From Gemmatimonas sp. (lineage in GTDB: Bacteria > Gemmatimonadota > Gemmatimonadetes > Gemmatimonadales > Gemmatimonadaceae), in assembly GCA_011390885.1 (NCBI GenBank), contig JAABRO010000018.1:1-46163 (forward strand): 46,163 nt of DNA, read 5' to 3'. Within the stretch, counting starts at the first letter, position 1, and each line of letters starts with the position of its first letter. The notes beneath the pieces were generated by a model. That model was not told the DNA's origin, did not search any database, and worked only from the letters and a program-made list of their open reading frames with translations. The translations under genes were made by a program, and so were the position numbers. Positions 1-46,163 of this stretch are shown here, piece by piece.

Positions 1-339
1 TTCGACCAGAAGCCGGAGATGCACGAGGCCGGGCAACGTCGCATCGGGGCGGGAGGTGAGCTGCCAGGCATGATCCTCGAACGGCGGCGCGAAGCGCCCG
101 CGCGCCAGCGAATCGGGAGGCACGAGCAGTTCGGTGCGGCTCGCATGCTGCACGCGCAGCCAGAACTCTCGCGTGAGCGCTTCCCGTTCGATGGCACCCT
201 GGGCGCGCGCGGCGGCGCGCACGCTCGTGCCCGCCGCCGCCAGCGCCGCCACGCTGGTGGCACCCACGATCGTGAGCGACGCGATCGCCTCGAACAGCGA
301 CAGTCCGCGCCGTGCCGGCGAGCGACTACCGGAGCGCAT
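1..339 (-). CDS. Type II secretion pseudopilin, GspI/J-like (partial)
   Basis: 113 residues are visible before the gene runs off the left edge of the window. The N-terminus carries a class III prepilin signal: a short basic leader ending in Gly12, then LSLFE with the conserved Glu at +5 and a hydrophobic helix rich in Ala, Leu and Val. Prepilin peptidase would cut after Gly12 and the product would join the minor pseudopilus tip of a type II secretion system. The ATG overlaps the end of the upstream GspH-like gene by 14 bp, so the two are probably translationally coupled. Position after gspG-gspF-gspH fits GspI or GspJ, but without the C-terminus I cannot decide which. Confidence 0.75.
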   Translation of the reverse strand, partial: MRSGSRSPARRGLSLFEAIASLTIVGATSVAALAAAGTSVRAAARAQGAIEREALTREFWLRVQHASRTELLVPPDSLARGRFAPPFEDHAWQLTSRPDATLPGLVHLRLLVE

Positions 340-799
340 GACGCACCTCGCCGCTCCACGGGTCCACCGTCAGCCAATGCCAGCCGTCCGCCGTGCGCAC
401 GCGCAGCGAATCGCCATGCGCGGAGCCGTTGGCCCGAAAAGTGAACGTGGCGCGTGCCACCGTGGCATCGACCTGCGTCAGCGTCTCGCGGTCGAGCGAG
501 AACCGCTGCCACGTGCCGTCACCGTTGGTGCCGCTCGTGTCCACCTGCACGAGCTGGAGCGCCATGTCCACGGTCACGGTGACCCGCTGCCTGGCGAGCT
601 GCGCCTGACGCCGCGCGCCGTCGAGCAGCGAGGTGAACGGCTCCTCGTCGGCGGACATGGCGCCGCGTTCCGCCCCCAGCCAGATCGGGAGCACGAGCAG
701 CGCGGCGAGTGCGGTGATCGCCAGCACGACGCCCGTCTCCAGCAGCGTGAAGCCGCGTCGGGCGCGGCAGCTCGCGCGAGGATGCCGTGGCGCGTTCAT
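326..799 (-). CDS. Type II secretion pseudopilin, GspH-like
   Basis: 157 residues. The leader ends in RRG, followed by FTLLE with Glu at +5 of the predicted mature protein, then a hydrophobic helix to about residue 40; this is the prepilin peptidase signature of type II secretion pseudopilins and type IV pilins. The rest is a small beta-rich domain with no close motif that I can name. The start ATG shares an ATGA overlap with the stop of the GspF gene, which fixes the start. Gene order gspG-gspF-(this)-next pseudopilin supports a minor pseudopilin of the GspH class. Its family could also be a generic prepilin-type N-terminal cleavage/methylation protein. Confidence 0.8.
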   Translation of the reverse strand: MNAPRHPRASCRARRGFTLLETGVVLAITALAALLVLPIWLGAERGAMSADEEPFTSLLDGARRQAQLARQRVTVTVDMALQLVQVDTSGTNGDGTWQRFSLDRETLTQVDATVARATFTFRANGSAHGDSLRVRTADGWHWLTVDPWSGEVRHALR

Positions 800-1998
800 G
801 TCGCGAACGAGGCCGCGTTCACGCCGTAGATGGCTTGCAGCAGCGCGAAGGCGACGAGGGCCACGACGGCGCCGAGCACGATGATGAGCACCGGCTCCGC
901 CAGGGTGGCGAGGCGCTGGGCCGAGCGCGCGGTGCGGTCGTCGAGCAGGTCGGCAGCCTTGTGCAGGAAGAGGCGCAGCTGCGACGAGGTTTCGCCCACG
1001 CCCACCAGCTGCGCCAGCACGCCGGGGAACAGCGGCTCCGCGGCGAGGGCGGCGGCGAGGGCGGCGCCGGAGCGCACGCGCTCGCGCACGGCGAGCACCG
1101 CGTCCCGGGCGATGGGATCGTCGAGGGAGGCGTGCACGTCGCCGAGCGCCACGTAGAGCGGCGCGCCACCCCCGACCAGGGCGCCGAGCAGTCGCGCGAC
1201 GCGCGCGCCCAGCACCTGCCGACGCCATGTCCCCACCATGGGCAGTGCGAGCAGCCACTCGGCGCCCAGGCGCCGGCCCGCCGGCGAGCGTGGCAGCAGC
1301 ACGAGTGCGACGAGCGCCGCGGCGAGCGCCAGCGCGAGCACGGGGCCCGCGGTGCGCAGCGCCGACGACACGGCCATGAGCGCGCGCGTGCTGCGCGGGA
1401 GCGTGGCGCCGGTGTCGAGCAGCAGCGTGGTGAAGCGAGGCAGCACCACGCCGAGCAGCACCAGGATCGCCACGCTGCCCACGACCGCGAGCAGGGCGGG
1501 GTAGAGCGTGGCCGAGAGCACGCGGCCGCGCAGTGCCTCGGCGCGTTCGAGCTGTGCCGCGAGCTGCCCGAATGCCGCAGCCACGTCGCCGCTGCGCTCG
1601 CCCGCCTGCACGATGCCGACGTAGAACGCCGGAAAGTGCGCCGGCCATGCGCGCAGCGCGTCGGCGAGCGTCTCGCCGCGCTCGATGCGCGCCCGGACAT
1701 CGTCGAGGGCCTCGCGCACGTCGAGTCCGGTGACCTGCGCCGATTCGGCGAGCGCGCGCGCGAGCGGCAGGCCGGCCGGCAGCAGTGCCGCCATCGCGCG
1801 GGTGGCCTCGAGCACATCGCGGCGGCGCCGCCCCGGGCGCCAGGTGCGGGCGCGCATGTCGGGGCGCTCGGCGAGATCGAGCGCGTAGAGGCCTCGCGCC
1901 TCGAGTTGTCGCAGGAGCGCGGCTTCGCTGGGTGCCTGCTCGGTGCCGTCACGACGGGCGCCGGTTGCATCCACGGCCTCGAAGGCGAAGCGCGGCAT
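796..1998 (-). CDS. gspF: Type II secretion inner-membrane platform protein GspF
   Basis: 400 residues, typical for GspF/PilC. It starts PRFAFEAVD and includes two related T2SSF domains: the first roughly 70-190 with the characteristic GLPLARAL and YVGIVQAGERSG stretches, the second roughly 270-390 with a GETS motif. Three hydrophobic segments follow the usual pattern, at about 170-195, 215-240 and 365-390. The protein forms the inner-membrane platform on which the assembly ATPase drives pseudopilus growth. It lies 13 bp after gspG and overlaps the GspH-like gene by 4 bp, so it belongs to one minus-strand operon. The ATPase and secretin genes are not in this window. Confidence 0.93.
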   Translation of the reverse strand: MPRFAFEAVDATGARRDGTEQAPSEAALLRQLEARGLYALDLAERPDMRARTWRPGRRRRDVLEATRAMAALLPAGLPLARALAESAQVTGLDVREALDDVRARIERGETLADALRAWPAHFPAFYVGIVQAGERSGDVAAAFGQLAAQLERAEALRGRVLSATLYPALLAVVGSVAILVLLGVVLPRFTTLLLDTGATLPRSTRALMAVSSALRTAGPVLALALAAALVALVLLPRSPAGRRLGAEWLLALPMVGTWRRQVLGARVARLLGALVGGGAPLYVALGDVHASLDDPIARDAVLAVRERVRSGAALAAALAAEPLFPGVLAQLVGVGETSSQLRLFLHKAADLLDDRTARSAQRLATLAEPVLIIVLGAVVALVAFALLQAIYGVNAASFAT

Positions 1999-2011
1999 GC
2001 GAGCGCCCGGG

Positions 2012-2458
2012 CTACTGCCAGCCGAGGAGGTCGGCGTCGTCGCCCTGACCACCCGGCCGGCCATCGGCCCCGTAGGAGAGCAGGTCGAAGCCGGACGGAT
2101 TGGCGAGACCGGGGAAGACGTATACGTACGGGTTGCCCCACGGATCCCGCGGCACGGCGCGGCGCAGGTACGGTCCGCGCCATGTGGACGGGGCGTCCGT
2201 CGCCGGCAGGGTGACGAGGGCGTCGAGCCCCTGTGCAGAGGAGGGATAGCGGCCCGTGTCGAGCCGGTAGGCATCGAGCGCGGTGCCGAGCATCTCCATC
2301 TGCGAGCGCGCCGTGGTCGCCCGTGCCGTGCCCACATGCTGGAACACGTTGGGGGCCACCAGCGTGGCGAGGATCGCGATGACGGCAATCACCACGAGGA
2401 CCTCGATGAGCGTGAAGGCACGGCGGCGCACGGATCGGCGCGGGGCGGGGGAACGCAT
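2012..2458 (-). CDS. gspG: Type II secretion major pseudopilin GspG
   Basis: 148 residues, the normal size for GspG. The basic leader MRSPAPRRSVRRRA is followed by FTLIEVLVVIAVIAIL, the prepilin signal with Glu at +5; the -1 residue is Ala rather than the usual Gly, which prepilin peptidases tolerate. The C-terminal half has the GspG signature: a TGRYPSSAQGLDALV stretch, then a GPYL and DPWGNPY region that surrounds the calcium site in known structures. It would polymerise into the pseudopilus. It is the first visible gene of the minus-strand gsp operon; its promoter should lie within 2459-2677, shared with the divergent DUF1800 gene. Confidence 0.94.
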   Translation of the reverse strand: MRSPAPRRSVRRRAFTLIEVLVVIAVIAILATLVAPNVFQHVGTARATTARSQMEMLGTALDAYRLDTGRYPSSAQGLDALVTLPATDAPSTWRGPYLRRAVPRDPWGNPYVYVFPGLANPSGFDLLSYGADGRPGGQGDDADLLGWQ

Positions 2459-2677
2459 GACAGGAGTGTAGCGTCCCCGGACGCGCCGGACCACCGGCGG
2501 GGTGGGGACGCGGATCGGACGACGTGGCAGGTGCTGCCCGGATCGTGACATGGCGCACGTGACGGCCGGGCCGACCGCGCGTAACGTTCCGGGTGACGCT
2601 GGCGTCCCATATTGGCGGTGAGGTGAGCGGCCGACCGGTCGACGCCGCGACAGGATCACGTTCAGGAGGGCGGTCGC
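2459..2677. promoter_or_regulatory. Divergent intergenic region gspG / DUF1800
   Basis: 219 bp between two divergent starts must hold both promoters. On the plus strand AGGAGGG at 2665-2671 is a strong ribosome-binding site 6 bp before the ATG at 2678 and fixes the DUF1800 start. I see no convincing -35/-10 pair on either strand. Confidence 0.5.
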
Positions 2678-4195
2678 ATGCAGGTCGGGGTCGAAGAGCT
2701 CGAACGCGCCGCATCGCGCCGTGATTTCCTGCGTCGCCTGGGTGGACGCACCACGGCCCAGCCGCCCGCGCCGGCACCGCCGCCGGCCGCGACCACGGCA
2801 ACGTCCGCCGCCGCGGCGTACGGCAATCCGCTGGCGGCCAATGTGCCGCCGCCCGTGGCCTGGACGGATGCGCGACTGCGGCTCGTGCGCCGCGCGACCT
2901 ACGGACCGCGCGCCAGCGACGTGGCGGACGTGCGCAACGTCGGCTACCAGCGCTGGCTCAACGACCAGGTCAACTACACTCGCATCGACGACAGTGCGCT
3001 CGCGGCCGACGTGGCCGCGCGCTGGCCCAACCTGTCGCTGGCGCCGGCGCAGCTCGCGCCGCTGAATGCCGGCACGCTGCGCTCGAACCTGCAGCAGGCC
3101 ACGCTCTACCGCGCGACCTATTCGCGGCGACAGCTCTACGAGCGCATGGTCGAGTTCTGGACCGACCACTTCAGCATCGACATCGACAAGGTCGGATACC
3201 TCAAGCTGGTCGACGACCGCGAAGTCATCCGCAAGCACGCCCTCGGCAAGTTCGGCGACCTGTTGCGCGCGAGCGCGAAGAGCCCGGCCATGCTCGCCTA
3301 TCTCGACCAGAACCTGAGCCGGTCGGGCAGCCCGAACCAGAATTACGTGCGCGAGCTCATGGAGCTGCACACGCTGGGCGTGGACGGCGGCTACACGCAG
3401 CAGGACGTGGACGAGCTCGCGCGCGTGTTCACCGGCTGGACGTTCACCGGCGCTGGCGAGTTCTCCTTCAATGCGTCGCGCCACGACTTCGGGGCGAAGA
3501 CCGTGCTCGGGGTCACGATTCCCGCCACCTCGCCCTCGATCGGCGCGGAGGGCGTGAAGGAAGGGGAGCAGATGCTCGAGCTGCTCCTCAACCATCCGAG
3601 CACCGGGCGGTTCCTGGCCACGAAGCTCCTCAAGTGGTTCGTGACGCCCGAGCCCACGGCCACGCAGGTCGAGGCCATCGCCGGCGCGTATCGCGCCACG
3701 GGCGGCGACATCAGGCGCATGGTGCGCGCCGTGCTGAACGAAGGCTGGATCACGCAGGCGCCGCTCAAGCTCAAGCGCCCGTTTCACCTTGTGGCGTCCG
3801 GTCTGCGCGGCACGGATGCCGTGAGCACGAACATCGCGAGCATGGCGAGCGGCGTCGGCACGCTCGGGCAGCCGCTGTTCCAGTGGGAGACGCCGGACGG
3901 CTATCCGGACCTCATGGAATACTGGGTGGGCAACATCACGCCGCGGTGGCAGTTCGGCAACACGCTGGCCAACAGCAACTCCGCCACGACCGTGCGGGTC
4001 GATGTCACGCCGTATCTCGCCGGCTCGGTCGATGCCGCGCTCGACCGCATGAATGCGGAGCTGTTTGCCGGCGAGCTGGCGCCGGCCACCCGCGAGCAGC
4101 TGCGGGCCTATCTCTCGGCGGGCACGTTGAACACCGCGCGGGTTCGCGACACCCTGGCGCTCGCGATGAGCAGCCATGAGTTCCAGTGGTACTGA
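2678..4195 (+). CDS. DUF1800 family protein
   Basis: 505 residues, the usual length of the DUF1800 family. Residues 13-19 read SRRDFLR, a twin-arginine-like motif, but the segment after it is Pro/Ala-rich rather than strongly hydrophobic, so Tat export is only suggested. The body carries family hallmarks: MVEFWTDHFSID near 150, RKHALGKFGDLL near 190, YVRELMELHTLGVDGGYTQ near 225, and RVFTGWTFTG near 250. The biochemical function of DUF1800 is not established; it is nearly always adjacent to a DUF1501 gene, as here (17 bp downstream). The ATG is chosen from the strong AGGAGGG site in front of it. Confidence 0.9.
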   Translation: MQVGVEELERAASRRDFLRRLGGRTTAQPPAPAPPPAATTATSAAAAYGNPLAANVPPPVAWTDARLRLVRRATYGPRASDVADVRNVGYQRWLNDQVNYTRIDDSALAADVAARWPNLSLAPAQLAPLNAGTLRSNLQQATLYRATYSRRQLYERMVEFWTDHFSIDIDKVGYLKLVDDREVIRKHALGKFGDLLRASAKSPAMLAYLDQNLSRSGSPNQNYVRELMELHTLGVDGGYTQQDVDELARVFTGWTFTGAGEFSFNASRHDFGAKTVLGVTIPATSPSIGAEGVKEGEQMLELLLNHPSTGRFLATKLLKWFVTPEPTATQVEAIAGAYRATGGDIRRMVRAVLNEGWITQAPLKLKRPFHLVASGLRGTDAVSTNIASMASGVGTLGQPLFQWETPDGYPDLMEYWVGNITPRWQFGNTLANSNSATTVRVDVTPYLAGSVDAALDRMNAELFAGELAPATREQLRAYLSAGTLNTARVRDTLALAMSSHEFQWY

Positions 4196-4212
4196 CCCGG
4201 AGCCTCGAGCCC

Positions 4213-5523
4213 ATGTCCCGACACGACGACGACCTCGCCCACGGCACCGCGCACGGCTGCTCCGAGTACCTCGACCTTTCGCGGCGCCGCTTTCTCGCCA
4301 CGTCGGCCACGATGTCGGCCGCGGCCGTGGTGTTTCCCGACTGGCTGCCGCGCATCACGCTCGCCAACCACTACTCCTCCACGCGCGACGTGATGGTGTC
4401 GGTGTTCCTGCGAGGCGGCGTGGACGGGCTCGCCATGGTGATTCCGCACACGGAGGCGCGGTACTACCAGCTGCGTCCCACCATCCGTACGCCGGCGCCC
4501 GATTCGATGGCCGCCAACCGGGCCATCGCGCTCGATGACTTCTTCGCCATTCCGCCCGCCATGCAGGGGCTGCTGCCGGCCTACCAGGCGCAGGACCTGC
4601 TGGTGATGCACGCGGTCGGGCAGCGCACCAACAGCTCCCGCTCGCACTTCGATGCGCAGCGCTTCATGGAGGTCGGCAAGCCGGCCGATCCGGAGCTGAC
4701 CACCGGGTGGCTGGGCCGTCACCTCGCCAGCGTGCCGCCGGTGCACGCCTCGCCGGTGCTGCGCGGCCTCGGGCTCTCCTCCGGCCTGCAGAAGACGCTC
4801 GTGGGCGGTCCGCAGACGCTGCCCATCGCCGATCCGGCCAACTACTCCATCGGCGGGTCCTCGAGCACGCGCGCGGCGCGCACCGCGGTGCTCGCCGCCA
4901 ACTACGCGCAGAGTGTCGACCCGCTGCGCGCCTCGGCGCTCGATGCGCTCGCCACGATCGACCTGCTCGCCTCACTCAATCTCGGCGCGTACACGCCGGC
5001 CAACGGGGTGACGTATCCGAACACGTCGTTCGGCCGCGGCCTGCGCGCCATTGCCGCGCTGATCAAGTCGGACATCGGGCTGGAGGCCGCAGCCATCGAC
5101 CTCGGCGGCTGGGACACACATGCGTCGCAGGATCCCAACAACGGGCAGATGGCGCAGTCCATGGCGCAGTTCGCACAGGCCATGGGGGCCTTTTGGGCGG
5201 ACGTCATCGCAACGAGCTACCCGGTCACGACGGTTGCGGTCTCCGAGTTCGGTCGCAATGCGCGCGAGAACGGCAGCGCCGGCACCGACCACGGACGGGC
5301 CACGGTGATGTTCGCGATGGGACGCGGGATCGCCGGCGGTCGGGTGTTCACGGCGGGGTGGCCGGGCATGGCGCCCGAGCAGCTCGAGCGCCAGCTCGAC
5401 CTGCGGGTCACGCTCGATTATCGCGACGTGCTCGCCGAGATCGTGCAGCGCCGGCTCGAGAACAGCAACCTGGACTTCGTGTTCCCCGGCTGGACCCCGA
5501 CGTTCCACGGCGTCACGCGGTGA
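4213..5523 (+). CDS. DUF1501 family protein, Tat-exported
   Basis: 436 residues. Residues 23-32 read SRRRFLATSA and are followed by an Ala-rich hydrophobic stretch, a good twin-arginine signal. The body has DUF1501 hallmarks: VFLRGGVDGLAMVIPH near 70, a SHFDAQ region near 145, DLGGWDTHASQD near 295 and VSEFGRNARENGSAGTDHG near 350, which resemble the metal-binding core of the alkaline phosphatase/sulfatase fold. GGAG at 4199-4202, 10 bp before the ATG at 4213, supports this start over an in-frame GTG/ATG at 4186 that would overlap DUF1800. It forms a two-gene operon with DUF1800. The substrate is unknown. Confidence 0.9.
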   Translation: MSRHDDDLAHGTAHGCSEYLDLSRRRFLATSATMSAAAVVFPDWLPRITLANHYSSTRDVMVSVFLRGGVDGLAMVIPHTEARYYQLRPTIRTPAPDSMAANRAIALDDFFAIPPAMQGLLPAYQAQDLLVMHAVGQRTNSSRSHFDAQRFMEVGKPADPELTTGWLGRHLASVPPVHASPVLRGLGLSSGLQKTLVGGPQTLPIADPANYSIGGSSSTRAARTAVLAANYAQSVDPLRASALDALATIDLLASLNLGAYTPANGVTYPNTSFGRGLRAIAALIKSDIGLEAAAIDLGGWDTHASQDPNNGQMAQSMAQFAQAMGAFWADVIATSYPVTTVAVSEFGRNARENGSAGTDHGRATVMFAMGRGIAGGRVFTAGWPGMAPEQLERQLDLRVTLDYRDVLAEIVQRRLENSNLDFVFPGWTPTFHGVTR

Positions 5524-5551
5524 CGCGCGTGCAGGCGGAGCCGTTGCCCGC

Positions 5552-5941
5552 TCACCGCACGATCACATCGCCATCCATGCCGGGGTGCACCGTGCAGCTG
5601 TACGGAAACGTGCCGGTGCGCGTGAACGTGCGCAGCACCGAGGTGTCCTTCACGACCGGGACATTGGCCGGTGCGCCCGGCACGCCGCCCGTGAAGAGCA
5701 CGTTGTGGCCGCGGCCGTCGGGTGATTCGCTGATGCGAAAGCGGATGCTGCTGCCGACGCGGATTTCACTCGAGGTCGGGCTGAAGACGTTGCCCGGCGT
5801 GAACACGTCGAGCGTGTCCGGTCGGGTGGTGCCGGGGTCGGTGGGCTGGTCGCCGCCGCCGCAGGCCGCAGCCATCACGGCCACGGCGAGCGCGGCGAGC
5901 ACGGTGGTGCGGGCGGACCGGGGCGAACGGCAGCGCGACAT
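5552..5941 (-). CDS. Plastocyanin-like cupredoxin lipoprotein
   Basis: 129 residues. A lipoprotein signal ends with the lipobox AAAC (Cys27), followed by a GGGDQPTDPG linker. The domain from about 45 onwards is a cupredoxin: His79 in GRGHNV, then Cys116, His119 and Met122 in the C-terminal YSCTVHPGM loop, the complete His-Cys-His-Met set of a type 1 copper site. It should be a lipid-anchored periplasmic or outer-membrane electron carrier. Its ATG is only 21 bp from the ATG of the divergent lipoprotein gene, leaving no room for separate promoters unless they lie inside the reading frames or one start is further downstream. Confidence 0.88.
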   Translation of the reverse strand: MSRCRSPRSARTTVLAALAVAVMAAACGGGDQPTDPGTTRPDTLDVFTPGNVFSPTSSEIRVGSSIRFRISESPDGRGHNVLFTGGVPGAPANVPVVKDTSVLRTFTRTGTFPYSCTVHPGMDGDVIVR

Positions 5942-5962
5942 GGGATCACGGGGTCAGAGGAC

Positions 5963-6445
5963 ATGAGGCAGACGCACGGCACACGCTCGAAGTTTCTCCG
6001 CCAGTGGCATCGCGCGGCAGCGGTGCTGGCGCTGGCCGTGCTCGGCGCCTGCAGTGACGGTGGCACCACCGCGCCGGGTCCGCCAGCGCCCGGTCCGAAC
6101 GACCCGGCCGCCGGCGTGTTTGCCCTGTCGCGCGTGAATGCGCAACCGACGCCGTTCCCCCTCTTCGTGGACACCGGCTTCCGCATCGAGCTCACCGAAA
6201 GTACCCTCGCCCTGCAGGCCGGTGGCCAGTTCGTGCTGGCCATCACGACGGTGGAGACCGTGGCCGGCTTCGCCTCCACCTTCCAGGACACCACGCGCGG
6301 CACGTGGACCCAGGCGGCTGGCAATGTCGCCCTCAACGCGTCCGACGGCGCCAGCGCCGCCGCGACCTGGAACGGTCGCCAGCTCAGCTTCCAGCTCGAC
6401 TACGACGGCCGCGCGCTGGATGTCCTGTATCAGCGCAATCCGTGA
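5963..6445 (+). CDS. Hypothetical lipoprotein
   Basis: 160 residues. It has a basic N-terminus, a hydrophobic segment and a lipobox LGAC (Cys at about 29), then a Gly/Pro/Thr-rich linker. The remaining 110 residues are predicted mostly beta, with a periodic pattern (FRIELTESTLALQ, QFVLAITTVET, GTWTQAAGNVALN) that looks like a small lipocalin-like or beta-sandwich domain. I do not recognise the family. It is divergent from the cupredoxin lipoprotein with a 21-bp gap; a functional link is possible but not shown by the sequence. Confidence 0.8.
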   Translation: MRQTHGTRSKFLRQWHRAAAVLALAVLGACSDGGTTAPGPPAPGPNDPAAGVFALSRVNAQPTPFPLFVDTGFRIELTESTLALQAGGQFVLAITTVETVAGFASTFQDTTRGTWTQAAGNVALNASDGASAAATWNGRQLSFQLDYDGRALDVLYQRNP

Positions 6446-6463
6446 CGCATCACGCGTCTCGCG

Positions 6464-7527
<1,064 letters not shown>

Positions 7528-7531
<4 letters not shown>

Positions 7532-9072
7532 GCGACCGCCACCCGGTCGGCCGCGATCGGCGACGCGTCGGCACGATGGCGCAGCGTGTACTCGTTCGCG
7601 TCGAATCCCTGCACGCGCCGACGGAAGCGCCACGTGAAGTCCGGCCAGAGCGTGCTGTTGCGCCCGGTCGCGTCGAGGTACCAGCTGCGGCAGCCGCCGG
7701 CCACCCACACCATGCGCTGCATGCGCGCGTCCACATCGGCCACCCACGCGGCCTGCGCCTCGGCGCGCGGTTCCACCGCCACGAGCCCCTGCGCGCGTAT
7801 GGCGCGCACGGCGCGCACGAGGTGCCGCACCTGCGACTCGATCATGTACAGCATGGACGTGTGCCCGATGCCCACGTTCGGCCCGGGAATGAGGAACAGG
7901 TTGGGGAAGCCGTGCACCGTGGTGCCCTTGTGTGCCTGCATGCTGCCGCCCCAGTGCTCGGCAAGCGATCGCCCGTCGCGCCCGAACGTGTGGGGGGCGA
8001 GCGGCGGATCGGTGGGCCGGAAGCCGGTGCCGTAGATGAGCACGTCGGCTCGGTGCAGTGTGCCGTCGGCATCTACCACACCCTCGGGAACGACCGTGCG
8101 AATGCCTGTCGTGATCACGTCCACGTTGGGCTGCGTGACGGCGGGATAGAAGTCGTTGCTCACGAGCACGCGCTTGCAGCCGATGGCGTAGCCGGGTGTG
8201 AGCTTCGCACGCAGCACCGGGTCCGTCACGTGCGCGCGCAGGTGCCCGAGCGCCTGGCGCTGCGCCAGCCGGCCGATGCGCGCATGGCGGAACGCGAGGA
8301 AACGCGCCTCGTGCTGCACGTACACCGCGGCGCGCGCGAGTCGTTCGAGTCCCGGCACCAGGCGATAGGCCGCACGCTCGAGGGTGCCGATCGCACGGTC
8401 GTGCCGCGGCAGGATCCACGGCGGCGTGCGCTGAAAGAGCGACAGCCGCTCCACCAGCGGCTGGATCGCGGGCACGAACTGGATGGCCGACGCGCCCGTG
8501 CCGATCACGGCCACGCGCTTCCCGCGCAGCGGCACCGTGTGATTCCATTGTGCCGAGTGGAACGCCGGACCGGCGAACGTGTCGCGCCCAGGCAGGTCGG
8601 GGATCACCGGGTCACTGAGCGCGCCGGTGGCCATCACGAGCACGCGCGCGCTGAATGCGCCGCGATTCGTGTGCACGAGCCACTGCGCACGCGCCGTGTC
8701 CCAGTGCACCGCCGTGACCTCGTGGTTGAAGCGGATGAGCGGCACCACGCGCCCCTCGCGCGCGACGCGCTCCAGATACGCCTGGATCTCGGCCTGCCCC
8801 GAGTAGCTGCGCGACCAGTCGGCGTTGGCGGCGAACGAGAGCGAGTAGAGGCGCGATGGCACGTCGCACGCGCAGCCGGGATAGTGATTGTCACGCCAGG
8901 TGCCGCCGAGCGTGTCGGCGCGCTCGAGGAGCAGCAGGTCGGTCACGCCTGCCTTGCGCAGCTGGATTGCGGCGGCCACGCCGGCAAAGCCGCTGCCGAT
9001 GATGAGCACCTCGTGCAGCTCCGCGTGCAGCACCTCGTGCAGCACCTCGTGCAGCACCTCGTGCGTGGTCAC
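7528..9072 (-). CDS. Baeyer-Villiger-type flavin monooxygenase
   Basis: 514 residues from a GTG start that overlaps the upstream stop as GTGA. FAD-binding GSGFAG at 26-31, GGTWRDNHYPGCACD near 57-70, the Baeyer-Villiger fingerprint FAGPAFHSAQW at 166-176, and a second Rossmann motif GTGASA near 190 for NADPH. The enzyme would insert oxygen into a ketone to give an ester or lactone; related enzymes oxidise heteroatoms. Unusual: residues 4-23 are five consecutive HxxL units (HEVL x3, HAEL, HEVL) from a 12-bp tandem repeat directly before the first beta strand. The true start could be a GTG inside the repeat. Confidence 0.9.
9006..9066. repeat. 12-bp tandem repeat encoding HxxL units
   Basis: On the plus strand the unit cacctcgtgcag occurs about five times, one copy diverged (cagctccgcgtg). 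It encodes HEVL-HEVL-HEVL-HAEL-HEVL on the minus strand at the N-terminus of the monooxygenase. Because the unit is 12 bp, copy-number changes would stay in frame. Confidence 0.85.
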
Positions 9073-9617
9073 GGTGCCTCGACCACGCGCGGTGCAGCGC
9101 GCCACAACGCGAGCCGGGCGAGCGCGACATCGGCGTCGAACGCCTCGCGTCCGCCCACGAGCCCGAGTCGCGTGAGCGCGCGCACGTCGAGCGGGCGGTC
9201 CAGCCCGGCGGGCACGAACGCAGCCCACGGCAGCTCCACCGTGCGCCACTCGGGGGTGACCGGCAGCGGCGCGCGGTAGTGCTGCCACGGCGCGCGCGTG
9301 TCGGTGGTGCGCAGGTGCACGAAGTACGCCCCGGGCTCGCCGCACACGTCGAGCGACAGGCCGAGCGCGTGGCTCGCGTCGAGCGGCGCGCGCCCATCAC
9401 CCAAGGCGCGGGCCACCTGCACGAAGCCACCGTTGCGCTCCAACGACACGCGGCCGCGCAGGCGCAGGGCGCGGCGGCCCGCGACGTCCTCCAAGGAGCC
9501 CTCCGCCACGCTCACGCCACCCATGACCCGATCGGTGAACACCGACCACGCGCGCTCCCCCGCGCGGGGCACGGCGAAGTCGTCGAGCAGGTCGCGGTCG
9601 GGCGCGGATGGCGTCAT
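9069..9617 (-). CDS. CIA30 family protein
   Basis: 182 residues covering one CIA30 (complex I intermediate-associated protein 30) domain. The signature is clear: [10 protein letters not shown] near 27-36, then a [17 protein letters not shown] stretch ([12 protein letters not shown] near 55-66) and a galactose-binding-like beta sandwich with YFVHLRTTD and [13 protein letters not shown]. Bacterial members are cytoplasmic, often next to oxidoreductases, and their role is not well defined. It is the first gene of a coupled minus-strand trio with the monooxygenase and esterase (4-bp overlaps). I infer it may help the flavoenzyme or bind its product; the sequence does not prove that. Confidence 0.85.
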
Positions 9618-9682
9618 GGACAGGGATCGTGAGGCGGTGCCGTTGCGCGCGTCGCGTCGATCGCGGATACTGTGCCGGCATC

Positions 9683-9973
9683 ATGACCGATCAGCCCCGC
9701 CCCGATCCGCGACACGGCGTCACGCTCCAGATGATGCTCGAACACCTCGTCGAGCGCTATGGGTGGGATGGCCTGGGGGAGCGCATCACCCTGCGCTGCT
9801 TCACGCACGACCCGAGCGTGGCGTCGTCGCTCAAGTTCCTGCGCAAGACGCCGTGGGCGCGCGCGAAGGTGGAATCGCTGTACGTGCACTCCGCCACGCA
9901 CCCGCGCAAGACGCCGCGCACGGAGCCCTCGCGCGAGGCGGACGCGCCCGATCCGGACGCGCCCGCCGACTGA
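9683..9973 (+). CDS. VF530 family DNA-binding-like protein
   Basis: 96 residues. The domain [17 protein letters not shown]...[13 protein letters not shown] spans about 13-68 and matches the VF530/DUF2132 family, whose solved member has a helix-turn-helix-like alpha fold suggested to bind DNA. An acidic Pro/Asp tail follows. It is divergent from the CIA30 gene with a 65-bp gap and converges on the DsrE-like gene, with only 2 bp between the stops. Its cellular function is unknown. Confidence 0.88.
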
Positions 9974-9975
9974 GC

Positions 9976-10698
9976 CTACGAGGCGGCGACGAACGCGCAG
10001 CCGTGCTGCTGCGCCAGCGTGACGCCGAAGATGCCGTTGGGCTGCAGCAGCACGCCCGGAAGCATCATCGACAGCGCCTTCTCGCGCGCCGGCCCCGCCT
10101 CGAGCTTGTCCTTCTTGCGCACCAGGGCTGTCATCGCGCTGAACGCCATGTTGCAGCCGAGCACGATGGTGCCGGCGGCGATCTGCCTGTCGATCGCGTA
10201 CGCGGCGAACGAGGGCGGCATGTTGTCGTCCTCGGCGGTCATGTTCACGATGTTGCGGCGCGTCGGCTTGTCGGTGAGCGGGTGTCGCAGCTTGTTCGCC
10301 TTGGCCACGTCGTACCGCTCCCAGAACTCGTGGCTCATGATGAACGGCATGGCGTTGTGCCGGATCACGAGCACCGGGCTGAGGTCGGCCGGCGTGGCCT
10401 GCAGCATGTCGCGGTAGTGATTGCGCCAGAGCGCGGCGCGGAACACGCCGCTGCCGCCCGTGAGCTCGGGCACGTCGAAGACGGCCTTGTACGTGCCCGT
10501 GAGCTTCTGCGTCCACGTGGTGTCGAACCGTGGCTGTGCGGGCTGTGCCGCCTCGAGGAAATCCTCGAACGGCGACGTGACGGAGCCGTCGTCGTGTGCG
10601 CGCGGTGTCTCGCTCGCGCCGAGCAGTGCGGGCGTGGTGCCGAGGGCGACACCGCCCAGGGTGAGGTGCTGCAGGAAGCGGCGGCGGTCGGCGGACAT
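9976..10698 (-). CDS. Tat-exported DsrE/DsrF-like protein
   Basis: 240 residues. Residues 5-14 read RRRFLQHLTL followed by GGVALGTTPALLGA, a good Tat signal. The mature part has YKAVFDVPEL, a NHYRDML, then LVIRHNAMPF and a C-terminal PNGIFGVTLAQQHGCAFV strand, which I take to be the DsrE/DsrF-like fold found in other Tat-dependent proteins of uncharacterised bacterial families. Single Cys residues lie near 185 (LGCNMA) and near the end (HGCAF); these may matter if it handles sulfur. Assignment is by pattern only. It follows the EVE gene by 28 bp in the same direction. Confidence 0.65.
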   Translation of the reverse strand: MSADRRRFLQHLTLGGVALGTTPALLGASETPRAHDDGSVTSPFEDFLEAAQPAQPRFDTTWTQKLTGTYKAVFDVPELTGGSGVFRAALWRNHYRDMLQATPADLSPVLVIRHNAMPFIMSHEFWERYDVAKANKLRHPLTDKPTRRNIVNMTAEDDNMPPSFAAYAIDRQIAAGTIVLGCNMAFSAMTALVRKKDKLEAGPAREKALSMMLPGVLLQPNGIFGVTLAQQHGCAFVAAS

Positions 10699-10726
10699 GG
10701 GGCGGGCGGGAGGAGGAGGGAGGGAA

Positions 10727-11371
10727 TCAGCGCGGCGGACGCGCGGCCATCTCGAGCACCGTCTGCCATTCGTCGGCCAGGATCGGCACCACGGAGAGGC
10801 GCCCCGTGCGCACCAGCGCCATGTTCGCGAGCGCCGGCTCGGCCTTGATTTCGGTGAGCGACACGGCGCGCGCAAGGGGCTCCACGTGCTTCACGTCCAC
10901 CATGAACCAGGTGGGCATGTCGGGATCCGACTTGGGGTCGAAGTAGTCGTGCGCCGGGTCCCACGCCGTGGGGTCCGGATAGCCCTCCTTCACCACCTCG
11001 CAGATCCCCACGATCGCCGACGGGTCGGCGTTGCTGTGGTAGTAGAAACAGAGGTCGCCCTGCTTCATGCCGTCGCGCAGGAAGTTGCGCGCGCTCGAGT
11101 TGCGCACACTGTCCCAGCTCGTGGTGCGTTTCGGCGCGGCCCGCAGGTCGTCGAAGGAGAACACGTCGGGCTCCGACTTGATGAGCCAGTAGCGCCGTTC
11201 GCCCGGTTCGCGCGTGAATGCGAACGCCCACGCGCCCTGCTCGTAGGGCATGGACTTGGGCGCCTTCTTCTTCGGCGACACCGTGGCGGAGGGCTTGGCG
11301 GCCGGCTTGCTGGACGGCTTGCTGGACGCCTTCGGCGAGGACTTGGAGGCGGTGGGGCGCGACTTGGGCAT
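10727..11371 (-). CDS. EVE domain protein with basic N-terminal tail
   Basis: 214 residues. The EVE domain (PUA-like fold that reads modified bases in nucleic acid) covers about 60-205: YWLIKSEPDVFSFDDL, TSWDSVRNSSARNFLRD, GDLCFYYHSNADPSAIVGI and a C-terminal RLSVVPILADEW. About 45 residues before it are a Lys/Ser/Pro/Ala tail with repeats of SKP, AKP and KKK, resembling histone H1. The ATG at 11369-11371 starts this tail. EVE proteins of the YTH-like/thymocyte nuclear protein 1 group bind modified DNA or RNA; the basic tail suggests extra nonspecific nucleic-acid binding, which is an inference. Confidence 0.92.
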   Translation of the reverse strand: MPKSRPTASKSSPKASSKPSSKPAAKPSATVSPKKKAPKSMPYEQGAWAFAFTREPGERRYWLIKSEPDVFSFDDLRAAPKRTTSWDSVRNSSARNFLRDGMKQGDLCFYYHSNADPSAIVGICEVVKEGYPDPTAWDPAHDYFDPKSDPDMPTWFMVDVKHVEPLARAVSLTEIKAEPALANMALVRTGRLSVVPILADEWQTVLEMAARPPR

Positions 11372-11463
11372 GCGGGGCAACCACGACGGACGGGAGACGA
11401 CGACCGGACGAAACAGCCGCCCGAAAGATAGTCGCCTCCCGCAGCAGGGGGCCGCACGCGACG

Positions 11464-11495
11464 CGGCGGGCAGGAGCCGTCGCTCCTGCCCGCCG
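11464..11495 (-). terminator. Strong hairpin after the outer-membrane gene
   Basis: A perfect 14-bp stem (11464-11477 with 11482-11495) and a 4-base loop cgtc, 26 bp after the stop of the minus-strand barrel protein gene. There is no T-run, as is common for terminators in very GC-rich genomes. Confidence 0.7.
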
Positions 11496-11520
11496 TCCCA
11501 CACGCTGCCGGTGGTGTGGC

Positions 11521-13698
11521 CTACCGGCTGCGGCTGATGCCGAACAGCAGGCGCGTGTGGTTGAACAGGTTGAGCCCCTGCAGCTCCACATGGAGAAACA
11601 GCGGCTTCTCCGACGCCGGTCGCAGGCGGATGGAGGAGCCGACCGCCGTGTTCACGGCCAGCACGGTGGGCGAGAAGATGCCGCCGCCCAGCGTGACGTA
11701 CGGACGGAACGTGCTCGTGCCCGAGACCGAGCCGAACGCGTACCGCGCGTTCGCCAGCGCCAGCACCGACGTGTTCCCCTCGCCCAGGCCAACGGCCAGC
11801 TCCGGCACGAAGTGAAAGCCGCTGCCCGGGTTGATCGGGCCGAGGTCGGCGCGCAGGCCGAGCACGACCTGCGTGCGATCGTCGCCCACGCTCAGGCCGG
11901 CATAGGGCATGAGGTCACGCCGGCTCGTCGTGCCGAAGCGCTCCCACACCGGCGTGGAGGAGCGATCGTAGGTGACCGTGGTGTCGGCACCCATGATCAC
12001 GGTGATCGGCTGCGGGGTGACTGCCTGCGGCTGCACCACCTGCGGCGGCACCACCGTGGGCTGGCGCTCGAGTGCGCGCTGCATCGCATCGAGACGCGCG
12101 TTCAGGCGACGCTCGAGTTCGGCGATCTCACCGGCCGTCTGGGGCGTGGTCTGCGCGGCGGGCGCCGCCGGCACCACTTCCGTACGCGTCACGACCGAGT
12201 CGCCGCTGCGCGCCGGCACGCCGTAGCGCAGGATCACTTCACCCTGCACGGGCACCGGAATCGTGATCCACCGGGCCGACGGGTCCATTCCCGGCATCGC
12301 ACCCATGGGGGCGCGACGCATCATCACGCTGTCGCGCACGACGCGCACGGTGTCGATCTCCACGATGCGCACGCCGGCGCTGTCGCGCATGCGACGCACG
12401 GCCATGGCCTCCCGCTCCTCCGTCACGCGGTCCCGCTCGCCACGACGCAATGCGTCGGTGCGACGGCGTTCTTCACGCAGCTCCTCGCGCAGCCGCTCGA
12501 GCTCCTCCCGCTCCGTGGCCGGTAGCGCGTCGCGGCGCGGCGTGTCGCGGCTCCCGAACAGGCTGAGCGTGAGCCCCGCCGTGTACATCGGGTTGTGCGT
12601 GATGTCGCCGGTGGACGACACCGCGTCGAGATCGTCCGCGGTCGTCATGATGTAGTCGCGAATCGCGGCGTTGAGACGGATGCGATCGCTGAGGCGCACG
12701 CTGGCGCCGGCACCGAGAATGAACGTGGACAGGTCGGCGCGCGCATTGCCTGCCGTGTCGCGATACTTGCTGCTGAAGTCGACGTTGCCGGCGCCCACCA
12801 CGAGGTACGGCGAGATGCCGGGGCCGCTGTTCAGGTTGAACTGCGCTTCACCGCCGTAACCCGACACCTCGGCCGGACCGTCCCGGTCGTCGTTCAGGCC
12901 GCGCCAGTAGAAGCCGCGCACGCCGAACACGGGGGAGAAGTCGATGCCGGCGCGCACACCGGCGAGTTCCTGCCGCTCGAGGCCGAACTCATCGGCAAAG
13001 TCGAGGCGTCCCACGAACGGCTCGATCGGGGCCGTCGTGCCGCGCAGCCGGTCGTCGCTTGACGACGCGGTGCCGGTGGACAGCGGGATCACCACCGATC
13101 CGCCGTACGCGAGGTTGCGCAGGGTGGGCGACGTGCTGGCCGTGTCCGGGCCGAACAGGCTGCGCGCGTTCATGCGGAAGCTGAGCTGCTCCGCGAACAG
13201 TTCCGCCTGCAGGCCGCCCAGCGAGAAGCGCAGGCCGCCGCCGGCGGTGAGCGCGATGCGGTCCTGTCGCGGCGCGCCTTCGGGGTCGAAGCGCAGGATG
13301 CCGGCGCCCACGCGGGCGAACGGCGCCAGGTTGCCGTCGCTCAGGTTCACCTGCACGTTCGTGCCGTAGTGGCGCAGGTCGAGCGAACGGCCGAGCGCGT
13401 CGGCGCCGAGCAGGTCGCCGGCGCGCGCGCTGTCGATGCCGTAGCCGTCCTTGGTGAAGTAGAACGGCTGCAGTTCCACCCACTTGCCGAAGCGCAGGTT
13501 CAGGCGGCCGCCGTACATCCAGTCATCCGAGGAGAACGGGAGCGCGTCGTTCCACTCGATGCGCTGGGCGGCTGGGGCGAGGGAGAAGCCGACCGACTGC
13601 GCCGAGGCCTCAGGCGCGAGGGTGACGGCCAGGACGGCCGTCGACGCGAGCAGGGCCGTGCGACGTAGGTCGCGAGCAGACAAAAGTGAGGGAGGCAT
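11521..13698 (-). CDS. Outer-membrane beta-barrel protein with coiled coil
   Basis: 725 residues. A signal peptide spans about 1-33 with an ASAQ cleavage region. Two barrel-like repeats follow: about 35-200 and 215-385, each with strands such as GGRLNLRFGKWVELQPFYF and GVRGFYWRGLNDD. A charged coiled coil (EREELERLREELREERRRTD) lies near 395-440, a Pro/Gln/Val linker near 555-580, and a third barrel-like segment at 600-725 ends in LLFGISRSR without the usual terminal Phe. No OmpA peptidoglycan-binding domain is seen. It may be a structural or adhesion-type outer-membrane protein. Function unknown. The MPPSLLS start gives a clean signal peptide; longer in-frame starts exist upstream. Confidence 0.75.
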   Translation of the reverse strand: MPPSLLSARDLRRTALLASTAVLAVTLAPEASAQSVGFSLAPAAQRIEWNDALPFSSDDWMYGGRLNLRFGKWVELQPFYFTKDGYGIDSARAGDLLGADALGRSLDLRHYGTNVQVNLSDGNLAPFARVGAGILRFDPEGAPRQDRIALTAGGGLRFSLGGLQAELFAEQLSFRMNARSLFGPDTASTSPTLRNLAYGGSVVIPLSTGTASSSDDRLRGTTAPIEPFVGRLDFADEFGLERQELAGVRAGIDFSPVFGVRGFYWRGLNDDRDGPAEVSGYGGEAQFNLNSGPGISPYLVVGAGNVDFSSKYRDTAGNARADLSTFILGAGASVRLSDRIRLNAAIRDYIMTTADDLDAVSSTGDITHNPMYTAGLTLSLFGSRDTPRRDALPATEREELERLREELREERRRTDALRRGERDRVTEEREAMAVRRMRDSAGVRIVEIDTVRVVRDSVMMRRAPMGAMPGMDPSARWITIPVPVQGEVILRYGVPARSGDSVVTRTEVVPAAPAAQTTPQTAGEIAELERRLNARLDAMQRALERQPTVVPPQVVQPQAVTPQPITVIMGADTTVTYDRSSTPVWERFGTTSRRDLMPYAGLSVGDDRTQVVLGLRADLGPINPGSGFHFVPELAVGLGEGNTSVLALANARYAFGSVSGTSTFRPYVTLGGGIFSPTVLAVNTAVGSSIRLRPASEKPLFLHVELQGLNLFNHTRLLFGISRSR

Positions 13699-13837
13699 AT
13701 GACGAGGGGAGAAGGTGACACAGGACCAGCAACTGCATCCCCCTGATACCCCGAAGTGCTTGCCCTGTGCCAACTTGGCCGCACGGCTGAGCTTGCGGAC
13801 GGCCATCGCGGCCTTACGGATGAGGTTACTTTAGGGG
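13699..13837. promoter_or_regulatory. Divergent intergenic region barrel protein / kinase
   Basis: 139 bp between divergent genes must contain both promoters. A plus-strand AGGGG at 13831-13835 just before the kinase ATG is a weak ribosome-binding site. I see no clear operator. Confidence 0.4.
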
Positions 13838-15208
13838 ATGGCCAAGTCCTGCCCCAGCTGCAGCGCGTCCTACCCAGATACTACCGTATTCTGCCCCGTG
13901 GACGGCGCCGTGCTGCGCGCGGACGCCGCGGAGCAGTCGCTGCTGGGCACGATCATCGCCGAGCGCTATCTCGTCACGTCGCTCATCGGCGAGGGCGGCA
14001 TGGGCATGGTCTATCGCGCGCAGCACGTGAAGCTGCCGCGCGAAGCGGCCATCAAGGTCATGCACGCGAGCCTCGTGCGCGATCCGGCCTCGCTCGCGCG
14101 CTTCAACCGCGAAGCCTCGGCCGCGAGCAAGGTGGAGCACGAGTCGGTGGCGCGCGTCTTCGACTTCGGCGAGACGTCCGACGGTCTCGTGTACCTGGCC
14201 ATGGAGTACCTCGACGGGCGCACGCTCAAGCAGCTGCTCGAGGACGAGGGGCCGCTGCCGCTCGGCCGCGTGGCCGCACTCGTGCACCAGATCGCCGCCG
14301 GCCTCGAGGCCGCGCATCGGCAGGGCATCGTGCACCGCGACCTCAAACCCGACAACGTGCTCGTGGTGAGGGACGATAGGGGACGCGAGCAGGCGAAGAT
14401 CGTGGACTTCGGCATCGCCAAGGCGATCGGCGCCGGCGAGCGCGCGCTCACGCGCACGGGTTTCGTGGTCGGCACGCCCGAGTACATGAGCCCCGAGCAG
14501 TTGCTGGGCGAGGATGTCGACCAGCGCAGCGACGTGTACGCGCTCGCGCTGCTCACGTACCAGCTGCTCACCGGCGACATGCCGTTCGATTCGCGCACGC
14601 CGGATCGTGGGCTCATGGCGCGACTCACCAGCACTCCGCGTCCGCTCTCGGTGGTGCGCCCCGAGGGACGCTGGTCCGACGCAGTGCAGACCGTGCTCGA
14701 CCGCGCGTTGCACCGCGATCGTGACCAGCGCACGCGCAGCGCCATGGACTTCGCGCGCGCCTTCGACGTGGCCATCACCGCGAAGCCGTCGCGCGCCAAG
14801 GCGCCGACACCGCCCGCGCCCGTCGTCGTGCCGGCGAAGCCGACGCCCGTGAAGCCGACACCGGTCAAGGTCACGCCGCCGAGGGCCACGCCGGCGAGGG
14901 CCACGCCGGCGCCGGCACCCGCACCCGTCGCGCTCCCGACGCCCCCGCAGGGCGCGGCGCCGTACGTCACGCCCGCGCAGGGGCGCATGCCCACCGCGTA
15001 CCCGCCGCCGGCACGCCCGCAGGTCACCTTCGGCGGCAGCGGGCACCGACGCTGGCTGCCGCGTCTGCCGCACATCCCGGTGGCGCGCTGGTCGGTGGCC
15101 GTCTTCGTGATGTGGTTCGGGTACCTCGTCATCACCACCGGCAGCGTGAACCGCGCGATTCGTCAGGTGCGTTCGACGGTCACGCAGGTCATCAACCAGG
15201 TCCGCTGA
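13838..15208 (+). CDS. Membrane-anchored Ser/Thr protein kinase
   Basis: 456 residues. N-terminal zinc-ribbon-like motif (Cys5, Cys8, Cys19 with CPVDG), then a Pkn2-type kinase domain: glycine loop GEGGMG 51-56, Lys73 in AIKV, catalytic HRDLKPDN 166-173, DFG 190-192, and GTPEYMSPEQ activation segment. It is an RD kinase and looks active. Residues about 320-400 are a Pro/Ala/Thr repeat linker (repeats of TPVKPTPVK and RATPA). A single transmembrane helix near 420-440 is followed by a short basic tail. The kinase therefore faces the cytoplasm. rsmD starts 2 bp after its stop, probably co-transcribed; target unknown. Confidence 0.93.
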   Translation: MAKSCPSCSASYPDTTVFCPVDGAVLRADAAEQSLLGTIIAERYLVTSLIGEGGMGMVYRAQHVKLPREAAIKVMHASLVRDPASLARFNREASAASKVEHESVARVFDFGETSDGLVYLAMEYLDGRTLKQLLEDEGPLPLGRVAALVHQIAAGLEAAHRQGIVHRDLKPDNVLVVRDDRGREQAKIVDFGIAKAIGAGERALTRTGFVVGTPEYMSPEQLLGEDVDQRSDVYALALLTYQLLTGDMPFDSRTPDRGLMARLTSTPRPLSVVRPEGRWSDAVQTVLDRALHRDRDQRTRSAMDFARAFDVAITAKPSRAKAPTPPAPVVVPAKPTPVKPTPVKVTPPRATPARATPAPAPAPVALPTPPQGAAPYVTPAQGRMPTAYPPPARPQVTFGGSGHRRWLPRLPHIPVARWSVAVFVMWFGYLVITTGSVNRAIRQVRSTVTQVINQVR

Positions 15209-15209
15209 C

Positions 15210-15758
15210 ATGCGCATCGTCGCCGGCAAGTACGCCGGACGCCACCTCACGTCGCCCAACGACTTCCGGGTGCGTCCCACCGCAGAGCATGTGCGCGCCG
15301 CCGTGCTCGACTTCCTCGCCGCCGAACTCGAGGGCGCGAGCATCATCGACCTCTTCGCCGGCACCGGTGCGCTGGGGCTCGAGGCCATCTCGCGCGGCGC
15401 GCGCCGCTGCGACTTCATCGAGACGCGCCCGGCCAGCCTCTTCGCGCTGAAGGCCAACGTGGCCCGCCTCGGCGTGAAGGACCGCACGCGCATCTTCAAG
15501 AAGGACGCGCTCCCCTTTGCCGGCCAGCTGCGCACCAACGCGTACGACCTCGCCTTCTGCGATCCGCCGTACGAATCGCGCATGCTCGACCGCGTGATCG
15601 AAGGGTGGGAGCGCACGCACTTCGCGCGCACGCTCGTGGTGGAGCACGCGCGCACGCACCCGCTGCCACCGGGCACGTTTCATCGCGTGTTCGAGGACAC
15701 GGCGATCACCGTGTATCGCGCGCCGGCGCCGGCCGCGGAGCCCGCCGCGAGCGTGTGA
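15210..15758 (+). CDS. rsmD: 16S rRNA (guanine966-N2)-methyltransferase RsmD
   Basis: 182 residues, the family length. It opens MRIVAGKYAGR and has the SAM-binding DLFAGTGALGLE at 47-58 and the N6-adenine/N2-guanine methylase motif DPPY at 118-121. It methylates G966 of 16S rRNA during 30S assembly. The ATG is 2 bases after the kinase stop, so it is probably in the same transcript. In many bacteria rsmD is followed by coaD; here a serine hydrolase gene follows instead. Confidence 0.95.
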   Translation: MRIVAGKYAGRHLTSPNDFRVRPTAEHVRAAVLDFLAAELEGASIIDLFAGTGALGLEAISRGARRCDFIETRPASLFALKANVARLGVKDRTRIFKKDALPFAGQLRTNAYDLAFCDPPYESRMLDRVIEGWERTHFARTLVVEHARTHPLPPGTFHRVFEDTAITVYRAPAPAAEPAASV

Positions 15759-15831
15759 CCAGGGCGCGGCGCGGCGTCGCCGCTTGAGGCGTCCGCTTGA
15801 CGCCGCGGCTGATGCACGCCACATCAGGGGC

Positions 15832-17436
15832 ATGCGCCCCCTCTCCGCTCTCGTGCAGGCCGCTGCAACGCTCGCGGCCACGTTCACGCTCGCACCGTTC
15901 GTCGCCGTGCCACTCGCCGCGCAGTCCAGCCTCGCCCCGCCGGCTGCATTCCCCGTGCCGGACCGCGTGGCTCGGCTCACGCGCGCGCTGCCGCGCATCG
16001 ACAGCGCCATGCAGGCCTTCGCCGAGCGCAATCGCGTGCCCGGCATCGCCTACGGCGTGATCGTGGACGGACAGCTGCTGCACGTGCAGGCGGTGGGCGT
16101 GCGCGACGTGGCGCGGAGCGCACCGCTCGACACGAGCTCGGTGTTCCGCATCGCGAGCATGACCAAGAGCTTCACGGCGCTCGCCATTTTGCAGCTGCGC
16201 GACGCGGGGCGCATTGCCCTCGACGAACCAGCCGAGCGCTACGTGCCGGAGCTCGCGGGGCTGCGCTACCCCGTGAGTGATGCGCCGCGCATCACGGTGC
16301 GCCATCTGCTCACGCACTCCGCCGGCTTCCCCGAGGACAATCCCTGGGGCGACCAGCAGCTCGCCGCGACCGACGAGGATCTCGCGCACATGCTGCGCAC
16401 CGGCGTGCCGTTCTCCAACGTGCCCGGCGTGGCCTACGAGTACAGCAACCTCGGCTTCGCGCTGCTCGGCCGCATCGTGCAGAACGTGAGCGGCATGCGG
16501 TACGCGCAGTACATCCGCGAGCGCGTGCTGCAGCCGCTCGGCATGACCAGCACCACCATGGAAGCGCGCGACGTGCCCGAGCGGCGACTCGCGCACGGCT
16601 ATCGCGTGCAGGACGGCGCCTGGCTCGAGGAACCGCCGCTCCCCGACGGGTCCTTCGGGGCCATGGGCGGCATGCTCACCTCGGCGGCCGACCTGAGTCG
16701 CTGGGTGGCCCTCATGCTCGACGCCTGGCCGCCGCGCGGCGGCGCCGAGTCGCCGGTGCTGCGCCGGTCGTCGCTGCGCGAGATGCAGCAGGTGGGACGT
16801 ATGCGCGGCACCAGCGTGACGCGCGCCGCGAGCGGCGACGTGGCGCTCAACGCCGGCGGCTACGGCTACGGTCTCGGCATTACGCAGTCGTGCCAGTTCG
16901 GGCACGTGGTGGCGCACTCCGGTGGCCTGCCGGGCTTCGGCTCGCTCATGCGCTGGCTCCCGGACTACGGCGTGGGCATCATCGCGCTCGGCAATCGCAC
17001 GTACACCGGTTGGAGCGGCGTGGTGGACGACGCGTTCGCGCTGCTGGCCGAGACCGGTGGCCTCGTGGCGCGCGTGCCGCAGCCCGCCCCCGTGCTGCTC
17101 GCCATGCGCGACCACGTGACGCAGCTCGTGCAGCAGTGGGACCAGCCGCTCGCCGACCGCACGGCGGCCATGAACCTGTTTCTCGACGAGCCCGCGCCGC
17201 GGCGCGCGGCGGCGATCGGTGCGCTGCGCGATGCCGCGGGCGGGCAGTGTCGCAATGACGGGCCGTTCGTGGTGGAGAACGCGCTGCGCGGGCAGTGGCG
17301 CATGCAGTGCGCGACCGGCGCGCTGCGCGTGGGGATCACGCTCGCACCCACGGAGCCGGCGCGGGTGCAGCAGCTGACGGTGACGGCGATGCGGCCGGGC
17401 GAGGTGCTGGGGGCGGTGGCGACGTGTCGGCCGTAG
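15832..17436 (+). CDS. Beta-lactamase-family serine hydrolase
   Basis: 534 residues. A signal peptide spans about 1-31 (VPLAAQSS). The class C beta-lactamase/DD-peptidase motifs are complete: Ser109-Met-Thr-Lys112 (SxxK), YSN in YEYSNLGFALL near 204, and HSGG in AHSGGLPGFGS near 362. After about residue 420 an additional domain of roughly 110 residues follows. The protein is exported and may hydrolyse esters, D-amino peptides or beta-lactams; sequence alone cannot tell which. Start at MRPLSALV gives the signal peptide; an upstream in-frame TTG is unlikely. Confidence 0.9.
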   Translation: MRPLSALVQAAATLAATFTLAPFVAVPLAAQSSLAPPAAFPVPDRVARLTRALPRIDSAMQAFAERNRVPGIAYGVIVDGQLLHVQAVGVRDVARSAPLDTSSVFRIASMTKSFTALAILQLRDAGRIALDEPAERYVPELAGLRYPVSDAPRITVRHLLTHSAGFPEDNPWGDQQLAATDEDLAHMLRTGVPFSNVPGVAYEYSNLGFALLGRIVQNVSGMRYAQYIRERVLQPLGMTSTTMEARDVPERRLAHGYRVQDGAWLEEPPLPDGSFGAMGGMLTSAADLSRWVALMLDAWPPRGGAESPVLRRSSLREMQQVGRMRGTSVTRAASGDVALNAGGYGYGLGITQSCQFGHVVAHSGGLPGFGSLMRWLPDYGVGIIALGNRTYTGWSGVVDDAFALLAETGGLVARVPQPAPVLLAMRDHVTQLVQQWDQPLADRTAAMNLFLDEPAPRRAAAIGALRDAAGGQCRNDGPFVVENALRGQWRMQCATGALRVGITLAPTEPARVQQLTVTAMRPGEVLGAVATCRP

Positions 17437-17484
17437 CGGCTTCCGCTGCACCGATCCTCTGCCAGCAGCCGTGTCCCCGCCGCC

Positions 17485-17587
17485 GGCCAGACCGACCCAC
17501 CGCGAACTGTCTACTGAAACCGACCGACCGGCCGTTCGCCCGTGTCGGTCGGCAGCGGTCCAAAGTCGTCGGTCGATCGGTCTGGCC
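17485..17587. repeat. Nested inverted repeats in intergenic region
   Basis: The arms ggccagaccga (17485-17495) and tcggtctggcc (17577-17587) form a perfect 11-bp inverted repeat about 80 bp apart. Inside it, ccgaccgaccgg (from 17520) can pair with tcggtcgg near 17545 or the gtcggtcgatcgg near 17567. The region lies between the hydrolase stop and the sulfurtransferase ATG. It could be a large terminator, a regulatory RNA structure or a regulator-binding site. Confidence 0.55.
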
Positions 17588-17645
17588 TGAAACGGGATTC
17601 GCGGCTGGTGGCCAGATCGCGTAAACCCGCCCCCATATTTCCCCC

Positions 17646-18506
17646 ATGCTCTCCCTCCCCACCCCGCTCGTCTCCACCAACAGGCTCGCCGCGCACCTCG
17701 GACACCCCGACCTGCGCGTGCTCGACGCCAGCCTCTACCTCCCCGCCTCCGGCCGCAACGCGCGCGCCGAGTACGACGCGGCGCACGTTCCCGGCACCGT
17801 GTTCGCCGACCTCGACTGGCTGAGCGAGCCCGGCGCGCCCTACCCGCACACGCTGCCGTCGGCCCAGCTGCTGGCCGAGCGACTCGGCGCCCTCGGCGTG
17901 GGCGATGACGATGCGGTGGTGGTGTACGACGGCTCGGGCCAGCACTTCAGCGCGCCGCGGCTCTGGTTCATGCTGCGCTCGGTCGGCCACGACCGCGTGG
18001 CCGTGCTCGACGGCGGGCTCCCCAAGTGGGTGCGCGAGGGTCACCCCGTCACCACCGACGTGCCGTCTCCGGTCGCTGCCGTGTTCACGCCGCGCTTCGA
18101 CGCGACGCGCTGGCGCGACCTCGACGCGATGCGCGCCATCGTCGCATCAGATGCCGAGCAGGTGGTGGACGCGCGCTCACCGTCGCGATTCAGCGCGAGC
18201 GAGCCCGAGCCGCGCGCCGGCGTGCGCGGTGGGCACATGCCGGGCGCCGCCAACGTGCACTACGCGTCGCTGCTCGCGGCCGACGGCACCATGCTGCCGG
18301 CCGAGCAGCTGCGCGCGCGGTTCGACGCGGCCGGCGTGGACCTTGCGCAGCCCATCGTGGGCAGCTGCGGCAGCGGCGTGACGGCCTGTGCCGTCATGCT
18401 CGCGCTCGATGTGCTTGGCGCGCCGCACACCGCGGTGTACGACGGCAGCTGGACCGAGTGGGGGAGCCAGGCCGATACGCCGGTGGAGCCGACGCCCGCG
18501 CCGTAG
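17646..18506 (+). CDS. sseA: 3-mercaptopyruvate/thiosulfate sulfurtransferase
   Basis: 286 residues, two rhodanese domains: an inactive N-terminal one ([14 protein letters not shown] near 43-56) and a catalytic C-terminal one with Cys241 in CGSGVTA. The CG[ST]GVT loop is the motif of mercaptopyruvate sulfurtransferases, as opposed to CRKGVT-like loops of thiosulfate-preferring enzymes, so mercaptopyruvate is the likely donor. It moves sulfane sulfur to thiols or cyanide in the cytoplasm. The LLM oxidoreductase gene starts 34 bp downstream on the same strand. Confidence 0.9.
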
Positions 18507-18540
18507 CGGAACGCGCGGCCCGCCCATCAGGTTTGTGGGC

Positions 18541-19572
18541 ATGGAACTTGGCATCTATTCGTTCGGCGAAACCGATCCGCGCGCCGTGCACGACCCCGCG
18601 GTGGCCGCGCAGCGCACGCGCGACCTCGTGGAGGAGATCGTGCTCGCCGACCAGGTGGGACTCGACGTGTTCGGCGTGGGCGAACATCACCGCGCCGACT
18701 ACGCGGTGTCGGCGCCGGCGATCGTGCTCGCGGCGGCCGCGTCGCGCACGTCGCGCATCCGGCTCACGAGTGCGGTCACGGTGCTGAGCAGCGACGACCC
18801 CGTGCGCGTGTTCCAGCAGTTCGCGACCATCGACCAGCTCTCGAACGGCCGCGCCGAGATCATCGCGGGGCGCGGCAGCTTCATCGAGAGCTATCCGCTC
18901 TTCGGCCCCGACCTCGACCAGTACGACGCGGCGTTCGACGAGAAGCTGCGCCTGCTGCTGCAGCTGCGCGAGCAGGAGCGCATCTCGTGGGACGGCGAGC
19001 TGCGCCGCTCCATCGACGATCGGGGGGTGTATCCGCGTCCCGTGCAGGAGCGGCTCCCCATCTGGATCGCGGTGGGCGGCACGCCGCAGTCGGTGGTGCG
19101 CGCCGGCATGCTTGGCCTGCCGCTCGCCATCGCGATCATCGGTGGCGCGCCCGATCGCTTCACGCCGTTCGCCGAGGTGTACCGGCGCGCGCTCGCGCAC
19201 GCCGGGCACGAACCGTCGGTGCGGCGGGTGAGCGTGAACTCGCACGGCTTCATCGCCGACACGTCGCAGCGCGCGGCGGAGTTGGCGTTCCCGCCGTATC
19301 TCGAAACGATGGGACGAATCGGCCGCGAGCGCGGCTGGCCGCCGCCCACGCGCGCGCAGTTCGACGCCGAATGCAGCCCGCAGGGTGCGCTGCTCGTGGG
19401 CTCGCCGGCGCAGGTGGTGGACAAGATCCTGTACGAGCACGAGCTGTTCGGGCTTGATCGCATGCTGATCCAGTTCACGGTGGGCCCCATGGACCACCGC
19501 GACGTGATGCGCTGCATCGAGTTGTACGGCACGCAGGTGGCACCCGCGGTGCGGAAGGCGCTGGGCACGTAG
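18541..19572 (+). CDS. LLM class flavin-dependent oxidoreductase
   Basis: 343 residues, luciferase-like monooxygenase fold. It starts [11 protein letters not shown] with [18 protein letters not shown] near 40-60, a motif of F420/FMN-dependent LLM enzymes, then [30 protein letters not shown] and a GRGSFIES segment that binds the flavin phosphate. The C-terminus has [10 protein letters not shown]. It is a TIM-barrel oxidoreductase using FMN or F420; the substrate is unknown. Position just after the sulfurtransferase suggests a common transcript. Stops 22 bp before the convergent penicillin acylase stop. Confidence 0.9.
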
Positions 19573-19594
19573 CGCTTCGCGCCCGTCTGGTCGG

Positions 19595-22048
19595 CTATCG
19601 CCCCGGTGCCAACACCTCCCGCCGCCGCGTGTGCTGCTCGATGAGATCGCGCGAGTAGTACACGGGGAACACGTCGTTGCGCGCCCAGAGCGAGAACAGG
19701 TCGCGGTAGTGCGGGCTGTCGGGGTTGCCCGACTGGCCGGGCACGTTCATGCCCACGGCGCGGTCCCAGTCGTAGGTGTCCACGAGCAGGCGGAAGCTGG
19801 CGCCCGACGTCTGGTTGTTGCCGGCGCCGGCGGCGAGCACGGTGTAGGCGTTGCCACCGCGCGGGGCGGGGCCCACGTCGAGGCGCGCGCGCAGGGTGTC
19901 GTGCACAGCCGCGCTCAGCGGGTGACGCACGAGCGCGTGCTTGTAGCGCGGCTGGCCGTACTGCCAGTCGTCCATGTCGGCGCCCAGCTGCGTGGTGAGG
20001 TCGGCCACGGCGCGTGCGAGCGTGCGCACCACGAACGAATCGCGGCCGGCCACGGCGGTGGCACCAGGTCCCGCCTCGCTGGCGAGCTCTGGTGCGGCGG
20101 CAATGAGGAAGTCGATGGTGCGCGTCATGCCGAGCGACGACAGATGCGGCCGCGCGGCGCGCGGGATCATGAGCGCCGACAGGTCACGCATGAGACGGCG
20201 CTCCCACGCCACGTACACGCCGGCCGCGATCGATTCGGGAGCGAGCTGCTGGTTCCAGCCGAGCAGCAGTGTGCGCGCGCGTTCGACGGTGGGGTCGCTG
20301 CTGCGCACGTGGCGCAGCAGCGGCACCAGCTGGCGCGCGGGGAGCGACGTCACGTCGTGCTGCAGCGCGATCATGTCGGCGAGCGTGACGCGCGGGTTGG
20401 CGGCGAGCGCTTCGTTCACGCGGTTCTGCCGGAACGGATCGGCCCAGGTGAAGCCGATCGCGTCCATGTGCGGGTAGGTGAACGGATCGGTGAGGTTGGC
20501 GTTGGCGGTGCCGATGAATCCGCGCGCCGGGTTCACTTCGCTGGGGCGCTGCAGCATGGGCAGATAGCCGTCCCACTCGTAGCGCCCGTCGCCCGGCACT
20601 GGCACGAGGCCGTCCCAGGCTTTGCGAATGGGTACGATTCCCACCGCCTGCCAGCCGATCGTGCCGGTGCGGTCGGCCCAGATCATGTTCTCGGCGGGGA
20701 TGTGGCTGTACGCGCACGCGGCGAGGAACTCCTCCCACGTGCGCGCCTGGTTCATGCGCAGGCTTGCCAGGTAGGGCGCGCCGCCGATGTCCATCCACGC
20801 GGCGCGCACCGCGTAGGCGGTGCGTGTGGCCGAGTCCTCGAACACCACGGGGCCGTGGCGCGTGAAGCGGTGCGTCACGATGCGTACGCGCTCGCCCTTC
20901 ACGCGGATGGTGTCCACGACCTCGCGCATGCGCTCCCAGCCGCCCTTGTAGCGGTACTCCTGCGGGTTGGCTGGGTTGGTGGTGTAGACGTAGAGGTCTT
21001 CGGCGTCGGTGGTGAAGATGGTGAGTCCCCACGCACCGTGCTCGTTGTGGCCGATGGAGATGCCGGGAATGGTGGGCTCGCCGCCGCCGATCACGTTCCA
21101 GCCGGGCGCGACGAGGTGTGCCCAGTAGCGGAGCGACGGCGCGCCGATGGCGCGGTGCGGGTCGTTGGCGAGCAGCGGCCAGCCGCTCGAGGAGCGGGAG
21201 CCGTGGATGACCGAGTTGTTGCTGCCGATGTCGCGGCGTTCGTCGGTCTCCATGGCGCGCTGCGCCTCCTGCGCGGCGCGCGAGAGCGCGGCGAAAGCGT
21301 CGGGGGTGCCGCGCGCGGCGGACGCGACGATGTGCTCGGGGCGGAACGTGATGGCGCGGCGGAACGCGTTGTAGCGCGCGAGGATGTCGCGTGAGAGCAG
21401 GGCGCCGTCGATCGCGCTGTCGAGCGCGAGCCGCGGCTGGCGCGGGTGGAAGTGTTCGAGGCGCCGCACCGTGGCCTCGCCCACCGCGTGCACGGCGCGG
21501 CCGTAGTTCAGCTCTTCGCGCACGTTGGCGAGCAGGCCGGCATGGCGCGAGATGACCACGTCGGGGGTCCACGGCTCGGGGAGCGTGCCGAGCAGGCGGA
21601 ACTCGAGCGGGAGCGTGGCCGGGCTCCGGCGGGCCTCGGCGATGTACGCGTTGACCCCGTCGGTGAAGGCGCGGATGATGGCGCCGCCGCGCGGGTGGTA
21701 GTGCGCGAACTCGCGGTCGAGGTCACCGCGGAAGCGGAAGAGTCGCGCGCCAATGTCGCGTTCCACTTCGTCGGGGCCGAGCAGTTCGGCCACGGTGCCG
21801 GTCGCCTGGCGCCGCCACAGCTCGAACTGGAAGAGCCGGTCGCGCGCCGCGTTGTAGCCCTGCGCGAAGAACAGGTCGTGCTCGTTCTGCGCGTAGATGT
21901 GGGCGATGCCGTACGCGTCGGTGAGGACCTCGACGGGCGCGGTGAGGCCGGCGGTGCGGAGCGTGTCGGCACGCGAGGCGTTGACCTGCTGGGCGGGCTG
22001 CGCGGCGAGCAGCGCCGGGAGGGCGAGGGCGGGGAGGAGGAGGCGCAT
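19595..22048 (-). CDS. Penicillin acylase family protein (peptidase S45)
   Basis: 817 residues. A signal peptide covers about 1-20. The alpha chain has DAYGIAHIYA and FAQGYNAARDRLFQFELWRR; the beta chain starts at the catalytic Ser276 in GSNN, preceded by a spacer with RDI. After it come LLANDPH, GGGEPTIPGISIGHN and WGLTIFTTDAED, the family signatures of N-terminal nucleophile amidases. The enzyme would be exported, cut itself before Ser276, and hydrolyse amides: penicillin, acylhomoserine lactones or similar. It is convergent with the LLM gene and divergent from the integron integrase. Confidence 0.92.
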   Translation of the reverse strand: MRLLLPALALPALLAAQPAQQVNASRADTLRTAGLTAPVEVLTDAYGIAHIYAQNEHDLFFAQGYNAARDRLFQFELWRRQATGTVAELLGPDEVERDIGARLFRFRGDLDREFAHYHPRGGAIIRAFTDGVNAYIAEARRSPATLPLEFRLLGTLPEPWTPDVVISRHAGLLANVREELNYGRAVHAVGEATVRRLEHFHPRQPRLALDSAIDGALLSRDILARYNAFRRAITFRPEHIVASAARGTPDAFAALSRAAQEAQRAMETDERRDIGSNNSVIHGSRSSSGWPLLANDPHRAIGAPSLRYWAHLVAPGWNVIGGGEPTIPGISIGHNEHGAWGLTIFTTDAEDLYVYTTNPANPQEYRYKGGWERMREVVDTIRVKGERVRIVTHRFTRHGPVVFEDSATRTAYAVRAAWMDIGGAPYLASLRMNQARTWEEFLAACAYSHIPAENMIWADRTGTIGWQAVGIVPIRKAWDGLVPVPGDGRYEWDGYLPMLQRPSEVNPARGFIGTANANLTDPFTYPHMDAIGFTWADPFRQNRVNEALAANPRVTLADMIALQHDVTSLPARQLVPLLRHVRSSDPTVERARTLLLGWNQQLAPESIAAGVYVAWERRLMRDLSALMIPRAARPHLSSLGMTRTIDFLIAAAPELASEAGPGATAVAGRDSFVVRTLARAVADLTTQLGADMDDWQYGQPRYKHALVRHPLSAAVHDTLRARLDVGPAPRGGNAYTVLAAGAGNNQTSGASFRLLVDTYDWDRAVGMNVPGQSGNPDSPHYRDLFSLWARNDVFPVYYSRDLIEQHTRRREVLAPGR

Positions 22049-22177
22049 GGGCGGTACGATACGCCGCGGGGCGAGGCGCGCCAGCTGCAGGCGGTGTGAG
22101 GGCGCGGCTGCGGTCGAAAGATGGGGACGGCGCGGGAATGATGATGTCGGCGTGTGGCGGGAACCCCATGCTACGGC
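22049..22177. promoter_or_regulatory. Divergent intergenic region penicillin acylase / intI
   Basis: 129 bp between divergent starts, which should hold the integrase promoter. No clear -10/-35 or LexA box. In most integrons attI would be here; the core GTTRRRY sites are instead found after the 3' end of intI. Confidence 0.4.
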
Positions 22178-23152
22178 ATGACCGGACGTCGACTGCTGGA
22201 CCAGGTGCGGGATCGCGCGGCGGTGCGGCGCTACAGTCCGCGCACCACGGAGGCGTACGCGCGATGGATCGTGTCGTACGTGAAGCATCACGGGCGCCAG
22301 CACCCTGCGTCGCTCGGGGCAGCGGCCGTGCGTGAGTTCCTCACGTTCCTGGCGCGGGAGCGGCGAGTCGCCGCCTCCACGCAGAACCAGGCGCGTGCGG
22401 CGCTTCGTTTCCTGTACGCCGACGTGCTCGGAGCGCCGCTGCCGCTGCTCGACGGGGTGGCCCCCGCTCGGCGCCCGGCTGTCCTGCCGAACGTGCTCTC
22501 GCGGGCAGACGTGCAGCGGGTGCTCGCGGTCATGGAGGGCGTGACACAGCTGATGGCTCGACTGCTGTACGGCTCCGGACTCCGGCTGACGGAGTGCTGC
22601 CAGCTGCGGCTGAAGGACGTGGACCTCTCGCGCGGCGAGCTGCGGGTGCGGCGCGGCAAGGGCGGGCGTGACCGCGTCACGATGGTGCCTGAGTCGTTGC
22701 GAGCGGGTCTCGACGTCCAGATGCAAGCCAGCCTCGCGCAGCGTCGTCGCCGCCGCGCGCAGGGGCGTGGTGCCGTGTGCCTGCCGGACGCGTTCGGGCG
22801 GAAGTCGCCGGGCGCGAGCCGACACGCGGCATGGTGGTGGCTGTTTCCGGCGAGCCGCGACTATCAGGACCCGTTCGACCGCACATGGCGCACGCACCAC
22901 CTGCACCAGAGCGTGCTGCAACGGTCGGTGCAGCAGGCCGGACAGCGTGCCGGTCTCACGCAGCGCGTGGGCTGTCACACGTTCCGGCACTCGTTCGCCA
23001 CGCACCTGCTCGAAGCCGGGTATGACATCCGCACCGTGCAGGAGCTGCTCGGGCACCGGGATGTCTCCACGACCATGCTCTACACGCACGTGCTCAACAA
23101 GGGCGGCCTCGGCGTGCGCAGCCCGCTCGACATGGATCCCGCGCGCGGGTGA
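22178..23152 (+). CDS. intI: Integron integrase IntI (tyrosine recombinase)
   Basis: 324 residues. The tyrosine recombinase residues are all present: Arg136 (GSGLRLTE), His267 and Arg270 ([10 protein letters not shown]), His293 (GHRDVS) and Tyr302 (MLYTHV). It also has the integron-specific insertion between the Arg and His motifs, roughly 195-235, with WWWLFPAS and DP after it, and the typical tail [14 protein letters not shown]. Unlike XerC/D this makes it an integron integrase that recombines attI with folded single-stranded attC sites. The ATG at 22178 gives the right N-terminus; a GTG at 22154 is also in frame. The gene reads towards the cassette array, an inverted arrangement. Confidence 0.95.
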
Positions 23153-23187
23153 GCAGTGGCCTGTTGGCTGCTCGGCGACGATCGGCA

Positions 23188-23212
23188 TTATGCTGCAATA
23201 TGCGCAGCATAA
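23188..23212. promoter_or_regulatory. Palindrome 1 between intI and attI
   Basis: Perfect 9-bp arms TTATGCTGC (23188-23196) and GCAGCATAA (23204-23212) around AATATGC. The outer sequence (TTATG...CATAACAC) is shared with palindrome 2 at 23299-23326. It could be an operator, perhaps for a regulator of intI or cassette expression, or an integrase accessory site. Confidence 0.5.
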
Positions 23213-23272
23213 CACGGAACAACGGATCAGCTCGCTTGCCGCGGAAGTGGTTGGGCGTAGCTTGGTTAGAGG

Positions 23273-23298
23273 GGGCAAGGCGTCGCGAGGCGACCCCC
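23273..23298. terminator. G/C hairpin downstream of intI
   Basis: GGGGG (23273-23277) can pair with CCCCC (23294-23298) around a GC-rich loop that contains another small palindrome (cgtcgcgaggcga). It is 120 bp after the integrase stop and could terminate intI transcription before the cassettes. No T-run. Confidence 0.35.
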
Positions 23299-23326
23299 GT
23301 TATGTCGCAAAAATGCGTGACATAAC
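23299..23326. promoter_or_regulatory. Palindrome 2 between intI and attI
   Basis: Perfect 8-bp arms GTTATGTC (23299-23306) and GACATAAC (23319-23326), with partial GC/GC inner pairing. The outer halves resemble palindrome 1, so one protein may bind both, about 110 bp apart, between the integrase and the first cassette. Confidence 0.5.
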
Positions 23327-23339
23327 ACCTGGCCCGCAG

Positions 23340-23370
23340 TGATTCCCTGCAGTCCAATTCACGTTAGGGC
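23340..23370 (+). other. Candidate attI site
   Basis: GTTAGGG at 23363-23369 is the first core-like GTTRRR site after intI and directly precedes the first cassette gene (ATG 23399). The sequence before it, GTGATT ... AATTCAC, makes an imperfect inverted repeat of the kind seen at integron simple sites. No GTT core with an attC-like partner arm is seen upstream, which fits attI rather than attC. attI sequences are poorly conserved, so this is an inference from position. Confidence 0.6.
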
Positions 23371-23398
23371 GTCGCAGCAAACTCTATGGAGACACCGA

Positions 23399-23680
23399 AT
23401 GTCCGCGAGTCCCACGCACGCCCCTGATCCCGCGCCACAGCACACGGTGCCGCGACGTTACATCGTTCTCTTCGGCGTGGTATTCGGCCTCATGAACTGG
23501 TTCTTCCTAGGTGCCGTCGCCGTGTTCGAGGGGCGCTCGTTCCTTGATCGTAGCGCCGTACTCTTGCCAGCGTCACTCGCGGCGGGTCTGCTTCTCAGCG
23601 AGTTCCTGTGGCGCCGTCGTGCGTACGTGGGACGGCGAAACGAGCGGTCGACGCCGCCTGCCCCGAGCGACGCGCCCTAA
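23399..23680 (+). CDS. Cassette 1: small two-helix membrane protein
   Basis: 93 residues. Two hydrophobic segments at about 22-45 (IVLFGVVFGLMNWFFLGAVA) and 52-70 (SAVLLPASLAAGLLLSEFLW), with a charged Arg-rich end. Cytoplasmic ends on both sides are likely. GGAG at 23387-23390 lies about 8 bp before the ATG. It is the first gene after attI, and its stop codon TAA is part of the attC core, typical of integron cassettes. No recognisable family; composition is less GC-rich than the flanking chromosome. Confidence 0.8.
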   Translation: MSASPTHAPDPAPQHTVPRRYIVLFGVVFGLMNWFFLGAVAVFEGRSFLDRSAVLLPASLAAGLLLSEFLWRRRAYVGRRNERSTPPAPSDAP

Positions 23681-23768
23681 CGATACGTTGCTGCGGTCAG
23701 CGCTTGTCGGAATGCGCGCTGCGCGCGCAGTTTCACGGGAGCGCTGCTGCAGAACTCCAACGTTAGGC
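23675..23768 (+). other. attC site of cassette 1
   Basis: 94 bp between R'' core CCCTAAC (23675-23681) and R' core GTTAGGC (23762-23768). The inner arms TTGCTGC...CAGCGCT and AGCGCTGCTGCAGAA pair with one unpaired G in the TT-G-CTGC position, the extrahelical base that guides integrase to the bottom strand. Recombination would occur at G/TT of the R' core. Confidence 0.85.
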
Positions 23769-23789
23769 TTACGAAGGCGGCCTCCGTGC

Positions 23790-23818
23790 TTGACACATTG
23801 TATCCACACGGATACGTT
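23790..23818 (+). promoter_or_regulatory. Promoter and operator of the HigBA-like cassette
   Basis: TTGACA at 23790-23795 is a perfect -35 box; 17 bp later TACGTT (23813-23818) is a weak -10. Between them lies a perfect palindrome GTATCC-acac-GGATAC (23800-23815), a likely operator for the HigA-type antitoxin. Transcription would begin about at the toxin ATG (23824), giving a leaderless mRNA. Confidence 0.65.
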
Positions 23819-23823
23819 ATTGC

Positions 23824-24126
23824 ATGGGCGTCTTCTTTCGCACCGCGGAGTTCGATGAGTGGCTGAAAGCGCTCCGAGATCCGATCGGGAAAGCGCGCAT
23901 TCTTGCTCGCATCCGTGCGGCGGAATTGGGTCACTTCGGCGACTCGGCGTCGGTGGGCGATGGCGTCTTTGAACTCCGCATTCATGCGGGGCCCGGCTAT
24001 CGCGTCTACTACTGGCGACAAGGCGCCGTGACGTACTGGCTGCTGTGTGGCGGGGACAAGTCGACGCAACGTCGAGACATCAGCAGGGCGAAGCAGTTGC
24101 GAACTCGCGTGGAGAACGAACCATGA
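23824..24126 (+). CDS. Cassette 2: HigB/RelE-type toxin
   Basis: 100 residues, length typical for the Gp49-like (PF05973) branch of RelE/HigB toxins. Landmarks: EFDEWLKAL near 9, RARI near 27, VGDGVFELRIHAGPGYRVYYW near 44-65 and LLCGGDKSTQRRDI near 74-87. Family members are ribosome-dependent mRNA interferases. The stop overlaps the antitoxin ATG as ATGA. Toxin-first order is typical of HigBA. A perfect palindrome in the promoter and carriage inside an integron cassette suggest autoregulation and stabilisation of the array. Confidence 0.92.
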   Translation: MGVFFRTAEFDEWLKALRDPIGKARILARIRAAELGHFGDSASVGDGVFELRIHAGPGYRVYYWRQGAVTYWLLCGGDKSTQRRDISRAKQLRTRVENEP

Positions 24127-24416
24127 AGAAAGCGATCCCGTTCGATGCCGCTGACTATCTCGACAACGAGGAAGTCATCTCGGAATACCTCAACGTCGCG
24201 CTCGCGAGTGAGCATCCTGATCTCTTTCTGCAAGCGATTGCCGACGTGGCAAAAGCACGCGGCATGTCACAACTCGCCAAGGATACAGGACTCGGCCGTG
24301 AGAGTCTTTACAAGGCGTTGGCCCCGGGGGCCAAACCACGCTATGACACGGTCCTGAAGCTTCTGCGAGCGCTGGGCGTGGAGATGCATACGAGCCCCGT
24401 GGTTCGGGAAGCCTAA
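24123..24416 (+). CDS. Cassette 2: HigA-type antitoxin (addiction module antidote)
   Basis: 97 residues. FDAADYLDNEEVISEYLNVAL is the N-terminal motif of the putative addiction module antidote family; an Xre-type helix-turn-helix follows, about 45-80, with ARGMSQLAKDTGLGRESLYKAL. It should bind and neutralise the adjacent RelE-like toxin and repress the operon at the palindrome 23800-23815. It overlaps the toxin by 4 bp. The stop TAA lies in the attC R'' core GCCTAAC. Confidence 0.92.
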   Translation: MKKAIPFDAADYLDNEEVISEYLNVALASEHPDLFLQAIADVAKARGMSQLAKDTGLGRESLYKALAPGAKPRYDTVLKLLRALGVEMHTSPVVREA

Positions 24417-24533
24417 CGAAACGCTGCTGCCGACAGCGCGATGCGGTGGGCGGCAGGCGGACGCCGCGCTGGCGCACGGCGCCCGTCCGGCCGCATTCTG
24501 TTTGATGCGCTGCAGCAGAGCGCAACGTTACGC
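24411..24533 (+). other. attC site of cassette 2
   Basis: 123 bp between R'' GCCTAAC (24411-24417) and R' GTTACGC (24527-24533). The arms CGCTGCTGC...CAGCGC and GCGCTGCAGCAGAGCG pair with an unpaired G at the same CT-G-CTGC position as in the attC sites at 23675 and 25335. The R' core departs from GTTRRRY at one base. Confidence 0.82.
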
Positions 24534-24553
24534 CCCAATCATGTGAGAAGTCG

Positions 24554-24757
24554 TTGACCTCGACTCTGTCAGAACGTTCAGCTCGCCGCTGGCTCATCTT
24601 CAGCGCCTTGTGCTTCGGGGGCTCGCTGATCCTTGCACCATTTTCAAGCGGCGTGAGCCGCTGGCTGGTGCCGCTCAGTACCGGGTGCACAGCGGTCAGC
24701 TGGTTCTTCCTTTGGCGAGCGGCACGAAGGGCCAGTTACGTGCCGACGGATCCGTAG
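24554..24757 (+). CDS. Cassette 3: tiny membrane protein (TTG start)
   Basis: 67 residues from a TTG start. Two hydrophobic helices at about 13-31 (LIFSALCFGGSLILAPF) and 37-52 (LVPLSTGCTAVSWFFLW), ending with an Arg-rich stretch. No ATG is available in frame; GAGAAG at 24545-24550 is a ribosome-binding-like sequence 3 bp before the TTG, so the start is uncertain. No family recognised. It has the same length as the cassette gene at 26146, which also starts with TTG, but they share no obvious sequence. Confidence 0.6.
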   Translation: MTSTLSERSARRWLIFSALCFGGSLILAPFSSGVSRWLVPLSTGCTAVSWFFLWRAARRASYVPTDP

Positions 24758-24900
24758 GGATGGCATGGCTCCGTCAGATGCCGAGCGCCCTGCTTCGCCC
24801 ACTGGTGACCGACTGCGCTCGCGCAGGTCGTGCCGGGCGCGTTCGGTTAACGCCTGACGGCGGCAAGAGCGGGCGCGACGCCGCGTGATTCAGAAAGCCC
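24758..24900 (+). other. Non-coding stretch in cassette 3, possible decayed attC
   Basis: 143 bp without a convincing gene between the tiny membrane protein and the DUF4258 gene. GTTAACGCC at 24845-24853 resembles an R' core, and GCGCCC/GGGCGC parts could pair, but no R'' core with AAC is found after the upstream stop. Cassette 3 may therefore be a fusion of two ancestral cassettes that lost the attC between them. Confidence 0.4.
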
Positions 24901-25137
24901 ATGTTCAAGACGACAGAATACTTCGCGTACACTCGGGCCAGGGCCGATCGCGCCGCAATTCGGGACGAATGGATCGTGCGGGCGATCGAACATCCGGTTG
25001 CCGAGGCGACCCAAGGGGATGGCCGGATTCGTCGATGGGTCTACATTCCAGAGGCAGGGCGGTACCTCCGAGTGGTGCTGCTTTCGGACGCGCTCACGGT
25101 CCATAACGCCTTCTTTGACCGCAGGTTCGAGCCATGA
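24901..25137 (+). CDS. Cassette 3/4: DUF4258-type toxin-like protein
   Basis: 78 residues. The central motif RDEWIVRAIEHPV followed by GRIRRWVYIPEAGRYLRVVLLSDALTVHNAFFDRRF matches the small DUF4258-like proteins that pair with DUF2283 proteins. Its fold is thought to be RelE/BrnT-like. The stop overlaps the next ATG (ATGA). By gene pairing I infer a toxin; there is no experimental proof for the family that I can cite. Confidence 0.75.
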   Translation: MFKTTEYFAYTRARADRAAIRDEWIVRAIEHPVAEATQGDGRIRRWVYIPEAGRYLRVVLLSDALTVHNAFFDRRFEP

Positions 25138-25340
25138 ACGTCAAGTACTTCAGGGACACGGATACGGCGCTACTCGAATTCTCGGACGCCGAGGTGGAAG
25201 AGACGCGCGAGATCAGTGAGAACGTCTATGTCGATCTCGACAAGGCGGGCAATCTGGTGAGCATGACGATCGAACATGCGGCGACCGTGGCGCGCCTGCC
25301 GCATGTGCGCATCGAGGAGATCGACGCGAGCGCGGCGTAA
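25134..25340 (+). CDS. Cassette 3/4: DUF2283 protein, likely antitoxin
   Basis: 68 residues. KYFRDTDTALLEF at 4-16, VEETREISENVYVDLD at 21-36 and the GNLVSMTIEHA motif at 39-49 are a clear DUF2283 signature. These proteins are found next to DUF4258-like proteins and are taken to be the antitoxin of a type II pair. There is no DNA-binding domain. ATGA overlap with the upstream gene implies coupled synthesis. The TAA stop is part of the attC core GCGTAAC. Confidence 0.88.
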   Translation: MNVKYFRDTDTALLEFSDAEVEETREISENVYVDLDKAGNLVSMTIEHAATVARLPHVRIEEIDASAA

Positions 25341-25427
25341 CGTTGCTTGCTGCAGACGGGCGCACAGTCGGTAGCGCGCTCCGCGCGCATTTGAAGTGAG
25401 CGCCCGCTGCAGAAGCGAACGTTAGAC
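25335..25427 (+). other. attC site of the DUF4258/DUF2283 cassette
   Basis: 93 bp between R'' GCGTAAC (25335-25341) and R' GTTAGAC (25421-25427, a perfect GTTRRRY). Arms GCTTGCTGCAG...GGGCGC and GCGCCCGCTGCAGAAGC pair with one unpaired G at GCTT-G-CTGCAG, again the extrahelical base. Confidence 0.88.
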
Positions 25428-25458
25428 CGCGTCAGTGACTTCGGAGAACTCGTCGAAG

Positions 25459-26070
25459 GTGAGCAAAGACACTGTCATTGATCTCTACGAGCGACACGCT
25501 CAGGCATGGGACCGTGACCGCGGCCGCTCGCTCCAGGAACGTCCATGGCTGGACCGATTTCTGAGCCACGTGCGTCCGGGTGGGACGGTGCTCGATGTGG
25601 GCTGCGGGATGGGCGAGCCGTTGGCTCGTTACCTCATTGACCGCGGATTCAGCGTGGTCGGCCTGGATGCCTCGCCGACGATGATCGAGCGCTGCCGCAC
25701 GCGCTTCCCGGACTCGGAGTGGGTCGTTGCGGACATGCGCGAGCTTGAGCTCGGCCGACGCTTCGACGGGATTCTGGCGTGGGACAGCTTTTTCCACCTG
25801 GCCATGAACGATCAGCGTGGCATGTTTCCACGCTTCGCCTCGCACGCCCGAGAGGGCGCGCCGCTCATGTTCACGAGCGGTCCTAGGGAAGGCGAGGCGA
25901 TCGGTTCTTACTGCGAGGAGCCACTCTACCACGCGAGTCTGAGTTTCTCCGAGTACGCGCAACTCCTGGCCACGAACGGATTCGTGGTGAGAGCGTACGT
26001 TGCTGAGGACCCTGACTGCGGGGAGCATACCATCTGGCTTGCAACCTACGACGCGGAGCCCGTGGTCTAA
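25459..26070 (+). CDS. Cassette 5: class I SAM methyltransferase
   Basis: 203 residues from GTG at 25459; a GTG at 25435 would add 8 residues. SAM motif I LDVGCGMGEPLARYL is near 44-58, then GLDASPTMIERC, and an acidic motif near FDGILAWDSFFHL. It is a UbiE/Tehb-type small-molecule methyltransferase fold; the substrate is unknown. GGAG at 25442-25445 is 12 bp before the GTG at 25459. It is flanked by attC sites at 25335-25427 and 26067-26130, so it is a mobile cassette. The stop TAA belongs to the R'' core. Confidence 0.85.
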   Translation: MSKDTVIDLYERHAQAWDRDRGRSLQERPWLDRFLSHVRPGGTVLDVGCGMGEPLARYLIDRGFSVVGLDASPTMIERCRTRFPDSEWVVADMRELELGRRFDGILAWDSFFHLAMNDQRGMFPRFASHAREGAPLMFTSGPREGEAIGSYCEEPLYHASLSFSEYAQLLATNGFVVRAYVAEDPDCGEHTIWLATYDAEPVV

Positions 26071-26130
26071 CCAGGCGCTGAACCTGACAGCGTGCTGCGC
26101 ACGCCGCAGGTTAGCGCCGAGTCGTTCAGC
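26067..26130 (+). other. attC site of the methyltransferase cassette
   Basis: 64 bp, a short attC. R'' GTCTAAC (26067-26073), R' GTTCAGC (26124-26130, imperfect). L'' GGCGCTgAACCTG and L' CAGGTTAGCGCC pair with one extra G, then ACCTGaCaGCGTGC pairs with GCACGCcGCAGGT. This is the canonical imperfect hairpin. Confidence 0.85.
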
Positions 26131-26145
26131 TGACCGGAGAGAGCC

Positions 26146-26349
26146 TTGACGCATCCCGAAAGTACGCAAGCGAAAGCCGGTCGTTCAGGCGTAGGGGCAC
26201 TGGTCGTCTTCGCCTTTGTGTTGGTTGTCTTCGACAACCTTGCACTCGCCATCATCGCGGGCCTCCTCGCTGCGGGCGGCGTCGCCGCGCGGTCACGCGG
26301 AAGCACAGCGCCACAGGTGCCGTCTACGGACAGCGACGGAACCGAATAG
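26146..26349 (+). CDS. Cassette 6: tiny membrane protein (TTG start)
   Basis: 67 residues from TTG at 26146, with GGAGAGA at 26135-26141 as ribosome-binding site. The N-terminal 15 residues are polar; one long hydrophobic helix follows, about 17-44 (LVVFAFVLVVFDNLALAIIAG), then a polar Ser/Thr tail. A single or hairpin membrane segment. No family recognised. It is bracketed by the attC sites at 26067-26130 and the decayed one at 26376. Confidence 0.72.
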   Translation: MTHPESTQAKAGRSGVGALVVFAFVLVVFDNLALAIIAGLLAAGGVAARSRGSTAPQVPSTDSDGTE

Positions 26350-26375
26350 CCCCACCAGTACGTCGGTGCGCCGCA

Positions 26376-26509
26376 GCCGAACGATGCTTGCTGCCGACGG
26401 CCGGGCTGCGGTAGCGAGTGGGCGGGCCACGCATTCATCTGGAGCGGGTGGGGCGCGGCCGCCCTCCCGCATTGCAGTCGAACGACCGCTGCACAACCAA
26501 ACATCCGGA
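26376..26509 (+). other. Decayed terminal attC site
   Basis: About 134 bp. The left arm GCCGAAC-GATGCTTGCTGCCGACGG matches the left arms of the attC sites at 24411 and 25335 nearly base for base. The right arm has CCGCTGCACAACCAAAC, like CCGCTGCAGAAGCGAAC at 25335, but the R' core is ATCCGGA where GTTAGAC is expected. With no GTT, IntI could not use this site. Confidence 0.7.
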
Positions 26510-26526
26510 TCGAACGACCTCGCGAT

Positions 26527-26904
26527 ATGCCAACGCTCACCCGGCACCGACTCATCCTCGCCGTCCAGAACCTGCGCATCTCCACCGAGTTCTGGATGTC
26601 CACCCTCGGCTTCTCGCGCGACTTCGGCGACGGCTCCGATGGCTGGAGCTGGCTCTCACGCGACGGGTTCGCGGTCGGGCTGGGCGAGTGCGCCAACGAA
26701 CCGGCCGCCAGCACGCTCGGCGACCACTCGTACGTTGCGTATGCCACCGTGGACGACGTGGACGCGCTCTACGACGAGTTCCGAGCGCGCGGCGCGAGCA
26801 TGCAGGCCCCGCCCGTCACCAAGCCGTGGGGCATGCGCGAGTTCGCCCTCCGAACGCCGGATGGCCACCGCCTGACGTTCGGCGCTGAGGTGCGCTCCAC
26901 GTAG
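26527..26904 (+). CDS. VOC family (glyoxalase-fold) protein
   Basis: 125 residues, one vicinal-oxygen-chelate domain. ILAVQNLRISTEFWMSTLGFSRDF starts the first beta-alpha-beta unit, and the domain ends in FALRTPDGHRLTFG, the conserved DPDGH-like loop. Members include bleomycin/fosfomycin resistance proteins, dioxygenases and isomerases. It lies just after the decayed attC, on the same strand, so it may be the last, trapped cassette or ordinary chromosomal DNA. Confidence 0.85.
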   Translation: MPTLTRHRLILAVQNLRISTEFWMSTLGFSRDFGDGSDGWSWLSRDGFAVGLGECANEPAASTLGDHSYVAYATVDDVDALYDEFRARGASMQAPPVTKPWGMREFALRTPDGHRLTFGAEVRST

Positions 26905-26924
26905 CGAGGCATCTGTCGATGACC

Positions 26925-26964
26925 GCGCTGCGGTTGCAGTTATGGGGCAGCAGCACCGCAGCGC
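26925..26964. terminator. Stem-loop between convergent VOC and sigma-factor genes
   Basis: Perfect 10-bp arms GCGCTGCGGT (26925-26934) and ACCGCAGCGC (26955-26964) with a 20-base loop, midway between two convergent stops (26904 and 26990). It fits a bidirectional terminator, without T-runs. It has no attC core sequences. Confidence 0.6.
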
Positions 26965-26989
26965 ATCGGACGGCCTCGCGGTCGACCTG

Positions 26990-28219
26990 TCACCCCACCT
27001 CACCCAACCGCACCTCCAGAAACCGCCGGTCCACCGCATTCGGCTCGCACGCCAGCGCTTGCCGGTACGCCTCCGCGGCCTGCACCTTCGCGCCCACGCG
27101 CCGCAGCAGATCGGCGCGCACCGCATGAAACAGGTGCCACGTCTGCGCACCGCGCTCGTCGCGCAGCGCATCGAGCAGCGCGAGTCCCGCGGCCGGTCCG
27201 TCCACCTCGGCCACCGCCACCGCGCGATTCACGCGCACCGCGAGCGTTGGTAGGCGGGCGAGCAGCAGGTCGTACAGCAGCACGATCTGCGGCCAGTCCG
27301 TGGCCGCGACCGAGGGCGCCACGGAGTGCAGGCACGAAATGGCTGCCTGCAGCTGATACGGGCCCGGAGACCCCGCGCGCAGTGCCTGCCCCGTCAGCGT
27401 GACAGCCTCGGTGATCGCGTCCCGGTCCCACCGACTGCGATCGGCGTCGGCCAGCAGGCGCGGCTGTCCCAGTTCATCCACGCGCCCGTGCGAGCGGGCG
27501 TGCGCCGACAGCAGCAGCGCCAGCAACCCCACGCACTCGGGCTCATGCGGGAGCAGCTCCACGAGCAGGCGGGCCAGCCGGATGGCCTCGCGCGCGAGAT
27601 CCACGCGCTGCAGGGCGTCGCCCATCGGGCTGTGGTGCCCCGTGGTGAACAGCACGTACACCACCGCCAGCACCGCATCCAGTCGCTCCGGCAGGTCCGC
27701 CGCCTCCGGCACGCGATATGGAATGCCGGCCGCCGCGATCTTTGCCTTCGCGCGCGCGATGCGCTGACCGATCGTGGCGCTCGGCTCCAGGAAGGCACGC
27801 GCGATCTCCTCCGTGGTGAGACCGCACAGCAGCCGCAACGCCAGCGCCACGCGCGCCGAGGGCGCGAGTGCCGGATGGCAGCAGGTGAAGACCAGCCGGA
27901 GCAGGTCATCCTCGACCACGCCCCACGGCAGCGGCTCGTCGGACGCGTCGGCCAGCTCGTGCACCGCCAGCTCGTGCACGGCCAGCGCCTCCCGGTCGTC
28001 GCGTTGCGCCTCGCGGCGCAGGTGATCGAGCGCCTTGCGACGCGCCACGGTGGTGAGCCACGCCGCCGGATTGCGCGGCACCCCTTCCACGGGCCAACGC
28101 TCGAGCGCCACGAGCACGGCGTCCCCCAGCGCGTCCTCGGCCCGGTCGAGCGACCCGGTGAGGCGGGTGAGGGTGGCCAGCACGCGGCCACCCTCCACCC
28201 GGATCGTCTCCTCGATCAC
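26990..28219 (-). CDS. ECF42-type RNA polymerase sigma factor
   Basis: 409 residues, far longer than a normal ECF sigma factor because of a C-terminal extension of about 230 residues (DUF6596/TPR-like, with YVLFTTGH and ALQRVDLAREAIRLARLL). Sigma region 2 is at about 5-70 (DRAEDALGDAVLVALERWPVEG, then AWLTTVARRKALDHLRR), region 4 at about 110-165 (LCGLTTEEIARAFLEPSATIGQRIARAKAKI). GTG at 28217-28219 overlaps the stop of the DGPF gene as GTGA. ECF42 sigma factors act with an adjacent DGPF protein instead of an anti-sigma factor. Confidence 0.93.
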   Translation of the reverse strand: MIEETIRVEGGRVLATLTRLTGSLDRAEDALGDAVLVALERWPVEGVPRNPAAWLTTVARRKALDHLRREAQRDDREALAVHELAVHELADASDEPLPWGVVEDDLLRLVFTCCHPALAPSARVALALRLLCGLTTEEIARAFLEPSATIGQRIARAKAKIAAAGIPYRVPEAADLPERLDAVLAVVYVLFTTGHHSPMGDALQRVDLAREAIRLARLLVELLPHEPECVGLLALLLSAHARSHGRVDELGQPRLLADADRSRWDRDAITEAVTLTGQALRAGSPGPYQLQAAISCLHSVAPSVAATDWPQIVLLYDLLLARLPTLAVRVNRAVAVAEVDGPAAGLALLDALRDERGAQTWHLFHAVRADLLRRVGAKVQAAEAYRQALACEPNAVDRRFLEVRLGEVG

Positions 28220-28578
28220 ATGCCGGGCATGCTGGGACGGATCTCCACGCGGCCCCCGTCGCGCCACGCGGCGGGAATGTGCCGAGCGAGCGCCACGGCG
28301 GCGTCGAGGTCCTCGGCCTCGAGAATGTAGAAGCCGCCGAGGAACTCCTTCCCCTCGGCGAACGGGCCGTCGGTCATGACGACGCGCCCCTCCCGGCCGC
28401 CCTCCACATGAATGGTGGTGGCGTGCTGGGGCACGTCGAGCGCGGCGCCGCCGCGGATCGCGTGGCCGGCCACGGCGCCGAACTCGTTGTACGCCTGCAT
28501 GTACGACGCGAACTGCGGGTTGTCGGGAGAGATGCGAGCGGTGGCGGGCTCATAGATGAGCGCGATGAACTGGGGCAT
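28216..28578 (-). CDS. DGPF/YCII-related protein
   Basis: 120 residues. It has DGPF at 70-73 followed by AEGKEFLGGFYILEAEDLDAAVALAR, the signature of the YCII-related DGPF family, and a C-terminal GGRVEIRPSMPG. It is coupled by a 4-bp overlap to the ECF42 sigma factor and is the standard partner of that group. The promoter would be in the divergent region 28579-28866; I see no clear ECF42 promoter motif there. Confidence 0.92.
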   Translation of the reverse strand: MPQFIALIYEPATARISPDNPQFASYMQAYNEFGAVAGHAIRGGAALDVPQHATTIHVEGGREGRVVMTDGPFAEGKEFLGGFYILEAEDLDAAVALARHIPAAWRDGGRVEIRPSMPGM

Positions 28579-28866
28579 GCGGTGCTCCGGCTGTGGGAAA
28601 CGGACAGGCGCCCTGCCTGCCTCACCACCTCGACGAACGGCTGGCGGGATTTTCGACAGCGGATCGAATGGCGTCCAGATGACCCTCGACGGCAGCGGGT
28701 CGACAGACCACCCCGGCCCCGCGCGCGTGCGCCCGAATGATGGGCTGGCTGGATCTGACCCACGAGCACACGTTGTCTCCGATCACATGTGCAGCAGATC
28801 GATCGGCTGGCCGCGAGGCAGCGCGTCGAGCAGCCGGCGCGTCTCCTCCGCGACCGGCGACGGCGC
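28579..28866. other. Divergent intergenic region, no gene seen
   Basis: 288 bp between the DGPF gene and the broken membrane protein. Open frames here are unconvincing extensions of the neighbours. It must contain promoters for both sides; no recognisable operator or RNA was found. Confidence 0.4.
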
Positions 28867-29580
28867 ATGACACACCGCCCCTCCACTTCGGGATCGCGCA
28901 TGGCCGACAGACGCTGGGATGCGTACTTCTCCGTCGTGAGCGTGCTGCTGCTGTTCCTCAGCCTCGTCGCGTTCTCCGACAACCTCATCACGGATGTGGG
29001 CCAGCCGAGCAACCGCGATCCGAAGTTCATCGTTCACGGCCTGTTCGGGCTGGCGTGGTACGTGCTGCTGGCGGTGCAGGCCAACCTCGTGCGGACGCGC
29101 CGCGTCGCGACACATCGGCGACTGGGGATCGCGACCTTCTGCGTCGCCATCGGCGTCACGCTCAGCACGCTTTACATCTTCGTGGTGATCTGGAAGGGCT
29201 GGGACCGGATGGCGGTGGACGTACGCGCGAACCGCCTCCTGCTGCCTGGCTATGCGGTGTACATGCTGCTCGCCTGGACACGACGCCGACAGCCGGATTG
29301 GCACAAGCGCCTGATCCTTGCCGGCACGTTCCTCATGCTCGGGCCCGTCCTCTCCCGCTCGTACGATCCGCTGATCGTCTCGTGGATGGAGCCGACGTTC
29401 CCGGTGTTTACCGCGCGCGTGGACGAAGTCGGATTCCTGACCTTCTTCTGAGGACTCTGGGTGGGCGCCTTCGCTTCACTGGCGATCCACGACCGGAACG
29501 TGCTCGGCCGCGTGCATCCGGCCACCACCGGCGGATTCGCCTGGCTCGTCGCCGCGTGGCTCGTCAGTGCGTTCAGCTGA
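28867..29580 (+). pseudogene. Membrane protein with in-frame TGA
   Basis: The reading frame from ATG 28867 (or 28900) has hydrophobic helices at about YFSVVSVLLLFLSLVAF, FIVHGLFGLAWYVLLAVQ, IATFCVAIGVTLSTLYIFVVIW and a region ending GFLTFF. At 29449-29451 it meets TGA. The same frame continues for 43 codons (GLWVGAFASLAIHD...) to a TGA at 29578-29580 with the same coding character, ending in a last helix, so the full protein would be about 237 residues. A single TGG to TGA change explains it. Either it is a recent pseudogene, a truncated yet functional protein, a sequencing error, or readthrough occurs. Confidence 0.75.
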
Positions 29581-29611
29581 AGTCGCCGTCGTGCTGCGCG
29601 TCGCCGCCTCG

Positions 29612-32600
29612 CTACCTTCTGTTCCGGCTCCCCGCAGCGGAAGCGCCCGCCGGCACCCCGATCTCCACCCGATTGTCGCTGCGATTCTGCTCGATGTGCC
29701 GCAGCGCAGGGTCGATCAACACCGCGAGCGAGACGGCGTCGCGCGGTGACACCCCGCGCAGCACCGTGTCCACGCGCGCGACTCCGTCCGTCACCGGAAC
29801 GCGCAGACGCGCGAGCGTGCGAGGTGTCTCCAACACCCCATCGACGATCGCGACATCCACCCGTCGCCCGTCGGCGCTCACCGCGTACTCGCCCGTGCTG
29901 TCGGTGCGCCGACGCGTGACACGGAACTGCGCCCGGATGTGCACGCCGCGCGGCGTGCGCACCGCGGACGCCGGCGCCGTGGAGTCGGCCGCCATGTCCC
30001 AGAGGATGCGATCGGTGAACCACTCGTCCACGTCGGCCCGCACCTCGTCATCCGGCGCCGCGGCGCGCAGGGCCTCCACGAACTGCGTGACCGTGGCCGC
30101 ACCATGCGTGCCGCCCTCCCGCTCGAGCAGTGTACGCAGCGCGCCGAGCAGCGCGCTGTCGCCGAGCGAAGCACGCAGGGCGTGAAAGGCCAGCGTGCCC
30201 TTGCCGTAGTACATCCATGCCTCGTCGCGCACCGTGGCCAGCGTGGGTTCGAGCGTCGGTGACTCGGCGCGCCCCGCGAGATAGCGGTCGGCGTCGTACG
30301 ACAGCATGTCCAGCACCGCATCCGGTCCGTGATCGTGCTCCATGAGCAGCTGCTCGCCATACTTCGCGAGCGACTCCACGAGCACGAGGCTCCCTTCGAG
30401 CGGGAGCGGATCGACGGCATGGCCCCACCACTGATGGGCCACCTCGTGGCCGATCCGCCGAAGCAGCAGGTCCACGTCGCCTTCACGCGCGTCCGCGAGC
30501 ATGCCGCGCGATTCGGTGAGGAAGAGCGCCCCGGTGGTCGCGAAGGCGCCGAACCCCCAGCTGGCGGGGATCTCCACGACACGCAGGGTGCGGTGAGGGT
30601 AGGCGCCGAAATGCTGCTGCAGGCGCTGGACCGACGACGCGGCGATCTCCACGATGCGCTCGGCCTGCACGCCGTGCGGTTGGTGATGGTACAGCTCCAC
30701 GGTGAGGCCATCGTGCACGCGGCGCACCACATCGTAGCGCCCCGACGCAACGGCGAGCACCGGCGTGCCCGGGGTGTCGAGGTGATACGTGAAGAATCGA
30801 CGACCACGCTCGCGCCACTCGCGCACGAGGTCGCCCGGTGCGATGGCAACCTGGTCCTCGCTGGTGCTCACGGTGGTGTGCACCGTGAGCCACGACGGCT
30901 CCGTGCCGCGGGCGCGCACGATCGCCATGAGCGAGTCGCTCGCGGCAGCGGGCAGCAGCGTGGGCGTCGCCACGCCCAGCGCGTGCTGCGCGCGGAGTTC
31001 CGCTTCGTCGGCCGGCAGCTCGTGGCGTGGCTGGTAGCCGAGTGTGGGGAGGAACGTCATGGAGCGCACGAATGTCCCGTTGGCCGCGATGTCCTGCGCG
31101 AAGTCATCGGCGCGGACGCCGCCGCGGTCCAGCGTGAACGACACGTGCAGCGTGTCGCGGGCGCCGGCCGCGAGCGGATGCGCGAGCGCCAGCCGCACCA
31201 CGCCGAACCGCGCGTCGCGTCGCGGCGTGGCGTCGGCCACCGAGACCGTCACGTCCGTCGCGTCGCGCGACGGCATCACCCAGAGCGTGTCGATCGCCTG
31301 CGCGGTGCGGTTCTCCAGCACCAGCGCCGTGCGGAAGGTCGCGCGTCGGAGCTCGGGCTCGAGCGCGATGTGCAGGTCGGCGTGCACGATGACCGGCTGC
31401 GGCGTCCCGGCGAGTCGCCGGTACGCGCGTTCGTACGCGGCGCGCCATGCGACATCGTCCGCTTGCGACTGCCACCCGGTCACGACGATCGTGCGATGCG
31501 CCATGGTTCCGTAAGCCGCGACGAAGAGGAGCGCGGCCCCGCCGAGCGCCATGCGGCCATGCGGCGTGAGCGTACGTCGCGCCGCGTCGGGGAGTGCGCG
31601 CAGTCGCTCAAGCCATGGCGAGACAGCGCCGCGCGGCCACAGCGCAGCGGCGAGGCCCACGAGCACGAGCGCGCCCAGCGCCCACAGCGCCTGCCACGCG
31701 ACGAACGACGCGAGCGGTGCACCGAAGCCGTCGAGGTCGGACCAGCGTAGCGTCGGCGCCGCGCCGAACCGGAGCAGCGGGTGTTCCAGCCCGAGCGTCG
31801 CGCCGTCCTTGGCCACGTACGCGAGCAGCAGCCCCACGAACAGGCCAAGCCATCGGTTGCCTGCCAGCAGCTGCAGCGCGACGGCGAGCAGCGTGGTCAC
31901 GAAGAGCGGGACGAGCGAGGTGGCGACGTGCGCCCCGTACACGCGCCATTCGACCGGAAGACCGCCCGCGACGACATGCACGGCCATCGCGGTGCCGAAG
32001 CCGACGACTGTGAGCGCCACCGGCAGCAGCAGCGCCCCGAGCTTCCCCACGAGCAGCGATGTGCTGGCCACCGGCGTGGCGTCGCGAATGCCATCGAACC
32101 GCAGGGAGCGCTCGCGCCACACGACCTCGGACGCGAAGTAGTGTGCGCTGAGCGTCCCCACGAGCCACAGCGCCGTCGGTACCGCGTCGGCCATCACGGC
32201 GCTCGACGCGAGCAGTCGCGTGCCGTACTCGCCACCGCCGAGCTGTCCGAACGCCTCGATGGCCATCACGGCCGCCCACAGCACGAGCAGCGCGCGCAGC
32301 GGCCAGCTCTGCGCGAGCAGCGCCACTTCGAGGCGCAGCGCGGCGCCGCTCGTGCGCCACCAGGCGGCCGGCGAAGGCGTGACGCGTTCGCGCGGAGACA
32401 AAGGCGTCGCCATCGTGGGCGTGTCGGTCGCCTGCGCTGACTCCGGGCGCAGGGCCTGGCGGGCCCGTGCCACGGCGCGCGTGAGGCTGCGGTGACGTGC
32501 GCGCCGGTCGAGCCAGTGCAGCGGCACGAGCAGCAGCCCCGAGGCGGCGAGCACGAGGGCGCGGTTCAGGAGCAGGTGTCCCGTGAGCGCCGGCAGACGG

Positions 32601-33316
32601 CTGCTCCGTTCGTCGGGTGTCCAGTAGCGCGACTGCTCGAAGAACGCCGAGAGCCCGAACGGGTCGAGCACGGCCACGCGTGCGAGCAGCTCCGGCGTGG
32701 GCGGGCGCGTGCCGGCCATGAGCGGCGAGTCCACCATCAGCGCCGTCACGAAGTAGCCGCAGTAGATGCCGATGCTCGCCACGAACGTGGCCAGCGTGCT
32801 CCGGGACCACGCCGCGATCACGTAGAGCAGCGCGGTGCACAGCAGCAGGTTGGGGAGCACGAACACCAGCATGCTCCACGCATAGGGCAGCAGCCGGAAG
32901 GGCGCGACGCGCCCGTCGGGCACCGCCACCGCGAAGGGCAGTGCGGCGAGGGCGGCCATGGCGAGCAGCTGCAGCAACCCGCCGGCGAGCACCACGCCGA
33001 CCAGGCGTCCACCCAGCAGCGCACCCGGCGACACCGGCGTGGCGCCGATCAGTTCGCGCATGCGATACTCGTCGTCGCGCACGGCGGCACCGATGCAGAG
33101 CAGCGGCAGCACGAACACGCTCACCAGCGTGAGCAGGGCCGTGGTCTCGACGATGATGTACGGACTGTTCACCGCGAGCGACGGCGGGCCGAATCCGGTC
33201 GCCACGGTCGCGAAGGGCACGAGCGCGAGCAGCGCCGCCGATGCGGCGAACGTCAGGCGGCGCGTCTGGTAGCGCCACTCGAAGCCGATGACGGCGGGGA
33301 GCAGGGAGCGGGGCAT
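29612..33316 (-). CDS. ABC-2 type permease fused to M1-type aminopeptidase
   Basis: 1234 residues. The N-terminal half has about a dozen transmembrane helices in two blocks (about 1-260 and 325-600), each resembling an ABC-2 permease half (YRMRELIGATPVSPGALLGGRLVG; RSLRFDGIRDATPVASTSLLVGKL). The C-terminal half is an M1-like zinc peptidase domain with HEVAHQWWGH (HExxH at 957-961) and the downstream Glu in LVESLAKY at about +20. It lacks a GxMEN motif in the usual form (GAFATTGALF instead). The ABC ATPase gene starts upstream with 7 bp between them, so an operon. Export coupled to peptide processing is an inference. Confidence 0.9.
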   Translation of the reverse strand: MPRSLLPAVIGFEWRYQTRRLTFAASAALLALVPFATVATGFGPPSLAVNSPYIIVETTALLTLVSVFVLPLLCIGAAVRDDEYRMRELIGATPVSPGALLGGRLVGVVLAGGLLQLLAMAALAALPFAVAVPDGRVAPFRLLPYAWSMLVFVLPNLLLCTALLYVIAAWSRSTLATFVASIGIYCGYFVTALMVDSPLMAGTRPPTPELLARVAVLDPFGLSAFFEQSRYWTPDERSSRLPALTGHLLLNRALVLAASGLLLVPLHWLDRRARHRSLTRAVARARQALRPESAQATDTPTMATPLSPRERVTPSPAAWWRTSGAALRLEVALLAQSWPLRALLVLWAAVMAIEAFGQLGGGEYGTRLLASSAVMADAVPTALWLVGTLSAHYFASEVVWRERSLRFDGIRDATPVASTSLLVGKLGALLLPVALTVVGFGTAMAVHVVAGGLPVEWRVYGAHVATSLVPLFVTTLLAVALQLLAGNRWLGLFVGLLLAYVAKDGATLGLEHPLLRFGAAPTLRWSDLDGFGAPLASFVAWQALWALGALVLVGLAAALWPRGAVSPWLERLRALPDAARRTLTPHGRMALGGAALLFVAAYGTMAHRTIVVTGWQSQADDVAWRAAYERAYRRLAGTPQPVIVHADLHIALEPELRRATFRTALVLENRTAQAIDTLWVMPSRDATDVTVSVADATPRRDARFGVVRLALAHPLAAGARDTLHVSFTLDRGGVRADDFAQDIAANGTFVRSMTFLPTLGYQPRHELPADEAELRAQHALGVATPTLLPAAASDSLMAIVRARGTEPSWLTVHTTVSTSEDQVAIAPGDLVREWRERGRRFFTYHLDTPGTPVLAVASGRYDVVRRVHDGLTVELYHHQPHGVQAERIVEIAASSVQRLQQHFGAYPHRTLRVVEIPASWGFGAFATTGALFLTESRGMLADAREGDVDLLLRRIGHEVAHQWWGHAVDPLPLEGSLVLVESLAKYGEQLLMEHDHGPDAVLDMLSYDADRYLAGRAESPTLEPTLATVRDEAWMYYGKGTLAFHALRASLGDSALLGALRTLLEREGGTHGAATVTQFVEALRAAAPDDEVRADVDEWFTDRILWDMAADSTAPASAVRTPRGVHIRAQFRVTRRRTDSTGEYAVSADGRRVDVAIVDGVLETPRTLARLRVPVTDGVARVDTVLRGVSPRDAVSLAVLIDPALRHIEQNRSDNRVEIGVPAGASAAGSRNRR

Positions 33317-33323
33317 CGCGTCG

Positions 33324-34226
33324 TCAGTCGATGACGGCGCCGGTCACGCGAAAGTAGACGTCATCGAGCGTGGGCTCGGTCGTGACGCTCGCGGCATCGG
33401 GTGCCGCCTCGGCGAGCACGCGCAGCCGCGTCGTGCCGGCGTGCAGCGTGGTGCTGAGCAGCTGTCCGTCGAGCCGTGGCGGTGCTGCGTGCCGTTCGAC
33501 CGTGCGCGTCCAGACTCGGCCGTCGAGTTCACCTACGAGCTCGTCGGGGATGCCCTCGCAGCGCACCTCGCCGTCCACGATGATCGCCATGCGCCGGCAG
33601 AGCTGCCGCACGTCCTCGACGATGTGCGTCGACAGGATCACCACCACCTGATCGCCAACGGCACTGAGCAGGTTGTAGAAGCGGCTGCGTTCGGCGGGGT
33701 CGAGGCCGGCGGTCGGTTCGTCCACGATGAGCAGCTGCGGATCACCCAGCAGCGCCTGCGCGATGCCGAAGCGTTGCCGCATGCCGCCGGAGTAGCCGCT
33801 CACGGCGCGATGCCGATGCTCCCACAGGTTGACCTGCTGCAGCAGCGCCTCCACCTGCGCGCGCCGCGTCCTGCGCTCGGCGAGTCCCTTGAGCTGCGCG
33901 AGATGGTCGAGCAGCACGAGTGCCGACAGCCCCGGATACACGCCGAAGTCCTGCGGCAGGTAGCCGAGTCGCGCCCGGTGGGCGGTGACGTCGTCGAGGA
34001 TGTCGCGCCCATCGAAGGTGATGCGCCCCGCGTCCATGGGTTGCAGCGTGGCGATCGTGCGCATGAGCGACGACTTGCCTGCTCCGTTGGGGCCGAGCAG
34101 TCCGTACAGCCCCGGCCCGATGTCGAGCGACACGCCGCGAAGGGCACGCACCCCGTTGGGATAGGTGCGGGTGACGTCACGAAGGGTGAGCCGCGTCGCG
34201 CCGGTCGTCGTGGCGGAAGTGGTCAT
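33324..34226 (-). CDS. ABC transporter ATP-binding protein
   Basis: 300 residues. Walker A GPNGAGKS at 45-52, Q-loop PQDFG, signature YSGGMRQR, Walker B LLIVDEPTAGLD and the H-loop STHIVEDV. The C-terminal 80 residues are a small added domain (VERHAAPPRLDGQL). It is the natural partner of the ABC-2/M1 fusion 7 bp downstream and would energise that permease. The ATG at 34224-34226 starts MTTSATTTG; longer in-frame starts exist but have no support. Confidence 0.93.
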   Translation of the reverse strand: MTTSATTTGATRLTLRDVTRTYPNGVRALRGVSLDIGPGLYGLLGPNGAGKSSLMRTIATLQPMDAGRITFDGRDILDDVTAHRARLGYLPQDFGVYPGLSALVLLDHLAQLKGLAERRTRRAQVEALLQQVNLWEHRHRAVSGYSGGMRQRFGIAQALLGDPQLLIVDEPTAGLDPAERSRFYNLLSAVGDQVVVILSTHIVEDVRQLCRRMAIIVDGEVRCEGIPDELVGELDGRVWTRTVERHAAPPRLDGQLLSTTLHAGTTRLRVLAEAAPDAASVTTEPTLDDVYFRVTGAVID

Positions 34227-34413
34227 GGCAGACACGACGCGAAGCCGCCGCCGAAGTTTCGGCGGCGCGTCGGTTGCGTGTGCAGGATGGTCGGATCCGT
34301 GCGCGAGGGTGCATTGTTCGGCGGACATCACCACATCACGCTCTCCCGGCGCGCGGCATGCCAAGCGCTGTGTGCGCCGGTGAACCCGGCTTCCTCCGCC
34401 CGGCCCGAAGATC

Positions 34414-35868
34414 ATGCGAACCCGCCGCTTCCCGCTCCCGCGACTCCGTGCCCTCGACTCGCTCGTCGGACTGCTGCTCGCCGCGAGCCCTGCCGTTCAC
34501 GCCCAGCGCGCCCCCATCGCCCCCGCACTCCGCAGCTACGTGCGCTTCAACGCCGAGGCGCTCGCGCTCACGCACGTGCGCGTCGTCGACGGCACCGGTG
34601 CCCCCGCGCGCGACGATCAGACGCTCATCATCCGCGACGGACGCATCGCCGCACTCGGCCCCGCCGCCACCACATCCGTGCCGGCCGGTGCCGAGGTCGT
34701 GGACCTCACGGGGAAGAGCGTGATGCCCGGGCTCGTCATGGTGCACGAGCACCTGTACTACCCGGTGGGCGCAGGCACCTACGCGAATCTCACGGAGAGC
34801 TTCTCGAGACTCTATCTCGCGGGCGGCGTGACCAGCATGCGCACCGGTGGCAACATGAACGGCTTCGCCGAGCTGCTCGTGGCCAGGGCCATCGCGCGTG
34901 GCGAGAAGCCCGGTCCGTTCATCGACGCCACCGCGCCGTACCTCGAAGGGCCGGGCATGGGCTTCAACCAGGTGGTCACGCTGCGCGACACGAACGACGT
35001 GAAGCGGCACGTGGCCTACTGGGCCGAGGAGGGCGCGACGTCGTTCAAGGCGTACATGAACATCACGCGTGAGGCGCTGCGCGTGGCGGCGCGCGAGGCG
35101 CACGCGCGCGGACTCAAGATCACGGGGCACCTCTGCTCGGTCACGTACCGCGAAGCAGCCGATGCCGGCATCGACGATCTCGAGCACGGCTTCTTCGCGA
35201 TGAACGACTTCGTGCCGAACAAGGCGCCCGATCGCTGCCCGTCCCGCGGCGGCGCGGCCACGCAGAGCATGGCGAGTCTCGACCCTACGAGCCCCGAGGT
35301 GCAGGCGCTGTTCAAGCATCTCGTGGAGAAGAACGTCGCCGTCACCAGCACGCTCGCGATCTTCGAGACGTTCACGCCGGGGCGCCCGCTGCCGGCCGGC
35401 CTCGACGTGCTGCTCCCCTCGCTGCGCGAGGACTTCGAGCGCCGCCACGCGGCCACGCAGCGCAACACGCAGTCGCCGTACGCGCTCGCGTTCGCCAAGG
35501 GCATGGCCTTCGAGCGCGCCTTCGTGAATGCCGGCGGTCTGCTCATCGCAGGCACCGACCCCACCGGCGGCGGCGGGCTCGTGCCGGGCTTCAGCAACCA
35601 GCGCGCGCTCGAGCTGCTCGTCGAGGCCGGCTTCCCGCCGCTGGAGGCCATTCGCATCGGCACGCTCAACGGCGCGCGGTATCTGGGGCGCGACACGCTC
35701 ACCGGTTCGCTCACGGTGGGCAAGCTCGCCGACCTCGTGGTGCTCGATGGCGATCCTTCCGCCGACATTGCCGCCGTGCGCCGCGTGCAGTGGGTGTTCC
35801 GGCAGGGGGTAGGCTACGACCCGAAGGCGCTCATCGAGAGCGTGCGGGGGAAGGCGGGGTTGTGGTGA
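34414..35868 (+). CDS. Amidohydrolase family protein, exported
   Basis: 484 residues. A signal peptide spans about 1-30 (SPAVHAQ). Metal-binding HEH is at 111-113 in VMVHEHLYYP; further ligands are probably Lys in TSFKAYMN near 212, His in LKITGH, His in LEHGFF, and Asp in IAGTDPTGGG. The frame matches imidazolonepropionase-like exported amidohydrolases of the metal-dependent TIM-barrel superfamily. The substrate is unknown. GTGA overlap with the downstream lipoprotein suggests translational coupling. Confidence 0.9.
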   Translation: MRTRRFPLPRLRALDSLVGLLLAASPAVHAQRAPIAPALRSYVRFNAEALALTHVRVVDGTGAPARDDQTLIIRDGRIAALGPAATTSVPAGAEVVDLTGKSVMPGLVMVHEHLYYPVGAGTYANLTESFSRLYLAGGVTSMRTGGNMNGFAELLVARAIARGEKPGPFIDATAPYLEGPGMGFNQVVTLRDTNDVKRHVAYWAEEGATSFKAYMNITREALRVAAREAHARGLKITGHLCSVTYREAADAGIDDLEHGFFAMNDFVPNKAPDRCPSRGGAATQSMASLDPTSPEVQALFKHLVEKNVAVTSTLAIFETFTPGRPLPAGLDVLLPSLREDFERRHAATQRNTQSPYALAFAKGMAFERAFVNAGGLLIAGTDPTGGGGLVPGFSNQRALELLVEAGFPPLEAIRIGTLNGARYLGRDTLTGSLTVGKLADLVVLDGDPSADIAAVRRVQWVFRQGVGYDPKALIESVRGKAGLW

Positions 35869-36518
35869 GGAGGCGGCGGGCCGTCGTGCGCGGCGCGGGA
35901 CTGCGCGCCGCTCGGCGTCGTCGGTCCCCGCTCGCCCTGCTGCCGCTGCTGCTCGTCACCGCCTGCATCGGTGGTCCGTCCCCGACGCTCGCCGCCCGTC
36001 CGACGCCCGATCCGGCGGGCGTCGCCGGGACCTACTGCTACCGGTCGCCCGTCGCGAACGTCCGCGAGGCAGCGGCGCTCGCGGCGAGCCGCTACTGGCA
36101 GGAGCAGGAGCGGCAGCGGCCCGGGAGTCTGCATTCGGTCATGACGGGCGGCTTCGGCGGACTCCCCGTGCGCGAATTCGCCGATTCGTCGCGTGTCGAG
36201 GTGCGCGTGGAGGAGCGCGGGACGCTCGTGGTCCGCTGGCTGGACCGCACCACACGGCGACCGCGCGAGGAGCTCTTCGTGATCGCCCGTCCCGCGACCA
36301 GCGGCGAGGTGCGGCTCGAGGACCCCGCGCGCGGCAGTGGCGGGGCGGCGCTCGGCGTCGGACGCGCGAGCCAATGGCTCACCATGACCCGCGGCGCGGA
36401 CGGTGGCCTCACCATGATCCGCTGGTACCGCGAACGCGGGCTCTTCCTGCTGCTCTTCCCGTTTCAGGAGTACTACTTGAAGGCGGTGGACCTGGACCCG
36501 GCGTCGGGGTGCGGCTGA
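35865..36518 (+). CDS. Hypothetical lipoprotein
   Basis: 217 residues from a GTG start that overlaps the amidohydrolase stop (GTGA). A very Arg-rich N-terminus is followed by LALLPLLLVTAC, a lipobox with Cys at about 34. The mature part has YWQEQERQRPG, then TLVVRWLDRTTRRPREELFVIARP and GLTMIRWYRERGLFLLLFPFQEYYLKAVDLD near the end, probably beta-rich. No family recognised. Confidence 0.75.
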   Translation: MRRRRAVVRGAGLRAARRRRSPLALLPLLLVTACIGGPSPTLAARPTPDPAGVAGTYCYRSPVANVREAAALAASRYWQEQERQRPGSLHSVMTGGFGGLPVREFADSSRVEVRVEERGTLVVRWLDRTTRRPREELFVIARPATSGEVRLEDPARGSGGAALGVGRASQWLTMTRGADGGLTMIRWYRERGLFLLLFPFQEYYLKAVDLDPASGCG

Positions 36519-36808
36519 CCAGGCGACGCGGCAGCGGGCGTGACCTGGTGCGGCCGGAACGTTGCAACCAGCCGATGACAAATACTGCAGATTGCCGGAC
36601 TCTCCGCTTTCGTTCAGCTGCTTCGATGATCTCGTGGCGCTCGAAGCGGCCACGAGCGATCCGGCGGGATTGTGGATCGAGACCGTCCGGCTGCATCCGC
36701 TCGCACGATGCGAACTCGCGGGCACCGCGTCTCCCGAGCGTGGCGGCGGGCGTGTGGGAGCCGGGGCGGAAGTGAAGGTCCCGGCGACGGTGACAGCCGC
36801 CCACTACC
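36519..36808. other. Convergent intergenic region, no gene seen
   Basis: 290 bp between the lipoprotein stop and the stop of the kinase fusion. Short open frames occur but none has a start site or composition that supports coding. No strong hairpin was found. Confidence 0.4.
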
Positions 36809-39800
36809 CTATGCTGCCACCATCGCCAGCACCTCGGCCGGCGTCATCGCGCTGCCCGACGCCAGCAGCGCCTCCAGCTCCGCGCGCGGCACCGTGGCCC
36901 GGAGCGCCGCGATGCGCTCGGCCACCCCGGGCGCCAGGGGGTGCTCGATGACCACCCCCGCGCGGCGCGACATCACCTCGGCGGCCGCGGCGATGGCCAC
37001 GGCGCGTTCGGTGCCGCCCTGGGCGGCCTCCGCGGCGGCCAGCCCCATGAGGGCCTGTCCGGTCCCGCGAGGGCTCCCCACCTCGTCGTACGTGCGGAGC
37101 GCGCGCTGAAAGGACCGCAGCGCATCCTCGACCCGGTCGGCAGCGAGCGCCACGTATCCCGCTTCGCATTGCACGCGCGCGATCTCGGGCTTGTCACCCA
37201 ATCGCACGAAGGTCTCCTCGGCCTGCCGGTACAGCGCGAGCGCACCGGCCATGTCCCCCCGGGAGAAGGTCATGGACGCCAGGAAGCTGAGCGCGATGCC
37301 GCCACCCTCACAATCGTCGAGGGGGATCTGCAGGCGCCGGGCCGCCTCCACCAGCGCCACACCACCGTCCACGTCACCGGACACGTAGCACTGCATGCCC
37401 TTGATGGTCATCGCGATGCCGCGGAGAAAGTCGTTGGCCCCGCGGTCGGCTGCCTCCGTCGCACGGTCGAACTCTGCACCCGCCTCGGCGAGGTGGCCCA
37501 TGCCCATGAGGGCGTACCCGTGGCCGACGTGCCCCCAGGTCGCGATGTTCGCGTCGCCGATGGCCTCGCCATCGGCGGCCATGCGCTCCCAGTCCCGCGC
37601 CGCCCGCTCCAGGTTGCCGGTGCTGGCCGACACCGTCCCGCTGGCGAAGAACCCCAGCGCCCGGTCGAGGCTCGGCCCGAGGTTCCGTCGCGTCGCGAGC
37701 TCCAGCAGGGTGTCCACGGAGTCGTGCGCCACGATGTGCAGCCCGGCAATGTGCCAGTACCACGTCAGCCATCCGCACAGCCGCAGCGCCGCCGCCACAT
37801 CCGCCTCGTCGCCGTTGCGGGCCCGGAGGATCAGCCAGCCGAGGGCGGCGAAGGTGTTCGCCTTCTCCGCGCGGGCCCGGTCCATGGACGCGATCTGGGT
37901 GGTCCCCTCGATCCCCTCGTGCACGGTTCGGGCGAAGTCGAGGAAGTACGCCGCGTGGGCATCGCGGGCGGCCTCCACCTCGGCGCCCGCGTGGAGCTGC
38001 TCAGCGGCGAACGCCCGGATGGTCTCGAGCAGCGCGTAGCGCTCGCCGGATCCGATCACGCGCACCAGCCCCTTCTCCACCAGGGACTCGAACTCGTCCA
38101 GCGCCCGCCACCGGTCGTCGGCGCCGTAGCACACCTGCTCCATCGCCTCGAAGGTCCACCCCTCGTGGAACGTCGAGAGCCGGCGCAGGAGCCGCTGCTC
38201 CTCCGCGCTCAGCAGGGAGTAGCTCCAGCTGATGGTGGCTCGGAGCGTGCGCTGACGGAGGGGCAGGTCCCGGTCCCCGGAGGAGAGCAGGTCGAGGGCG
38301 TGGTCGAGGCGCTGGAGCAGCGTGGCGGGGTCGAGGACGCGCACGCGCGCCGCCGCGAGCTCCAGCGCCAGCGGGAGCCCGTCGAGCGCGCGGCAGATCC
38401 CGGCCACCGCCTCGGCGTTCTCCCGGGAGAGCGAGAACTGGGGCTTCACCTTGCGGGCCCGCTCCACGAAGAGGGCCACCGACGGACACGCGAGGAGCTG
38501 GGCCACGTCCGTGTGCCCAGCCGGGGGCAGCGCCAGCGGGGGCAGGGCCAGCTCGACTTCCGCGCCGATCTTGAGGGGCCGGCGGCTCGTCACCACCAGC
38601 TGGAGCCCCGGGCAGCGGGCCACCAGCGCGGCCACGTCCTCTGCGGCGTCCACCACCTGCTCGAAGTTGTCCACCACCAGCAGGACGTGGCGGTCGCCCA
38701 CCACCGACGCGATCGCGTCGAGCGCCGAGCGACCGAGGGCTTCGGCGATGTCCAGCGTGGTGGCGATGACGGGCATCACCTCCTCGGGCGAGGTGATGGA
38801 GGCGAGGGAGACGAACGCGGCGCCGCCGGCGCACGCCGGACCGACGCGGTGGAAGAGCTCGATCGCGAAGCGGGTCTTGCCGGTGCCGCCGACACCGGTG
38901 ACGGTGAGGACCCGAGCCCCCTCCTGCAGCTGCCGCACGGCGTCGGCGACCTGCACCTCGCGGCCGATCAGTTCGGTCGGGGGCGCGGGTGGCGCCTTGT
39001 GGATCGGTTCCGGCTCCTCGGCGACGGACCCGGCGCCTGCTCTCGCCCCGGTGGCTCCCGCCCGGAGCGCGGCGCGCCAGTGCGTCATGGACGGGAAGCG
39101 GTCGCCTGGCACCTTGGCCAGCGCCCGATCCACGGCCGCCGCGACCGCGCCCGGCAGGTTCGCGCGGACGGTGCGCAGGTTCGGCGCCGGATCCATGAGG
39201 TGCCGAGCGATGATGACCATGGCGCTGGGCCCCGTGAACGGCGGCTCGCCCGCAAGCATCTCGAAGACCAGGCACCCCAGCGAATACAGGTCGCTGCGGG
39301 CGTCCACCGGCTCGCCCCCGGCCTGCTCGGGGCTCATGTAGCGCGGTGTGCCCAGCGACATCCCCGTGGCCGTGAGCCGTTCGTCGGCGGCTGCGGTCAG
39401 GGTGGCGGCCAGCCCGAAGTCCGCCACGATCGCGCGGCCCTCCTCGAGCAGGATGTTCTCCGGCTTGATGTCCCGGTGCACGATGCCGCGGCCGTGGGCG
39501 TACTCCAGCGCATCGGAGATCTGGTCCGCGAGCCGGAGCGCCTCGTCCAGTGGAAGCTGCCGCTCCTGGTCCATGCGCTCCCGGAGCGAGCGTCCCTCCA
39601 CGAACGGCATGACGTAGTAGAGGAATCCGTCCGCCGCGCCCGAGTCGTAGAGCGGCAGGATGTGCGGATGCCGGAGGTTCGCCGTGGTGGTGATCTCCCG
39701 GAGGAACCGCTCCTCGCCCAGGGCCGAGGCCACGTCCGCGCGGAGCACCTTGATGGCCACCTGGCGCTGGTGCTTCAGGTCATCGGCCAGGTAGACCGTG

Positions 39801-39883
39801 GCCATGCCGCCCTGCCCGAGTTCCCGGTCGATGCGGTAACGGTTCGCGAGCGCCTCGACCAGACGCGGAGGGGTCTCTGTCAT
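36809..39883 (-). CDS. Ser/Thr kinase - ATPase - TPR fusion regulator
   Basis: 1024 residues. Kinase domain 16-275: GQGGMA at 24-29, Lys45, HRDIKPEN 136-143, DFG 155-157, GTPRYMSPEQ. A linker (about 275-305) leads to a STAND-type ATPase with P-loop GVGGTGKT at 330-337, Walker B LLVVDNFEQVV near 405 and VTSRRPLKI. The C-terminal half is helical TPR-like repeats (HVGHGYALMGMGHLAEAGAEF, SFQRALRTYDEVG). No helix-turn-helix is seen, unlike similar AfsR/LuxR-type regulators, so it probably acts through phosphorylation. An in-frame ATG 12 bp upstream is a minor alternative. Confidence 0.92.
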   Translation of the reverse strand: MTETPPRLVEALANRYRIDRELGQGGMATVYLADDLKHQRQVAIKVLRADVASALGEERFLREITTTANLRHPHILPLYDSGAADGFLYYVMPFVEGRSLRERMDQERQLPLDEALRLADQISDALEYAHGRGIVHRDIKPENILLEEGRAIVADFGLAATLTAAADERLTATGMSLGTPRYMSPEQAGGEPVDARSDLYSLGCLVFEMLAGEPPFTGPSAMVIIARHLMDPAPNLRTVRANLPGAVAAAVDRALAKVPGDRFPSMTHWRAALRAGATGARAGAGSVAEEPEPIHKAPPAPPTELIGREVQVADAVRQLQEGARVLTVTGVGGTGKTRFAIELFHRVGPACAGGAAFVSLASITSPEEVMPVIATTLDIAEALGRSALDAIASVVGDRHVLLVVDNFEQVVDAAEDVAALVARCPGLQLVVTSRRPLKIGAEVELALPPLALPPAGHTDVAQLLACPSVALFVERARKVKPQFSLSRENAEAVAGICRALDGLPLALELAAARVRVLDPATLLQRLDHALDLLSSGDRDLPLRQRTLRATISWSYSLLSAEEQRLLRRLSTFHEGWTFEAMEQVCYGADDRWRALDEFESLVEKGLVRVIGSGERYALLETIRAFAAEQLHAGAEVEAARDAHAAYFLDFARTVHEGIEGTTQIASMDRARAEKANTFAALGWLILRARNGDEADVAAALRLCGWLTWYWHIAGLHIVAHDSVDTLLELATRRNLGPSLDRALGFFASGTVSASTGNLERAARDWERMAADGEAIGDANIATWGHVGHGYALMGMGHLAEAGAEFDRATEAADRGANDFLRGIAMTIKGMQCYVSGDVDGGVALVEAARRLQIPLDDCEGGGIALSFLASMTFSRGDMAGALALYRQAEETFVRLGDKPEIARVQCEAGYVALAADRVEDALRSFQRALRTYDEVGSPRGTGQALMGLAAAEAAQGGTERAVAIAAAAEVMSRRAGVVIEHPLAPGVAERIAALRATVPRAELEALLASGSAMTPAEVLAMVAA

Positions 39884-40030
39884 GCGCACGAACATGCGGG
39901 GCGGGTCGGTGGAGCGCCATCGGCTCGCGACACACCGTGACGCATCCGGCTGCGCTCGCGCTGACCAGCAGCAACTCGTGGCGCAGCCACGCAATGGCGC
40001 TTCCGGCTGCGGCACCCGATCGTTTCCGGC
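39884..40030. promoter_or_regulatory. Divergent intergenic region kinase fusion / hydrolase
   Basis: 147 bp with promoters for both genes expected. No clear -35/-10 or operator identified. Confidence 0.35.
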
Positions 40031-41365
40031 ATGACAAGCTTCCTCGTGCTCTCCCGTCGCTCGGTTCAGCCCCCGCGCCTGACGCTGCTCCTCGCCCTGC
40101 TCGCCGTCGCGCCCCTCGTCGCGCGTGCGCAGGCCGCACCCACCGCCCCGCTTCCGCGCGCCACCCCGGAAGCGATGGGCATGTCCTCCGGTGCCCTCGA
40201 ACGCGCCACAGCGCTCCTGCAGGCGCACGTCGACCGCGGTGACATCGCCGGCGTCGTCGCGGCGGTCATGCGCGACGGACAGCTCGTGTACCAGGTGGCG
40301 CTCGGCGTACGCGACGTGACCACGCGCGACCCCATGCCACCGGACGCGCTCTTCCGCCTGTACTCCATGACGCGCCCCGTCACGTCCACCGCCATCCTCA
40401 TGCTGCACGACGAGGGGCGGCTCGACGTGAACGATCCGCTCGTGAAGTGGCTGCCGGAGTTCGCCGCGCAGCAGGTGCTGCTGAACGCCGCCGCCAGGCC
40501 GAGCGACAGCGCGCCCGTTCCGCCCACGCGCGCGCGCATCGGTGACATCACGCTCGCGCAGCTGCTCACGCACACCTCCGGCATCGGCAGCCGCGATGCG
40601 CCGCTCTACCGCGCGCACGACGTGCACCGCTACGACAAGTCGCTGACCGACGTGGTACACGACGTCGCGGCGCTCCCGCTCTTCGAGGACCCGGGCACGC
40701 GCTATCGCTACGGCATGCACGCCGAGGTGCTGGGGCGCGTGATCGAGGTGGTGACGGGACAGCCGGTCGAGACGTTCCTGCGCGACCGCCTCTTCGCGCC
40801 GCTCGGCATGCGCGACGCGACGTTTCGCGTAGGCGCCGATCGCGCGCCGCGCCTCGCCACCGTGCACCGCAAGGACGCCGACGGACGCCTGCGCCCGCAC
40901 GTCATGGAACCGCTCGACGTGACCGACGAGCGCCGGCTGGTGAGTGCCGGTGTCGGGCTCGTGGCCTCCACGGAGGACTTCCTGCGCTTCGGACAGCTCT
41001 TTCTCGACGAAGGGCGCGTGGGCGATCGCCGGCTGCTCAGCGCCGGCGCGGTGCGCATGGCGCGCGAGAACGCCGTGCCCGACGCGCTGCTCCCGCTGCC
41101 CGGCGGCGGCTACTGGAGCGGCTCCGGATGGAGCCTCGGCGGCTTCGCCGTCGCGCTCGACCCTGCGCGCTACAACCACCCCGTGCGGCGCGGCGAGTTC
41201 TGGTGGGACGGCTCGGCGGGCACGCGCTTCTGGATCGATCCGGTGGAGCGCCTGGTCATCGTGGTGAACGCGCAGGTGTCGCCCGCAGGCGGCGGCGGGT
41301 TTCGCGAGCGGTTCCGGGCGGCGGTGGAGGAGGCATTGGTGGTGAGGAAGGGCGAGGCGGAGTGA
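40031..41365 (+). CDS. Beta-lactamase-family serine hydrolase with SxxR motif
   Basis: 444 residues. A signal peptide covers about 1-36 (VARAQAAP). The class C-like catalytic Ser is Ser112 in YSMTRPVTS, but the Lys of SxxK is replaced by Arg115. The second motif is YRYGMHAEVLG near 225, and DGSAGTRFWIDP near 396 stands in for the KTG/HxG motif. The overall organisation is like EstB-type esterases of this superfamily. With Arg for the general-base Lys, activity could be altered; some relatives may carry this. Otherwise the fold is intact. Confidence 0.88.
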   Translation: MTSFLVLSRRSVQPPRLTLLLALLAVAPLVARAQAAPTAPLPRATPEAMGMSSGALERATALLQAHVDRGDIAGVVAAVMRDGQLVYQVALGVRDVTTRDPMPPDALFRLYSMTRPVTSTAILMLHDEGRLDVNDPLVKWLPEFAAQQVLLNAAARPSDSAPVPPTRARIGDITLAQLLTHTSGIGSRDAPLYRAHDVHRYDKSLTDVVHDVAALPLFEDPGTRYRYGMHAEVLGRVIEVVTGQPVETFLRDRLFAPLGMRDATFRVGADRAPRLATVHRKDADGRLRPHVMEPLDVTDERRLVSAGVGLVASTEDFLRFGQLFLDEGRVGDRRLLSAGAVRMARENAVPDALLPLPGGGYWSGSGWSLGGFAVALDPARYNHPVRRGEFWWDGSAGTRFWIDPVERLVIVVNAQVSPAGGGGFRERFRAAVEEALVVRKGEAE

Positions 41366-41460
41366 TTGCCCACCGGCGGCAGCACACGGTACTTTCTCGC
41401 CGCCTCGAGACGCCGAGTCGCCGCTGCACCGTGCGACGCCACCCTCAGCAACCCCTCCGC

Positions 41461-41559
41461 ATGACCAACGAAACCGGGAAGCCCGCGAGCCGCGCGGCAT
41501 GGATGACCGCGCTTGGACTCGCCGTCGGCTTCGTCGTGTACAGGCTGCTGTTTCAATAG
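41461..41559 (+). CDS. Hypothetical micro-membrane protein
   Basis: 32 residues: a polar start MTNETGKPASRAA and one hydrophobic helix (MTALGLAVGFVVYRLLF). No family recognised and no clear ribosome-binding site, though CCTCC lies just upstream. It lies in the gap between the hydrolase and repeat copy A. It may not be expressed. Confidence 0.4.
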   Translation: MTNETGKPASRAAWMTALGLAVGFVVYRLLFQ

Positions 41560-41573
41560 TCCGCCGCGGTGGA

Positions 41574-41839
41574 CTGCAGCCCATCAGCCCTGAGCGGCTT
41601 CAGCTGCGAAGCTGGCCAGCGACCTGCGGCATCGCGCGAGGAGCAGCAGGGAGAGTTGGCGTCGACCCCTGCGCGAAGCGAACGCCCAGCTGATCAGCCG
41701 CGCCGCCGGAGGCGGCGCAGCCGAGCGCTCGCCATGCAGGGAAGGTCGCCCCGTGCTCCGCCGGCAGCGCCGCCCAGATCGTGCAGGAAGCTGATCAGCT
41801 TCGCAGCTGAATCAGCTCAGGGCTGCCAACCTGCTGGCG
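41574..41839 (+). repeat. Interspersed palindromic element, copy A
   Basis: 266 bp that matches copies B (43229-43495) and C (45773-46035, inverted) through most of its length. The left end starts ctgcagccc and the right end is cagggctgccaacctgctggcg; the ends contain inverted repeats of GCCCTGAGC...TCAGC type. In the middle, cagctgatcagc is followed by a hairpin gcgccgcc-gga-ggcggcgc. It contains no open reading frame that I can support. It lies between two convergent genes. Confidence 0.9.
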
Positions 41840-41867
41840 CTCCGTGGTGCACGCGCCGAGCGCCGAC

Positions 41868-43163
41868 CTACGTCGTGCCCCTCCTCCCCACCCATACCAG
41901 GAACCCCACCCCCATCGCTCTCCCGCACAGCTGCGCCGCCAGCGCCGCCGTCACGCCCATCATCCCCAATCCCCACGCAAACACCGGGAAGCACAGCGCC
42001 ATCCCGCCCACCTCGATCGCCGTCGCCACCGATATCGGCCGCGTCGTTCCGGCACGCACGAGCACCGCGCGCTGAAAAGCGAGCGCCACCGACAGCAGCG
42101 GCAGCAGCACCGCCACCTGCGTCGGTGTGCGTGCGAGTTCGACCAGCGCCGGCGGCAGCCCCGACAGCTGTCCGTACCATGCAGCGGCGAGTGGCGTGAA
42201 CGCGATCACGGCGAGCACGCCGGAGGCCGCGAGCGCGAGGCCGACGGCGAAGCGACGCAGTTCCTGTCGATGTTCGAGGTCGCGTCCCACGAGTGCGATG
42301 GCCGCTTCCTGGAACGAGAGTCCGAGCGATCCGAACAGGAACACCAGCGCGACCACGACCGGGAAGAGGGCGAGCGACTCCACCGGTGCCGGCGCGCGTC
42401 CCATGAAGAACGTGAGCAGCGGCTTCGTGGTGAGGCCGATGAAGGAGGTGAGTGCGAGCGGGTAGTAGAAGCGCGCGATCGCGCCGTATCGCAGCGGTGC
42501 GGCCGACGCGTCCGCTGCTCGGCGCTGCACCTCGCGCACCGGCGCCGCGGCCATCACCGCCGCCACGATCGCTTCGACGAGCACGCCGGCCGAGAGCGCG
42601 GCGGCGGCCACCCACACTCCCGGCATTTCGGTGCGCGCGAGCAGCAGCGCCGTGCCGCCCATTCCGAGCAGCCGCACGCCCGTGCCGAGCGCGACGCGAC
42701 GCGTGCGACCGGCCTGGATGAGCACGCCGTGCAGGAACCGACGGTACCCGATGGCGGCGGGCCACGGGAGCAGCAGCCACAGGGCGCCGTACGTCAGGTC
42801 GGCCACGGCGTCGGGAAGGCCCACACCGCGCCGCATCAGCACGTCGAAGACGGGCGGCACGAGCACCACCAGCAGCAGCGCGGTGGACGCGAAGTTGAGC
42901 GCCCACGTGAAGCGGTGCAGGCGCCGGTAGCTGGTCGCATCGTGCACGAGCGCCGTCGCGGCGCTCATGAGCATGATCACCGGCGATTCCACGAGGATCG
43001 CGAAGGCGTACGCCACCCCGAACGCGGCCAGGTTGAGCGCCGCCTCCGGCTGCCGGCCGACCACTGCCGCGAGGAACGGCACCTCGGCGGCCATCATCAT
43101 CCACTGGAAGGCCAGCGGGAGCCAGAACGCGAGGATGGCGCGCGGGGAGCGGTCAGGGGTCAT
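41868..43163 (-). CDS. MOP/MATE-like polytopic transporter (ANKH-like)
   Basis: 431 residues with about 12 transmembrane helices. The opening ILAFWLPLAFQWMMMAAEVPFLAAVV, LNLAAFGVAYAFAILVESPVIMLMSAATALV and later LALTSFIGLTTKPLLTFFMGR resemble bacterial homologues of the progressive ankylosis (ANK) branch of the MOP flippase superfamily. The substrate is unknown. ATG at 43161-43163; upstream in-frame starts would lengthen the N-terminus by 14-22 residues. It lies between repeat copies A and B. Confidence 0.75.
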   Translation of the reverse strand: MTPDRSPRAILAFWLPLAFQWMMMAAEVPFLAAVVGRQPEAALNLAAFGVAYAFAILVESPVIMLMSAATALVHDATSYRRLHRFTWALNFASTALLLVVLVPPVFDVLMRRGVGLPDAVADLTYGALWLLLPWPAAIGYRRFLHGVLIQAGRTRRVALGTGVRLLGMGGTALLLARTEMPGVWVAAAALSAGVLVEAIVAAVMAAAPVREVQRRAADASAAPLRYGAIARFYYPLALTSFIGLTTKPLLTFFMGRAPAPVESLALFPVVVALVFLFGSLGLSFQEAAIALVGRDLEHRQELRRFAVGLALAASGVLAVIAFTPLAAAWYGQLSGLPPALVELARTPTQVAVLLPLLSVALAFQRAVLVRAGTTRPISVATAIEVGGMALCFPVFAWGLGMMGVTAALAAQLCGRAMGVGFLVWVGRRGTT

Positions 43164-43228
43164 GCGAGCGACGAGGTCAGGGCAGCGACGGGCGATCGGT
43201 AGCATAGTCGCGGGTCCGTCGCGGGACA

Positions 43229-43495
43229 CTGCAGCCCAGCAGCCCCGAGCGGATTCAGCTGCGGAGCTGGCCAGCGAACCGCGGCATCGCGCGAGGAGCA
43301 GCAGGGTGAGCTGGAGTCAGCCCCTGCGCGGAGCGAACGCCCAGCTGATCAGCTGCGCCGCCGTCGGCGGCGCGGCTGGGCGCTCGCCATGCACAGACGG
43401 TCGCCTCTTGCTCCGTCGGTCGCGCCCGCCGCGATCGCGCAGGAAGCTGATCAGCCTCGCCGCTGAAACCGCTCAGGGCTGCCAACCTGCTGGCG
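43229..43495 (+). repeat. Interspersed palindromic element, copy B
   Basis: 267 bp aligning to copy A in the same orientation from ctgcagccca to ctgccaacctgctggcg, with scattered substitutions. It has the central hairpin gcgccgccg-t-cggcggcgc and internal gctgatcagc sites. It lies in the divergent region between the MOP-like gene and the VOC gene, so it may contain or disturb their promoters. Confidence 0.9.
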
Positions 43496-43567
43496 ACTTG
43501 TCGCGCGCGCGCCGAGCCACGATCCTTGACCGTGTCCCGCGCCACCTACTTCCTACCCGCCCGCACC

Positions 43568-43978
43568 ATGTCCAGCACCGCCCCGTCGCTCAACGCCACG
43601 CACCTCGGCTGCTCCATCACCTGCCGCGACCTCGCGGCCTCCATCCGCTTCTACCATGAGGTGGTGGGGTTCGCGCTGGAGCAGTCGTTCGAGCGCGACG
43701 GCACGGTCGTGGCGGCCGTGATCTCGTCGGGGTCGATCCGCATCGTGCTCAACCAGGATGACGGGAAGCTGGGCTGGGACCGCATCAAGGGGCAGGGGAT
43801 CTACCTTCAGCTCGAGGTGCCCAGCTACGCGGACGTGGACCAGGCGGCCGAGCGGATCAAGGCGGCCGGCGGCACGCTGCTCAGCGAGCCGGCCGATCGG
43901 CCGTGGGGGGTGCGCATGTTCCAGTTCAACGATCCTGACGGCTTCAAGCTGGGTGTGTCGACACCGCTGCAGGGGTGA
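43568..43978 (+). CDS. VOC family (glyoxalase-fold) protein
   Basis: 136 residues. HLGCSITCRDLAASIRFYHEVVGFALEQSFERD begins a vicinal-oxygen-chelate domain and FQFNDPDGFKLGVSTP ends it. The pattern matches single-domain glyoxalase/bleomycin resistance-like proteins; it may bind a metal or substrate. The ATG at 43568 is preferred over a GTG 42 bp upstream. It is unrelated in close detail to the VOC gene at 26527. Confidence 0.87.
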   Translation: MSSTAPSLNATHLGCSITCRDLAASIRFYHEVVGFALEQSFERDGTVVAAVISSGSIRIVLNQDDGKLGWDRIKGQGIYLQLEVPSYADVDQAAERIKAAGGTLLSEPADRPWGVRMFQFNDPDGFKLGVSTPLQG

Positions 43979-44044
43979 TGCGCGCGTCCGCGTGACACAT
44001 CCGGGCGCGGCGGGACCGACTAGATTGCGGGGTCCCTTCATCCC

Positions 44045-45757
44045 GTGCCTGCCGTGACCGACATCAGCCATTCGCCCACCGACGCCGCGCCCCGGCGCGA
44101 CTTCATCCGTGAACTCGTCGCCGAGGACGTGGCCACCGGCCGGTTCGGCCGCGCGCCGGCCACGCGCTTTCCGCCCGAGCCCAACGGATTCCTGCATCTC
44201 GGGCACGCCAAGTCGATCTGCCTGAACTTCGGCATCGCGCGGGAGTTCGGCGGCACGTGCAACCTGCGCTTCGACGACACGAACCCGGCCACCGAGGACG
44301 TGAAGTACGTCGAGGCCATCAAGCGCGACGTGCAGTGGCTCGGCTTCACGTGGGACGGCGAGTACTACGCCTCGGACTACTTCGAGCAGCTGTACGAGAT
44401 CGCCGAGTCGCTGGTGCTGAAGGGGCTCGCCTACGTCGACTCGCAGAACGAGGAAGAGATCCGCACGAATCGCGGCACGGTCACGTCACCCGGCGTGCCG
44501 GGGCCGTACCGCGATCGCAGCGTGGAGGAGAACCTCGACCTGCTGCGGCGCATGAAGGCCGGCGAGTTCGCCGACGGCACGCACGTGCTGCGCGCGAAGA
44601 TCGACCTCGCGCACCCCAACATGATCATGCGCGACCCGGTGCTGGTGCGCATCCGTCACGCGCATCACTACCGGCGCGGCGATGCGTGGTGCATCTACCC
44701 GCTGTACGACTTCGCGCACGGGCTGAGCGATGCCATCGAGGGGATCACGCGCTCGCTGTGCACGCTCGAGTTCAAGGACAACCGCGACATCTACGACTGG
44801 CTGGTGCAGCACGCGGGGTTCACCAGCCCGCCCACGCAGATCGAGTTCGCGCGTCTCGAGCTCGACTACACCGTGCTCAGCAAGCGCAAGCTGCTGCGCC
44901 TGGTGAACGAGGGCTACGTGCGCGGCTGGGACGATCCGCGCATGCCCACGATCGCGGGGCTGCGCCGTCGCGGCGTGCGCCCCGAGGCGATCCGCACGTT
45001 CGCGGACACCATCGGCGTGGCGCGCAAGGACGCGCGCATCGAGCTTGCGACCTTCGAGCACACGGTGCGTGACGACCTCAACATGGAAGTGCCACGCGTG
45101 CTGTGCGTGCTCGAGCCGCTCAAGGTCACGCTCACCAACTGGCCCGAGGGGCACGTCGAGATGCTCGACGCCTCGAGCTATCCGCATGACGTGCCGAAGA
45201 CCGGCTCGCGTCCCATGCCGATGTCACGCGAGCTGTTCATCGACCGGAACGATTTCATGGAGGACCCGCCGAAGAAGTTCCACCGCCTCTCGCCGGGGGC
45301 CGAGGTGCGGCTGCGCTTCGGCTACATCATCAAGTGCGAGGAGGTGGTGAAGGACGACGCGGGCAACGTGATCGAGCTGCGCTGCACCTACGATGCCGAA
45401 ACGAAGAGCGGCGGCAGCAGCGACCGCAAGGTGAAGGGCACGATCCACTGGGTGAGCGCCGCGCACGCGCATCGCTGCGAAGTGCGGCTCTACGACCGGC
45501 TCTTCAGCGTGCCCGATCCCGACGATCGCCCCGAGGGGGAGGACTTCACCACCGTGCTCAACCCCGACTCGCTCGTGACGCACGCGGACGCCGTGATCGA
45601 ACCGAGCGTGCTCACCGACCCGATCGGCAGCCGCTACCAGTTCGAACGCACCGGCTACTTCATCAGCGACGTCGAGGACAGCACGCCGCAGCGCCTCGTG
45701 TTCAACCGGATCATCAGCCTGCGCGACGGCTGGGCGAAGGAGCTGAAGAAGGGCTGA
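44045..45757 (+). CDS. glnS: Glutaminyl-tRNA synthetase
   Basis: 570 residues, the usual size of GlnRS. Class I signature HLGH at 51-54 in PPEPNGFLHLGHAKS, VLSKRK at 277-282 as the KMSKS loop, and FDDTNPATED near 76-85, which distinguishes GlnRS from bacterial GluRS. A two-beta-barrel anticodon-binding domain follows from about 340, with IHWVSAAHAHRCEVRLYDRLF near 475. It charges tRNA-Gln with glutamine directly. GTG start at 44045 is the best available. Copy C of the repeat lies just downstream. Confidence 0.97.
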   Translation: MPAVTDISHSPTDAAPRRDFIRELVAEDVATGRFGRAPATRFPPEPNGFLHLGHAKSICLNFGIAREFGGTCNLRFDDTNPATEDVKYVEAIKRDVQWLGFTWDGEYYASDYFEQLYEIAESLVLKGLAYVDSQNEEEIRTNRGTVTSPGVPGPYRDRSVEENLDLLRRMKAGEFADGTHVLRAKIDLAHPNMIMRDPVLVRIRHAHHYRRGDAWCIYPLYDFAHGLSDAIEGITRSLCTLEFKDNRDIYDWLVQHAGFTSPPTQIEFARLELDYTVLSKRKLLRLVNEGYVRGWDDPRMPTIAGLRRRGVRPEAIRTFADTIGVARKDARIELATFEHTVRDDLNMEVPRVLCVLEPLKVTLTNWPEGHVEMLDASSYPHDVPKTGSRPMPMSRELFIDRNDFMEDPPKKFHRLSPGAEVRLRFGYIIKCEEVVKDDAGNVIELRCTYDAETKSGGSSDRKVKGTIHWVSAAHAHRCEVRLYDRLFSVPDPDDRPEGEDFTTVLNPDSLVTHADAVIEPSVLTDPIGSRYQFERTGYFISDVEDSTPQRLVFNRIISLRDGWAKELKKG

Positions 45758-45772
45758 GGCAGAGACTCGACA

Positions 45773-46035
45773 CAGCAGGTCGTCAGCCCTGAGCTGATTC
45801 AGCGGCGGAGCTGATCAGCTTCCTGCACGATCGCGGCGGCGCGACCGGCGGAGCACTGGGCGACCGTTTGTGCCTGGCGACCGCCCAGTCGCGCCGCCGA
45901 CGGCGGCGCCGCTGATCAGCTGAGCGTTCGCTCCGCGCAGGGGCCGACTCCAGCTCACCCTGCTGCGCCTCGCGCGATGCCGCGGTTCGCTGGCCAGCTC
46001 CGCCGCTGAATCAGCTCAGGGCTGTCGACCTGCTG
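45773..46035 (-). repeat. Interspersed palindromic element, copy C (inverted)
   Basis: 263 bp, inverted with respect to copies A and B. Its ends form a nearly perfect terminal inverted repeat of about 45 bp: the left end CAGCAGGTCGTCAGCCCTGA and the reverse complement of the right end differ at only a few positions. The central hairpin is gcgccgccg-a-cggcggcgc. It lies between glnS and the convergent ABC-F-like gene, 5 bp from the latter's stop. Confidence 0.92.
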
Positions 46036-46040
46036 TGCCA

Positions 46041-46163
46041 TCACCGTCTCCTCGCCTGCTCCGCCTCCCACTCCACGAACGGCCCGTCGAAGTCCACCAG
46101 CCGCGTCCCGTCGAACCACCACACGCGCGTCGCCACCTCGCGCAGGAAGGCGCGGTCGTGGCT
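46041..46163 (-). CDS. ABC-F-like ATPase, C-terminal end (partial)
   Basis: Only the last 40 residues are visible. SHDRAFLREVATRVWWFDG matches the switch region just after Walker B in ABC-F proteins, followed by LVDFDGPFVEWEAEQARRR and a TGA at 46041-46043. ABC-F members act on the ribosome in translation or antibiotic resistance. The rest lies beyond the window. Confidence 0.7.
   Translation of the reverse strand, partial: SHDRAFLREVATRVWWFDGTRLVDFDGPFVEWEAEQARRR

Follow-up and report, generated by a model that had tools for sequence, protein, structure and literature searches.

Two inverted pairs of integrase-like half-sites as a candidate accessory region of an extended attI in a Gemmatimonas integron

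Introduction

What purpose could be served by two related palindromes lying between the integrase gene and the attI site of an integron? The question is raised by a DNA stretch of 46,163 nucleotides from Gemmatimonas sp. (contig JAABRO010000018.1 of assembly GCA_011390885.1), hereafter the window. A sequence-only reading had offered three options for the palindromes: SOS-type operators, sites for a cassette repressor, or integrase accessory sites.

Most of what is known about attI recognition comes from attI1, and its mobile integron is also the main source of knowledge on accessory sites. In attI1 the integrase IntI1 has four binding places, the direct repeats DR1 and DR2 included, and recombination with attC is optimal only when the site is complete (PMC12901181, PMC3518468, PMC8946536). 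The attI of Vibrio cholerae is devoid of such repeats (PMC8946536), so accessory sites are not general. A conserved and differently built accessory region in an environmental family would be a natural test of what accessory sites do. Nothing was found in the open-access literature on Gemmatimonas integron cassettes, nor on several attI sites per integrase. A search of the open literature likewise gave no report of inverted-pair attI sites or of attI-headed arrays devoid of intI; as most subscription papers lie outside it, this argues only weakly for novelty.

The integron and its two palindromes

The relevant features of the window are as follows.

22154..23152, + strand: intI, integron integrase, 332 aa from GTG (TIGR02249, 1.8e-114, 382 bits)
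23188-23212, no strand: Pal1, TTATGCTGC-AATATGC-GCAGCATAA, 9-bp perfect arms, 7-nt centre
23236..23263, + strand: putative cassette promoter Pc, TTGCCG-N16-TAGCTT, between the palindromes; weak, from aligned own-genus modules
23299-23326, no strand: Pal2, GTTATGTC-GCAAAAATGCGT-GACATAAC, 8-bp perfect arms, 12-nt centre
23335..23344, + strand: partial copy of the L box in direct orientation, CGCAGTGATT (consensus in the family TGCAGTGATC), from the alignment
23348-23357, + strand: attI L half-site, TGCAGTCCAA
23363-23369, + strand: attI R box, GTTAGGG; the attC of the first cassette ends with the same CGTTAGG
23399-23680, same strand as intI: first cassette ORF
23676..23767, + strand: attC of the first cassette
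near 24412-24532, 25338 and 26380, + strand: further attC

The intI product scores 382 bits against TIGR02249, passing the curated cut-off of 265, and contains the Phage_integrase and Phage_int_SAM_4 domains; translation might instead begin at an ATG at 22179. The gene reads toward attI (R box at 23363) and the cassettes, and the four downstream attC matches are all on the + strand. This is a reverse (inverted) chromosomal integron with a genuine integrase. The attI has an inverted L/R core, TGCAGTCCAA ... GTTAGGG, with an R box of the GTTRRRY type, the last base of which departs from the consensus in the window, relatives having GTTAGGC and similar. Crossover is expected after the first G of this box. 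The L-like direct repeat is kept 13 bp upstream of L with a mean pairwise identity of 0.76. As to cargo, the second cassette (23824-24416) carries an HI1419/HI1420-type toxin-antitoxin pair, and an array on contig C62 of the same genome a different, HigBA-like pair (translations read by eye).

The description of the palindromes themselves was borne out. Their coordinates are those listed above, both have the outer sequence TTATG...CATAACAC, their centres are ~112 bp apart, and the spacer from the intI stop to attI is 210 bp long (23153-23362). The centre of Pal1 lies ~147 bp and that of Pal2 34.5 bp upstream of the L box. Read as half-sites, Pal1 consists of TGCAGCATAA (reverse complement of the left arm) and CGCAGCATAA (right arm), and Pal2 of TGCGACATAA (reverse complement of the left arm) and CGTGACATAA (right arm).

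Pal1 and Pal2 are not due to chance. When the spacer was shuffled with dinucleotide composition preserved, at least one inverted repeat with 8-bp arms appeared in 3.6% of the shuffles and at least one with 9-bp arms in 1.1%; two separate 8-bp-arm repeats appeared in 0 of 2000. Conservation is a stronger proof than the shuffles: dozens of related integron modules have both palindromes, always in the same places.

Conservation among relatives

An intI gene is carried by 124 of 250 genomes of the order, and ~90 intI 3' flanks were read. A DNA-level class search returned good copies only in the own genus, hence the use of a covariance model and of flanks anchored on the protein. The relatives are for the most part draft or metagenome-assembled genomes, whose contigs often end within arrays. 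Most of 22 modules from the own genus and near genera have both palindromes. The Pal2 centre is 34.5 bp upstream of L in nearly all of them. For Pal1 the corresponding distance is 145-147 bp, except in two modules with ~134. Pal1 at the window geometry was not found in more distant Gemmatimonadota integrons. Two more distant integrons, L076 and L092 (genus g5), possess a long perfect Pal1 (TCTTATGCTGC..GCAGCATAAGA) at ~-134, which suggests a related architecture with different spacing.

Mean pairwise identity over 36 modules is 0.66-0.73 for the arms and 0.75-0.81 for attI L/R, against 0.37 for the stretch between the palindromes: sequence drifts while spacing and arms persist. These figures bear on the view that Pal1 and Pal2 are non-functional relics of duplicated attI half-sites. 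The arms do resemble L, as described below, and some are degenerate. Yet the fixed geometry, and a conservation well above that of the inter-palindrome interval in 36 modules, including those devoid of intI, make such decay very unlikely.

A further element was noticed at the edge of the region. A CTCGGCG box (~23171-23177 in the window) is conserved ~10-20 bp upstream of Pal1 in other modules too and forms the 5' edge of similarity in intI-linked and orphan modules alike. Whatever spreads the module may have its boundary at this box.

The palindrome arms as integrase half-sites

The arms have the consensus TGCAG[CT][AC]TAA, in agreement with the attI L half-site TGCAGTCTAA. A leave-one-out matrix, built for each spacer solely from the L boxes of other integrons, was run on both strands with no palindrome required. 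Its best matches gather at about -160(-), -145(+), -48(-) and -32(+), which are the four palindrome arms; the same holds in 20 orphan modules. Degeneracy is frequent in the right Pal2 arm, which is among the top four matrix matches in only 4 of the 16 linked modules and 9 of the 20 orphan ones.

The arms also follow the L box of their own integron. Among 16 intI-linked integrons, with arms picked by symmetry only, arm and own L agree at 7.11 of 10 positions, random 10-mers giving 2.51 and other inverted repeats between the palindromes 2.00. Against the L boxes of other integrons (permuted) the value is 6.55 (sd 0.17, p=0.0002), a p value that is optimistic because integrons share ancestry; the contrast with random and control repeats is independent of this. 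An earlier arm-selection rule favoured T..A outer bases and was replaced by the symmetry-only selection, with a similar outcome. Lineage-specific matching can be seen in single cases. In L030 the attI has TGCAAGAGAA and the arms CGCAAGAGAA and TGCAAGATAA; in L023, Pal1 reads TTAGACTGCA-ATATC-TGCAGTCTAA and the attI TGCAGTCTAAT, so that the arms are visibly that integron's own L box.

Both pairs face opposite to the L/R core, with their GTT/TAAC ends outward, and cutting of Pal1 or Pal2 is therefore not expected. Pal2 was also considered as an attC-like hairpin; this was rejected, as its R-box ends are the wrong way round (GTT...AAC, not AAC...GTT) and it is too short.

Is there a separate operator?

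In the motif search of the same genome that the sequence-only reading had proposed, the pattern TTATG-N15/16-CATAA occurs five times in 4.07 Mb (62 contigs), every time in an integron module: both palindromes of the window, both of contig C44 and Pal2 of C62. The reversed control pattern occurs 0 times in the same 4.07 Mb. A blast of the spacer against this genome found further copies on C44 (93%), C62 (80%), C46 (70%) and C28, in which the palindromes are kept, with compensating differences. No intI accompanies the copies on C62 and C28, which lie beyond proB and an acyltransferase-like gene, respectively (gene functions judged by eye from the translations); the C46 copy adjoins a second intI fragment at a contig end. 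At this last locus (L008, C46:9834-10412) the intI fragment is 74% identical, the palindromes are recognisable but degenerate, and the attI core seems lost after TGCACTGATCCTCTGC.

Perfect dyads near a putative promoter could be operators of a separate regulator, either LexA/SOS or an integron-specific repressor. The LexA box has the consensus CTGT-N8-ACAG (PMC3108266), and Pal1 and Pal2 differ from it in arm spacing as well as in sequence. Since the motif is restricted to integron modules and the rest of the genome is free of it, there is very little likelihood of an operator of LexA type or of host-wide use, and the suggestion of SOS-type operators finds no support. Moreover, the arms equal the attI L half-site and follow L from one integron to another. 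A separate cassette repressor is still conceivable and would need the same half-site as IntI. Altogether, we regard control by a separate regulator as highly improbable. Among the options raised at the outset, integrase accessory sites appear well supported by the comparison of modules: the arms match the L half-site, track their own attI and hold fixed distances even where intI is absent.

Promoter and transcript readings

Since the putative Pc lies between the palindromes, IntI bound to Pal1 and Pal2 might repress this promoter or loop the DNA around it, turning cassette expression off while recombination is on. The own-genus relatives have a Pc-like element, TTGCGR-N16-TAGSAT, and the general own-genus form TTGCSR-N16-TAGSWT is conserved between the palindromes and directed at the cassettes; in addition, the spacing is held and the interior sequence is not. 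The geometry, with centres ~112 bp apart, is like that of OE and OI of the E. coli gal operon. However, no promoter passed a strict sigma-70 scan, and the promoter-like element is not obvious in other genera. Such a switch is possible, though less likely than not; it would be compatible with accessory sites, as a possible second role of the same IntI binding. An inverted repeat, CGCTTGC-N3-GCAAGCG, overlaps the putative -35 in the C46 and C28 copies and is degenerate in the window (23234-23250); it could be another operator.

The palindromes could also act in RNA, Pal2 (and Pal1) forming hairpins in the cassette leader transcript as an attenuator or a riboswitch-like element. The symmetry of Pal2 is indeed retained with changes on both sides. 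Against this, an Rfam search gave no match and a strict terminator scan found nothing. What is conserved is the sequence of the arms, not just their pairing, and it equals an unpaired DNA half-site in attI; moreover, Pal1 lies upstream of the putative promoter. It is hard to credit an RNA function under these circumstances. A tRNA scan of the region gave nothing.

Modules without intI and service in trans

The covariance model of Pal2-attI was run on 148 genomes of the family. In the own genus and in that of G090 it revealed more than one strong module per genome, several as a rule, and the majority lie away from intI. Two closed genomes are informative in this respect. In G090 a single IntI passes the cut-off, with 380 bits against 92 for the second match, a partial one; the genome has five modules, all followed by attC cassettes, and two arm/attI sub-types beside this one IntI. 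G039 has one IntI and two modules. Both palindromes persist in modules devoid of intI, which stand at the head of attC arrays on the + strand. In the own genome, the orphans on C44, C62 and C28 are attI modules lacking intI, followed by same-strand attC arrays where the contig continues. The orphan modules of G090 are these.

C1: 395538, 4519670, 4664925 and 4679582: modules L147-L150, 2-6 attC each, the single IntI being elsewhere

With at least 2 attC and no neighbouring intI, orphan copies such as these four are CALINs by definition. The attC sites were detected with an iterated nhmmer profile, which replaced two regex detectors that were too insensitive. Nearly all of the 78 attC matches follow a module and share its strand, at linked and orphan modules alike, with one exception at the far end of C44. 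As a separate observation, the gene upstream of the 395-kb orphan module of G090 is present in nearly all members of the genus, and the similarity of C1:394938-395602 to relatives stops ~110 bp before the module, the position of which may be specific to G090.

One orthologous orphan locus bears on the activity of such sites. In G146 and G116 it is 98.2% identical over 774 bp up to attI, followed by unrelated first cassettes; it is also present in G398 (89% to G090) and in G090 (~75% to G116 and G146). In all four species the homologous stretch (75-98%) breaks off ~3-11 bp or less from the attI R box, and each has another first cassette. Such turnover is a signature of exchange at attI with no intI in cis, and orphan attI sites seem to be active in trans. 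The C28 orphan of the own genome and the C26 orphan of G257 share the same first cassette (86%), and no match was found between their upstream flanks. Cassette exchange at an orphan attI alone is no proof of the integrase responsible, and the G116 assembly has no intI; that the single IntI performs the trans reaction is what we infer.

Proposed model

In our opinion, Pal1 and Pal2 are probably two inverted pairs of IntI-binding half-sites that make up the accessory part of an attI of ~205 bp, laid out as Pal1, ~112 bp, Pal2, ~35 bp, L and R. Binding of IntI to the arms is predicted from their identity with L, and IntI protomers would occupy all four. Owing to the outward GTT/TAAC ends the pairs would hardly be cut. 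IntI on the arms and on L/R would then build a nucleoprotein complex of fixed geometry, favouring insertion of cassettes by attI x attC recombination as DR1/DR2 do for attI1; the accessory role of the arms is thus suggested by analogy. Against this reading stand the frequent degeneracy of the right Pal2 arm, the two arm/attI sub-types beside one IntI in G090, the failure to find Pal1 at the window geometry in more distant Gemmatimonadota integrons, and the attI of V. cholerae with no such repeats. The module as a whole would be portable, its intI-less copies heading arrays elsewhere and being served in trans.

A broader picture can be put forward tentatively. The Gemmatimonadaceae may possess a distributed integron, in which a single IntI serves, in trans, dispersed attI platforms devoid of intI, up to five or more in number, each with two fixed-spacing inverted pairs of IntI sites that license insertion and gate the cassette promoter. 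First-cassette turnover at intI-less copies suggests that several separate capture sites can depend on one integrase, so an array with no integrase next to it need not be dead.

Comparison with known systems

Like attI1 of class 1 integrons, the site described here has extra half-sites upstream of an inverted L/R core, with a presumed role in the efficiency of attI x attC recombination; those of attI1 bind IntI, and here binding is predicted (PMC3518468, PMC12901181, PMC8946536). Unlike attI1, which spans ~65 bp and has two direct sites, it extends over ~205 bp, with two inverted pairs centred ~35 and ~147 bp upstream and a single L-like repeat in direct orientation. DR1 and DR2 stand in direct orientation within ~65 bp, whereas the four sites here are inverted pairs at -160/-145 and -48/-32, and for this reason the site is filed as a variant of extended attI, not as attI1-type.

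The reverse integrons of Treponema denticola resemble the present one in that intI reads toward attI and the cassettes, and putative DR1/DR2 lie by their attI (PMC7691350). They belong to a different phylum and are not known to have inverted pairs or dispersed modules. The orphan arrays are like CALINs, e.g., those of Xanthomonas, which are cassette arrays with no integrase nearby, thought to be mobilisable in trans (PMC12444791, PMC8618304). Unlike typical CALINs, they have a whole extended attI module at their start, and at one orthologous locus the first cassette has changed from species to species. Copies of this kind offer a concrete origin for some CALINs.

In cer/psi with XerCD and in the arm sites of lambda attP, too, recombination at a short core is conditioned by a region of ~200 bp whose geometry is fixed. 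These systems use other proteins or a second DNA-binding domain, whereas in the integron modules the putative accessory half-site is the core half-site itself.
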